Assembly: GCA_947034885.2 (NCBI GenBank)
Contig: OZ019759.1
Span: 4,528,501-4,592,500, forward strand
DNA length: 64,000 nucleotides
Source of the DNA: Thuidium tamariscinum
Lineage: Eukaryota; Streptophyta; Bryopsida; Hypnales; Thuidiaceae
Direction: 5' to 3'
Part shown: in pieces, positions 1-64,000 of the stretch
Layout of the letters: each line of letters opens with the position of its first letter
How positions within the stretch are numbered: position 1 is the first letter of the stretch
Notes under the pieces: model-generated
Databases searched by the model: none
Seen by the model: only the letters and a program-made list of their open reading frames with translations
What the model was told of the DNA's origin: nothing
Made by a program: the position numbers and the translations under genes

Positions 1-125
1 GTTATTAGTGAGTGACAATTAAGTCATAGTATATGACTCGTGAGTCATTCGCAACTTTGTATGAGTCATTCTTAAGTTACTATTCAGTGTAGTACCAGTT
101 GCCAAGAAGTGACTGTGCAGTCCCA
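1..125. repeat. TGACTCAT-type degenerate repeat cluster (locus A, copy 1)
   Basis: Several copies of TGACTC/GAGTCA in both orientations lie close together, including the near-palindrome ATGACTCGTGAGTCAT at about 33-48. The same motif recurs in clusters at 2.1-2.3, 4.3-4.4 and 6.0-6.5 kb but is not conspicuous elsewhere in the window. TGASTCA is the core bound by GCN4/AP-1-type bZIP proteins, but repetition alone does not show regulation. Confidence 0.6.
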
Positions 126-525
126 AACTGATGATGACTTCTGTAGCCACGTGGAAGGCTTTAACGGCCCCTTCTTTGGCCACCACTGAGTCATTGTTTT
201 CACCCAAACCCTAGCCAGTCTCTCAATTCGTTCGCAGTCTTTTGCGCGCCTTTGCAATACTACTTTCTTGTCATTTGCGGTTGCATTGTTTTGTCAAGTT
301 ATCAGTATGAGTGATTGAAGCGGCGGTGTCATTTTATGTTGGCGCCGTAGGGAGAAAGAAGTTGTAGCGGAGAAACTAAAACAACCTTATGGCTTGGAGA
401 AGAAGTGCACTTCTCCTGGGCGGAGCGGGCACGGGACTCAAATCCGGCGGGGCCTTCGAGGACGAGTGGAGTGCGAGAAGGAAACACAAAATTAGGGGAG
501 CGAGTCTGATCCAAATTACATCCCC

Positions 526-3360
526 ATGAGTAGTGGAGGTGATTCGTCGTCAGAGGCCATTAAGTCCAATGACGAGGCCATCGCCACAGGTATGATATAT
601 TTAGCTATTGCTTGTAGACATTTGACGCTGCAATCCGAGTCGCTGCCTTGCGCCGCAGGTAAAATCACTTCTCACATTTGCGCTCACGGCTTCGTTCTAG
701 GGTTCTAGGATTTTTTGCTTGTAAAAAGCGAACATAGGTTTCCATCGATTGGTTTTTGTTCTCTCGGCATGCAATGTAAGCACTAATTTGAAATTGAAAG
801 TAGCTTCCTTAGCACGCTTACGAGGAAGAGATTCTTGCTCAGTCATCTATGTGATTTCCTCGCCACTTCAATTGATGTCCTCCCCATTTCTGTGCAGCAC
901 CAAAGCAGTTCAAGGTAGATTCTTCAGAAGAAGAATTCGAGCTGGAGGAAGAAGAATCCCTACTTGATCGGAGAGCAAAAAAGAAGAGGACTACTCCCAT
1001 CGTCGTGGCGCTGTCCCCAGCCAAAAAAAATTCAAAGGCAGCACCGCCAGTGCCGCCTCCTCCGACGCCCACAAATGAGACACCACCAAATTGGAGCTGG
1101 GTTCCAGGGCATTTACATGCCTAGCCAAGGACCTCCCTCAAATCCATCATGGGCAATGACAGCACCCGCACTTCCGTGTGCATGGCCTGGGCAATCTACA
1201 TCAATGGTGGTTTCAGATGGAGCTCTTATGGTACAAGATAGTGATGAGCGTAGCTCTTGGCGAAAATGGAAGATGGAGTATGACTTGGCAAGTAGGCATC
1301 GAGCTGTGGCGGGAGGTAAGCCAAATCGTGTCTTTGTGCTCTCAGGTGGTGAGGTGGACGCTTCTTGTGAGGACAAAAATGCTTGGGATGAGGCCCTACG
1401 TGATCTCATCCCCAAGTGCCTGGACATGAGCATGGTCGCGTGGTCTAAGCATGAACCACATATACTGAAGAAATTGCTTGCCGCACTAGACAATGAATTC
1501 AAATATCTTGGTACTCCGCTGAGCATGGTCGGCTTTTGACTGGCTGTTACCAAGTGCATGAAGTCCGAGCGCTCCAAGTTGAAGAATCGATGGTTGAAAG
1601 GAATTGATACTTGTCCCCTTCACATTGATGATGATGAGTGGGAGCGGTTGAAGGACTATTGGAATACAAATGCTCAAAAAGTGAAGTCGCACAAGATGGC
1701 CATTGCTCGTCGGAGTGTGATAAATAATGCGATGGTGGGAAGGAGAGGCAAGGCTGGGAAAGAATTCAGTATTGTAAGTATGCACATAACTCACGTCCCT
1801 AGGTTCTTGCACCCTAGTCTTCTATTCTTTGTGTAAAGATGTGTATAGTCATTATCGCCTTCCTTGTTCAGCCACACTTTGCTAATTGATTCATTCCTGT
1901 GGCTTTGTGAACAGAGAGAAGACGGGTACGGGAATGCAGGCACAACGGATGTAGGCAAGGATACAATGTCACATGCACGGGAAGGAGGTTCCATGAATGT
2001 AAGTTCAGAACTTACTATTGCTCCATTTATCCTTCTGCATAAGAAAGAGAATTAGAAAGGTTGTTTGAAGTCACATTTAGTGACACACTGCCAAATTCCT
2101 GAATGAATTATTTGTAGGTAGTGAGTGACTCTTCCATAACTCTGTAATGACTTAATCGTAACTAGTAAATGACTCATCAGTAACTCACTCACTGTGGAAT
2201 GACTTCTTCGAAACTATTTAATGACTCATTCGTAACTCCAAAATGACGTATTTGTAACTCCTGGAGGACTTATCTGTAAGTCGTGAATGACCTCTTTGAA
2301 TGTCATGTTGTAGAGTGTGAGTAGGTGCTGGAGGAAAAGAGATTCAGGTCGTTGGAAATCCCTGGAAACGTGGAAGAAGGGTGTGGACTCATCACTTGGT
2401 CAATTCCTTGCCAATTCAACCATGCAAACGACAGCCATTGACGAAATCCGCACCATGTTCCATACTTTCATGCGCGGAACTAAGCATGTGGACCTGCCAA
2501 GCCCGTCGAATACAGAATCTGCCTTGGATAACCCCGGCTCAGGCGACTTTGACATTCATGAAGGTACTGCAATCATGCCGGACTCAAGGGTACAAGCTAT
2601 GTCCATTGACGTTGTTAAACGGAGAGGGGGGGCACTCTCTGTCAAAAAAAAAAAGAGCCCTGTGTTGCAGCAGGGAAGAAGTAGAAGGCCCGGGTCACAG
2701 CAAAGGCCGCCGACATCACCTTGTCTGATTTCGATACGGATGTCCGACTGAATTGCATCCAAGAGGTGCAGCCAAAGCCTCCGACGACGCACAACACCGA
2801 AGAGGAGGAGGGCACCCCAAAGCCGAACTTGGAGTCACCAAACTCGAAGTCACACAACGAGCTCGGAGCCAGCACTACTCCTAAAGGTGGATTGGCACTC
2901 GAATCTGAAGTTGTCGCTTTGCAGGGAAGCGAAGCTAGAGTAGAAGTGGAATCACCCATTGAAAAGGCTCCTTCACTTGCCCCGAAGGTAATGTTGGAGT
3001 AAGAGAAGGCAGGAGCTGAAGAATTGGACGTGGACGTCGACCTCCAAACGCTAAATGATAACAGTTCGGATGATGATGGTATGCGCACACCCGACAGTGG
3101 TGGTCCTTCCCCAAATAATAGCAACACAGAAGGACGTCGTGTGGTCTTAGAAGGTCGAGCGAGGCCGACTCTTGTACAGATCGAAGCAGAATCTATAGAT
3201 GCCTCGGAGCCTGAGCGTGAGGACTTTGAGCCAGAGCTTGAAGAGTTGAAGTTAGATGAAGCACCTGAGAAGGCTGCTTCACCCTCACAGAAAAAATCCC
3301 ACAAAGCCACGAAGTCGCCGCTCAAGGTATTACCCCGCCTGACGTTCTCCAGTGCACGTC
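526..3360 (+). pseudogene. broken multi-exon gene with a plant En/Spm Transposase_24-like segment
   Basis: Likely exons are about 898-1773, 1915-1998 and 2314-3325, with GTAAGT-like donors after 1773 and 1998 and AG acceptors before 898, 1915 and 2314. The first exon opens with a Glu-rich and Pro-rich stretch, then changes frame near 1110. At about 1486-1770 it carries a segment (KLKNRWLKG, WERLKDYWN, KSHKMAIARR, GRRGK) resembling the C-terminal part of plant Transposase_24 (Ptta/En/Spm). An in-frame TGA lies at 1537-1539 inside this segment. The last exon is a long acidic, Ser/Pro-rich low-complexity region in two frames with a TAA near 3001. This may be a CACTA-type transposase remnant or a decayed domesticated gene. 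The segment match is moderate and the rest has no recognised domain. Confidence 0.5.
2100..2312. repeat. about 22-bp degenerate tandem repeat (TGACTCATTCGTAACTC)
   Basis: About eight loosely repeated units of roughly 22 bp share TGACTYAT-TCGTAACT. They fill the putative intron between exons ending at 1998 and starting at 2314. The unit matches the motif at 1-125, 4330-4440 and 5970-6500, so the locus has its own intron/intergenic repeat. Confidence 0.6.
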
Positions 3361-3367
3361 GAGTGAG

Positions 3368-4354
3368 GTGAGACCTTCCGGTGACTCTTGGTTTTCATGT
3401 GGATTACGAGACTATGGTCCTCAGCAATTGGTTGTCTTTAATGTGCATGGTACACTATTAGACTGTAGCATGTTGTCTTCACCGAACCCAAACCCTCGAA
3501 TAAGTACTACCAGTACAACTGCATTTAGGAGAATTGTTTTCCGGCCGTGGTTGAAGAAGTTTCTTTGCCGTTGTTTTCAGTCTTTTTATGTTGGTTTCTG
3601 GGATAGCGGCAGTGCCTCCCACCTAAACGACGTCTTACCGGTGGTCTTAGGGGGCCTGAAGGGAGTGCAGGCAATCCCATTGTTCTCATGGTCTGGTAAA
3701 CAGGGAGAGGCTACAAATGTGGATTTGGGGGAAGGGTGCCCTCCTCCATGTGATAAGCAGTTAGAGTTTGTGTATGCTTTGTGGCCTTGTTTTTGTGCAG
3801 CAAATACCCTAATTGTAGACAATAAACCGAGTAGGGTTCAGTGCAATCCAGAAGCTAATGTCATTATCAGTACTCCTTTTTACGTGAAGTAGATTTGCAC
3901 AGTGGCAGATGACAAGGAGTATTTGAAAAGATTCCTATGGCCGATGTTGGCGGCTTTCCAGTCATGCCCAGACGTGGCTACTTTTCGGTCAAAATTCCCT
4001 GAAGTTGTCAACGAATCAATGTCTGAAATGATACAAAGACGCCGCAGCGGATACTCATATGAATTTTTGGACATTCTGGAAGGTGAGGGGACTGGCATAC
4101 CATGTTATTGCACAAGTAACGGTGTCCCCTCACCTTCCTGTGCTCTTCATTTCTAATATTTTTTGTATTTGTATATAGGGCAAGGTGCAAAAGGTGAGGA
4201 CAAAGACAACATCGACGGCGGACAAAAAGGCTTCCGCTCCGTACACAAAGAAGTTACTCGGAGTAGTATACCGTGACCCACTCTTGCATCTCTTGATGTT
4301 GCTATACGAAATAGTGAAATATGCATGTGAAGTCAGAGGGCACTCAGGGCAGTG
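3368..4354 (+). pseudogene. FCP1/NIF-like HAD phosphatase domain, degenerate (locus A)
   Basis: The frame from 3368 shows the layout of an FCP1/SCP-type HAD domain. Motif I appears as VVFNVHGTLLD, followed by FRPWLKKFL, the second-strand region FYVGFWDSGSASH and the late motif NTLIVDNKPSR. Active family members have DxDxT in motif I; here it is N-V-H-G-T, so both catalytic aspartates are missing. A TAG at about 3890 interrupts the frame, which then continues as EYLKRFLWPML to a donor after 4082. A further exon may run 4179-4354 (basic, KVQKVRTKTT). Two relatives lie on the other strand at 37.2-38.3 and 56.9-57.5 kb, also with spoiled motif I. Fold assignment is fair; phosphatase activity is unlikely. 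Confidence 0.6.
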
Positions 4355-4440
4355 AGTCACTATGGAATGACTATGGTAGTCATTCTGTAGTGATGTAGCT
4401 GTCTTACATGAGTCATTCCTGAGTTTCCAGGAGTGTTGCT
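4330..4440. repeat. TGACTCAT-type degenerate repeat cluster (locus A, copy 3)
   Basis: GAGTCACTATGGAATGACT and further GAGTCATTC units crowd this 110-bp stretch just after the HAD remnant. Same motif family as at 2100-2312. Confidence 0.5.
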
Positions 4441-4604
4441 CTACGAGAGTCATGTAAAGTAAAATCAACCGGAAGTAGTAGGAGAGAATCCATTTTCAAG
4501 TCGTGTCATTTTCCTGAATTAGAGGAGGCTTTCTTGCAGGAGTGTTTGCCATGGACTTATGGGCTATAGTCAGAATCCACATGATTGCTCTAGAGAAGGG
4601 TGAA

Positions 4605-4768
4605 CACTAGAAGAAATCTGCATTTGGTTCAACACAATCTACTTGACTACTTCGTTGAGGCAAACACAAAAATTGCGTTTTTTTGTGTTTTTCAACATAG
4701 TTTTTGTGTTTGCTTCAACAAAGTAGTCAAGTAGATTGTGATGAACCAAACATAGATTTCTTCTAGTG
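4605..4768. mobile_element. CACTA-type foldback MITE, 164 bp, TSD GAA
   Basis: The ends are CACTAGAAGAAATCT and its inverse AGATTTCTTCTAGTG. Almost the whole element folds on itself, with arms of about 70 bp around a T-rich loop. The 3-bp target duplication GAA lies at 4602-4604 and 4769-4771. CACTA termini with a 3-bp TSD are diagnostic of En/Spm-type elements. No coding capacity. Confidence 0.85.
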
Positions 4769-4771
4769 GAA

Positions 4772-5395
4772 ATGCCCAAGAGACCTTCTGGAATTAGAGT
4801 ATTAGAGAAAATCCGATCGAAACGGGCTTCGAATTGTAGTGTTGTTCATATTTGTTGCTGTGCAACCCACTTCATTGTAATTGATGCTGCCATAGCACTT
4901 TCTGAGTATGTACAAGCAATCGCGTAGTCTTGCTTTAGAAGTAATAGCTTCCCAAGTGACAAGAGAGTAACGTTGAAGTTAATTTCAAGTCATTGTTGAT
5001 TTGCAGTCATGAAGAAGTGAAAGGTAAGTGACATCTTAGTAATGTTAAGTAGAGGTGAGGCACACCATGTTCAGTTTTGTGCATTTAGGAGCTCCAGCAG
5101 AGATGTTCCAATCTAATTTGTCCTACTCTTATCTTCATTGTGCGCAGTATCGTTGCGGAGACGAGGTATACCTCATAAACCTATAAGCAACAAGGCAAAG
5201 AGTAGCGGTGGGGAAAATTAGTGGTATCCCTGGCAAGCATAAGTTTCATTTCGCAGACATTTCGGAGACGTGGTTCAAGGTGGATGTCATATCCATTATG
5301 CAACCCATTGTGGCACTCATGTTTCCAAATGATGACGATAAGCAAACCATCATCAAACATGTGAAGGGCAGTTCAACGATATGGGACTAGAAGTA
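4772..5395 (+). other. mostly unrecognised sequence with one short open frame
   Basis: Nothing convincing is seen before about 5150. A possible exon follows an acceptor at about 5146 and has an open frame at 5208-5390 (60 codons, with HFADISETWFKVDV and ALMFPNDDDKQ) ending in TAG. I do not recognise it. It could be a decayed exon of the locus A genes. Confidence 0.25.
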
Positions 5396-6540
5396 CCTAA
5401 AGACCACCGTTTGAGGTGGCCATCTGTTCCTTCAACTTCCTATGTGAGCCCTAGTCTCAATAGGTAGGGACTTCTTGCATTGTCGGAACTCTCCCATGAG
5501 TACATTTATTGTAAATATGGATGCTATTTTGGGCTTCTAGCTTTCCCTATCTCAGGGGCCAATTTCCATATTTCAGCATCATATATATGTAGCATTTTGT
5601 GAGTCCAATTTTGCTTAGACAAGTGAACGTGACATTGTATGAATGTCCCTGAGGCATTACTATATGCGAGAAGTGTATTCTCCCTACTTGGATATTGCAT
5701 TTTATTAGTCGTAGCTTACAGGAAAGGCACTTGCTGGAGGTTGTTGCAAATTAGGCTGTCTCACATTTGACGCTGCTATTGATGTGGTACGTAGTCAACC
5801 GCTTGTTAGAGCGGAGTAATACATGAGAACTCTTCAATTGAAATGACACACGTGTGACATTCTATGAGTTCAATGTAACTTTGCATGGAGTTGAATTCAT
5901 CTTCTCAATGACAGCGATATTACTAAAGGATACCACAGTGCATCGTAATTGAGCCCCACGTTAATACGTTGCTCGACTTGTACATGACTCAATTAAGTCC
6001 TAAAATCCAACAGGGAAATAACTTACGTACAACTAAAGAATGACTTAAAATACAAAGTGCACCCTAGTCTCTAGGAGCGAACGTCATGACTTAGAAATGA
6101 CAGTACCACTCGATGAGATGGCAATCCACGTCAGCTTCTTAACAACTGAGTCGCAACTTCAGAATGACTTAAAAACCGCTGACGTGGTCATCCACATCAG
6201 CAAGTCTATGACTCGGACCTAACTCGTCCGTGACTGTGGATGACTCTAACGTGGACGCCTAAGTCCCAAAATTTTCTGGAAAGTGGGCAGATGCCCGCCT
6301 TTTTCCATAGCACCTGCCCCAAACCGTCCCTTGCCACATGGACCTTGTCTCGCTTTTTTCATCCAAGTTAGAACTAGATGGTGCTAATACAAACGCAGTC
6401 ATATCAAGAATGACTTGTGCACAATGACTTGCAGCCTGGAATCACTGTGAAGTCATTTTTGTCCTAAATGACTCCCCAATAGTCATTTACTGGAGTCATA
6501 TATACCCCCCATTTCTAGTAGTGAAGTATGATAAAACACC
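5396..6540. repeat. non-coding stretch with TGACTCAT-type repeats
   Basis: No gene is seen. From about 5970 to 6500 the sequence is dense in ATGACTT, TGACTCA and GACTCGG units, with two partly inverted CCACGTCAGC / GCTGACGTGG copies near 6147 and 6178. This is the fourth and largest cluster of the locus A motif family. Confidence 0.45.
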
Positions 6541-6782
6541 ATACAATCACTTAGATTTATAATTTAATTACCATGTTGAATGTGCATATTGTTTTATTTT
6601 TTAGAGAAAGGATTAGTTGAATTCATTAATAAAAATAAAAATGTTAATGATAATTTCATGAAAATTAAAATTTATATGACTTCTTAAATACATTTAGTGC
6701 AACAATATAAAACAATAATTAAGTAGGAATCATGACCATCTTAAAGAAGTTCAAAATGAATGTTCTAATGCCCTAATCCCAC

Positions 6783-7690
6783 TTGATAAATGTCCTAAAA
6801 ACAAATTCTATATTTTTAAATCACCTTTTTTTGTACAAATATAACAATGCAAACTGCATTCCAATTGGCCATAGCACTATCTACTATGAACCCCTTAAAA
6901 TTTGGCTTATGCACTCCAAATTTCTTTACTATAGTGTTCAAGGACCTTCAAAACTACACTTGGATCTTTGTATCTTTCGATTGCATGTCACAGACTACAA
7001 TGGTCATTTCTTTCTTGTACTAAAAGTTGTACATGTGGCAGGCCATGGTGGTCAATTGTTCACGTGCTTCTCATGGTCAAACATTATCTATGCATTCTGT
7101 AGATCACCTCCAAGTTGCATGCACCTCATGAGGTCGACTCTACTTCTAGGTCCTTCAATGAGCATTTTGAAGATGTAGACCTTCTCTTTGCTTTGGCCTA
7201 GGAAGATATTACAGTGTATGAACTCAAATTTGGATTCCCTCTTCATAGTCATAATGATGTCAATGAACCCTCTTTGGTTGTTTGAACATGAAGAAGAGAT
7301 GATATTTCATATACTACTATTTAGAAACTTAAAGCAATCTATGACCCCTTCTATTTCCTCTCCTTTCAAGATCTACCTCTCTCTCTTCCTGTGGTGAAAT
7401 GAGTGGTTTGTAAAATCTACACTAGCGGACAAGGCAATGGTGGAATTTGTGGTTGTAGAGGTTTTGGCAACCTCATTTGAAATGAATTTAGTAATTTCTT
7501 TTGTAGAGTTTTTATACATGCTTTTTTCTATTGGAGAACTATGATTTCCTAAAAGAATTACAGACCTAGTTAAATTAGTATTGTAACTACAACAATAGTA
7601 AATTCTAGCATCATAGGTGTCATTTTAGGAATCAATTCAAGAACCTTCTCCAATGTAATTTCAAGAATCTTATTCATGCTCTAATTCCTT
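6783..7690 (-). pseudogene. decayed copy of the Mutator-like transposase
   Basis: Read against the transposase at 18523-22527, this stretch is its reverse complement. The complement of 19840-20420 is recognisable at 6783-7400 and that of about 19580-19830 at about 7420-7690. For example, the antisense reading MNSNLDSLFIVIM parallels MNSNLDSFFIVIM in the better copy. Many substitutions and indels are present, so it is an old DNA-transposon fossil. It lies beside the 3' end of the ParB-methyltransferase gene, while the better transposase copy sits at the other end of that gene cluster. Confidence 0.75.
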
Positions 7691-7785
7691 TCCATCTACA
7701 CTAGCAATACATCCATTTTTTTTATTAAACTTAAAATGAAAAATAAGCAAAAGCAAAGTCATGCAATATCTTGAAACTTAATTCA

Positions 7786-8000
7786 GGGTTGCTAGCAGGC
7801 GAGCCTGGGAGCGTGAGCCTGTGAGCCTGTGAGCCTGTGAGCCTGTGAGCGGGAAAAAAAAATTCACAAAAATTGATGAAGGATCTATGACCGTGGATGG
7901 TCCTATGACCGTGGTTACAAAAACATACATTATCTGTCACTTATTTGTTCATTGTTTAGGAAATTGTTTTAGAACAATTTAAATTCATTGTAAGAGTTTA
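7786..8000. repeat. non-coding repeat shared, inverted, with 23080-23462
   Basis: Both copies begin at the same boundary, next to TTGAAACTTAATTCA. Each has a GCTAGC, a run of GTGAGCCT-like units, a CCGTGGAT/ATCCACGG motif and a TTTAGGATTTAG segment, in the same order but inverted relative to one another. The copy at 7812-7850 holds about 4.5 tandem units of the 8-mer GTGAGCCT. The shared boundary suggests one inserted or duplicated unit; its nature is unknown. Confidence 0.45.
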
Positions 8001-8237
8001 GGGTTTAGGATTTTATAGGAATACCTTTGTCCAATAAGACAACTACTTGATTATTCTTTATATGATTTTCTACAAGACAAAGATTAAATATTATTTAAAT
8101 AAATATAAATGAAGCAATAAACATTTTTATGCAAGAAAATGAAATACATCAAAGAAGTAGCCATAAAACACACAAATCCAATCATAATAAAAATCAATAC
8201 ACAATAGTTTGATCCAAGAGATTTATCAATCTTCTGA

Positions 8238-11200
8238 ATCTAAATCGCTGTAGACTCTGTTGCAGAATCTGATCCTATAGATGACTCTGAGGACTCTCTA
8301 CCCTCAGATGCAGACACATCTACAAACTGCAAAACATTTAGAGCATAAGTATCTTTACGGCGTTTTGGTTTGGAACAACCAAACTCCGCAAAGGCACTTG
8401 CCAATTGCTCAACATAGATAGGGAGCTCAAAAGTCTTCTCTGGGCTGATGAGAAGACTTTGTTTTGGAATGATGACAGAAGTTGGCATCAATCCATGACC
8501 TCTGCAAAAAAATAAGACATGGTATTAGGCTTCTTGAACACAAAAGAGAATCAAACATGTGAAAAAAGAATTTAAATATTGCCAACTTACTTACTAGATT
8601 TCCCCTTGCGAACAAACTTGCGAGGCACCACTGGCATGTCCTCCAAATCCTGTGAAAGCTCCACCACCGGCGTTGACTGCACTGTTTCTACTACACGCTC
8701 GAGTGACTTCTTCATCGGCTTGAGGATAGCATCATAAATGGGTTTGTTGCCCTCTAAAGCCACAATGTGGCGTCCAGTGGCACGGCAAGCTGTAATGCAT
8801 GCACCTATTGCCAATGAAATAAAATGTATTAGTGCTTTGATTGAAGGGGAGAAATACAATTATAGTGTAAAACATTTGAATTAAACACTGACCTGTAGAT
8901 GCCGTGCAATCCAATATTAAATCTCCTTCAATGCTTGTAGCTTCGAGGAGGATGGTAAAGAACCTTGGATCTTTTTCGCGCCCACCCCGCCAAGGCCACT
9001 CCCCATTCATGGCCATGTCATATGGATGGGTGTAGTTCATGAGCATGTCATCCTCTGCAACATCAACACCTGCCTTTGCCATAATATTGGTTTTCTTGAA
9101 GGAAAATTTGGATGGTCCCTTGGAGCCAAGCTTCTTCACAAGCAGGGTGACTCCAAACTTCTGTGTCTGCACATTTAGGCCAAATGTACATTAGAACGCT
9201 TAAAATGTAGGGAAATATACAATTTTGATGAAAGACACTAGAAGTCAATTGAAATTACCGTCTTGGTCTTCTCTGCAGCTGAAGTAAGGTGCATGCGGTT
9301 CATCCCCATCCACTCCTTCTTCTGCACCAAGTCATACGCCTCACAAACTCCAGCAATGTCTTGCCTGGACTTCATACTGTATGAGTGAAATACTATGATG
9401 CATCCATCGTCTTGTAGATGCTCCATGGCAAAACTACAAGCTGATTGTAGTGCTTCCGCCTCTACATCTGCGTTCCACTCTGGCACATCGTTTGGTGAGG
9501 AAGAAAGCCCAGGCACGGGTAAGTTCTCAGGGCAATCAATGAAAATGACGTCCACCCCTACTCGCACGTTTGGCACACCTTCAAACATGCGAGTCTTCCC
9601 ATTTGACATCTGCAAATATGTAATACATCTCAGAATTAGTTAAAAAATAAAACAAGAATCAAATGACTTGAAATAAAACAATGAAGTTCAAAAATGACAA
9701 TAAACATTGGTACCTTCTCTAGAAATTGTACCACGTCCTTGTACAAAGTCAGTTTGTCTTCCTCCATGTCGTCTGCAAGGTCTTGAATGGAGAAGTTGAG
9801 GATTAAATCCTCACTCTTCACCGCATCATCTTCAGTGAGGACCATACCTTGTGTAACATGTGTGATGACTTCTTCGGTGAGTTGGGAGAGAGTGACCTTT
9901 CTCATCACTTTGGATTCCATCTGTGAACCTTGATCCACTGTAGAAGATGGCACCCCTTCTGCCCCTGCTTCCTCCTTCTTCTTACCTTTGCCTTTGCCCT
10001 TTTCTTCCTTGTCCTTGTCTTCCTTGTCCTTCTGTGCTTTCTTTGCTGCTCGCTCAGCCTCCTTTTTCTCCTTGTTTTCAAGGTGAAGTTGGACTCGAGC
10101 TGCTTTCTTTCTGTCAACTGCATCCCTCCTTGCAATGGCCCTCTTCCTTGCATTCTGATCAAGTCCAACAAACTCATCGACGTCACAGTCCACGACCCCT
10201 TTTCCATCCAAAGACCTCCTGAGCTCAATCTCTGATGGCGGAGTGAACTCGAGTGTACAATCAAGGTACCACCCTCCTGAAGTAAGATGCGCCGTAGTAT
10301 AAGTGCGAAGTTGGTGAGCACTAAACATGCAAGCTGAAGAACCACGATCAAGGAATGATGGCAGAAATGGAGGGAGGTCTAAGCGTGCGATTGCTCCTTT
10401 CCCTTCAAGCTCAAATTTAAAGTACCTGCAACACAAGGATAAACATTTTGAAGGGACATTTTCGATCATGCCAATATAACTAGGAGAATAACATTATATT
10501 TGAAAATTCCATTAATGGATAGGTCAACAATTTTCAGAATAATAGAAGCAAATAAAAGTTTAAAAAGTTGAATACACTTTCTTCAAGACAGGACATTATA
10601 ATTCATAACTGAAGTCCTCATCTTCTAGAATTCAATGATATCCGATTCAAAATGTAGACATGCTTGCATGTCAATTTAGCCTTAACAAATCAACCTCATA
10701 TAAAAAATTAATAATTTAGAAACACATAAAATGAATCACTTTAATTTCTAAGTCATGAAAGACACATAACTGAATACTATCCATAATTTGTATGAAAAAA
10801 TAGAATAGTACATACCGGAAAAGCACTCTACGAACTGCAGCAGCTGAACCTTCGTGCGCCATGAAGGAGTCACCCTTCTTAAAGTAATTTTGGCCCTTGA
10901 AATAATTCATAAAGCCATGCTCCCATATAATGACCCTCCACCTCTCAATGTACTCTACCAAGGACTCTGGTTGTGTTGGGAGCTTGTAATTGATCATGAT
11001 GTTATCTTGCTTGACAACCGAATCAAAGTATTCCAAAGCCGCATCTTCAATCTAAAAAACAAATTGCACAGCAAAATGCACGCTTCAATATTTCATTAAG
11101 TGAATATAAAGGCTAAAGTGCCATATTCAATAGAAATAATGAAAAGCTACAAACCAATGTACACAATCAATTGATTACTTACCCCTGCAAACCAAACGCA

Positions 11201-12750
11201 TTTGGCAAGAAATTGAGGAAGGAGAAGCTCGGAAACAGGTTTCGGTGGGAACTTCCGTGCTTCACGAGATGGAATAGAAGAATTCCACCAGCTCAAGATC
11301 TTGATCTTGTGCGCTGAAGTCATACTACACGTGGCCACAAGCTGTAGTTTCTCCAATGTCATCTCGGGCACTTCATTGGTGCTCCAATGCCTCTCCACCT
11401 ATATAAGAAATGTTCAGATTTTTAGTTCCAAATCCATTTATTAAGAGACCAACACATAAAAATGCATCACATGTAAACATTACTCACCTCCTCAAGAAAG
11501 CCAGGTCCATTGTAAGGGTTAGCCACTGCTAGCAATTTGCCCATCTTCCCCATCAAAACCTTGGTTTTCTCCCTAGCTCCTTCCCGCATGGCCTGGGCAG
11601 CCAGTTCTGCCTTCCTATCGCATTCTGCTGTAACATCATTATACTTTCTCACTGCAGAATCTGCAGCTTGAGAAATCTCTTGCTGCAAAATAAACCGATT
11701 TTGGAAATTAGTAAACCCCAGAGTTCAAACGTTTGTCAATTTGAACAATATATGATTTCTATAGGAAATAAATTCTTACCCTGAAAATGAAGGACGTGAA
11801 AACCTCCACGGGTATGCTGTACCACTTCCGAGAAACCTTGTTTTCAAGACACTTCTTCTTCTCTGAGGGCCTTAGAAGATCTGCAAACCTTTCAATTGGT
11901 AGAAGTCCATACTTCTGCACTTGGTACAAAGTATGTACCAAGTTAGTCTTGACATGAGAGTCCTCCATCGATCTGTAGGTCATCAATGACAATGAAATCA
12001 GTGAAAGTCTTTGAAATTTATATTAAAGAAAGATAAAAGAAAACTAAAAACAACTAAAATCTTGAAAACATTTGAATTGGAGAACTTACTTGTTGATATT
12101 ATGCATCACTTGCATAACAAGCTCCGTTCGCCCTTTAGTATCCAATAGAATGCTATCCACAACGTAGTGCCACTTCGGAATCAAAGTATAACACCTGTCT
12201 ATGAGATTCATCCAGGCAATTCTTCTGTGATTCCCATCGCAAATGAAGAACTTCAAGTTCTTCAGGGACTTGAGCTCAGGCCTGGATTCAAGGTGCCGCT
12301 CAAAAACCTCATTTTTTCTCTCCAAATGGGGTCCCATTCACTCATTTCAGCCTCAGTGAACTCTGAGCTGTATCCTTCCTCATTCGTAGTAGACACGTAG
12401 AAAGCAGCCGCCCCATCCTGATATCCCCCAGCAAATTCCTGCTCCAACTTGACAATATCAGAAGCTAGAGTAGGCCTTACCAAGGGCATGGCTACTAGCC
12501 TGCAAAGGGGAATGCAAAGCCGATAAAGCTCTTCGGGCTTCATGCAAAGTTGGGAGAGAATGTCCACTGAATCGCCCTTCTGAATACGCCTCAAGTCGTC
12601 CTCCAACATTTTCTTCTCCTCCTCATCGTAAATCATATCCATTTGAAGGTCCTCCTCTCCTCCTTCAATATGTGGTTGTCTTGTCTCATCTGTTTTGGGT
12701 GTCTCAAAGATGGTTTCCGCTGGAGTTTCTTTGACTGGTGAGACATCCAT
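8238..12750 (-). CDS. ParB-like domain + N4/N6 DNA methyltransferase-like fusion protein
   Basis: Ten exons on the complement: 12750-12090, 11972-11780, 11682-11488, 11398-11183, 11051-10816, 10425-9714, 9609-9259, 9166-8893, 8804-8591 and 8501-8238. All introns have GT..AG ends. Lengths sum to 3,315 nt (1,104 codons plus stop) if one base missing in a six-T run at about 12313-12318 is allowed for. The chosen ATG directly follows an acceptor, so a 5'UTR intron is likely. Residues about 78-180 look ParB-like: CIPLCRLVAMPLVRP, then FICDGNHRRIAW with the DGxHR signature. A coiled coil lies in exon 3 and a Lys/Glu-rich stretch near residues 600-660. The C-terminal third has the permuted beta-class methyltransferase order: FIDCPENLP (DPPY position), then LILDCTASTG (motif I, usually DPFxGSG), then GRHIVALEGNKPIYD. 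It ends in a Ser/Glu-rich tail. ParB-methyltransferase fusions are known in bacteria and phages. Both catalytic motifs are altered, so activity is doubtful. Confidence 0.75.
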
Positions 12751-12985
12751 CTGGAAGCACAAGTTCAAAAATATTATTGATTGAGAGCAATGTCACAGAA
12801 AAGAAATACTAATCGTGTAAGCATGTAACAAAATTTGCAATTTGAATTGCTTTACTAATATAAAGAATTTTTTCATTTGTAAAAATCCTCAAGTGATATA
12901 GAGACAAAATGAGCCTTTAGAAGGCTCTTTTCATAAGTGGAACAAGGAAATATCGCTAGGGAAATTAAACCTATAGAAGCCTAAA
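12751..12985 (-). other. spacer between two same-strand genes (likely promoter and 5'UTR intron)
   Basis: About 235 bp, AT-rich, lies between the TAG of the gene at 12986-17774 and the start of the ParB-methyltransferase gene. The acceptor just upstream of the ATG implies the first, non-coding exon is here. No clear TATA box was picked out. Confidence 0.3.
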
Positions 12986-15900
12986 CTACCCTATGATGTC
13001 AACATCATCATCCTCAGAGTCAGAACTGAGGATGATGACCTTGTAAGTATAAAATTTACCAGTGTGGTTTGATTCATATAACTCCTCAAACGGAGGACTA
13101 GAACTAGCATTGGAGAGCTCTATAGCAGAGGAATATTCTATTTCTGAGCTCTCTGAAGAAAACCAAGGACCAGGGCCACGGTTCCAACTCAATCTATCTC
13201 CCTCAAAATCATTGGCAGCTCGCTCGGCAGCATCCATGATATCTGAAAAACTCACCAGAGTTTGTTCTTCGTCACTAGAATCACTTGAGAGTGGTACGCC
13301 AGGTTGTGGCCACTTCTTTGGCTCCGACGGTCCACCAATGTCAAGAGCTGGAAAGGATTGCTCTAGGGGGGGTTGCTTCTCTGTAGATGAGGTCTTCAAA
13401 CGTTTACCTTTTCGTCCACCAGCCTGAAAAAAATAAAGAAATAAAGAGAAATCAATACTTGAAACAATTCATGACCAAATGAAATTTGGTCTTGGTGAAG
13501 AATGAGAAATCAAATTACCATGATTAAAAGGTTATCTAGTAATATATGAACAAGAATATCATACAAAGCCATCCAATCCATGTCAACAAAAACTTTCTTG
13601 AAATCTTCCATTGATGTCAAGGACTTAAGGACTTTGAGAAATACAACTCTTTCAGATCTTTTTGTCTCCCTTTTATTGTATTCCAACAATCATCTAGAAC
13701 ACTTTAAAAAATACTTATAATTAAAAAATAGTTTGATCCTTTTAATGAATGGAAATAAGGGGTACCATGAGGTATCATGGAAATGACCGTCGGATCCGAC
13801 GGTCATTTCCTTGATACCTTATAGTACCCCTTATTTTAATACCTTGAGAAGATTAATTTTCTTTTTGGTAAAAGTTTTCTTGTGAACAAGTTAATCACCA
13901 TCTTCACACAGAAACATAATCTTTCGGACTTATAATAATCTTTTTCAAATTTTAGAAACTATCTTCCATTCTTATGGGAATAGGCAAGATTCCAGAGGAT
14001 GACTAATAACAAATAAAAACAATAAATGAAACCCCTTAGCCAAATTTTATGAATTGTGACAAGGAGAATACTTAAAGGAATACAAATTCAAGATAATCAC
14101 AAGATCACTCAAGGAGGACTCACCTGCTCAGAGTTATTCTGTAAAACCTCGGATGAGATAGGAGCACCTTGAGGTACCTGATGGAATAAGAGAGAATAAC
14201 AAAAAATCAAAAACAAAATTAGCTGTCACCCAAAGGGAACCAAATTAGGGGTACCCTGACATGCTCAGGATCATAGCTTCGGATCCGACGGTATATTGGG
14301 CGTTCTGTCCTGGTACTCAGCTTTCTATCAATAAAACAAAAATTTCAAATAAAATTCCGCTTTTCTACAAACAAGTCCGAATACAAAACTGGATTTCTTA
14401 TACTTTCTAATCAGTATCAAGAGCTCAAGTTCCTCTCCCTGTAGATTTCAGGACTCACAAACTGAGTGTAAACGGTTTAGTGGACATTAAATTGAAGGTC
14501 AACCAGCGTCAAGAAGCTGTGAACTAAAAACCCAAAATTGAATCTTAAATCGCAAAACTAAACCATTTCGGCCTTGGACTCCCGATGAGAGAAATTTTTG
14601 GGTAGCATGAGAGACCACCAGAAACACCGTCGGATCCGACGGGATTAACTGGGGAATCTCCTGCTACCCTCTGTTTTCAAATTTTAAGGAATAAATCGAT
14701 GTTTCTTGAACCATGACCTGAATTCAAGACTCTATGTTCGAAATTCGGAGTTTGGAGCCGCATCTTCAAGGATTCAGCAGATCCATAAGAAGAATTCTAC
14801 CTAGGGATGGCAGTAGTCTTGCAAACGTCACATTCAACATGTGAATTACTTATCAAATCGGGAGTCTCAGTCATCTTCTGTGAGAAGCAGAATTGAAGAA
14901 ACAAAATCTCAAACATGCGAATCCAAGGGTACCACGACAGGATCCCGAAACTACTGTCGGATCCGAAGGAGATTTCTGACCATGGCCGCGGTACCTCCAG
15001 AATTCAGTATTCGGGACAACCGATTGAGAAATCTAACTCGAGGCTCTTGATCTTCGGGGCTGTCACATTGCATCCAGGTGGTACCTCGCGCCTACACAGG
15101 CCTTCACACGCGCACAAGCGTGTATTGTGACTGATCTTTCCACTGATCCTGGAGTATTGCCACTGATCCTGCGCGCAAGCGTTTGGATAATTTCACCACT
15201 GCGCCGTGACAAGCCTCCAAGACTTGCAATCGTGAACATCGAGGCAACGCCGCTGATAACCAATCGTGAAGGAAAAAAATTGAAGCCAAATCGTGGTCAC
15301 TCCAAACCATGGGTATCGCGACCCGAACTGGATGTTGCCGTCGGATCCGACGGAGACTGTCGATGAGGGTCGCGGTACTCAGAGAACAAGCATATCGGGA
15401 TTTAAAAAAAAAAAAGGGACGGAGCGAAGGTGCGGTGTCCGTTGAGGCGGGAGTGCAGGACTCTCCCCGTCGGGCGTGACTCCTCGACGTGACTCTTTCA
15501 GAATACCGCAGTGCCGCGCCGTTGGGGGGCTCGCAGTGCCGCAGTGCTCGCAGAGCTCACGCTCGCAGTGCCGCGTGCTCACAAAGCTTGCAGTGCTCGC
15601 GTGCTCACGTTGCTCGCACTGCCGCGCTGTTAGGGGGCAACATAGAGTCGCGACGGAGGCTGATGCGGGCGAGGAGATTGAGATACGCGTGACCCAAATC
15701 TCCAGGGACTTACCGCTTCAGGTGCTGGGCCTTTGCGTTTTCTCAAATTCGCCATGAGCTGTGATTCTACCACTACATTCAGAGGCATTGAGTGATTGTG
15801 TGATGACTTACCTCAAGTGCGCTGACGGATTGCGGCCTTCTTGGATCCCTCGCATCACCACAACTTGCCTCCCCCTGTTTGGCGCGGCTCCGCGTTGCGC

Positions 15901-17774
15901 GAGTCATCCTGGAGGGACTCTGCAAGATCAAAAAACCCAATCTGAGCTACAGCAGCACCATTGCAAGAGTGAGGACTTGCGATGGCAAGTTAGCAGAACG
16001 GCACCCGCAAGTGCAGATACTCTCCTGTGCAAGTGGAGAGACTCTTCTGAAACTGAGCAAGAGTCTGGAGGTCGGTGCCGGTAGTTTGCGTTCTCGGAAT
16101 CTAAGCTACAGTTTTGGAAGTCCATTTTACGAATAGCGACAAGGAGATTTCTGGCAAGGCAACTGGAAAATGCGGTAGGAGCTTCCGATCCTTTCTATTC
16201 GGGACAACTTGGCTCCTTGTTACTCGTGAGAGATTCAGCACCTCGGAGTTCGAGACACTTTTCTATCAGTTGGCACTTTGGATTCCACAGCGTTGCAGGT
16301 GGCCAAAGATTTCGGAAAGTGAACTCGTTGAGCTTCAAATGGGATCCAGAACATGCGGGTCAGTGAAGCGCCACGCATCCTGATCTGGAATCATCTGTTA
16401 AAGTATTTTACCAGACTACGAGTGAATTTTATCGACTCCTCCTGCTTACTGACTTGGATAACGAGATACAGGTTTTAGGTTCATCGCGCTTGCGTTGTCC
16501 CTCTTACGTCCAGTTCAAAAATGTTCATTGATTTCCAGCGGTCCCCGTGGCGCCAGCGAAATGGCAAATGTAGCTTGAAAGTAGGACAAGGACCACGGAA
16601 GTTCTCATTTTATCGTTTCACTTCTAAAAGTGTGGATATTGGATTTGGAATCAAAAGTCATTACAATTTCATATTTGTAACTATACTTTAAGGTTCTGGA
16701 GTTTTGTATTCCATAGAACCCTTCTACTCGCAAGAAAATGATGAAGCATGTGGTACCAGGATAAAACTTTGTCATACAAATCATCATTATTGTCCTATCT
16801 GAACTTCAAGTATTTGAAATAAGTATTGTTTATGATTCATCATGAACGACAAGAAAAATATTCAAAAAGAAAATTGAGATAATGGGCTTGCACTAAACCA
16901 TAAAAATCACATATTCAAATAGTTCATTTCATTGTACTCCATTAAAGATCAAGTGACCCTGTGCATTTTGAAATTAAAAGGGAGACAATAACTGTAATAG
17001 AATGTGACTTCCAGAAAATTCTTTGCAGAACAATCTATAGTCCTTTATTTTCTATTGAATTTGAATAATCTAGTTGTTTCACTATATGAGTACAAGGTCT
17101 AACCCTCTTACATCAAATTAATACAGAAGATTAGTCTATGATGGCTCCTCTTAAATGAATTCAATATAATCTAAATCTTCTACTTCTGTATTTCACTTCA
17201 ATTACCCTAAACTTTGAAGTTCTTCTAACTTTGCTATAGAGCTTGATCACTGTAATCTCAGATCGGGGTATCCCAGTTTCCCACAACGTCTAAATGTAAA
17301 TGCTACTCTTTCAGTTGAAAGCATTTTTATTGTTACCGATTCTAATGACAATGAAGAATTCTGTAGAAATGAGCTTAGTCTATCATGGCTCCTATTTTCA
17401 TCCTTATACAAAGTAAATGCCCAGAAGATAAAAGTCAGTAAATGGTAAAGGAGTTGGAATAGACTACAAGGTTCTTACATTCGGAACTTCATCTGTAGGT
17501 GCAAGTTCGTCAGCCTCCAAGTTGGGGTTGAAATCGCCATGCCCCGCCTCCACATCCTTGTGCACAGCAATCACAGACTCGCCGCTTGCTCCGCCTTCAA
17601 ATCGAAGAGTCTTCCGAGTATCAGCAGCTCCTGAGTCGCTCGACTTAGAAAGAGCCCTCTTAGCCCGTGTCATCCTAGCCCTACGGAGAGCTCTATTGGA
17701 AGAAAAAAGAAACAACCTTCGCTTCCTCTTCTTTCTAATAGGCTGTGAGCTATCAACAATAAAAGTGTCGCCTT
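12986..17774 (-). CDS. spliced gene of unknown function with acidic C-terminal tail
   Basis: Three exons can be supported: 17774-17479, 14177-14124 (54 nt, VPQGAPISSEVLQNNSEQ) and 13423-12986. Donors are GTAAGA and GTGAGT and acceptors are CAG or TAG. They join in frame as TDEVPN, VPQGAP and AGGRKGKR. The first exon has a basic run (RKKRKRRLF) that could be a nuclear signal. The last exon ends EDDDVDIIG before TAG. No domain is recognised. Introns 1 and 2 carry five of the CCGTCGGATCCGACGG hairpins. A decayed second copy of the last exon is split across 28232-28378 and 35224-35515, so this is a repeated gene that travels with its neighbours. An additional 5' exon may lie at 17892-18122. The start is therefore uncertain. 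Confidence 0.55.
13753..13837. repeat. 85-bp palindromic hairpin, GGATCC core (copy 1)
   Basis: Outer arms read AAATAAGGGGTACCATGAGG and the inverse. The inner arm GGAAATGA pairs with TCATTTCC. The core ACCGTCGGATCCGACGGT is centred on GGATCC at 13792-13797. Nearly perfect palindrome in an intron of the gene at 12986-17774. Confidence 0.85.
14249..14322. repeat. palindromic hairpin, GGATCC core (copy 2, degenerate)
   Basis: The outer arms GGGGTACC and GGTACTC flank a decayed core TTCGGATCCGACGG centred on 14281-14286. The inner arms no longer pair well. Confidence 0.6.
14597..14675. repeat. palindromic hairpin, GGATCC core (copy 3)
   Basis: The core CACCGTCGGATCCGACGGG is centred on 14632-14637. 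Outer arms are GGGTAGCATGAGAGA and its approximate inverse TCTCCTGCTACCC. Confidence 0.7.
14927..14996. repeat. palindromic hairpin, GGATCC core (copy 4)
   Basis: Core CTGTCGGATCCGAAGG is centred on 14959-14964, flanked by GGGTACCACGAC on the left and GCCGCGGTACCTCC on the right. Arms are partly decayed. Confidence 0.6.
15309..15382. repeat. palindromic hairpin, GGATCC core (copy 5)
   Basis: Core GCCGTCGGATCCGACGG is centred on 15343-15348. Outer arms GGGTATCGCGACCC and GGGTCGCGGTACTC pair well, although their sequence differs from the ATGAGG arms of other copies. Confidence 0.75.
15430..15645. repeat. GC-rich stretch of short GCAGTGCCGC / GCTCAC repeats
   Basis: Irregular repeats of GCAGTGC, GCCGCG and GCTCAC fill this stretch of the 3.3-kb intron. 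It sits in a GC-rich island (about 15.05-16.4 kb) that contrasts with AT-rich intron DNA on both sides. The open frames across it lack codon continuity or domains, so I do not call a gene. Confidence 0.5.
16400..17478. other. AT-rich intron sequence, nothing recognised
   Basis: This part of the long second intron has only short open frames, no long repeat and no hairpin of the GGATCC family. Confidence 0.5.
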
Positions 17775-17891
17775 CTAAGAGCATAAGCATAAAGCATTAG
17801 GGTCCGAAACTACGGAAGAAAACAACCTCTCAAACAACATAGAAGACAATCTGAAGTGAACATTGTTGCTGAAGGGGAGGATAAATAGTCT

Positions 17892-18122
17892 TCAAATTGG
17901 GAAGGGGCCCTTTACTACACATTCGGCGGTACTACGTTTCTTTGTGCGGCACTGTGCCCAATACTCATAAATGTGCCGTCTTTGCGACCGTCCTTCCTTT
18001 GCCGTCATATCGCAGGCCGGCAGAGATTGCCGCACATAAATGATATCCAGAAATGATGTTTCCGTGTGCCGCCAAATCTTGAATGAATCACCTATGTATG
18101 TATTCGTTGTCATAGAATCCAA
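17892..18122 (-). other. possible upstream exon of the unknown gene
   Basis: An open stretch encodes IWRHTETSFLDIIYVRQSL and continues to a basic region with EYWAQCRTKKRS. Codon use looks plausible, but no clean donor joining it to 17774 was found. It lies between two divergent genes, so it could equally be promoter sequence. Confidence 0.25.
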
Positions 18123-18522
18123 AGAATTTAATTAGTTAATCTAAGTACTATTTCAGAACTGAATGTGACACACTTAAATGTACAAGAAGCATACAAGTAC
18201 TATTTAATATTTAAAATTTTAATGTAATTACTATATAAGGATCTCACTACTTCAAAATTGAAAGCATTAATAGAATGTCCCTTGAATTAGTAATTAAGAA
18301 CAATACCATTTCAAATTTGCACTAAGCGGCGGCTTCAATAAAGGACGTTAACAATGACAAAGCAGATCGTACCAGCATTGAACTTCATAGTGAAAGTAAT
18401 GAGCTCCAGCAATGTCTTGCCACATAAATCATTTGTGGTGAGTATTGTAACCCCTTCATACCCAAAACTCTTCCTTATGAATTCAAAAGACTCTTAGAGG
18501 AGTCTCCCTTTGTAGTATTGGA

Positions 18523-21500
18523 TTGGATTGGTCTATTGCTAAAACTATGGCTTCTATACGTGTAGATGGTCACGAGGTTCCCTTAGTCTTCCCACTTGAT
18601 GAAAAAGGGTACGCTACTGTTTTCAACCACTACCTTCATGTGAGGTTCAAGTTCGTTGAGTCATCTGTCTATATTGAGGAAGAGCGAAAGTCTGAGGCAG
18701 GTGATCTGCTACAATCTATTCCTCTGGTGAAGTCACTATGTAAAGGAGGACATTGCTGGTCGTTGGGTTTTGGAAATTATAGAGTGTATGGTCTCCCTCT
18801 ACCGATGCATCAGTTGTCAACAGAAATAGGAAGTCGTCAGTCGGCCAACTCAACAGTGGACATGCCCTCTGCGGCTAAGGCAACTATACCAAGTCCTGCT
18901 CGTAGTCATCTCCCAATGTTTGCTACGAATGAAAATGATGTTCTTGTGAAGGTAGAGAAGTTGGATACTATTGTAGATTTATCTAGCGATTTGGAAGGAG
19001 AATTCCTACCCTCATCTCTTAACCCTAAACCCTCTATGATTATAACTGACTCAGGTGAAAAGGCCACCCCTCACTTTGACAGGAAAATGGAAGGTAGTTT
19101 TATTTCTCAGTCTTTGCTTTCTAGTCCTTTGCCACAAGCAAATACTGTGAGGTCCGTCAGTATAATGGATTGTCTACATAGACTTTCTACTCTTCATCGT
19201 TCTAGGAGTGAACTGTCTACAGTAGACCTGAATACCATGAAACATCATCGGGTAGCGTTTCTACCACCTGCATACAACGGGGACTCCATTTTTGAATTAC
19301 CACCTTGTCGATCCTCATCTTCTTCCTCGGCTGCCAAGAACCTGGAGGGAATGGATAAGCGTTATGACGGACATCCTTGGTGCAAGCTCGTGACAACAAA
19401 CATCCACAACGCAGACAATCTGAAGTTTCGTAAGTCATACTGCGCTGGTCATCTTGTTTGTGAGAATACTGAGTGTGAGTATTTGAAGAGGGCTTCTAGG
19501 AAGAATGAAACAGAGTGGACAGGGTCTACTATTTTTCCTTTTGTAGTAGGAAAAGGTCCTCCTAAAGATTGTAGGCTTATTTGCAAAGTTTGCAAAAATA
19601 TACCTACTTGCATTGGCATGTGTGACGCTAGGATGTACTACTGTTACAGTGATAATCCCGAAATGACTAGAGCCGCTATTCACTTTGGAAGTCATACTCA
19701 CCCGGTAGCTAAAGGCATGTATAGAGACTCCGCCAAGGAGATTAGCAAACTCATTGAAGAACAAGTGGCCAAAACTCCAACGGCAACAAACTCTGCTATT
19801 ACGTTGTCTGCTAGCAAGGACTTCTTGACAAATCATTTATTTCACTACGGAAAAGGAGAGAAGGAATTGCTTAAGGGAGAAGAGATGGAAGAGATCATGG
19901 ACCGCTTCCAAGTTTTAAGCAGTCCTAGTATACGGAATGTCATCTCTTCTTTCCGCACAAACAATCGAGGAGGTGTTATCGATAGCATTATGACTATGAA
20001 GAAAGAATCCAAATTCGAATTCATCCACGACAGCGTTTTTCCAGGCCAAGGCAAGGAGAAAGTGTATATATTCAAAATGCTTACCGAAGGACCTGGAAGT
20101 GGAGTCGACCTTGTGAAGCGCATGCAACCCGAAGGTGATCTTCACAATGCATGGATGATGTTTGACCACGTGAAGCGCGTGAAGGACTAGACCACGATGG
20201 CTTGCCACGTGTATGATGCACAGTACAAGAAAGTGATGACCATTGCAGTATGTGACATGCAGTCTAAAGATACGGAAGTTCAAGTACAATTCTGGAGGAG
20301 TTTGAATGCTGTCATGACTAATCATGGTGTGCTTGACACAAACTTTAAGGGCTTCATGGCAGACAGTGCAATGGCTAATTGGAATGCAGTACGTATTGTT
20401 TTTGGCAGTGGTTCTCCAAATGAGGTCATGCAAAATCGAGAGAGGACATGCTTGTTGCATTGGACTTCTTCTCTTATCAAGCACACTCAGAAACACATCA
20501 AGCAAGAATTCCAATAGCAACACAATATGTTGTGCAAGCAATACAAAGAATCCAAGACTATGGATGAAGCAGAGACACGCTATCTTGCAATCCGGTCATG
20601 GTGGTTGTCATCTGGAGCTGCAAGCGAAGAGTCTCTTCATCACTTAGAGCATTGGCTGGCATTCTGGCATTTTCGGTATTTACAATGGGGAGGCTTTATG
20701 ACAATGGTACGCAAAATAATGATTTGTTTGTAGTTTCTTCTCATATTTGCTATAAAATGTGGAAGGTATGTAATTAAGCTTACAAATAGAAGGACTAAGT
20801 CTTTGTATTCCAATATTTATTGTGTGAATATAAAAAACTAGAAATTTCCTATGAAATTCTTCTTGGTATCTGAAGTAGTGAAATGGGATTACTTTGAGGC
20901 CACCAATATGGTTCCGTCGGATCCGACGGAATCATATTGGTGGCCTCAGAATAATACCATTCTAGATATTTATCACTTTTAAAAAAGTCTGGACATCTGT
21001 CCGTTAGGATTTTGAATGTTCATTTATCTTGCAAACTGTCCTACATCCACATTTAGATTATTTGGAGGGGAACGATGCAATCTTTGATCTAAATTTTGAG
21101 GAATATTGTGTCTCTAACTCATATCATTCAATTTTCACGGATTGAGTTTGGAAGAGATGACAGATCTACCTTTCTGTAATTTATCTGAAACGATTCATAA
21201 CAAGTAGCTGCAAATGTCTGGAAAACGCGCAAACAATTTGTTTGATGCTACTTGTGATGATAGTATTCGCGCTTGGATGCAAATGACGAACTACCGTGCA
21301 TATCTCAAAGGACACGCATCTGGTTCAGGCCCATCCAAGGGGGAATTGAAGTTGAGAGCTGCAAGACGTAGCGGATGCCCTAAGAAAATAGCGGAAGCGT
21401 TGAATACATTGCCAGAAGCTCATGGTGTGGGAACTCGAGTACCACATTTAGAAGGAGAAGAAATATTTGGAAGCACTAAGCGAAAGTTGGATGTGCCTAT

Positions 21501-22527
21501 TGGTGATGATGGAGATTCGCATAGACCAGACAAAATGAACTTCTCCCAACCCCGTGTTCGAACAAGGTCAACTAGGATATTGGAAGAGCCATTGGAGGTC
21601 AATGCATCACAAAGTGAGGTAAATCGCTTTCAATTTGTGACTGTAGCATTTGAAAGTGATTGTGACACATCAAAGTGGCACATTGCTAGGATCAATCACA
21701 AATCAAATGCTAAATGCTCGGCTCAGCAACGAACATCCAACATCAAATGTACTTGTAGGATTTCAAAGGGGAAAAAGGGAACCCCTGCTCCCACGTATCG
21801 TGGTAGAAAAGAAGAATATGGCACTAAACGGGAGGTCGTGGTAGACTTCTGGTTTTGTTGGGATGATATTGAACGATGCGTCAAAGGTACCAAGCGGAAG
21901 TGGGTCATTGATTGGCCAGAGGTGCCGAAGGTTTGGCCTATTTTGAGTGGAACAAACCTCAATCGAGAAGAGACTTTGTTGTTGCAGCATGCGGGCTTCC
22001 ATCTCCAAGAGAAGCCGATATTGTCACCACGTAAGCTCTTTACCATGTCTAAGATTTTCACGCCTTTCCTTCTTGACCAACCATCTCCACCTAATGCGGA
22101 TGTACATCCAACAGTGAGAAACAACCGAACTATTAGGAGACTTGCAAATGCCCCAACTGTAGAGCAACGAAACAAATGGGAGAGTGCTGGGAATATTAGA
22201 GGACAAATTCTAGAAGTGACTCTTCTCCCTTTTCCAGGACTTGGTGCAATTGTAGTATTGGAAACTAGCATAGAATCAAAGAAAAATGTTTATCGAGTGA
22301 CAATGGGTATGTTCCCTACATGTACATGCCCAGACTTTGTGAACATGGTTGTATCTGCTGTTGGAGGGCGAGCACAGTACGTGAACTGCAAACACTTGTA
22401 CTATTTGTACAGGTATTTCTGCAAGATGGATATTCATGATGATAAATTCATTCATGCACCTAGTTATAGCTTCAATGAGTTGAAGGTACTCCTAGTTCGT
22501 GCAGGGATCATTATAGTCTCGAAATAG
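18523..22527 (+). pseudogene. Mutator-like (MULE-type) transposase with SWIM zinc finger
   Basis: Exon 1 is about 18523-20705 with donor GTACGC. Exon 2 is 21211-22527 after acceptor AAGTAG. The N-terminal part has a Cys/His module (CENTECEYL, CKVCKNIPTC, then HFGSHTHPVAKGMYRDS) like the FLYWCH/WRKY-GCM zinc fingers of MULE transposases. Next comes the probable catalytic core (TTMACHVYDAQYKK, GFMADSAMANW, ERTCLLHWT). The second exon ends with a SWIM finger, CTCPDF then CKHLYYLY (CxC..CxH). Two in-frame TAGs, at 20188-20190 and about 20515, fall where TGG and CAG codons would fit, so the gene is probably dead but young. A GGATCC hairpin lies in its intron. I found no convincing terminal inverted repeats. 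It diverges from the unknown gene over about 0.7 kb. Confidence 0.7.
20888..20956. repeat. 69-bp palindromic hairpin, GGATCC core, in the transposase intron
   Basis: GAGGCCACCAATATG pairs exactly with CATATTGGTGGCCTC around TTCCGTCGGATCCGACGGAA (centre 20919-20924). The core is that of the other copies but the arms are different, while still self-complementary. Confidence 0.85.
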
Positions 22528-23079
22528 GCATAGCTACTTATTTTCAATGTACCTCATCCATATTGTATCATTGGACATTTTCAGTGCATGAAATCATATG
22601 AAGATCATGGAATAGAAGGAAATATATGCATGACATGAATACATGACCCTTAACCCTCAAAAGTAAAGGAATTGTGGAATAATTTTTCAAATGCATATGT
22701 ACAAGTTCAAATTGTATATCTCATCATGATAATGCACATGTGAATATGAAACACATTTTTCTTCTCTGAATCATTTCCTAAACCCTTGTAGTCCATTTTA
22801 TAAAAAGCCAAAATTCCTTTTCTCTTGTCTTTTCTCCCCCTCCTCCATCATTATTTGGTTTTAATTTGGGAGATGCATTTGTTAAGTATTTTCTTTTAAA
22901 TTTTCTTCGATTGTTTCCATTTATCTTCCATTTTCAGAAAAAATCTCCCCATTTTTCCCATTTTAAACTCATTTCTATACCTTAGCCTTTTTTTTTGCTT
23001 TACATCTACACTTGTACCAACACATGTCCCAAATCCCTATTTGTATAGGATAGTTATATGCCTCAATTTTGCTTATCAC
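22528..23079. other. AT-rich stretch, no gene seen
   Basis: Follows the transposase stop. Long pyrimidine-rich runs, no open frame of note and no recognised repeat. Confidence 0.4.
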
Positions 23080-23462
23080 TTTTATATACCCTCCCAAAAA
23101 TACTAGTGACTATTCCAAAAGTGACATGATGAGTTCATAATACCTGAAGCAGTCTGAAAGTTCTTAACTGTAAATCAAGTTTTGGATTTGATACTTTGCA
23201 CAAAACTTTGGAACCCTACACCTAAATCCTAAACAATCTATGGCTACTCAATATAATTTTTCATGACAATCCACGGTTATAGGGGGGCACGGTAATAGGC
23301 CACAGAACTTCATACAAATAGTAAATTCAGAAATATTTTTGAATAATTCTGGCCCAATTCCTTTTTTCACCAACTTCTTCAACAATTAAATCTTGTTGAG
23401 GCTCACCGCTCACAAGATTCCCGCTCGCAGCTCACAAGCTCACCGCTCCACGCTCGAACGCT
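23080..23462. repeat. inverted copy of the 7786-8000 repeat
   Basis: Ends at 23462 with GCTCAC-rich units and GCTAGCG directly before TTGAAACTTAATTCA, mirroring the boundary at 7785. Includes ATCCACGGTTATAG and CTAAATCCTAAAC, the inverse of motifs in the other copy. Confidence 0.45.
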
Positions 23463-23945
23463 AGCGTCGTTGAAACTTAATTCACTTCTTTTAGGAAGCC
23501 AAGCCCATTAGAGGGATTAGCCACTACTAGTAGTAGTTTGTCCATTTTTACCATCAAAGTATTAGTTCACTCTTTTGCTCTAGCCCTTATAGCATGAACG
23601 ACCTCTTTTAGGCTTTTGTTGCTTTTTGGTGTGGCATTAATATACTTTCTCATTGCAACATGTATTGCTTGAAAAATATCTTGGTGCATGATCACCACAT
23701 TTTTTCACTTAGTCATCAAAAAAGTTTCAAAAGTATGCCAGGCAAAAGGATTTGAATTTATTGAAAAACATTGTATTTTTCTTTAAATAAATGATGTAAA
23801 AACCTCCATAAGTATGTTGTACCATTTCTTGAAAATCATGTTTTCAAAACACCTTTTCTTCTTTTTGAGCCTAAGTAAGTAGATGAGTGAATCATTCACC
23901 GGCAGAAGTCTATATTTTTGCACTTGGTACAAAGTGTATGTCATA
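23463..23945 (-). pseudogene. decayed fragment of the ParB-methyltransferase gene (exons 2-3)
   Basis: Matches 11480-11690 and then 11776-11960 in the same order and orientation. Examples are GAAGCCAAGCCCATTAGAGG against GAAAGCCAGGTCCATTGTAA and the shared run GCACTTGGTACAAAGT near the end. The level of change suggests an old copy with several indels. It stops where the foldback array begins. Confidence 0.75.
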
Positions 23946-24357
23946 TCCTACTCAATTTTAGAGCTATCTCTTTAGTCAAGGTTTCAAAAAATTTGGAAAA
24001 CAAAAATTTGAAAAAATCAATGGTATCAAAACTAGAAGTATCTTTCAACACCCCATAAAGTTCAATAGGATTCAATAGACCTTTTGGGGTGCCCTTCTTT
24101 TAGGTACCTTGTTGAATCTCAAAACTATCTTTTTAGTCATGGTTTTAAAAAATTGAAAAAATAATTTTGAAAAATTCAACGTTATAAAAACTAGAATTAA
24201 TTCTAAGAGTCATATAAAATTTAGTTGGATCCAAAAGAAATTAAAGGATGCTTGGAACTACCCCTCTTTTAAATACCCTGTTGAATTTTAAAACTATCTT
24301 TTTGGTTATGGTTTAAAAAATTTAGGAAATTTTTCTTTTGAAAAATTCAAGGAGACC

Positions 24358-24440
24358 AAACTAGGGTTACTATGAGGCACCTCCAAAAGGGTCATCAGAT
24401 TCGGCGGACCTTTTGGGATGCTTCATGGTACCCCCAGTTT
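24358..24440. repeat. palindromic hairpin of the GGATCC family (left foldback arm)
   Basis: CTAGGGTTACTATGAGGCAC and CTTCATGGTACCCCCAGTTT are the outer arms. The centre reads CAGATTCGGCGGACC, a decayed core. Confidence 0.65.
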
Positions 24441-24611
24441 AAATACCCTGTTGAGTCTAAAATCAAGTTTTTGGTCATAGTCTAAAAAATTTTGAATTTT
24501 TTTTCTATATTAATAAATAACCAAGAGAATTGTATACTAAATAATTAAATAAAAATTTTCAAAATTTTAAACTATGACCAAAAACTTGATTTTGGACTTA
24601 GTAGGGTACCT

Positions 24612-24694
24612 AAACTGGGGGTACCATGAGGCACCCCAAAAGGTCCGTTGGATCCAACGGCCCTTTTGGAGGTGCCTCATAGTAACCCTAGTTT
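24612..24694. repeat. 83-bp palindromic hairpin, GGATCC core (right foldback arm)
   Basis: Outer arms ACTGGGGGTACCATGAGGC and GCCTCATAGTAACCCTAGT, with the centre GGTCCGTTGGATCCAACGG (GGATCC at 24650-24655). The core differs by a G-to-T and the matching C-to-A, so symmetry is kept. Confidence 0.8.
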
Positions 24695-25189
24695 GGGCTC
24701 CTTGAATCTTTCAAAAAAAATTCCTAAATTTTTTAAACCATGACCAAAAAGATAGTTTTAAAATTCAACAAGGTATCTAAAAGAAGGGTAGTTCTAAGCA
24801 TCCTCCAATTTATTTTGGATCCAACTAAACTTTATAGGACTCTTAGAATTAATTCTTGTTTTAATACCATTGACTTTCTCAAAAGTATTTTTTCAATTTT
24901 TTTGAAACCTTGACTAAAAGGATAGTTTTGAAATTCAACAGACAATTGAGTACCTAAAAGAGGGGCACCTCCAAGTACCCCATAAAGGTCTATTGAATCC
25001 AATTGAACTTTGTGGGATGTTGAAAGATACTTTTAATTTTGGTAGCTCTACATTTTTCAAAGGTATTTTTTTCAAAATATTTGAAACTATGACCAAAACC
25101 TTGATTTTGAATTCAATTAGGTATGTAAAAGAGGACAACACCAAGTACTTTAAAAGGTCCATTGGATCCTATGGACTGTATGGGGTGGT

Positions 25190-25280
25190 TGGATATCTAG
25201 AATTAGGATACCATGAGATACTTTCAGAAAGTTTGGTTCTTTTTGGAGTATCTCATAGTATCCTAATTTGGATACCATTG
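25190..25280. repeat. palindromic hairpin with GGTACC-type arms, core lost
   Basis: ATTAGGATACCATGAGATAC pairs with GTATCTCATAGTATCCTAAT. The centre no longer contains GGATCC. Confidence 0.65.
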
Positions 25281-25314
25281 TGATATTTTGTAGAAATCTT
25301 GAACTTTCAAAGGA

Positions 25315-26046
25315 GGGTGGATGCAAGAAACACTTGTACTATTTTTTGTCACAAGCAAAGTGCTAATCTATTTTTTGGCCATAGCTTTTGCATTTTTGTT
25401 TGAAATGAATCAAGATTTCTAGAAAAGATACTCATGTCTATCATACACTTTACATAATTTTTTCATAATTTTCAAAAATAGTTTAATACTAAAATAGTAC
25501 TAGTAATTAAATGTTACAAATGACAATTTGGAGGTTTTTAGTACTAAGAGTACCTTTTTTTAATGATTTTGAGATGAAATTTGGATGAGATGGTCTTCTA
25601 GTAGACTTACATCTCTCTACATGAGGGATTCTAAGAAAAGTTATTTTTATGTGGTGTAGAAGTCTACAAAGTGAGGTAATTTCTACTTGAATTTTGAAAC
25701 ATATAAAATATTACTTTGATGTTTTTTTTGGTGAATGACCATCTCCATAGAATTGTTGCAAATAGCCACTTTTTATTCTTTGTATTTACTTATTTTTACT
25801 ATTTTTCCTGAATTAAAACATGAAGGTATGTATTTTCTTAAGGTTTGGCACTTTTTAAGTTCTCCTACTTAGAGAATTTTTCTATCAATTTCCTTTGGTG
25901 TAAACCTTCATTTTAGTAGTGTATACATTGTTCATATTTTTCATATTTTTTTCAAATTAATTTTCTAATTTTAAGGTACTCCAGAAAAAATCATGAGTAT
26001 TGTAGTAAAACACAACAAATAGTACATGTGTTTCTTGCATTCACCC
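25315..26046. mobile_element. about 0.73-kb TIR element (MITE-like), AT-rich
   Basis: The inverted ends are GGGTGGATGCAAGAAACAC and GTGTTTCTTGCATTCACCC, with pairing extending through TGTACTATTT. Inside there is no coding capacity. A diverged relative in the same orientation occupies about 60493-61185 and shares GGCACTTTT..TCTCCTACTTA, CATATTTTTCAT and the GGTACTCC segment. No exact target duplication was recognised. Confidence 0.65.
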
Positions 26047-26830
26047 AAGATGCTTTTTTATTGAATATTGATCATTTTAGTTATTCTTTCGATAAGCAGA
26101 GTGATCATTTAAGTGAAATTTTTGAACAGTTGGAGATCTCAAAAATATTGCTCATGTTTTAGAATCAGAGGTCAAATTCAATAAATCTATAGCTACAAAG
26201 TGAACAACCATGCCATACTACTTTGCAAAGTGAGTGTTCATCGTTTTCCATTTCTAGACTTTGTGCACTCAGGCTTCAATGATGCTACCTTGCCAACGAC
26301 AAGAGACTTTAGATGCTTCAAAATAATTTTTTTTTTTTCAAAGTATCTCGGTCTACTTAGTTGTTCCAATTTCAAATTTTAGAACCTTTGAAGAAGTTTC
26401 TTATGAGATACTTATATCTATGAGAGGGAGTTTAGGAACTAAAATTTTACATTTGATTAGGTCTACCAAGGACAATAAAATTTGAGCTCATTGAAGCTTT
26501 GAAATTTCAATTGATATTTGTTTCTGTATGCATTATTCCTTTGTGGAATTCTTAGACGACCTTTCCTAGATTAGGTCTTCATACCTTTGATAATTGTACT
26601 CGAAGGAATTTGCTTTAGTTTTCAACTAAGTTTCTAATAATATATAAATTTTAGATTCCATACATGCTAGAGTTAAATAAGCTCGTTTGAGGGCAATTTT
26701 CTCTTACTTGTGACCTTCAATCCAATATTCTATCAACACTAGTTGGAAGTATTGTATTTTGGCGCATAAACGCACTCTTTTGGTGGTTTTGCTTTTTTTT
26801 TTCAAAAACGACATGTTTAAACCACTTAGT

Positions 26831-26926
26831 GTGCCAAAACTGGAGGCACCATGAGATACCCTCAGAAACACCATCAAATCTGACGGTGTTTCCTCGGGTA
26901 TCTCGTGGTACCCCTAGTTTTGGCAC
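26831..26926. repeat. 96-bp palindromic hairpin of the GGATCC family
   Basis: GTGCCAAAACTGGAGGCACC and CCCTAGTTTTGGCAC bound it. The inner arms CTCAGAAACACCATCA and TGACGGTGTTTCCTCGGG pair imperfectly and the core is decayed to AAATCTGACGG. Confidence 0.75.
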
Positions 26927-27181
26927 ATTGAGAAGTCTATTTTAAAGAATTCTCTAAAATTGTTTTTAATTTAGTGTTTTTAGTTCAAATCCCTGGAATT
27001 TTTGGCTTGCAAAAGCCTTGATTAAAACTCAATGCCATATACTATATCTTCCATGATTGAGTTCTTTGGCACTTTATTTTTGAAAATCAATGGCCATGTA
27101 AGCAGATTTTTCATAAATGATGTTTTTCTTAAAGAAATCTCATTCTTTGCAAATTTCTAATTTCCTTTGAAATTTCAATTG

Positions 27182-27280
27182 GGTATTTAAAATTGGAGTA
27201 CCATGGAATACTTGAGAAAGTACCGTCGGATTCGATGGTACATTTTTGGATCCCTCACGGTACCCAGTTTTGGATACCCT
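27182..27280. repeat. palindromic hairpin of the GGATCC family
   Basis: The left arm AAATTGGAGTACCATGG pairs with CACGGTACCCAGTTTTGG. The core ACCGTCGGATTCGATGGT has one C-to-T change and a further change on the other side. Confidence 0.7.
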
Positions 27281-27680
27281 TGTGAATTTCATTATCATTT
27301 TTTTTATTCATTATTTTATTTGTGTGCAATATTTCCAGGTTCCTGACGTTGCTCTAAGGCCAACAAAAGGTTTTCAATTGACTTCTTAGCAAGTAAAGAG
27401 CATTGAAGTCCAACCTTTGGTATTTGCAAGTTCTTGTCATTTAAAAAAAAATTCCTATCAATTTGTATACAATGGAGTCAATTCATTAAATGGAATGTTC
27501 ATCTACTAAAATGTCTACCCTTTACATTTTTACATTTCTCTTGAATGACCATTCCTTTACTAGGAAATGTAAGAAATAAAATTTAAATACTAGAGATCTT
27601 GAGGACTATGGGATTTTTCCAAAGAAATGCTAATTCTTTTTATCTTAAAAATATATTGAATAGATGAAGTAATTACCTGA

Positions 27681-27780
27681 AGGTACAAGAATCTAGGGTA
27701 CCATGAGGTACCACGAAATGGACCATTGGATTTGACGGTCCCTTTTGGGATACCTCAGGGTGCTCCAAATTCTTGTATCT
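27681..27780. repeat. 100-bp palindromic hairpin of the GGATCC family
   Basis: AGGTACAAGAATCTAGGGTA is the left end and TGCTCCAAATTCTTGTATCT the right. The centre GACCATTGGATTTGACGGTC is a decayed core. Confidence 0.7.
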
Positions 27781-28231
27781 CTAGAGGATCACTTCACTTT
27801 TTTTCTAATTGAATAGTTGTTCACCGGTGATTAATTTATTTTCAATATTTACAAAGTTCAAAAAAAGAACTTATAGGATTTAGATTTGCTATGTCTTAAA
27901 TTTCATTGTAAGTTCAAAGAAAAGTATTTGTTGTAATCATGTCTATTTTTTCATGATTTCTAATTTTTGAAAGGTATTTATAATTGTAAGGATCTTTATG
28001 TTTAAGAGAGATTATCTCTTAAGTGCTAAGAAAATATTCTCAAAGGGTTCTTAATTAGTTGACACTAATCTCTACCTATATCCTTTTATATATGTAAATT
28101 CTTTTTTAAATACCCCTTATCATTGGTTAGAAATTTGAATTTCCATGCCTTTATTCTATCACTTTTGTCAATACATAGTATAGTTGTTTATAATATTAAA
28201 TTATTTTTGAATTGTTATTGTTGATCAAAAT

Positions 28232-28378
28232 GATCAACGTAGAGGCAAATGTCTCAAGATATCTTCTTTTGAAAATTCGGCTCCAATTGATCAGACATTT
28301 CCAACTCTAGAGATTGGGGGACTATTCGAGCAAAAAAAATGGTTAGACCCAAGCGTGCGTCTCTTTCCTGACTCTAGT
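28232..28378 (+). pseudogene. decayed last exon of the unknown gene, 5' part
   Basis: Aligns with the complement of about 13270-13420: AGACATTTCCAACTCTAGAG against AATCCTTTCCAGCTCTTGAC, then ATTGGGGGAC, and it ends at the serine codons GACTCTAGT. The exon resumes at 35224 after a CACTA MITE that inserted here. Confidence 0.7.
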
Positions 28379-28482
28379 CACTAGAAGAAAACTACACTAT
28401 TCATGCCAAAAACTGCGTTAAACTTGCCAAAACTGCATTTTACTTAACAAAGACTGCGTTGGGACTACATTGCGTTCAACGT

Positions 28483-31400
28483 TGTCACAGTCCGAAAATA
28501 TCATGTAAGTGAAATAGGAAGATAGTGTATAGAATAGTTCAAATTTTCAAAATTTTAGGGTTAGATATGGGGAGAAGAAGACAATTAGAGTCTTTTTCCC
28601 TTGGGATCCGTCTGAAACGGATTGACCAAGGAAAGTTTCCGGATTATGAGTGTAAGTTTCTGAATCCGGATTCCTTAGTATCCGGAACGGAACTCTCCAG
28701 AAGACGGAACTGGCCAAGGATGGATCCGGTACACTCTGTGGCAACCTAGAATTCACCCGAATAGGTTCTTAAACAAAATACGGGAAAAAAGGATCTATTC
28801 AATCCCCATTTTTTTTTTCTTAGTTTGACACACAATTAGGACCAAGACCGAAAACCGGAAAATTGCAGACCGGAAACAGAAAACTACACTAAGGGACGGA
28901 GTAAGGAAACCTGGATCCAGTCCACCTAGCGACCGAGACCGGATAGGCAATGAGTGGCTACCGAGCTTAGGGATCGTCGGGAACTCTCCCACATGACCAA
29001 ACTAGTTTAAACCTAACGGTCAGTAATTAATGCTGGGGGGAAAGTATAAGACCAGGAGGGCAGGGCCAGGTCTTGCCACTTTCTTGCACACAAATTGAGA
29101 AAGGGTCTTCCGGCAAGAGAGAGAGCGTATTCGGTCTACAGAGAGAGAAAAGGGATAGAAGGTCTGTCAATCCGGTCTGGCGCAGACTTGAGTGAGTAGC
29201 ACGAAACCTGCTGAGAGATTCTTGAGCGCGGAGGGTTCAGTCAAGTTGGACCGCGCCTAGATAGTGTAAGCGTAGAGCGAGTGACGGCAAGTGAGGTACA
29301 GGAGGGGCTGATTCTAGCCTTCCGGAATGTCAATCCGGTCGTACCTACGGATGCACAAGATAAGCTGGAATTGGAGGAAGACCTCAGGCAGATGGGCTAC
29401 GAGGGGTTTATGGCTCGTCCATGGAATCTGAAGGACGAGGAGATGGTGGAAGAGTTGCTGAGCGGCCAGACCAATGAATGGAAGGGGACGGTCCGAGCGC
29501 TGCCAAAGGAGTGGAACGCGACGATGTGGCACAAGGTGTATGCGTTTGAACAAGGCGGAGATGTGACGGCCACCCGGACGGACAAGTTTCACCAGGGTAA
29601 GTTCCGGAGACCCACCAACCCCAAGGATGGATTCACGGTGGCGGAATGCACCTCAGAGAGACACAAGAGGTTACTTCAATTCATGATGGCCATCTTGAAC
29701 CCGGATAGGCCAAGTAGGATTACGGTCACCATAGCCAACACCATTTTTGGTGCGCTATCGGGAGACCGGAAGATAGATTGGGGGTTAGTAATGCAGGACC
29801 AGATGGTCCGAATGGTGAATGGGATTGGGAAGTCAAAACCCTCCCCCATTTCACCATTTTTGTTTTACTTGTACCACTCGTTAGACCTCCTGAGGGAGAA
29901 AGAGAGAGGCTTACAAGGTAGGAGCTGCCATGATAGAGTATGAGATTGTGGACCCGGAAGCTGAAAACAACTCGGATGAGGGAATCTTAGAGGAAGAGGG
30001 TCAGGATGAGCAGCAAGAGGGACAACAAGAGAGGAAGGAAGAACCAGAGGTAGGAGAGGGTAGCCTGCCACTGGAAGCCCCTGTGGTGACAGGAGAGACC
30101 CAAAGAGCAGATCCGGTCTAGGAATAGGATCCCTTGATGAGGATCATCCGGGACCTGGACGACTTTAGAAGACACCAATTGGAGGAAAGACGGATATTGC
30201 AGGAGGTGTGCCGCGCCCTAGGCTCTATTCCACCCTCCAAAATCATGGAGGTGTTGGGAGAGTTGATTCGGGAGGCACACGAGAGTTGGGACAGGGAAGA
30301 AGTACTCCGACTAACGAACTAGGTCTCAGCCCTGAAGAGGGAGCTTCATCACACCCAGGAGGAGTTGGACGAAGAGAGACGCCTCTCCACGCAGGCCCGG
30401 AACACTCTCGGAGAAATCTAGGAGTTCATCACACATCCGGGCGAGGTCGTCAATAAGGCCATGCTATTCGACAAAAGGGTGTTGGAGGCAGGCAAGATGG
30501 GAGGTCCTCAGATGCTCACAGCTCTGGTGGCCTACAATAAGAAGATGGAAGCAACGCTGGAGAAGTGGCGAGTAGTAGTCACGGAGGTCCAGGCTAGCTC
30601 TGCTCCGGTCCCAAGACCGGAAGAGCAGAAGGTGGAGGTGGAGCAGTCGAAGATACAACCACCACCAGCTGCAATCGAGATGGAGGCTGGCGTGTCCGAG
30701 CCAACAAAAGAAGAGGAGACAAGGTCTAAAGCTGTGGCGGAGGAACCTGTTCAACAAACCAGGAGTGAAGAACCCAGGGTTTCTGAGCCCGAGAAGACCA
30801 AGGAGCCGGAACCAGAGCCAAGCATGTTGCGGAAGATTGTCCGGGGAACATCACCACCAAGGGAGAAGACCAAGTTCATTAACTTGATTGATGAGTCTCC
30901 AAGCAAGTCATCACCCACGGTCATCACACAACCGAAGACCGTTGGGGAAGAGAAGACGACGGTGCAGGTCCGCCCGATATTGAAGACCGGATCTGGATCC
31001 GGGTCACCAAGCAAGGGACCAGTCTGGATTGTCGAGAGAGTGGGAGAGCAGACCCCGCAGAGCAAGGCAGTGCACCATCCGCCCATCACCGGGTTCAAGA
31101 AGAAGATCACGGAGACGCCCACAGTGAAGCGGAAGGCCCGGGTTGAAGAGGAAGAAGAGGAGTCAGAAGAGGAAGATGAGGACTCGGAGGAGGAGACCGA
31201 CTCCAGTGATGAGTCGGACCAGTACTCGGACGCAGACCAAGCACTGGTGGAGACCAGGAAGACCAAGGTCAAGGCGCGGGGTAAGACCAAGCCGAAACCC
31301 AAGCCAGTCAAGATGTATCGGTCTCCGAAGAAGCAGCCAACCCGGAAGGGTGCCTCGCCTATCAAGCGGGCGAGGAAGTAGGGAAGCATTGACACCAGGT

Positions 31401-34400
31401 AGATAGGAAGGCGGCTAATCTTTAGCCAAAGCAGGATATATTTAGGTTAGGAGTTTTGAACTTAGATCGGATCCGGATTTGTAGGATCTGAGATCCTATT
31501 TTGTTGGTATTTTTGGAGTTTTGTGGAAGTCAACCCACCCAAGTTGTAGAGGAATGTCACGTGGCATTCTTTGTGGCTGGTGTTGATTCCATTTGCACTT
31601 TTAGGTTTGCTTGTAGTTTAGTATTTAAACCCGGTTTGTAATTGAATCCAGGCGCGCATTATGTTATCTTACTTTCACAAGTTTTTGTATTGCAAATACA
31701 AGTCAGAGTCTTTCTGATTCACTCTGAAGTGGACTGTGTGCATGGGACCCTGTCAAAGTCTTATGGTGACGGTTCGGATTGCAGCCTTGTGTGGATAAGT
31801 GTGTGCCCGGATGTTCAGTTTATCTGGTCTTTGGACTTAAAGTGAATTCGGTTTTGATAGGGAATTTGTGTAAGATCCCACAGTATTTTCTGGAACAGGT
31901 CTAGGGAGTACTAGATAGAGATAGACACTTGTAGAGTCTGGGTTTGAGATCAGGAAGCACCCGGCCAAATGCCAACTGAATGGTGATCCGGTCTCTTTAG
32001 AAGAAAGAAGGACTAGTGAGGAAATTCAGCTCTCTTGCATAAGCTATCGCCCTTATTCTACCAAGACTTAGACTAACTGGGTAATCTGTCGTTGTAGCAT
32101 TTGTTAGGATTAGGCAGGAGTGCTTGCATGACCTGTTGGGCTGGATTAGTCTTGGTCCAGTTGTGAGATATTCCAGTCTGGTTTTAGTAATAGTTTATTT
32201 TTCCTTATAATTGGAACTTCTGACACTTTAAAACTTGAAGGGTAGGAGTAAGCTTCCTTCCTAAACACCCAAACAAGCAGACCCCTCTTGTTACCGAGGT
32301 AAAACTTACATCTGGTTACTAATCTAGGGATTAGACCAACTCTTAGTATCCGGTCTCTGGCCCCATATCTAGTAAGAATAAGTAAGAAAACAATAAATAT
32401 GCTGGTATAAGCAAATATATAATTCTCTGAAGTCAAAGGATTGATCTAGTATCAGGTCCAAGGTAAATCATAGGAATCTTTGAGACCAGGACCGGATTAG
32501 TCTTTTGCTTGGGTTTTGTTGTGGTAACCGCTAACGTATTCCGGTCTTTCGTCAACTTTCGACCAAATCCTTTGGAAACGATACACGAGTCACTTGAAGG
32601 CTAATTTAGTTCATTCTAACGCCTTAGAGAAGGAATTGTGCTTTCCTGTGCTACAGATCTGCCTCAAGCTGGGCGGAGTGAAGATTGAGGACATCCCGAA
32701 AGTCCTCAACCATCTTTCGACTCAGGAGGTGTTACAGAAGAAGGACGAGGAGATCCGGCGGTGGGAGGACGAAGCCCGGATCCAGACGGATCGGATCCGG
32801 CAAGCGGAGGATCTGACCCGACTAGTAGAAGAAGGGCGGAAGAAGGCAGAAGAGGAGAAGAACGGGCTCCAGAGCACGGTGAACTACCTAGAGAGTGACC
32901 TCAGTGTCGCCAACGGGAAAGTCACCGAGGCTACCGCCCTGGTCCACAACCTGAAGGAGTTGGTTTCCTAGCCGGTGGAAGTAGTGGTGAGGGCCCAACT
33001 CTTTTTCGCCCGGCTGGTAAGAGAGGGGCACGTCACCGGATCGAAGCTCCTCACCATCTTGGTGGATTACCAGGCCAAGATGGAGGGGGTGCTGAAGGAA
33101 ATGAGGGCCTTGGTTGGGGCCCTCAATCCGGAAATGGAAGAGGGCCTTTTGAGCTTGCTCAACCAGCAGGTGTACACTGACTTCAGCCCCAGAGCACAAG
33201 GACGGATGTCGACGGATCGAAAGCTGCTCGGTAACTCGCCGGTCATGAAGAACCTCGGCGAGCTCGGATCGGATCCGAATGCAGCCGGACCGTCAAACAC
33301 ACCTACGGAGCCGCAAGAGAAGAGGGCAGCACCACGACTTGACCTGGAGATCCGAATGAAGGCCCTACCGAATCCGGCCAGGGAGAATCCGGAGAAGTTC
33401 GCCCACATGAAAGAGCCAGACAAGGTGCCGGACAAGGTTCCGCGCAACACAACAGTCATCCTGGACGACTCGGACAAGGAAGACAATCCGCCCCTCATCA
33501 TCCGTGATGAAGTTGGGGAGCAGGGCGGATTCCAGGAAGTGGAGCAGTCGGAAAGCTCAGAGGCGGAATCGGATGAGACCTCGACGGAAGACAGCGGAAC
33601 GCCACCAGTTCCGATTCAGAAGAGACAGACCCGATCCACCACCAAGAAGGCTCTACCTCCCAAGGCAGTGACGCGTAGGAGTTCAGTTCCGCCCGCGGGT
33701 ACTACATCAAAGTGGGCGCGTAAGTAGGACAGAGTTGAATAGTTAGGTAGGATTTTTGAGATTTTGGGACGGAAGTTTCCTGGACAGATTTCCCGAGTGT
33801 GGGCCCCGATCCGGAACTTTAGGAACAACTGGCCGGACCTTTCCAGATAATCCGGTTGGGCTCCGATTGGTTGTTTCGGATTTTCTTTTGCCTAGTTGGC
33901 ATTCTGTTTCTATTTTTAGGCTTTGACTTTCGTTTTGTTTTGAACTTTTAAGGGGCAGGTAAGTTAGTTGGCCTGTCATTCCCTCCTAGCACATATTCAT
34001 GTATTTTCATTCCTTTCTTTAATCTGAGCCGGCAAGTGAACATTCCAGCTCTGACTTCTGTGTTTGGGATTCTCTTGGTTTGTTTGTTTGAAGTGTTGGG
34101 AGTTAGGAGAGACGAGTGAGGAGGAATCCGGATTCTTAGGCAAATGAGATCTGAACTGAGTGATCAACTTCCGAGAGCTAGAGTCTTGATTCATGAGTTT
34201 GAGCGTGGAGCCTTTAATTTGCCGAAACAGTGATCCGGTGTGAGTCCAAGAGTGACGCAGAGGAGGTTCCGGAACTGCAGGGGCAGGTCCGTGTGGAGTT
34301 AAGCAACCGCCAAAGGAAAGTTCCGTCTGCCGGAAGGTCTACCAACCACTGAGTCGATCCGCGGAACTAGGAAAGTGCATCCTTTCAGGTTTTGGCAGTC

Positions 34401-34973
34401 TTTTGATCTGTCGTTGTAGTAAGGGCAAGTGAAGTAGTCTTGGGTGACCTGCTAACCGGATTGGCTCAGAGCCATCCGGAAAGTTGTGAGGACCCGGATC
34501 CGCCTCTACTGCAAAATCAGATACATTTGGATGTCTTTGTGTGTTTTGTGTATTTTGTTTGAGGAAAGAGAGTGTGAAGTTTATGAGTGGTAAGTCCCTA
34601 CCCCTCGGAAAGATCAAGAGAGGACCCCCTGAGGGTAAAACAGGGGTATCTAAAACCGATAAATCAAAGTGACGGAACCAGAATTCGGATTGGGACGGAT
34701 CCGGGTGGAAGTGAAATCCGGATCCGAGAAGGGAATCTGATAATAGTTGAGAGACGGATTCGGAAAGAAACGACGGATCCGGAAAAAGAGTTCCGGAAAA
34801 CAAGTTGGTATTTCGGATTAAGAGTATTAACTTTGGTGTTTTGAGCTGGGAAACCTAGAAACCGGAAAACGCAACTATTAGTAACGTCTGGAATATCCTG
34901 GGACGATATTCCGTGTCATATTATTACGTTTGGGTGTAATAAAGGTGCTTTTTGCTAGACTGCGCGTACGACA
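28483..34973 (+). mobile_element. composite solo LTR, type 2 with type 1 inside (plant Ty3-type fossil)
   Basis: Begins TGTCACAGTCCG and ends GCGCGTACGACA, with the 5-bp target duplication AACGT at 28478-28482 and 34974-34978. The 3' end has the CTCCTGGGACGATA-like motif typical of the U5 end of plant Tat/Athila LTRs. It contains a type 1 element (28737-32655), and part of the type 2 middle is missing around it. The coding region is a fossil with a handful of breaks. The 3' half is almost identical to 63153-64000, so at least that part spread or was converted recently. Confidence 0.7.
28737..32655 (+). mobile_element. type 1 LTR-like element within the composite (3.9 kb)
   Basis: Starts TGTGGCAACC and ends CCTGTGCTACA, preceded by GGAAACGATACACGAGTCAC, the counterpart of GGGAACGATAAACGAGTCAC in the second type 1 copy. 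A coding region spans roughly 29.3-31.4 kb: an N-terminal domain resembling plant Transposase_32 (ANTIFGALSGDRKIDWG, FLFYLYHSLDLL), then coiled-coil and acidic/basic segments ending in a basic tail. It is broken a few times. The 1.2 kb after it is non-coding. No target duplication is seen, in keeping with recombination or deletion at the junctions. Confidence 0.6.
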
Positions 34974-35223
34974 AACGTAACGTGTAGAGTGGATTGTGTT
35001 GAGTTCTCCCTTCATAACGCAAAATTCTGCGTTTCAACGTGTCAATACAAAATTGAACAAGGAAAATGTAGAATGCAACAAGGAAAACACAGAATTTTGT
35101 ACTAGAATGAAAAATTCCGCATGACAAAGCAGGACTTCAACACAATCCACTCCACGTGTTACGTTGAATACAATACAGTTTCAACACATTTTTTGTCAAA
35201 TACAACGTAGTTTTCTTCTAGTA

Positions 35224-35515
35224 AATGATGATGAAAAGAATTTGGTGAGTTTTTCCGACATTATAGATTCTACAAAGCGTGTAGCAAATGACTTTAGGAA
35301 GATAGATTTAGTTGGAACTGTGGTCTTTAACTATGGTTCTCATCTAAGAGCTTTGAAATGGAGTACACCTCTACTGAAGAAGTCTCAAATAGTAGCTCTA
35401 GTCTTCCATTTGAGGAGTTTTGTGAGTGTAACTATACTAGTAGGTTTTATACTTATCAAGTCATCATCCTTAGCTCAGGCTCTAATGAAGATGATGACGT
35501 TGATATCATAGAATA
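35224..35515 (+). pseudogene. decayed last exon of the unknown gene, 3' part
   Basis: Translates in part as NDDEKNLVSFSDIIDS, matching SDDEEQTLVSFSDIMDA of the better copy. In another frame it reads FYTYQVIILSSGSNEDDDVD, matching FYTYKVIILSSDSEDDDVD, and ends in TAG at the same place. At least one frameshift separates the two halves. Confidence 0.8.
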
Positions 35516-36310
35516 GAATTATTTTGCACAAAATCAATTTTCCCCCTGATTTCCCTTTTTAAGGCCTTATTCATTAAAATGAGACAAAACGGTGATTTCG
35601 AGACTATCAAAAATTAGAACAAAGTCGCCATTGAAGAAGAAGTTGTTGAATCTAACGATAAATAGAAGCCAGCTTGCAGTTCCCTCAAATAGTTTGCGAG
35701 ACTTATAGAGATAAAAGATAGTCATTTGCACAATGTATAATGATGATGTCATAGATGAAGCCAAACAAGAACATTGAATTCCAAAGTAATGAAATGAATC
35801 AATTACCTTGGACATTTGCATACACAAAAAACATTCAAGTTTTTGCAACAAGTTGTATTGAAGTGCATGAATTGTAAAATTCTATGATTGATTTTGAATC
35901 AAATGAAAGACAACGAGGTCAATGTACATTCATGAAGCCCTCAACCTCTTCCACCTCTTTTGTATGTCATTTGGATACTAAGTATAGACTAGTCTATACA
36001 CAAAGGATGGACCTTCTCAGTCTAAGACACGCTCATAAAACTTTCTATTTATAATAAAAAGATCTGAAAGTGATTAGCTTTCAGAGTTGCCTTCTCTTTC
36101 TAAGGCATCTCTATTATTTACCATTCCTATTTCTATGCCTTTTAGCTTTGCAAGACCTCATAAGATATCCTTGCGTTGAGAAGAATAATGTGACCCACTT
36201 CCTCTGTACAACGTTCTTGTCACGCTCATACTATGATATTCAGTGGCTTTTCGTTTTGATATTCGCGTGCTTTGAGGAACTCCTGAAGTGGAGAGAGATT
36301 TGGATGGTCT
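35516..36310. other. AT-rich stretch without a recognised gene
   Basis: The first 80 bp resemble the 3' flank of the unknown gene (TTTAAGGCCTT then AAAATGAGACAAAA, against the complement of 12895-12985). The rest shows no gene or repeat I can name. Confidence 0.4.
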
Positions 36311-37096
36311 CTATGGCGGCCTAGGCAACAAGGCCTTCACACTGCCTATATATAAAAAGATAGTTCTAGTAGTCATGGCCTCCAAAAAGCGTCGATGTTC
36401 TCTAACAAGTCGTTGACGGAAAAGATTGTCCACAGATGGCAGAAGTCTCGTTCCAGTGGACTTGGAGGAGCGGGTTGGGTTATCCTCGACTCGAGGTAGT
36501 CGAACACCTCCATCGGAAGTGACATGTTCAATTTGGGTCCCTTCCCTTGGTGTACTCGTCGACTTCACTTCGATGGTAGTATTAGTGGACGTTGGACAGG
36601 GAGCCAGGACAATGTCTTCAAGGTGATGATGCCCCCCAGCATCTTAGACAAGGAATTCCAACTTTCGACTGGTTGCTTCGTCTTTTTGCGGAGTTGGCGA
36701 CCAGGACCTTCCTCGACTCGAGAATGTCCGTTTTAACGGCAACGGCGAGTAGATGGGAGTCTTGCTTGTTGTGCGACTCGAGGGATTGTTGACAACGCCG
36801 TCTTCAATGTTTCCCTTGGAAAAGTCTATGGCAGCCGACACCGCATCTGTGGCTTTACACAACATGTACGGTTTGGACACACGAATTGTTTTGCAGCTCC
36901 CACCTCCAGAAGCAGACCTAGACAACGATGGCTTGTCCGATCCAGAGAGGAGGCTCTTTGTGAGCCTCTTCCTTCCAAGAGTAAATACATAAGCTCCAAC
37001 CTGCAATAAAACGAGAGTTCCAAACCCAAAGACAATGCGTTCTATGAGAACATAGATATATGTGGAACATGGTATCTGTGAGGATTTATGAAGCAC
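36311..37096 (-). pseudogene. conserved region downstream of the HAD gene, locus B
   Basis: Shares a segment with locus C: DFSKGNIEDGVVNN here against DFSTRPIKDGVVDK at 56.3 kb, each followed by a Ser/Pro-rich stretch and an IVLAP/IILPVP motif. A hydrophobic run (VLIERIVFGFGTLVLLQVGA) could be a membrane segment. It may be 3' exons of the HAD gene or a separate small gene. Three CTCGACTCGAG-type palindromes fall inside. The coding strand is inferred from the match to locus C. Confidence 0.35.
36481..36498. repeat. short palindrome of the CTCGACTCGAG type (locus B)
   Basis: TATCCTCGACTCGAGGTA, symmetrical around GACTC. Further partial copies are at 36711-36722 and 36773-36783, and a related one, TATCCTCGACTTGAGGATA, at 38967-38985. 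Confidence 0.55.
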
Positions 37097-37234
37097 ATTA
37101 TTTTGAAAACGGAGACGGAATCTCTTGAAAAATACTTTATATTTATTTACTAAAAAATGTGACGTATATACAAAAATTAGTTACCATTTTCCTGGACTCT
37201 CTCAATGCCTAATTCTATAATCAAGAAAATCTAC

Positions 37235-38290
37235 TTCCTACAACGACGACGTCTCTCGATGGTGATTCCCGCCATGGGCACTTCAAAACGAGTGTTCATG
37301 CAATCCGCTAACTCCCTCATGACCTCAAGGATTTCCCTGAGTTGAAAATGGTCGCAAGAAAGGGGGTTAATGCCTATCCTATTCTTGTCTACATATCGCA
37401 GCAACCCCCTGTGGGGGTTGCACCCCGAATGCAGTCATCGGAGCCACGGAAGTAGTTGTCCCATGAGAACATCATCCCTCCGATCAACGTAGCTCCAGGT
37501 CTCCAGGAAGATGGAGTTCCCGGTTTCATTGTAGACACTCTTTTCGGGAGAGTCGTTAATGAGTAGAGTGTCTTGCGTTGAAAACGGCGCCCCTACATTA
37601 TCGAAACTGTCGAACAGACCATGTTTGAGCACTTTCATGTGCAATTTTTTCACACCACGGTGGAAGAACTTTCCGGGACTGTACTCTATCTTCGTGCAAT
37701 TTTCCTGTCCTAGGATGTTGTAGGGTAGTCTGCACCTCCCGAACAAGTGTCCCACGATGGCTTCCGCGTTATACTTGTACATGGATGACCAGACGACGAC
37801 TTTATTCGCGATCTCGGACACCTGTTTTAGAAATTCGCTGACATTCTACCTAGCAAATACGGCCTTGGACCCGATGATGGTCGAGTGCCAATGGCTAAGA
37901 ACATTGTCTTTGACCCTGTAATGCGTGAAATATTTTCCGAATTTCGTTGAAGTAGAGTGACATAGCACCCCCTTCAGGTCAAAGACAATGTTCATCCACT
38001 TCCTTCTTGGCGGAGGCATGATTGGATGCTCAATCCTTCGTACGACCTCTCCTCTTGCTTGCGATACTACTTGATCAAAGAAAAAAAACAAAGAATTGGT
38101 GTTACTTGAAAAAATGCAAGACTGATAAAGCCAAAGTGCGGAGAGACACATTTCACCTTACTACTTGATTGCGCCCTTCCCTTAGGAATTGGCTTCATAG
38201 GTAGTGGGGGATGCAAGCTGACATCTATGTTGAGCTGAGCCAAAAACAACGACAAAGGAATGCAATTAGACACGTTCACTGTTGTGGATT
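37235..38290 (-). pseudogene. FCP1/NIF-like HAD phosphatase domain, degenerate (locus B)
   Basis: Main exon about 38063-37235, with an upstream exon about 38290-38175 (LHPPLPMKPIPKG). Motif I is NIVFDLKGVLC, where DxDxT would be expected: the first Asp is kept but the second is Lys. VVVWSSMYKYN is the second HAD motif region. DTLLINDSPEKSVYNETGNS and ETWSYVDRRDDVLMGQLLPWL match the FCP1 C-terminal half (VDDSP... then D.L..L...L). In-frame stops follow AVFAR and LLPWLR, the second a TGA; it is otherwise open to RRRRCRK. The gene follows a ParB-methyltransferase gene on the same strand, as at locus C. Confidence 0.65.
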
Positions 38291-38553
38291 GTAAATTCTG
38301 CAACTTTTATTTACATGTTGTATAATGTACATCTCCAAATTGTTCAGGCCTCCATAACTGCACATTCTATTCCTACTCTACAATATTCTACACTCTGCCC
38401 GCCGCAGACGGGTTCTCTGTCAGCGCCAGTACGTCAAAGAGTGGTGACCCCCGCCTATCATATAGCAATAATTCCAATGAGAACTCAAACCCAGTCAGAA
38501 AGTTAACCAACTACCTCTACTTAAATGAATGGCATGATCCCAGGATTCCTTAA

Positions 38554-39381
38554 TCAACCGAAAGTATAAAGATCAAATTGTTCTACCAGGGAGGCTTCAG
38601 TTGTTTGTGGGGCGGGTTGCTCCTCCACCGCCACTGCAGGTTCTTGGACTTCTTCTTCGTCGCAATCATTCTCCCCGTAGTCCAACCTCTCTCCCTCCTC
38701 CATCGTAGGAGACGTCTCCACAGTCCCCTGAACCTCTTCAATGTTTTTTGAAGGTGGAGGCACTGAGCTAGAGAGCTGTGCCGTCACGACTTCTTTGATA
38801 TTGTCGAGTCAACGATAATCCTGAGCCTCCCCTTCTACAGGCCCTTATGATTGAGGCACGACAAATTCAAAGAAGGCGACATCCGGGGAGGATGTTCTTG
38901 GAGGCAGTTGGGATGCCGGAGTGCACTCCACGACTTCAATCTTAGTGAATGAGACTATGCATGCAGTATCCTCGACTTGAGGATATTGAAGTTCCGAGAC
39001 CAACTGTTGGGTCTCTAGAGGGACTAGAAAGGCGGATGCGTTAGACAACAACTGGATGGGCATCTAGCCCAGTTTAGTCCTCACGAGTTGCGTCAAGTGT
39101 TGAACTTGTAACTCCACCGTGGAGAGCTTCTGCTTGGACTCTACAGACTCTTGAGTAACTACGAGGAGTTCTTGTTTGGTTTCGGCCAACTCCTTGTCTT
39201 TGGCCTTCTACTCGACCTCGCGAACGATTCTCTTAGCCCTCACCTCTTCTTGTGTTATCCAATAGTCCTTCTCCACCTTTATCATCTTTCCGTCAGATAG
39301 GACTAATGGCTTCAATTCACTCTACTTCGGAGGGCCATTGTGGTTCTCATCGTCGTGATCTAAGTCATGTGGATGGGGTGA
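38554..39381 (-). pseudogene. 3' part of the locus B ParB-methyltransferase-like gene
   Basis: Starts right at the edge of an LTR insertion, reading DHDDENHNGPP, then a coiled coil (AKDKELAETKQELLVV, KQKLSTVELQVQHL). It ends in Pro/Glu-rich segments with MEEGERLDYGENDCDEEEV. Several in-frame TAGs interrupt it. Locus C has an equivalent C-terminal coiled coil followed by an acidic tail and then a HAD gene. The 5' continuation is at 47033-49442. Confidence 0.55.
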
Positions 39382-41268
39382 TGTCACAACCCTAAAACCC
39401 ATCTTTAGTCTAGATAGTATAAAATAGCTTTTATTTTTTTGATTTTTCATATTTATTTTTTATTTTCCTAGTCTATATCCAGAGTTATAGTATAGTGAGG
39501 AAAACCGGAATGTCGGGAAACAATAAGGAGATAATAGTGTTAAGAGAGGGATTGTCTTTTTACCGGAATCGGAACCAGAATACCCATCTAGAGAAGGAAA
39601 GTTAGAAACTAGGTCAGAGCCTGACACCAGAGGTACTTAGAACTGTACTAAGTCTATCGGGAACTGGCTAGAACACGCATCAAGTCAGTAGGGGTCGTAC
39701 CAGCAGTTTAGGGAAAGTACCACCCAATGGTCAGTCTCGTGGGAAGCCAGGGACTACAGGATTTAAACGGTCGGATTGTCGGGAACTTCGTTCCCAGCGG
39801 CTGAGAGCGGGAAGTGGGGAAAACTGGGTGGAGGCCTTTTTAGGTTGTCACTTTGGGTTTCAAACCTCATTGTTGTGTTTTCTTGGCAAGTTCTGAGCCT
39901 TGGAGGTTGTGTACGCGCGTTGCTGCTGTTGCTACTGGTTTCCTATTTTCCGGTTATAGTAATAGTTGGAGTATCCTGGCGAGTTAGTTGGTGTGTGTGT
40001 GTGTGTGAGGTTTTTGGTGTGCGTTTTCCGAGAGTTGTGTGAGCTTCACGAGTGGGAGCCATGTCTAGAAGCGAGGCCAAGGAGGAGGTCGCCACCAAAG
40101 TGTCTTTGAGGAATGTGGTTCCAGTTATTCTGGAGGATGCGGAGGAGCGTGGGGACTTGTTGGAAGACCTCAGCTAGTTGGGCTACGCCGGCTTGATCGA
40201 GCGGCCATGGAGCTTCAAGGACGACGTGATGGTGTGGGAGTTGCTGCATCCCTAGTCGAACGAGTGGAGGAAGACCTTGAGGGCGATTCCGAACAAGTGG
40301 ACGGCTGGAGTCTGGCGAGAAGTGTATGGCTTCGCCAAGGACGGGGAAGGAGGTGCTTCACGGACTCACAAGTTTGTGGTGGGTAAGTTCCGGGCAGCAC
40401 CTCATTCCAAGGATGGGTACACCGTGAGTGACTGCAAGAATGCAAGAGAGAGGCGGGTGTTAGAGTTCATAGTCCTAATTCTTAGTCCAGATAGGGGAAC
40501 CCGGATGACTCTCACCCTAGGGAATACGATCTTTGGAGCACTGAGCAGTGACCGGAAAATAGACTGGGGCATAGTCATGAGGGATTATGTCTTGAAGTTG
40601 TGCAAGGGAGTAGGAAATACTAAACCGTCCAATATCTCTCCTTTTCTCTACCACCTCTATCATTCACAAGACTACATGAGGGAATCTGAGAGGCAAGAGT
40701 ATGTAGTGAAAGAGGTGAAGTTAGCTCACGGGATGAAGTCAGATTCAGATGATGAGATGGAGGAAGTTGAGGGAAAGACTGAGCCTTCCGGTTTGACTGG
40801 GAAACCAGAACCGGAAAAGCAAGAGAGGACAGAGGTCAAGGTAGAGAAGGAGAAAGAAAAGGACCCTGTCTGGAACAGTGACCCTTTAGGGTCAATCATT
40901 GGGGAACTCATGAAAGTCCGTGAGGGATATGAGCGAGAAAGAGGAACCTTAAAAAAGGTATGTAAGATGTTGGGAGATATTCCCGGGACTGAGTGTGTAG
41001 AGCAGATCCGGAACTTGATAGAAGATGCTGAGAGGAAGGCCGGAAAGGCAAAATATCAAGATTTGATGGATGAACTACTCTCCCTTAAGGCAGAGCTGAG
41101 TGAGCAGAAGCAGGAAAGTGAGCGTAACCGGAAGTTCTCAACTCAGTCAGTAGAGACCCTTGACCGGATTAAGGAATTCATTAGCGTTCCGGCAGAGGTC
41201 TTGAACAAGGCCAAACTCTTTGATGAGAAGGTCTTGGAAGGAACAAGGAAGCTAGGGGATAAGGTAAT

Positions 41269-44200
41269 TGTTGCAGTCCGGAAATATCAGGTAAGTAAAG
41301 TAGGAAGATAGTATATAGAGTAAGCTCAATTTTTCAAAATTTTAGGGTTAGATATGGCGAAAAGAAGATAATTAGGGTCTTCTTCCCTTGGATCCGTTTG
41401 AACCGGATTGACCAAGGTGAATTTCCGGTCTATGAGCATAAGTTTCCGGATCCGGATTCCTCAATATCCGGAACGGAACTTCCCGGAAGACGGAACTTGG
41501 AGAGACGGATCCGGTATACCTAAAGATGGATCCGATATTGTCAAAAACGGATCCGGTATACCTAAAGACGGATCCGAGGTAGTTCCGGATGGTCGGCACC
41601 TACGGGTCTATGCCGCCGACCTACGGAAACTAGCGTAACGGCCGGGGAACGTCGCGCCGTTCCGAGGGGAACTGGGAACGCAGGGTACCGACTGGTATAT
41701 AAACCCTTCCTCTCCACTTCATTTTTCCTTTTCGATTTGGCAAATCGAGGTACGGCTTGTATGCAGGTTTTGGAGCGCGTATAGAGAGAGAAAGAGTGGT
41801 GAGCAGTAGAGATCGGTTCCGGGTTTAGTTCAGGGTCGGTGCCGACCGCACCGACAAGTTCCGACTCGGGCGGAGAGATGGCGAGTTCCTCCAATCCGAA
41901 GCGAGCGGTAGTGACGGCCAAGGCAATTTCACTAGTCATCCCTTCCGATCCGCAGCATCGGAAGGAGTTAGAAGATGATCTAGTCTTCCTAGGGTGTCAT
42001 GGGTTGATTCGGCGCCCTTGGAGTGTGAAGAGTGACGAGATAGTACAGGAAATCCTCTCGGGAGTTCCGAATCAGTACGAACTCACAGTGAGGGGTAGAC
42101 CGAGTGCTTAGACGCCGGATATCTGGGCGAATGTATACGGTTTTGATAAAACCGGATTAGGTCTAGCTCCCCGGACGGACAAGTTTGGTGTTAACAAGTT
42201 CCGGAATCCGCCCCACCCTAAGGACGGATACTCAGTTCCGGATTGCACCAACGACCGGCATAGACGGATGTTGGAATTCTTGATTCCCATCCTCTATCCG
42301 GAAAAGCCTACCCGTGTCACCGTGACAGTAGCAAACACCATCTTCGGGTGTTTTGAGAAGCAGATAGTCAACTGGGGTATAATCCTCCAGTGGGTAGTTA
42401 ACCGGCTAGCCGAGCATGTGGGACGGGAGAAGACCAACACTATCAGCGGCTATCTCTTCCACCTGTACCACCACAATGATGTGTTGAGTGGCCCGGAACT
42501 CCTCCGCTATGAGACAGGAGAGCAGATCCTCAAGTACGGCTTGACGGATGAGTTGGAGAAGGAGCCGGAGGACCCCGAGGACGAGCAGATGGACGAGGAC
42601 CCGAAAGAGCAGAAGCCGGTCAGCCAGCCGGAACGAAAGCCGGAACGGAAGAAGTCCACAACGCCGGATAAGAGAGGACACCCAGACCCGGATCCACCCG
42701 GATCAACCCTGGGGAAGAAGAAGCGGAACCACTTCGACACCATCATCCGTCACGCCATGATGGCGCACGCAGACAACAACCAATATGAGGCGATACTCGA
42801 GCAGATTGTCATGAAGCTGGGCGCGGTGAAGATCGAAGACATTCCGGAAATCCTCGACCGTCTTCCAACTCAAGAGGTGTTGCGGAAGAAAGACGAAGAG
42901 ATCCGGAAGTGGGAGGACGTGGCCCGGAACCAGACGGATCGGACCCAGCAGGCGGAAGATCTGGCCCGGATAGCTGAAGAGGGACGACGGAAGGCGGAAG
43001 AGGAGCGGAATGGGCTCCAGAGCACGGTAACGTACTTGGAGAGTGATCTCAGTGTCGCCAACGGGAAAGTCGTCAAGGCCACCTCCTTGGTTCGGAACCT
43101 GCAGGAGTTGGTGGCCCAACCGGCGGATACGGTGATCAGGGCGAAACTGTTTTCCGCTCGGCTGATGACGGAAGGGCACGTCACCGGATCGAAAGTCATC
43201 ACCATCTTGGTGGATTACCAAGCCAAGATGGAAGGGGTGCTGAAGGAGATGAGGGCCTTAATTGGGGCTCTCAATCCGGAGTTGGGGGAAGGACTGTCGA
43301 ACTTGCTCAACCAGCAGGTGTTTACGGACTTCAGCCCCGGTGCGCAAGGACGGATGTCGACGGATCGGAAACTACTCGGAAACTCGCTGGTCGTGAAGAA
43401 CCTCGGCGAGCTCGGATCGGATCCGAATGCAGCCGGACCGTCCAACACACCTACGGATCCGCAAGAGAAGAGGGCATCACCACGGCTCGACCTGGAGATC
43501 CGGATGAAGGCCCTAGCTAATCCGGCCAGGGAGAATCCGGAGAAGTTCGCCCACATGAACGAGCCAGACAGGGTTCCGGGTAAGGATCCGCGCAGCAAGA
43601 CAGTCATCTTGGATGACTCGGACAGGGAAGATAATCCGCCCCTCACCATCCGTGATGAAGTTAGGGGTCAGGGCGGATTTCAGGGAGTAGAGCATTCAGA
43701 AAACTCCGAGGCGGATTCGGAGGAGACTTCGACGGAAGACAGCGGAACGCCACCGGTTCCGATTCAGAAGAGGCAGACCCGATCCGCCACCAAGAAGGCT
43801 CCCCCTCCCAAGGCAGCAACGCGGAGAAGTTCAGTTCCGCCCGTGGGCACGACATCGAAGCGGGCACGTAAGTAGGATAGGGTTGAGTAGTTAGGTAGGA
43901 TTTTGAGATTTTGGGACGGAAGTTTCCTGGACGGATTTCCCGGATGTGGGCCCCGATCCGGAACTTTAGGGACAACTGGCCAGACCTTTCCGGATTTTCC
44001 GGTTGGGCTCCGATTGGTTGTTGCGGATTTTCTTTGGCCTTGTTGGCATTCCGTTTCTATTTTTAGGCTTTGACTTTCATTGTGTTTTGGGGCTTTTAAG
44101 GGGCAAGGAAGTTAGTTGGCCTGTCATTCCTTCCTAGTGCATATTCCATTGTATTTCATTCCCTTCTTTAATTTGAGCCGGCGGATGGACATTCTAGCTC

Positions 44201-45108
44201 TGACTTGCGTTTGAGTCTCTTCTTGGTGTGTTCATTGAAGTGTTGAGAGGCAAGAGGGAAGGGTGAGGAGGAATCTGGATTCTGAGGCACTTGAAATCCG
44301 AACTGAGTGACCAACTTCCGAGGGTTAGGATCTTGAATCGTGAGTTTGAGCGTGGAGCCTTTAATTCACCGGAACGGTGATCCGGTGTGAGTCCAGGAGT
44401 GACGAGGAGGAGGTTCCAAAATCGCAGGGGCGGATTCGTGCGGAGTTAAGCAGCCGCCATAGGAAAGTTCTGTCCATCGGAAGGTCTGCCAACCATTGAG
44501 TCGATCCGAAGAACTAGGAAAATACGTCCTTTCGGGTCTAGGGGTTTTCGAATCTGTTGTTGTAGTAAGGGCAAGTGAATTAGTCCTGAGTGACCTGCTA
44601 ACTAGATTGGCCTAGAGCTATCCGGGAAGTTGTGAGGATCCGAATCCGGTCCTAATACAACATCGGATATATTTTGGTATTTTCATGCATTTTTGTTTGA
44701 GAGAAGAGAGCGTGAGGTGTACGAGTGGTAAGTCCCTACCCCTCTAAAGATCAAGAGAGGACTCCCTGAGGGTAAAACAAGGGTATCAAAAACCAATTAT
44801 TGAGTGACGGAACCAGATTCCGGATTGAGACGGATCCGGGTGAAGGAGAAATCCGGATCCGAGAAAGGAATCCAGTAATAGTTGAGAGACGGATTCGGAA
44901 AGAAAAGACGGATCCTGAGAAGCAGTCTGGAAGATAAGTTGGTATTCCGGATTAAGAGTAGTAACTTGGGGTGTTTTGATCCGAGAAACCTAGAAACCGG
45001 AAAACGCAACTATTAGTAACGTCTGGAATCTCCTGGGACGATATTCCGTGTCATGTTATCACGTTTGGGTGTGATAAAGGTGCTTTCTGCTAGACTGCGC
45101 GTACGACA
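41269..45108 (+). mobile_element. type 2 solo LTR (3,840 bp) nested in the type 1 element, TSD GTAAT
   Basis: Begins TGTTGCAGTCCGG and ends GCGCGTACGACA. The target duplication GTAAT is at 41264-41268 and 45109-45113. Parts: about 570 bp of 5' region with TATATAAA at 41696; a coding region of about 2 kb (41.88-43.87 kb); 1.2 kb of 3' non-coding DNA ending with CTCCTGGGACGATATTCCG. The coding region shows a Transposase_32-like domain (VTVTVANTIFGCF, NWGIILQWVVNRL, YLFHLYHHNDVL), a long coiled coil (KKDEEIRKWEDVARN...) and an acidic then Arg/Lys-rich C-terminus ending KRARK. It is nearly open. This is the best type 2 coding copy in the window. Confidence 0.7.
41696..41703 (+). promoter_or_regulatory. 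TATA box of the type 2 element
   Basis: TATATAAA lies about 180 bp upstream of the coding region and is kept at the same place in the copies at 49831 and 62042, in a well-conserved context (GGGTACCGACTGG before, CCCTTCC after). Confidence 0.6.
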
Positions 45109-47988
45109 GTAATCAACGTCCTAGTTTCCTTCAACGTGAAGATGGAGAAGTTGTTGGTGCAGATGAGGGAAGTCATGGGAGAGGTCAGTCCACCCCTCCA
45201 ATCGAAAACTAAACCGGAAGAGGGGAAAGCAACAGAGGCGACTCCTTCTAAGCCACCCTTGCTAAAGGGGAAGCCAGCAACTCTTGTGGTGAAAGAGAAA
45301 ATCGGAGAACCTTCTAAGGATGTGGTTATGACCACACCTCCCAAGACAAGCATTGTGCTTGAATCCGAAACGGAGAATACACCAGTTTCTTTGACCAAGA
45401 GTTAGTCGCAGTAACAACAAGGGAGTGTGGGAACTCCATAGAGCAAGAATCCAGCAGTTTCCCCCAAGCCTTCCCTAGCCAAGAGCAAGGTGACAGACAG
45501 CCAGAAGAAGAAGAAGGCGATTCTTGTCAAGGAAGAGGAAGAGGAAGAAGAAGAAGAATCAGAGGAGGAGGATGAAGAGTCCACCTCTGGATCTGGAGGC
45601 GAAGAGTCAGAACCAAATTCTGATCCGGATGTCAAGTTGGCCATGACAAGGAAGGTCAAGGCCCAATTGAAGGCCAAATCCACCCAGGCGAGGAAGCGCA
45701 AGAACACTTCCGGTTCTGCCCGGAAACAACCATCAAGGAAGGGTGCCGCCAAGACGAGAGAGACTCCAGGGAAGCGGCCAAGGAAATAAGTTTAGGGTTA
45801 GGTCTAGCAGTAGGTAGGCAGATGAAAACCTAAGTTTTGGATAGAAAGCACTTTTCAAGTTGCTTTTAGGTGAGTAGGTAATTTGACTCCACTGGATCCA
45901 GATTTTTTGGATCTGAGATCCGCTTTTTACGGACAACTCTGGACTCCAGTGAAAGTCAACTCAGAGTTGGATAAGGCGAATGACACATGTCATTCCCTTG
46001 TGGTTAGCTTTGATTTCCCTTGGGCTGTAGTTTCCCTTGGGTTGTAAACTATTTAGGTGTTAGTTTTTAGTTTGTCAGTGTGCATTCTCATACCTTGTTT
46101 TCCTAGCATTGTGCAATTCAAGTCAGCATTTCTGGCTCACATTGAGGTGGCTGCGTATACTTTGATGGCATTGAATGTTGTTGGTGTATGTTCAGTAGAG
46201 TTGCAGAAATAAGTAGGGAGAGGGTGTGCCCGGGTATTGGGTTTATTCAGATTCTTGGGAGAGTAAGTGCAATCTGTGTGTGATGGTGGATTCCTGATCC
46301 CTTAGTGCGATCAGTTCCGGTTTTTCGGTCTCTAAAGATAGTCCCAGTCATTTGGAGCCATAGCCATGGATGATTCCGGACAACTCTTATTCAAGCGGTA
46401 GATAGGTTCTTTGGTAACCAGAAATGTGTAGGGAAGGCGACGACTTCTCAATCCGCCCGTCTCGGATTCTGCCCAGAGTTTAGACTAACCTAGTAGTCCG
46501 TCGTTGTAGTTTAAGTTAGATTTTGACTGAAGTTCCTTGCGTGACCTGCTAGGCTAGATAGCTATCCACTTTAGTGGTGACGGAAACTAGATTAAATAGG
46601 ATTGATGTTGTTTTGTTGTTTTCTTTATTTAAGTGGCACTCTTGACACTCTAAAACGCAAAGGGTAGGTTGTAAGCTTCCTTCCTTAATTACAATACGTA
46701 GATCCCTCTTTGTTTAGAGGTTAAACTCGATTCCGGACACTGGGTACTAGGAAATACCGAAAAGGATCTTAGGATGTAGGAGGACTGGAATTGCTACCCA
46801 CTCTCTGTTCCGGTTTGGATTTTTGTAAGTTTCTAAATAAGAGAGGTCTATAGAGTTTTAGAATATGATAAGGTAAGATTAGATAAGTGTGCTTGGGGTT
46901 TTGTGGTAATCTATTGTTTGATTTCCGAATATTAGTCATCTAGCAACCAAATCTCTGTGGGAACGATAAACGAGTCACTTTAGGGCCATTTTCGATCTTA
47001 GAGAAGCAACTTGACTTTCTTGTGCTACGACACCATCGGGTCGTCCTCATCCCCGAAGTCGTAGAACAATGGTTTTTCCAACCTTGACGACCACACCGAT
47101 GGGAAGTCTCGTCTCTTCCATCACTACGTCCTCGTCACCGAAAGCCTCCCTGTGTTCATTAGGAGGGTTGTTTATAAACAAGTCCTCCTTCTCATCAAAT
47201 CCCAATGAGTCTTCCTCCTGCCTCTTCTTCGTCCTCCGCTCCGCTGTTTGTTGTTCCCAATCGGAATCGGTCTCAATCTCCTCGTCTTCTCCCCGCTCGT
47301 CTTCTGCCCCCTCGTCTTCTTTTCCCTCGTCTTCTCCCCCATTGCCTTCTTCCCCCTCGCCTTCGTTATCTTCATTGTCTTCCTCAGAAGACAATTGGGG
47401 AGGTTGCTCTTGGATGGCCTGGAGTTCGAGCAACTCCAAGTTTGTAGCAGCGGGTTCGGAAACATTGCTTGGTGCAATCTCCGTGAACACTTCCGGCATG
47501 GACGTCCAGAGGTAAATTTGGAACGTGTTTGTCCCATATTTGTCAATGCCTTCCACCCTCGGATCTGCAGTCAAATGGGGACTGACATTCTCCCACACCC
47601 AAGTGGCTGGTCGACTTTCATTGGCCGGTGATCCAAGACTCATGGGAAGCAAGGGAGGGGAGTTGAAGTGTACCAACTCAGGTTCACGACTTTTGGGCTT
47701 GACATAAGTCAGGGAGTATGGTGAATTAACCATCATGAAGTCACGCTTATCCATCTTTTTGGATAGAAGGGCAATTGCCTAATATGACTTCACCTCATTC
47801 CTATGAACGAATCCATAGTAATACGCCTCGAACATCTGCAACAATGAAATAATTAAATTTAATTCCAAATCAATATTACGAAGTGAATTACATGCTATCA
47901 AGGTTATCATCAATGTGAGTATAAAATATTTGGAATTTTTTAGAATTTATTGGTAGCCCTAAATTGGAGAAGGAAATACGTGGAATGG

Positions 47989-48007
47989 TATCATCGACTC
48001 GATGATA
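47989..48007. repeat. 19-bp intron palindrome TATCATCGACTCGATGATA (locus B)
   Basis: Symmetrical around the central A-C-T; it lies in the intron after the motif I exon. A relative is at 49332-49350. Confidence 0.65.
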
Positions 48008-49173
48008 ACTATAATGGGTGTAGGGATCATACCTTTGCGGCGAGCATGAACTTCGCTCCCGCGAAAACGTTGAGGACGTTCTCTTCAGGCACTACAAAAG
48101 CCTGAAGGATATCTAAATAGAACTCCATACGAAGTTCTGAAGGCTCGATTCTCCACTTCGCCTCAGTGTTCTTCCCCCACTCAGAGAGGTACACGTTCTC
48201 GACCAGACATCTGTATAGTGACTTCACCAAGCTTCAACATGACGAAGCAAACTCATCATTCTTAAAAAAAAATAGATGCGGCACATCAGAAGCTATGCCA
48301 CGGTTTGTCACGTTGTCGAGCAGCTCCGCCCGCACTGGTCTATACGTGCACAATATGTACTTGTAATCTTTCAGCTTCAGCGTTGCGAAGGCCCTTACGG
48401 CCTTAGGTCTTGCGTCCCCTGCAACACAAAAAACCAGGTGCTTGGGGTGGTGATCTTGGAATCTAGTTTTGCCGATAGAAAGTTCAGAACTCTGTCGATG
48501 GTGCTGGTCGTCTCCGTGGACTTCGACCTTGGAGCAATTCTCAAGTCCACTAGGGCAAACTTTACATACCGAGAATGGTACCGATAATTGGAGCTACTTA
48601 CCAACGCCTTCTTCAGGTAGTCCACCCCATGAATCTATACACCTCCAATCAGTGCTGGTAGTTGATACTTGAGCTTGATAAACTTGGTAAACATAAAAAG
48701 GACCTTGGGAAGTTGCTTCTCGAGATCCTTAACTCTCTTCAACCACGCATCGTTCCGTAGGCATCTCTTGAAGTACTCAGCTTTGGGGTGCGTGAGTAAA
48801 AAATCCCAGGAGGCCGAGGTAAAGTGATGCCTGGCCTTCTAGGCAGGTCTTTTCAACAACATCACCACCACTGTTGAAGAACCTCAGAGCTGGATTGATT
48901 GCCATCGAGTCCCAAAGTACAACTTTCTTGTGCTTCCTCTACTCAACCCACTCTTTATGGGTCATGTTGTCGGGGACAAGGACTTTCGTTGCAGACACAG
49001 ACACCTTTGGGTACAAAGCTATGCATCCTAGAGTTAATCCCAGGAGGTGCCGCGCGTTTACACCGAAATCGTTATCCATGAAATGCCCTAAGTATTTGAA
49101 AAACTCCCTCTTCAAGGACATGTTCTTTATTTTGAACCCCTTTGCATCTCTATAACACTGGCAGGTCAAGAGA

Positions 49174-49226
49174 TTGATCAATTGATCAATTGACTGTGCA
49201 TCAATTCCATTAATTGATGCACAGTC
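49174..49226. repeat. pair of palindromes in locus B
   Basis: TTGATCAATTGATCAA is followed by GACTGTGCATCAATT and its inverse AATTGATGCACAGTC around a 5-base loop. They lie just upstream of the REFFKYLGHF exon. Confidence 0.6.
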
Positions 49227-49331
49227 TCGTTCAGGATTAACGTTTCAAAAACGCTCAATGAAGGCATCAGTAAAACTCTAAATAAACACAAAATAAATAA
49301 AATGTCATCGAAAATTAAAATTAAAACACCC

Positions 49332-49350
49332 TATCATCAACTTGATGATA
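49332..49350. repeat. 19-bp palindrome TATCATCAACTTGATGATA (locus B)
   Basis: Same layout as the palindrome at 47989-48007, with GACTC replaced by AACTT: symmetry is preserved although the sequence differs. Confidence 0.6.
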
Positions 49351-49830
49351 GGGATAAGTTTATGAGAAAGATATACACCACACTTCAATGTTTGAAGCTT
49401 CCTACATTATTTCCTTATAACCAAATACAAATAGACGTGAAATGTCATAGTTCGAAAATATCGTGTAAGTAAAATAGGAAGATAGTTTATAGAATACTTT
49501 AAAATTTTCAAAATTTTTAGGTTTAGATATAGGGAAGGAAGACATTTAGAGTCTTTTACATCCTCAAATCCGTCCAACTGGATTGACCAAGGGTAGTTTC
49601 CGGGTCGGATGCCCTCAGTGTTTGGAATGGATCTATACAATGTCCGAAACGGAGCTATCTGGAAGACGGAGCGGATCCTAGGTAGATCCGGTGCAATCCG
49701 GATCGGATCCAAACTAGTTCCGGATGGACGGCACCTACGGGTCTACGCCGCGGACCTACGGAAACTAGCGTAACGGCTCGAGAACATTGCGCCGTTCCAA
49801 TGAGAACAGGGAATGTAGGGTACCAACTGG

Positions 49831-49838
49831 TATATAAA
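49831..49838 (+). promoter_or_regulatory. TATA box of the type 2 element
   Basis: TATATAAA in the conserved context GGTACCAACTGG before it, about 180 bp before the coding region. Confidence 0.55.
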
Positions 49839-52800
49839 CCACTCCGCCCCACTTCATTTTCCCTTTTCGATTTGGCAAATCGAGGTACGTTTGTGTGCAG
49901 GTTTTGGAGCACGTATAGAGAGAAAAATAGTGGTAAGCAGTAGAGATCGGTTTCGGGTTTAGTTCAAGGTCGGTGCCGACCGCACCGACAGGTTCCGACT
50001 CGGACGGAGAGATGGCGAGCTCCTCCAATCTGAAACGGATGGTGGTGACTGCCAAGGCGATTTCGCCACTCATCCCTTCCGATCTGCAGTATCGGAAGGA
50101 GCTAGAGGATGATTTAGTCTTCCTAGGGTGTGAGGGTTTGATCCGGCACCCGTGGAGCGTAAAGAGTGACGAGATGGTATAGGAACTCCTCACGGGAGTT
50201 CCGAATCAATACCAGCTTACAGTAAAAGGTAGATCGGGTTCCTGGTCATCGGAAGTCTAGGTGGAAGTTTACGGGTTTGAGAAAACCGAATTAGGTATGG
50301 CTCCCCGGACGGACAAGTTTGGCGCCTCGAGGTTCCGGAATCCGCCCCACCCGAAGGACGGATATTCTATTCCGGATTACGAGAATGACCGGCATAGGCG
50401 GATGTTGGAATTCCTGATTCCCATCCTCTATCCGGAAAAGCCTACCCAGGTCACCGTGACAGTAGCGAACACAATTTTCGGATGCTTCGAGAAGCGGATA
50501 GTCAACTGGAGCCTAGTCCTCCAATATGTAGTCAATCGGTTAGCCGAACATGTTGAGCGGAACAAGACCAGCCCTATCAGCACCTACTTGTTCCATCTGA
50601 CCACCACAATGACGTACTGAGCGAACCAGAACTCCTCGCCTATGAGACCAGACTTCAGATCTTGAAGTATGGCCTGACTAGGGAGTTGGACAAGGATCCG
50701 GAGGATCCGGAGGACGAGCGGATGGATGAAGAGCCTTAGGAGCGACAGCTGGCCAGCCAACCGGAACGGAGGTCGAAACGGAAGAAAGTAACGACGCCGG
50801 ATAAGAGGGGAATTCCAGACCCGGATCAACCCGGATCAACCCGGATCGACTTCTGGTAAGAAGAAGAAGGATCACTTCGACGTCATCATCCAACACGCCA
50901 TGATGGCACATGCAGACTACCTAAGTCACTAGGGACTCCTCAAGCAGATTTCCGTCAAGCTGGGTGGAGTGAAGATCGAGGACATTTCGGAAGCCCTGGA
51001 CCATCTTCCAACTCAGGTGGTGTTACAGAAGAAGGACGAGGAGATCCGGAAGTGGGAGGATGAAGCCCGGATCCGGTAGGCGGAAGATCAGACCCGGGTG
51101 GCTGAGGCGGGACGGAAGAAGGCGGAAGAGGAGCGGAATGGGCTCCAGAGCACGGTAAATTAGCTGGAAAGTGACCTTAGTGTCGCCAACGGCAAGGTGA
51201 GCGAGGCTACCACTCTGGTCCACAACCTGCAAGGGTTGGTGGCCCAGCCGGCGGAAGTAGTAGTGAAGGCCCAACTCTTTTCCGCCCGGTTGCTGAAAGA
51301 GGGGCACGTCACCGGATCAAAGCTCCTCACCATCTTGGTGGATTACCAGGCCAAGATGGAGGGGGTGCTGAAGGAGATGAGGGCCTTGGTTGGAGCCCTC
51401 AATCCGGAAATGGGTGATGGACTTCCGAACCTACTCAACCAGCAGGTTTACATTGAGTTCAACCCCGGAGCACAAGTACGGATGTCGTCGGATCGGAAAC
51501 TCCTAGGTGACATGCTTGTCATGAAGAATCTCGGTGAACTCAGATCGGATCCGAAGACGAGCGGACTGTCAACAACACCGACGGATCCACCCGCGAAGAG
51601 GATGATGCCTCGACTTGACTTGGAGATCCGGATGAAGGCCCTATAGAATCCGGCAAGGGAAAATCCGGCGAGGGAGGATCCGGACAAGTTTGCCCACATG
51701 AAGGAACCGAACAAGGTTCCGCACAACACACCGGTCATCCTGGATGATTCGGACAAGGAAGGCGATCCGCCCACCATCATCCGCAGCGAAGCTGGTGAGC
51801 CGAGTGGATTCAAGGGAGTAGATCAGTCGGAAAGCTCGGAGGCAGAGGTAGATGAGACCTCGACGGAAGATAGTGGAGCGCCGCCAGCCCTGATTCAGAA
51901 GAGGCAGACCCGTTCCGCCACCAAAAAGACTCCATCCGCCAAGGCAGTGACGCGGAGGAGTTCAATTCCGCCCGCGGGTACTACTTTGAAGCGGGTGCGT
52001 AAGTAGGACAAAGTAGGGTAGTTAGGTGTTCTTAGATTTCTGGACGGAAGTTTCCGGAACGGATTTCCCGGATGTGGGCCCCGATCCGGAACTTTAGGAA
52101 CAACTGGTCGGGACCTTTCCGGATAACCTGGTTGGGCCCCGATTGGTTGTTTCGGATTTTCTTTTGCCTTGGTGGCATTTCGTTTCTGTTTTTAGGCTTT
52201 GACTTTTGTTTTAATTTGGGCTTTTAAGGGGGCGGCAAGTTAGTTGGCCTGTCATTTCCTCCTAACGCATATTCATGAATGTATTTCATTCCTTTCTTTA
52301 ATCTGAGCCGACAGGTGGACATTCCCGCTCTGAACTTTGTGTTTGGGTTTTTCTTGGTGTGTTTGTTTGGGGTGTTGAGAGGTAAGAGGGATAGGTGAGG
52401 AGGAATCCAGATTCTTAGGCAACTGAGATCTGAACTGAGTGACCAATTTTCGAGAGCTGGGGTCTTGACTCGTGAGTTTGAGCGTGGAGCCTTTAATTTT
52501 TCGGAACGGTGATCCGGTGTGAGTCCACGAGCGAAGCAGAGGAGGTTCCGGAACCACAGGGGTAGATCCGTGCGGAATTAAGCAGCCGCCATAGGAAAGT
52601 TTCCGTCCATCGGAAGGTTTGCCAACCATTGAGTCGATCCGCGGAACTAGGGAAGTTCGTCCTTTCAAGCTTAGAGGTCTTTGGATCTGTCATTGTAGTA
52701 AGGGTAAGTGAAGTAGTCCTGAGTGACCTGCTAACCAGATTGGCTCAGATCTATTCGAAAAGTTGTGAGGATCCGGATCTGCCTGTATTGCAACATCGGA

Positions 52801-52879
52801 TATATTTGAGCGTCTTGGTGTGTTTAGTTTGTTTTGTTTGAGAGAAGAGAGTGTGAGGTTTATGAGTGGTAAGTCCCTA

Positions 52880-53321
52880 GGGTAAAAATGCACTAATAGG
52901 AACCACTTGAGCCGTAACCATTGCTTTTTTTGAACGTTTTTGATAGTGTGGGTCAAACTTTGTTAGAGTTCAATAAAATGAACATGACTCTTGCTTCCTA
53001 ATTGTTATAGTGTCATTTTATACTATTGCATACTCTAAAATGTCATCATTTTATACTAATTAAGCACAAATTAAGCACTCTAACCAGTGCTTTTTAGTCC
53101 TTTGTTGAATTTTAAAATAGAGGATTTAGGAACTTTTTTATCTAGATTAATGATGTTTTGAATAGAGTTTGTCATTGTTGACAACTTTGAATAATTTTTT
53201 GAACTAATTTTGATCAAATTGATGAAGTTTTTGAGTAAAACATTTCATAAAAATTGCAAAAGGACCTCCAAAAGGACCCCTAAGCATGGCTTGGGTGGTT
53301 CCTATTAGTGCATTTTTACCC
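52880..53321. mobile_element. 442-bp TIR element (MITE) in the 3' part of a type 2 LTR
   Basis: Inverted ends GGGTAAAAATGCACTAATAG and its complement are exact for 27 bp, then imperfect. The sister LTR at 44.7 kb reads straight through (AAGTCCCTACCCCTC), so the empty site is known. CCTA appears on both sides (52876-52879, 53322-53325), a 4-bp duplication. The interior is AT-rich and non-coding. The superfamily is not assigned. Confidence 0.8.
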
Positions 53322-53681
53322 CCTACCCCTCTAAAGATCAAGAGAGGACCCCCTGAGGGTAAAACAGGGGTATCTAAAACCGGTAATCGAAGTAACGGAA
53401 CCAGAATCCAGATTGAGACGAATCCGGGTGGAAGTGAAATCCGGATCCGAGAAGGGAATCCGGAAATATTTGGAACACGGATCTGGAAGAGGAATCCGGA
53501 AACCAAGTGGTATTCCGGATTGAGAGTAGTAACCTGGGTGTTTTTGAGCTGGGAAACCTAGAAACCGGAAAACGCAACTATTAGGAACGTCTGGAATCTC
53601 CTAGGATGATATTCCGTGTCATATTATCACGTTTGGGTGTGATAAAGGTGCTTTCTGCTAGACTACGCGTACGACATGAAA

Positions 53682-55345
53682 TTCATATCGTTATCATTGA
53701 CACAACGATAAGGAGAGGAGTTCTAGTTACCTTATACTTGTTGAGGTCAAAAGCGGCCTTGTTCTTTTTTGTGGCGCCCTCTAAATGGTGTCAGTGGGGC
53801 ACTTGTACGTGACCTCGATGCTTCTGCAACTAATAATTTGGTTACCCCACGTTGGCTACGCGTGGTTCAAATGGTTAGTGCAGTTGTAGAACTTTGAGAT
53901 GTTCCTTAGCTTGTTATCGTCGAGCAACCGCACGATGTATGCATCCCATGTTTTTAGTTCTACTTTTCGAGCCTCTCCAAAGCCACTTTTTTGAAGTTCC
54001 TGAGAGGCAGTAATGCTGTGCTAGCCGTTTATTATCATGAAGCGGCTACCTTTAATTTCATCCCAGGTCTCTGGCCTCTTCTTCAGAAGCTTCCCGTTAA
54101 CATCAACAGGGGTGAAGCAAACCTTTTGCCATTGCTTAGTGTCTATCAATTGAACCAGCTGCTTCTTCACAGCCTCCACAATATCGTACTAAAGAGTACG
54201 AATGATGTACTCTAGTTTTGCCACAATGCATTGTTTTATGTCAATTTCTATTGTCGCATACTTGAACAAAAAACAATTTGTGTGCTCCTTCCAGAACTCT
54301 CTCTGGATGACCGAGAACTTCTCAAAGTCTGGTTGATCAGACTCACTAGGTGGTAGACCAGCTAACATCGTTGTAGTAAGCGCTGAACTAGAATTGCTAG
54401 CTGTTGCTGCAACAAATGAAAGACTTTTCTTCCATTTTCTGCTTGGTTCTCCTTCTCGAGCGGGAGCGTCTCGTTTCTTGGGCTTTGAACGCGACTGACC
54501 AGGTTTCGTCACTTGGCTTCCAGACCGTGGACCCATGGAGGCTCTCGGGTTTTGAGTTGATGTTTGCTCTCGTTGCCTCTTATCGATGGGACGACCAAGA
54601 ATAGGTTGCCTTTGGACGTTTTCCAAGGCATATCGGTCTAGTGTCTGAAAAATTAGCCGCAATCTGCTTGCATTCGACCAGGCTGAGCTGTCTTTCCAGG
54701 GAACAAAGCCAAACTTCACGAACTACGCGTTCAATGCATCCATTTCACCACCTTCAAGAAAGGTCATGAGAGAATCCAAATCAAATTTTCCGTGATAGTT
54801 GTTCATGTCTATGACGATGGAATGCTAGGGCTCTTTTGATTTTCTATCATTGTCCACCTCCCGCAGCACAATCAAAACATAATTCTTTTGATGCTCCTCA
54901 ATAAAACATCATATTCATTAAAATGAGAGTTTTATATCAAAATGAGAGATTTACACATACTCAAATTTACAAAGTTAAGAATACCAATTATTTTTAGCAG
55001 TAAGAAAGTAGTGCAATAACATAGGAAACGAAAATATAGGCCTTAAATTTAATAATGATAGGCACAATCTCCTTAATAGAAAGTACTTTTTGTACAATGC
55101 AGTCATTGCAATTACAAGCATAGACTACAGATGCTTTGAATGTATACAAGTTTTTCTCTCAATACAAAAATAGCACATCAATACTAGAAGCCCTAAATCT
55201 TATATTCCATACAAATCTCCCAACTAATTCTAATAAAATCACATACTATGTATAATTGATGCTTACCGTCACATTCTTGATAGTCAAAGCATCTCATCTC
55301 CTCCGATTGCGTTGGGCTTATCAGTAGAAGCTTCAGAAGACTAGC
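53682..55345 (-). pseudogene. 5' part of the locus B ParB-methyltransferase-like gene (ParB-like domain)
   Basis: A first exon may start at the ATG whose complement is at 55345 (MASLLKLLLISPTQSEEM), with a donor GGTAAGC. A long exon lies at about 54870-53720. It shows ENVQRQPILGRPIDKRQ, which resembles the first strand of a ParB domain, then DEIKGSRFMIING and HSITAS, matching the ParB signature DGxHR..A with one in-frame TAG within it. Between them is a Ser/Lys-rich stretch. Several other TAGs interrupt the frame. The type 2 LTR at 49443-53676 cuts it from the rest. Confidence 0.55.
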
Positions 55346-55660
55346 CATGGTTATAAAAGAAGAAATTAGAAGAAAAGATTCAACGTGCATCTTCGCAGAG
55401 AAATCAAAGACTCAAGAACATCTAAGTGCCACTCTGCAGTTCCCTAAATGGCAATATCAAACACATAGGTTCAAATTGCCACTCATGGAACTGCTTAGAG
55501 TGGCATCTAGATGTTTTTGTTTCTACAATTTCTGTGCAAAGATCTACGTTGAATCTCATCTTTTAATTTTCTCCCTTCCTTACCATGACCCATCTTCTAA
55601 AACTTCTACTGACAAGGCCATCACAGTCGTCGAAGATGAGATACTTTAACTACCTAGCTT
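55193..55660. repeat. head-to-head inverted duplication at the gene's 5' end
   Basis: The putative first exon and about 100 bp upstream (complement of 55265-55450) recur inverted at about 55475-55650. LLKLLLISPTQSEEM on one side faces LLKLLLTRPSQSSKM on the other. AACATCTAAGTGCCACTCTG faces its inverse around 55500. The centre is near 55465. Confidence 0.65.
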
Positions 55661-56098
55661 GTAAACATTTTTTTACAGTTTTGCATCGAATGATTTTAAT
55701 ACATTTTTCTAATATATTTGTCATTTCATATGAGACTTATGTCACTAACTATATCATCTACTCTCTGCATACAATTCCCGGCTATACAATAATAGTGCCT
55801 CAAAATGTAGTAGCCGGTCTATGACATTCGATTGTCTACATTTATATAATATTTTTCTATATACAAAACCTTACTTGTGCGATTTACTCTTCATCTTCGC
55901 CATGGCCATCAAAATTTCTGGACCACGGCTATACCCTTTGGCTATCTCCCCCGCCTCCCGGATTTGTTCCCTCCGTTGCATCTTCAAGGACCAAAGCTCC
56001 CACGAATCCCATGACAGAGTGGAGTATTGACTGCATGAAGGATCTTCATGTTTTCTCTTCATCCTCTCACTCTGGAACTTGGATAATCGTCAAGGAAG

Positions 56099-56645
56099 TC
56101 AGGGCCGACTGCGCGGGTAGTCAACTACTGGCTCACGTCTTTCATCAGGAACCGGCAATATAATTCTCGGAAGTTCAAGAGGATAATTTGCGTTTTCTTT
56201 CAGCTTCTTAGAGACCCCTTTGTCTAAGGGAGACTGATCCTTTGTTGACAGCGAAGGCTCCCTCGAACAAAGAGGCGAAGGGGAGGTTGAAACTGGGAGT
56301 TGAGGCAGTTTGTCCACCACTCCATCTTTGATTGGTCTTGTCGAGAAGTCCATGGAGGAATTTAACATGGGTGCCGAGCCGAAGAAGTTCCCAATGTTGA
56401 GAATGATGTACTGCCCGTAGTCTAGGATGGAGTCCTCGGACGCCCGGCAACGTCAATCGATACTTTCGCCTGGGTAGGATGAAGTGTTGACCCCCTGAAG
56501 CGAAAAGGGACAGAATCAAAACTAGAAGATGAACAAGATGCACTAAACTCACGAAGGAATCCGTAGTGAAGGTCTCTGAAGAACACGCAGCAATATTTCC
56601 TCGCTCACACTTTTTAGCTCGACCTGAGCTAAAACGCAAGGACAT
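56099..56645 (-). pseudogene. conserved region downstream of the HAD gene, locus C
   Basis: Counterpart of 36311-37096: DFSTRPIKDGVVDK followed by a Ser/Pro-rich stretch and IILPVPDERREPV. A hydrophobic run (LVHLVHLLVLILSLF) appears in another frame upstream. Reading frames are disrupted. Function unknown. Confidence 0.35.
56613..56634. repeat. TTTAGCTCGA-type palindrome, locus C (copy 1)
   Basis: Half-sites TTTAGCTCGA and TGAGCTAAAA around CC. Confidence 0.6.
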
Positions 56646-56678
56646 TTTGACTACAACAGAACATGCAAAAGCTACGCA

Positions 56679-56698
56679 TTAGCTCGATTCGAGCTGAA
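56679..56698. repeat. TTTAGCTCGA-type palindrome, locus C (copy 2)
   Basis: TTAGCTCGATTCGAGCTGAA, one mismatch near the end. Confidence 0.6.
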
Positions 56699-56876
56699 CT
56701 ACATACCTCAAAAGGAATTTCTAACTAACATTGTGAGATCCTCGTACGAACTCTATAAGCTTGTCATACTCACGATGACCCCTTTCGTTGCAAAGCATAC
56801 ATCGTCCAATTCTTCCTTTTTTATTTTCACGGAAAACCTTCAAGCCTACGTTGCGGTGGATGTATAATTGCTGAAA

Positions 56877-57500
56877 CTAAGGAAGTAAAGTTGTGAGAAG
56901 GACATTATCTTTTTCTCCATTTCCCGAATGCATCCATGATTCCGCAAGCACTACATTCTCAGACTTGTTCATGATGTGCTTCCGAGGGCTGTTGTCCACT
57001 ATCACAATATTGTCGACAGTGAACCACCCCCCCCCCCCCCGCCTGAAAAGCACGTCTAAATTTTTCAAGAACAAGTCCTTTCAGTACCGGGTTCTTTATA
57101 GGAGGTCAGCCTCCTAAAGCGATCCCTACATTTAATTGTCTTGCACACATCTTGAGCGAGAACGAAGAAGGGTTTTTGCCCGTCCCAAAAGAGATAATCG
57201 CAAATATCCTCAGTTGTGGATTTCTTCATGGAACTCCATACTGAAATAAAAGCTATCTTTCCTAGCTCTAGAAGGAACGTGGAGTAGTTAGGCCGAACAT
57301 AGACGGCTTTTGGCCCCACAACCGCGGCCATGGTGGCTGAGTGCGGTTCTGATCGGTTGTTGAACTGCTTGATCGACCCCTTTGACGTCTAGTCTTCCGT
57401 GACACATAGAATGCCATTGAGATTCAGGACGACGTTTTTCCATTTCATAGCCCCCCCAGACCTCAATGGCCGATGGACATCTTCCGTTGCCCCCCCGCGA
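56877..57500 (-). pseudogene. FCP1/NIF-like HAD phosphatase domain, degenerate (locus C)
   Basis: Motif I reads NVVLNLNGILC (complement near 57450), so both catalytic Asp positions are Asn. Then GPKAVYVRPN, FISVWSSMKKSTTED and, after a frame change or intron, NIVIVDNSPRKHIMN, ESWMHSGNGEKDNVLLTTLLP. Order and spacing match locus B (GSKAVFAR, VVVWSSMYKYN, LLINDSPEKSVYN, LMGQLLPWL). A TAG follows motif I and a run of C at about 57027-57040 disturbs the frame. Located directly 3' of the methyltransferase-like gene on the same strand. Confidence 0.65.
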
Positions 57501-58052
57501 GCTATTGGAGGGCCAGACTCTTGTTAGAAAACGGAGGAGAGCGCAGCTAGTTAACAGACGCTGAACTAGCATGTTGCGCTCAAGAAGATAAACCATTTTA
57601 AGAAAAAAAAAACGGGCACACACTATATGACATGACCAATGAAGCAAAACTCTACTTCTTCATAAGTTAAATTGAGGGCTGGCTGATGTCATCTGCGATT
57701 GCGGAGGTACGCTCAAGGTAAGAAGGCTCTCCCTCTAATTTTCCTTTGTCACCTTCCGTCAAACCCTCGACATGTACAATGCTTACTGGAGAAGCCGGCA
57801 CAGGAGATTCTGAGAGGGGGGGCACAAATGCATGCAACTTGTCAACAATTACATAGCCTGCAGTACAAATGTTTGTGAAATGCCGTTTGTGAGAAATCAT
57901 ATATTACATACTCAAAATCTGAGTGCCTGTACACAAAATTGATTACAAAATTTGCAGACAATCCTATAGCTATATTTTCCTTAGGATTGCTCAGCACTAT
58001 TGAAAAATAAATATTGCCTTCAAAACTCTACACCTATGCCATTCCTATACAA

Positions 58053-58074
58053 TTTAGCTCGAGTCAAGCTAAAA
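58053..58074. repeat. TTTAGCTCGA-type palindrome, locus C (copy 3)
   Basis: TTTAGCTCGAG then TCAAGCTAAAA, in a probable intron. Confidence 0.6.
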
Positions 58075-59278
58075 CTACAAAGAAAGGAAAACCAAGTTGT
58101 CATTGGGCACAACCTATTGGTGGATCTTCAATGGGAAGGGAAGCGCTCCCGAGTTCCGCTACGGAAGCATCCACAGCCAGGTTGTGCCCAACCACAACAC
58201 TATCTGCCGCTGCAGAAGTTTCCTCTCGCTCGGCAATCTTGCGCGCGTCATGTATGACATTCAGCTCCTTGTCGAATGAGGTCTCCGGAAACTACTCATC
58301 GAGAGGGGGAGGGAGAGGAGTTGCGACCGGAGATTCCATCGGGAGGGGCGGCTTGACATTGATGGCCACTTGAGGACTCGCCACATTGCTATCGTTTGAT
58401 GTGGAGGGGCGCCCCGATATCTGTAGTTGCGGAGGTTCAGAGGCTGGAGAAATTGCTGCAAGCAATACAATGCCAGCCTTGTCTAACAAGAAGGCCAGAA
58501 TTTGGTTGCTCTTTTCTCGCTTTGCCTTATCTCTCTCTCTCTCCAACCTATTCGCCTCTACTTGCTCCCGTATGAACTGCGCATTTTGCTCTTGAATCTC
58601 CAAATTCGCTTTGTTCACCTTTGCTTGCTCCATGTGGTCCCTCTCTCGTTCTTTCCGTAGCTTCGCTACGGCGAGCTCTTGTTTCTTCTGCTGAAGCGCA
58701 TTCTGGGCGTTCTACGCATTGATCTGATCGATCTGAAACTTATACATCTGCTCCATCCGCTTCATAACCACTGCCATGTTGTCCTTCTTCCTCTTACATT
58801 CCGCCTGACTACCAGCAGTAGGAGTCTTCAACATCTGAGCAACTGGCGGTAGCATAGAAGACGCCACGGACCCGGGGACGTCCAATCCTAGGCCACTCGT
58901 TGGAGTCTGTATTTCGTCGAGCCCCAATTCCTCAACATCGTTGTCAATCTCATCTTCGTCATTGTCTGAGAACTCCTCAGAGTCATCGAAGACAGGAATC
59001 GCCCTTCGCTTCTGTTGCATGCCAGGCAAGTCTTGACTAGACCGTAGTTTTCTCTTCGACGATGAAGGCTTGGATTGCAAACTGGGGGCAACGTCTTGTG
59101 ACTTTTTTTGATAGCCACTTTCCAGAAAGTCTGCCTTGTCCAATGTCATGGCCTTCAAGCAGAGCTCTTCCCAGTAAGGCGACTCTTCTAAGAGCCCAGT
59201 AGCGTAAACGTGGACACAATTCATCTGCAGTAAAAAGAGATTAATCGTTAGATATCTCACGATTGACAGCAAGCAAGT

Positions 59279-59299
59279 TTTAGCTCGACTCGAGCTAAA
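59279..59299. repeat. TTTAGCTCGA-type palindrome, locus C (copy 4, perfect)
   Basis: TTTAGCTCGA, C, TCGAGCTAAA: a perfect 21-bp palindrome in the intron after the motif I exon, the same intron position as the locus B palindrome at 47989. Confidence 0.7.
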
Positions 59300-60492
59300 T
59301 GACATGACAATACACAAGTAAGCGAAGGCTACTACTGTACAAATAAGAAATAGACCCACCATGGCAGTGCAGGTAAACTTTCCGCCTGTGAATCCTAAGA
59401 AGACATACATCCCGGGGGTACAGAATTTGCGGATTAGCCATAAATAGAATTCCATGCGGAGTTCCAAATTGTTTAGCCGGTACTCAAGTTCACTGTACGC
59501 ACGCGCTTTCATGTACCTAGCCATGTCGGGACACAGGAACTCCTCAGGAATTCTGACCAGCACAAGATTCGTGGGGTTCTGCAAGAACATGAGAAGAACC
59601 TTCTTTGGTGTCCTTGCCGCTGCCGCATCACCTAGCCGGTCATTTTTCCCAACGTGGTAGTCGGCGTCTTCAGTGTTGTACTTGTCAAGAGCGCAAATCG
59701 TAAAATTTGCGCTTGTTCTTTCTCGTCTTCGCAAATGAAGAGCCACGATGAAATCTCTTCAAGCTTAGGACTCTTTTTGAACATTGAGCTCACGACTTCA
59801 ACAAAATACGGGTAGTCGACTGTTGATTTGTCCTTCTTCATCATCCCTGGAAGCCAACAAAAGTCAACTACTTCGAGCCTGATTTGCTTTGGCGTCTCCT
59901 CCAACCACATACCTCTGGGCCACTCCGATGTCACATTGTTTATTTCGTTGTACTTCCAGTAGTATCCATTCGCCGTTGGCTTGACAAATTTGGTCTTGTG
60001 CTCAAGAAACGTCTGGAAAAAAGAGAACGGTTCTGGCGACAACTAAGCACAAGTCTTGTTCTTCAACCTCACCATCTTCGCCTCCACAAAGTACCTCTCC
60101 CCAGGCCTGTTGAGGAGAACATCCATAGTGGCCCTAGAAAACATGCGTTTGTTTTTTAAGGCCTTTCAGTTTTCAACGATAATTTCGTTGTTTGCGTTCA
60201 TGAGGCCAAGCTTTGGCTTGATTTAGGGAAGCTCTTTTTTCACGAGATGCTTTCGCTTCCGTCTTTCCACCCATTCCTTTGTTGTGTAGCAACTATCCAA
60301 CACCGACGATATTGTCTTAGTCGTCACTTTAGGATAACAATGCTTTCTTTTGTCACCCGTCTGGTTTGAAATATGCTTATCAAGCTTTCCCAGCTCAGGA
60401 TAGCTTAGATTGCCAAGGAACTTGAAGAATTCACGGGTGAGCATGCAATTCTCTGGGTTCCAATCGGTCCTCGCATTAAACAGCTGGGTCAT

Positions 60493-61185
60493 TGCAAGAA
60501 ACGCCGGTCCTATTCTTCGTCACAATGGGAGTGACGTCATTCTTTTTTGCTATAACTTTTGAATCTAAAGATCTAACAATATGAAATAATTATTGGACCT
60601 CTCTAGCTTAATGGTTTTCACATCCCTTATTTTTCAGAAATTAAAAATAATAATTTTATATTTAAAAATCATTTTTCTTAATTTGTCACAAACAGAGGTT
60701 TAGGGGTTTTTACTACGTTCGGAGTCCCCAAATTTAATGATCTGAAGCTAAAATTTTTATGATGCATTTGCATAGAAGGAAAGCATACTCCTACCAAAGG
60801 GAATCTAAAAATACATTATTTTATGTCCTCCACATGCATGCAAACAGCACTTCCATTGCATGCAATTTCTGAACATTGATGATGGTACTAAGATAATTTT
60901 TTTGGTAAAATCTCATCACCATGAACTCTACCCAAATGGCCAATTTTTAGATTTGAGAAAAATAACTTTTCCTATTTCTTACAAATTAAAATCTAAATAT
61001 ACCCATTTACATGAGTTTTGGCACTTTTGTAATTCTCCTACTTAAAGAATTTTCCAAAGCTTTTCCTTCATAGGGAACCTTCTTCTTTAAGGTATATGCA
61101 TTTTTCATATTTTTCATGTTTTTTTAAAATTGTTTTTCTAATTAAATAGTACTCCCGAAAAAAAAAAGCGTTTAAATCCAAAACG
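60493..61185. mobile_element. diverged copy of the TIR element at 25315-26046
   Basis: Begins TGCAAGAAACGCCGGTCCTA, against TGCAAGAAACACTTGTACTA in the other copy, and keeps the same order of shared segments to GTACTCC near 61150. The right end is eroded. It interrupts the locus C gene between the KEEELKL exon and the LTREFFKFLG exon. Confidence 0.6.
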
Positions 61186-61451
61186 CTACAAAAACGGACG
61201 CCCAGCTTCTCCGTATCCAGGTTAAAAAGCTCTTCGTGGGTGGCGGCTATTATGACCTCCTTCCAGAGATTGTAAACATCATCAGGGGCGGTGATCAGCT
61301 TCAACTCATTCGTAAGCTTCAGCTCCTCTTCTTTGTCCTTCGCCTTGGATAGCTTCAAATTTTTGTTTACATCGATCATTGAAAATCAAATGTAAACAGC
61401 TTTTTCAAATTCATGATATCACAATCAGTCCATATTAGAAGTGTTTTCTAC

Positions 61452-61472
61452 TTTAGCTCGAGTTGAGCTAAA
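61452..61472. repeat. TTTAGCTCGA-type palindrome, locus C (copy 5)
   Basis: TTTAGCTCGAG then TTGAGCTAAA, 5' of the first visible exon. Confidence 0.6.
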
Positions 61473-61654
61473 CTGCAAAAGAGTCACAAACATGTATGAA
61501 GAAAATCACATACAAAAAATAGGACAGGCAATATTAGTATTCAGTACTTACATTGAATTTATTTTTGTTGCGGAGATTATCCGTTGTTTGTCTTATCACT
61601 GAGGCAGTCCCAATAGAGGAAGCCTCCTTCGGAATTTTTGGCCTATCCATGGCC

Positions 61655-64000
61655 TATCACAGTCCGAAAATATCATATAAGTGAAATAGGAAGATAGTTT
61701 ATTGAATAGTTCAATTTTTCAAAATTTTAGGGGTAGATATGGGGAGAAGAAGACAATTAGAGTTTTTTTTACCTTGGGATCCGTCTGAACCGGATTGACC
61801 AAGGAAAGTTTTCGGATTATGAGTGTAAGTTTCCGAATCCAGATTCCTCAATATCCGGAACGGAACTCTCCGGAAGACGGAATTGGCCAAGGACGGATCC
61901 GGTACACTCCAGGACGGATCTGAACTAGTTCCGGATGGTCGGCACCTATGGGTCTACGTCGCCGACCTACGGAAACTAGCGTAACGACCGGGGAACGTCG
62001 CGCTGTTCCGATGAGAACCGGGAATGTAGGGTACCGACTGGTATATAAACCCCTCCACCCCGCTTCATTTTCCCTTTTCGATTTGGCAAATCGAGGTATG
62101 ACTTGTGTGTAGGTTTTGGAGCGCGTGTAGAGAGAGAAAGAGTGGTGAGTAGTAGAGATCGGTTCCGGGTTTAGTTCAGGGTCGGTGCCGACCGCACCGA
62201 CAAGTTCTAACTCGGGCGGAGAAATGGCGAGCTCCTCCAATCCGAAACGGATGGTGGTGACTGCCAAGGCGATTTCGCCACTCATCCCTTTCGATCCGTA
62301 GCATTGGAAGGAGTTAGAGGATGATTTAGTCTTCCTAGGGTGTCATGGGTTGATCCAGCGCCCGTGGAGTGTGAAGAGTGATGAGATGGTGCAGGAACTC
62401 CTCACGGGAGTTCCGAATCAGTACCAACTCACGGTGAGGGGTAGACCGCCTGCCTGGTTGCCGGAAGTTTGGGCGGAAGTATATGGGTTTGAGAAAACCG
62501 GATTAGGTATGGCTCCCCGGACGGACAAGTTTAGTGTCAATAAGTTCCGGAATCCGCCCCACCCTAAGGACGGATATTCAGTTCTGGAATGTACGAATGA
62601 CAGGCATAGACGGATGTTGGAATTCCTGATTCCCATCCTCTACCCGGAAAAGCCTACCCATGTCACTATGACAGTAGCGAACACCATCTTTGGGTGTTTT
62701 GAGAAGCGGATAGTCAACTGGAGCCTAGTCCTCCAGTATGTAGTTAATCGGCTAGCCGAACATGTGGGACGGGAGAAGACTAGCCCTATCAACGCCTACA
62801 TGTTCCATCTGTACCATCACAATGACGTACTGAGTGGGCCGGAAATCCTCTCCTATGAGACCGGAGTTCAGATACTCAAGTACGGCTTGACAGATGAGGT
62901 GGAGAAGGATACGGAGGAACCAGAGGGCGAGCGGATGGAAGAAGATCCCCAGGAGCTGAAGCCGGCCAGCCAGCCGGAACGAAAAGCGGAACGGATGAAA
63001 TCCACGATGCCGAATAAGAGGGGAAATCCAGACCCGGATCCACCCGGATCGACCCCGGGTAAGAAGAAGAGGAACCACTTCGACACCATCATCAGACATG
63101 CCATGCTGGCACATGCGGATAGCAACCACAACCAGGTGATACTCGAACAGATCTGCCTCAAGCTGGGCGGAGTGAAGATCGAGGACATTCCAGAAATCCT
63201 GAACCATCTTCTGACTCAGGAGGTGTTGCAGAAGAAGGACGAGGAGATCTGGCGGTGGGAGGACGAAGCCCGGATCCAGACGGATCGGATCCGGCAAGCG
63301 GAGGATCTGACCCGACTAGTAGAAGAAGGGCGGAAGAAGGCAGAAGAGGAGAAGAACGGGCTCCAGAGCACGGTGAACTACCTAGAGAGTGACCTCAGTG
63401 TCGCCAACGGGAAAGTCACCGAGGCTACCGCCCTGGTCCACAACCTGAAGGAGTTGGTTTCCTAGCCGGTGGAAGTAGTGGTGAGGGCCCAACTCTTTTT
63501 CGCCCGGCTGGTAAGAGAGGGGCACGTCACCGGATCGAAGCTCCTCACCATCTTGGTGGATTACCAGGCCAAGATGGAGGGGGTGCTGAAGGAAATGAGG
63601 GCCTTGGTTGGGGCCCTCAATCCGGAAATGGAAGAGGGCCTTTTGAGCTTGCTCAACCAGCAGGTGTACACTGACTTCAGCCCCAGAGCACAAGGACGGA
63701 TGTCGACGGATCGAAAGCTGCTCGGTAACTCGCCGGTCATGAAGAACCTCGGCGAGCTCGGATCGGATCCGAATGCAGCCGGACCGTCAAACACACCTAC
63801 GGAGCCGCAAGAGAAGAGGGCAGCACCACGACTTGACCTGGAGATCCGAATGAAGGCCCTACCGAATCCGGCCAGGGAGAATCCGGAGAAGTTCGCCCAC
63901 ATGAAAGAGCCAGACAAGGTGCCGGACAAGGTTCCGCGCAACACAACAGTCATCCTGGACGACTCGGACAAGGAAGACAATCCGCCCCTCATCATCCGTG
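61655..64000 (+). mobile_element. type 2 LTR, 5' part (runs off the window)
   Basis: Begins TATCACAGTCCG, with the first G of the usual TGTCAC changed. It carries the TATA box at 62042-62049 and the first half of the fossil coding region from about 62.22 kb. The sequence from about 63249 to the window end is the same as 32752-33505, including its damage, by eye. The 3' end and any target duplication lie outside. It is inserted 5' of the visible part of the locus C gene. Confidence 0.7.
62042..62049 (+). promoter_or_regulatory. TATA box of the type 2 element
   Basis: TATATAAA in the same context as at 41696 and 49831. Confidence 0.55.

Follow-up and report, generated by a model that had tools for sequence, protein, structure and literature searches.

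A spliced, multicopy gene of Thuidium tamariscinum with a C-terminal tail likely related, distantly, to N6_N4 DNA methyltransferases

Amino-methyltransferases of DNA form a family of bacterial and phage distribution, and a gene of Thuidium tamariscinum that appears to carry such a domain, divided by introns, raises the question of where its parts came from and what its product may still do. The gene lies in a 64,000-nucleotide stretch of contig OZ019759.1 (hereafter the window). A preliminary description had read it as a ten-exon fusion of a ParB-like N-terminus with a permuted beta-class DNA methyltransferase, captured or element-borne, multicopy, and altered at two catalytic motifs.

On the minus strand, from 12750 to 8240, ten exons join in one reading frame across nine introns, all of them bounded by GT-AG (Table 1). 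The joined exons comprise 1,103 sense codons without a single in-frame stop, whereas 500 shuffled versions averaged 63 stops, the lowest count being 38; introns measure 88–390 bp, and GC content is 46.7% in exons and 27.8% in introns. The open frame, the intron borders and the shuffle control uphold the exon chain as first drawn, and all the peptides quoted from it are present in the spliced protein: PLVRP at aa 89, DGNHR at 172, FIDCPE at 761, LILDCTASTG at 938 and VALEGN at 961. The frame of exon 1 shifts, unremarked in the preliminary description, between the two ParB-like boxes, PLVRP and DGNHR. Small indels are a common assembly error, and the break may stem either from the assembly or from the gene itself. 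The ATG at 12750 is immediately preceded by acceptor-like sequence, so a further exon upstream of exon 1 is possible. A protein fusing an upstream gene with the focal one was considered from reading phases by eye and dropped. ARAGORN found no tRNA, and Rfam gave no match at gathering scores.

Table 1. Features of the focal gene and its surroundings, in window coordinates
Feature	Position	Strand	Content
Exon 1	12090..12750	-	N-terminus: PLVRP motif, frame break near 12321, then DGNHRRIAW motif
Exon 2	11780..11972	-	Homologous to decayed copy at 23968-23480
Exon 3	11488..11682	-	Homologous to decayed copy at 23968-23480
Exon 4	11183..11398	-	No Pfam match, no known domain
Exon 5	10816..11051	-	No Pfam match, no known domain
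Exon 6	9714..10425	-	Middle region and Lys/Glu-rich linker; first part without Pfam match
Exon 7	9259..9609	-	FIDCPE (putative motif IV) and DDGCIIVF; phrog_498 match spans later part
Exon 8	8893..9166	-	HPYD...REKD, then start of motif I (LILDCTASTG)
Exon 9	8591..8804	-	Remainder of motif I/II region (ACITACRATGRHIVALEGN)
Exon 10	8240..8501	-	Tail rich in Ser and Glu, closed by stop codon TAG (8242-8240)
Decayed copy of exons 2-3	23480..23968	-	Stops and lost donor site
Transposase-like gene	18.5-22.5 kb		With SWIM-like segment
Decayed part of a transposase-like gene copy	6.8-7.6 kb		Without SWIM-like segment
Second gene family, two copies	about 60.9-58.7 kb and 49.2-48.0 kb		

The earlier statement that the gene is multicopy is borne out by the decayed copy of exons 2 and 3. 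The two share the same residue at 64 of the 125 codons compared, a count from which stop positions and gapped columns are excluded, and their differences are most frequent at third positions. Between the focal gene and this copy, dN and dS came to 0.31 and 1.13 (NG86) or 0.38 and 0.73 (YN00), giving a dN/dS of 0.28 or 0.53, respectively, with a comparison partner that is itself decayed. The open exon chain, the residue agreement, the third-position bias and these ratios together indicate that the reading frame has a protein-coding history and that it belongs to a multicopy family.

The tail of the protein is likely related, at a distance, to the N6_N4 DNA methyltransferases. Its C-terminal 251 aa matched Pfam PF01555 (N6_N4_Mtase) with E = 7.3e-5 and 23.2 bits, below the gathering cut-off of 26.7 bits, while the whole protein reached just E = 0.04 and 14.3 bits. 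In PHROGs, methyltransferases made up all six families reported for the C-terminal piece (best E = 7.3e-4) and four of the five reported for the whole protein (best E = 0.0026); both models reported by NCBIfam were likewise methyltransferases, among them CcrM (E = 0.0055). Of the profiles, phrog_498 (E = 0.0013) alone extends back into exon 7; its alignment begins past DCPE and reaches exon 9. With the C-terminal piece as tblastn query, weak local matches in phages were obtained in 183 records (best listed E = 3e-3), and among the best 20 of these 183, 15 were annotated as DNA methyltransferases or methylases and five as DNA ligases. A search of the PDB with the methyltransferase part returned no convincing match, and no relatives of the full protein or the C-terminal piece were found in genome contigs by exact-short-peptide seeding, which misses distant ones. 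Single-sequence AlphaFold2 models were too poor to use (pLDDT 41 for exon 7 and 44 for the second half of exon 1).

Profiles built from phage proteins gave the same direction at two levels of strength. Against 13 phage methyltransferases, the C-terminal piece aligned in hhalign with a probability of 93.6% (E = 2.2e-7) and scored 35.4 bits, a value reached by none of 2,000 shuffles (1,377 reported; best 6.4); this profile is partly circular, since four of its five non-fusion members were chosen from matches to this same query. When it was used to scan the 1,579 reading-frame fragments of the window, exon 9 came first (E = 0.011) and exon 8 second (E = 0.016). The second profile comprised only the eight ParB-methyltransferase fusions of the first, selected independently of any resemblance to the query. 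Here the piece scored 9.2 bits, again above all 2,000 shuffles (best 6.1), and the hhalign probability dropped to 19% (E = 0.0012); a window scan with E up to 5 listed three fragments, with exons 8 and 9 not among them. In the hhalign shuffle control none of 200 shuffles equalled the real piece with either profile, narrowly so for the fusion profile (30.4 versus 28.3 for the best shuffle). The methyltransferase signal is concentrated in the motif-I half, exons 8 and 9; once these are spliced together, the match continues ungapped over their junction.

The consensus of motif I in this family is D-P-F-x-G-S-G. At aa 941–947 the protein reads D-C-T-A-S-T-G, keeping the aspartate and the last glycine, where the phage enzymes placed alongside have DPFxGSG or similar; the departure pointed out earlier is thus seen directly. 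The glutamate of motif II is retained (VALEGN). Motif IV, sought as (D/N/S)PP(Y/F/W), had no match in the fragments of the gene, and the closest string is DCPE at aa 763, in exon 7. If DCPE is motif IV, it stands before motif I, in the permuted order; it falls outside the phrog_498 alignment, and exon 7 alone scores −0.6 bits against the profile, a value reached by 498 of 5,000 shuffles. From the proposed change of DPPY to DCPE, then, the string itself stands, in an exon that does no better than shuffled sequence, and its identity as an apparent motif IV is an assignment by position. With neither motif I nor the apparent motif IV following the consensus, the protein is unlikely to transfer methyl groups. 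A catalytic motif has probably been lost, to the extent that the position of DCPE is a guide.

The two halves of the proposed fusion fare differently: a distant methyltransferase relation was recovered over exons 8 and 9, and neither profiles nor sequence searches nor structural tests favoured the ParB part. No ParB match was returned by Pfam (ParB_N, PF02195) or NCBIfam with E up to 10, nor by PHROGs, so that of the two ends expected to match known profiles the C-terminal one did so, below the cut-off, and the N-terminal one did not. A phmmer search of the PDB gave the N-terminal part no meaningful match. With a ParB HMM and alignment of our own (17 proteins), the score was −1.8 bits; of 2,000 shuffles made, 1,283 were reported, and 754 of these did as well or better. 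The hhalign score was equalled or exceeded by 165 of 200. All ParB tests are hampered by the frame break, which lies inside the ParB-like region. The N-terminal piece matched phages (four records) and plasmids (one record) at E of 3 or more only, and exact-short-peptide seeding in viral contigs, which misses distant relatives, found none for this piece or the full protein. In position-specific scoring of the 1,579 fragments, the one with DGNHR ranked 50th for box II (GxxR / DGxHR); for box I (PxxxxR) the rank was 271st, with the best place in the fragment concerned not at the PLVRP site. DGNHR is the sole DGx[HE]R among the 81,171 residues of the window translations in these fragments, and within the gene it precedes the methyltransferase part. 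A regular expression for both boxes matched five of 200,000 shuffles; it was written post hoc and is not counted as a test. The case for a ParB half draws on this motif, rare and plausibly placed, and on the fact that a clear ParB-methyltransferase fusion also matches two of the six PHROG families hit by the focal C-terminus; we put the chance that the N-terminal half belongs to the ParB superfamily at roughly even.

The explanation that we slightly favour over all others combined is a multicopy, spliced nuclear gene with a captured amino-methyltransferase tail that is now probably non-catalytic. Capture is suggested because the family is bacterial and phage and the gene has introns. The source of the C-terminal ~250 residues would be a beta-class enzyme (N6A/N4C type) of bacteria or phages. 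The eukaryotic gene that now holds them appears to be nuclear; its middle region would be specific to the lineage, and its N-terminal half may be ParB/Srx-like. Judging from DCPE in the place of motif IV, methyl transfer was probably lost, and the protein may now bind DNA (or SAM) through the retained fold. The main rival, which we regard as doubtful but worth serious attention, is that the focal copy, like the one at 23.5 kb, is a recently dead pseudogene without a working protein, its eroded motifs being signs of decay. The frame break in exon 1, the decayed state of the sole other copy found in the window and the repeat-rich surroundings all fit such a history, but 1,103 codons have remained free of in-frame stops, the nine GT-AG introns are kept, and a small indel is a frequent assembly error. 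With no stops and intact splice borders, any death would have to be recent. Less probable still is the opposite possibility, an enzyme with altered catalytic residues that would go on methylating DNA or another substrate. That the aspartate and final glycine of motif I and the glutamate of motif II are kept would suit an active protein, as would the activity of bacterial-type amino-methyltransferases in eukaryotes described in two reports (PMC8885841, PMC8566409). Set against this are the off-consensus state of motif I and of the apparent motif IV, and the finding, in the first of these reports, that changing SPPY to APPA in the bdelloid N4CMT abolished activity (PMC8885841).

It is also conceivable, if rather unlikely, that the gene belongs to a transposon or to an integrated virus and is not a host gene, an option left standing in the preliminary description. 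Its multicopy state would be in keeping with this, as would the flanking of the focal gene by a transposase-like gene and the decayed part of that gene's copy. The name transposase-like comes from our reading of the translation, and Pfam gives SWIM at no better than E = 0.25 and no transposase domain; moreover, the gene's orientation differs relative to each of the two focal-gene copies. Among the 25 inverted pairs listed of 37, those bracketing the focal gene are only the two copies of the transposase-like gene and one weak pair (6554-6584 / 14829-14859; 31 nt, 77%), the latter so weak that chance may explain it. Strong terminal inverted repeats are absent from the same 25, which speaks against an element-borne gene, and the search of viral contigs by exact-short-peptide seeding gave no viral relatives.

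A second gene family in the window offers a lead: its tail may resemble the same methyltransferase region. In the window scan with the fusion profile its 48-kb fragment came out on top (E = 0.44), a 58-kb piece selected by eye scored 8.3 bits, reached by one of 5,000 shuffles, and a profile of the family's two sequences outscored every one of 200 column shuffles against each of the two methyltransferase profiles. Neither the 48-kb nor the 58-kb fragment was listed in the window scan with the 13-protein profile, and the 58-kb piece had no methyltransferase match in Pfam or PHROGs. A bolder extension of the favoured reading, which we offer as speculation with little weight, is that a phage-type ParB-methyltransferase fusion was captured and then gained nine introns as well as a large new middle; with catalysis lost, it would have become a multicopy family of proteins that bind DNA or chromatin. 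The second family, with its eroded methyltransferase-like tail, would then make the recycling of dead amino-methyltransferases recurrent in this genome. Were the fold kept without its catalytic motifs in a spliced multicopy family, captured enzymes would have been turned into binding proteins. The same case would caution that a methyltransferase-like gene alone does not prove 6mA or 4mC in a genome.

A few active examples of bacterial amino-methyltransferases captured by eukaryotes are already known, N4CMT and MpDN4MT1; among the open-licence papers listed, as far as titles and the beginnings of abstracts go, none dealt with this protein or described a member with ten exons and eroded motifs. 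N4CMT of bdelloid rotifers is a bacterial-type enzyme captured by a eukaryote which is active, keeps SPPY and has a chromodomain, and the focal gene is taken to differ from it in these respects (PMC8885841). MpDN4MT1a/b of Marchantia is reported to make 4mC; it and the focal gene are both amino-type in a eukaryotic genome, a likeness by description only (PMC8566409). With the N6_N4_Mtase family of bacteria and phages (PF01555) the focal gene has the motif-I/II region in common (E = 7e-5); it differs in being spliced, in its length of about 1,100 aa, in its DCTASTG motif I and in having no DPPY-like motif. ParB-methylases of bacteria and phages represent the proposed domain pair, and nicking activity has been reported for the ParB of one of them, Bce_0392 (PMC5512222), whereas ParB is unproven in the focal gene. 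Phage ParB-methyltransferase fusions (UOF77827.1) are comparable as well. The clear fusion among them matches two of the six families hit by the focal C-terminus, phrog_498 covering its residues 3–452, nearly the whole protein, and phrog_67 starting from residue 84. In the focal gene, too, a DGxHR motif stands on the N-terminal side of the methyltransferase part; the phage protein has clear ParB_N and methyltransferase matches within 463 aa, whereas the focal gene, without a ParB match, places about 560 residues between DGNHR and the methyltransferase part.

Repeated features surround the ten-exon gene with the methyltransferase-related C-terminus. The transposase-like gene, for which Pfam gave no transposase match, contains a SWIM-like segment and one of the palindromic repeats, whose core CCGTCGGATCCGACGG has eight matches (≤2 mismatches) against 0.01 expected. 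Between this gene and its decayed copy, dS is close to saturated or already beyond it, and dN/dS was ~0.10 (NG86) or ~0.16 (YN00). The foldback repeat adjoins the decayed copy of exons 2 and 3 of the ten-exon gene. Open frames in the long repeat look gag-like by eye, and the longest among those listed (42268–43875) had no Pfam match at E ≤ 1.

The gene lying just 5′ of the ten-exon gene (the upstream gene) is repeated in the window as three whole or partial copies, two of them with stops; its C-terminal stretch, KVIILSSDSEDDD, has the look of a SUMO-interacting motif, which we take as a candidate only.

Additional features of the window
Feature	Position	Strand	Remarks
NIF/CTD-phosphatase-like open frame	3368–3892	+	Pfam E = 1.3e-7
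Transposase-like gene, decayed inverted partial copy	6819–7612	−	
Upstream gene copy	12992–13432	−	
Palindromic repeats	13787, 14276, 14627, 14954, 15338, 20914, 24645, 27223		core CCGTCGGATCCGACGG
Transposase-like gene	18523–22527	+	named by reading of sequence
Foldback repeat	23971–25097		1.1 kb
Upstream gene copy	28226–28465	+	
Long repeat	28485–63585		several diverged copies, spacing about 8–13 kb
Upstream gene copy	35224–35513	+	
Second gene family, copy	48036–49172	−	one of two diverged copies
Second gene family, copy	58715–60912	−	one of two diverged copies

Both copies of the second gene family conserve an ELRMEFYL...F.G.KF segment. Pfam and PHROGs returned no methyltransferase match for the tail piece of the 60.9–58.7 kb copy. 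The hhalign score of the two-sequence profile was reached by none of 200 column shuffles against either profile (13 phage methyltransferases; eight ParB-methyltransferase fusions), and the segment resembles methyltransferase motif I.
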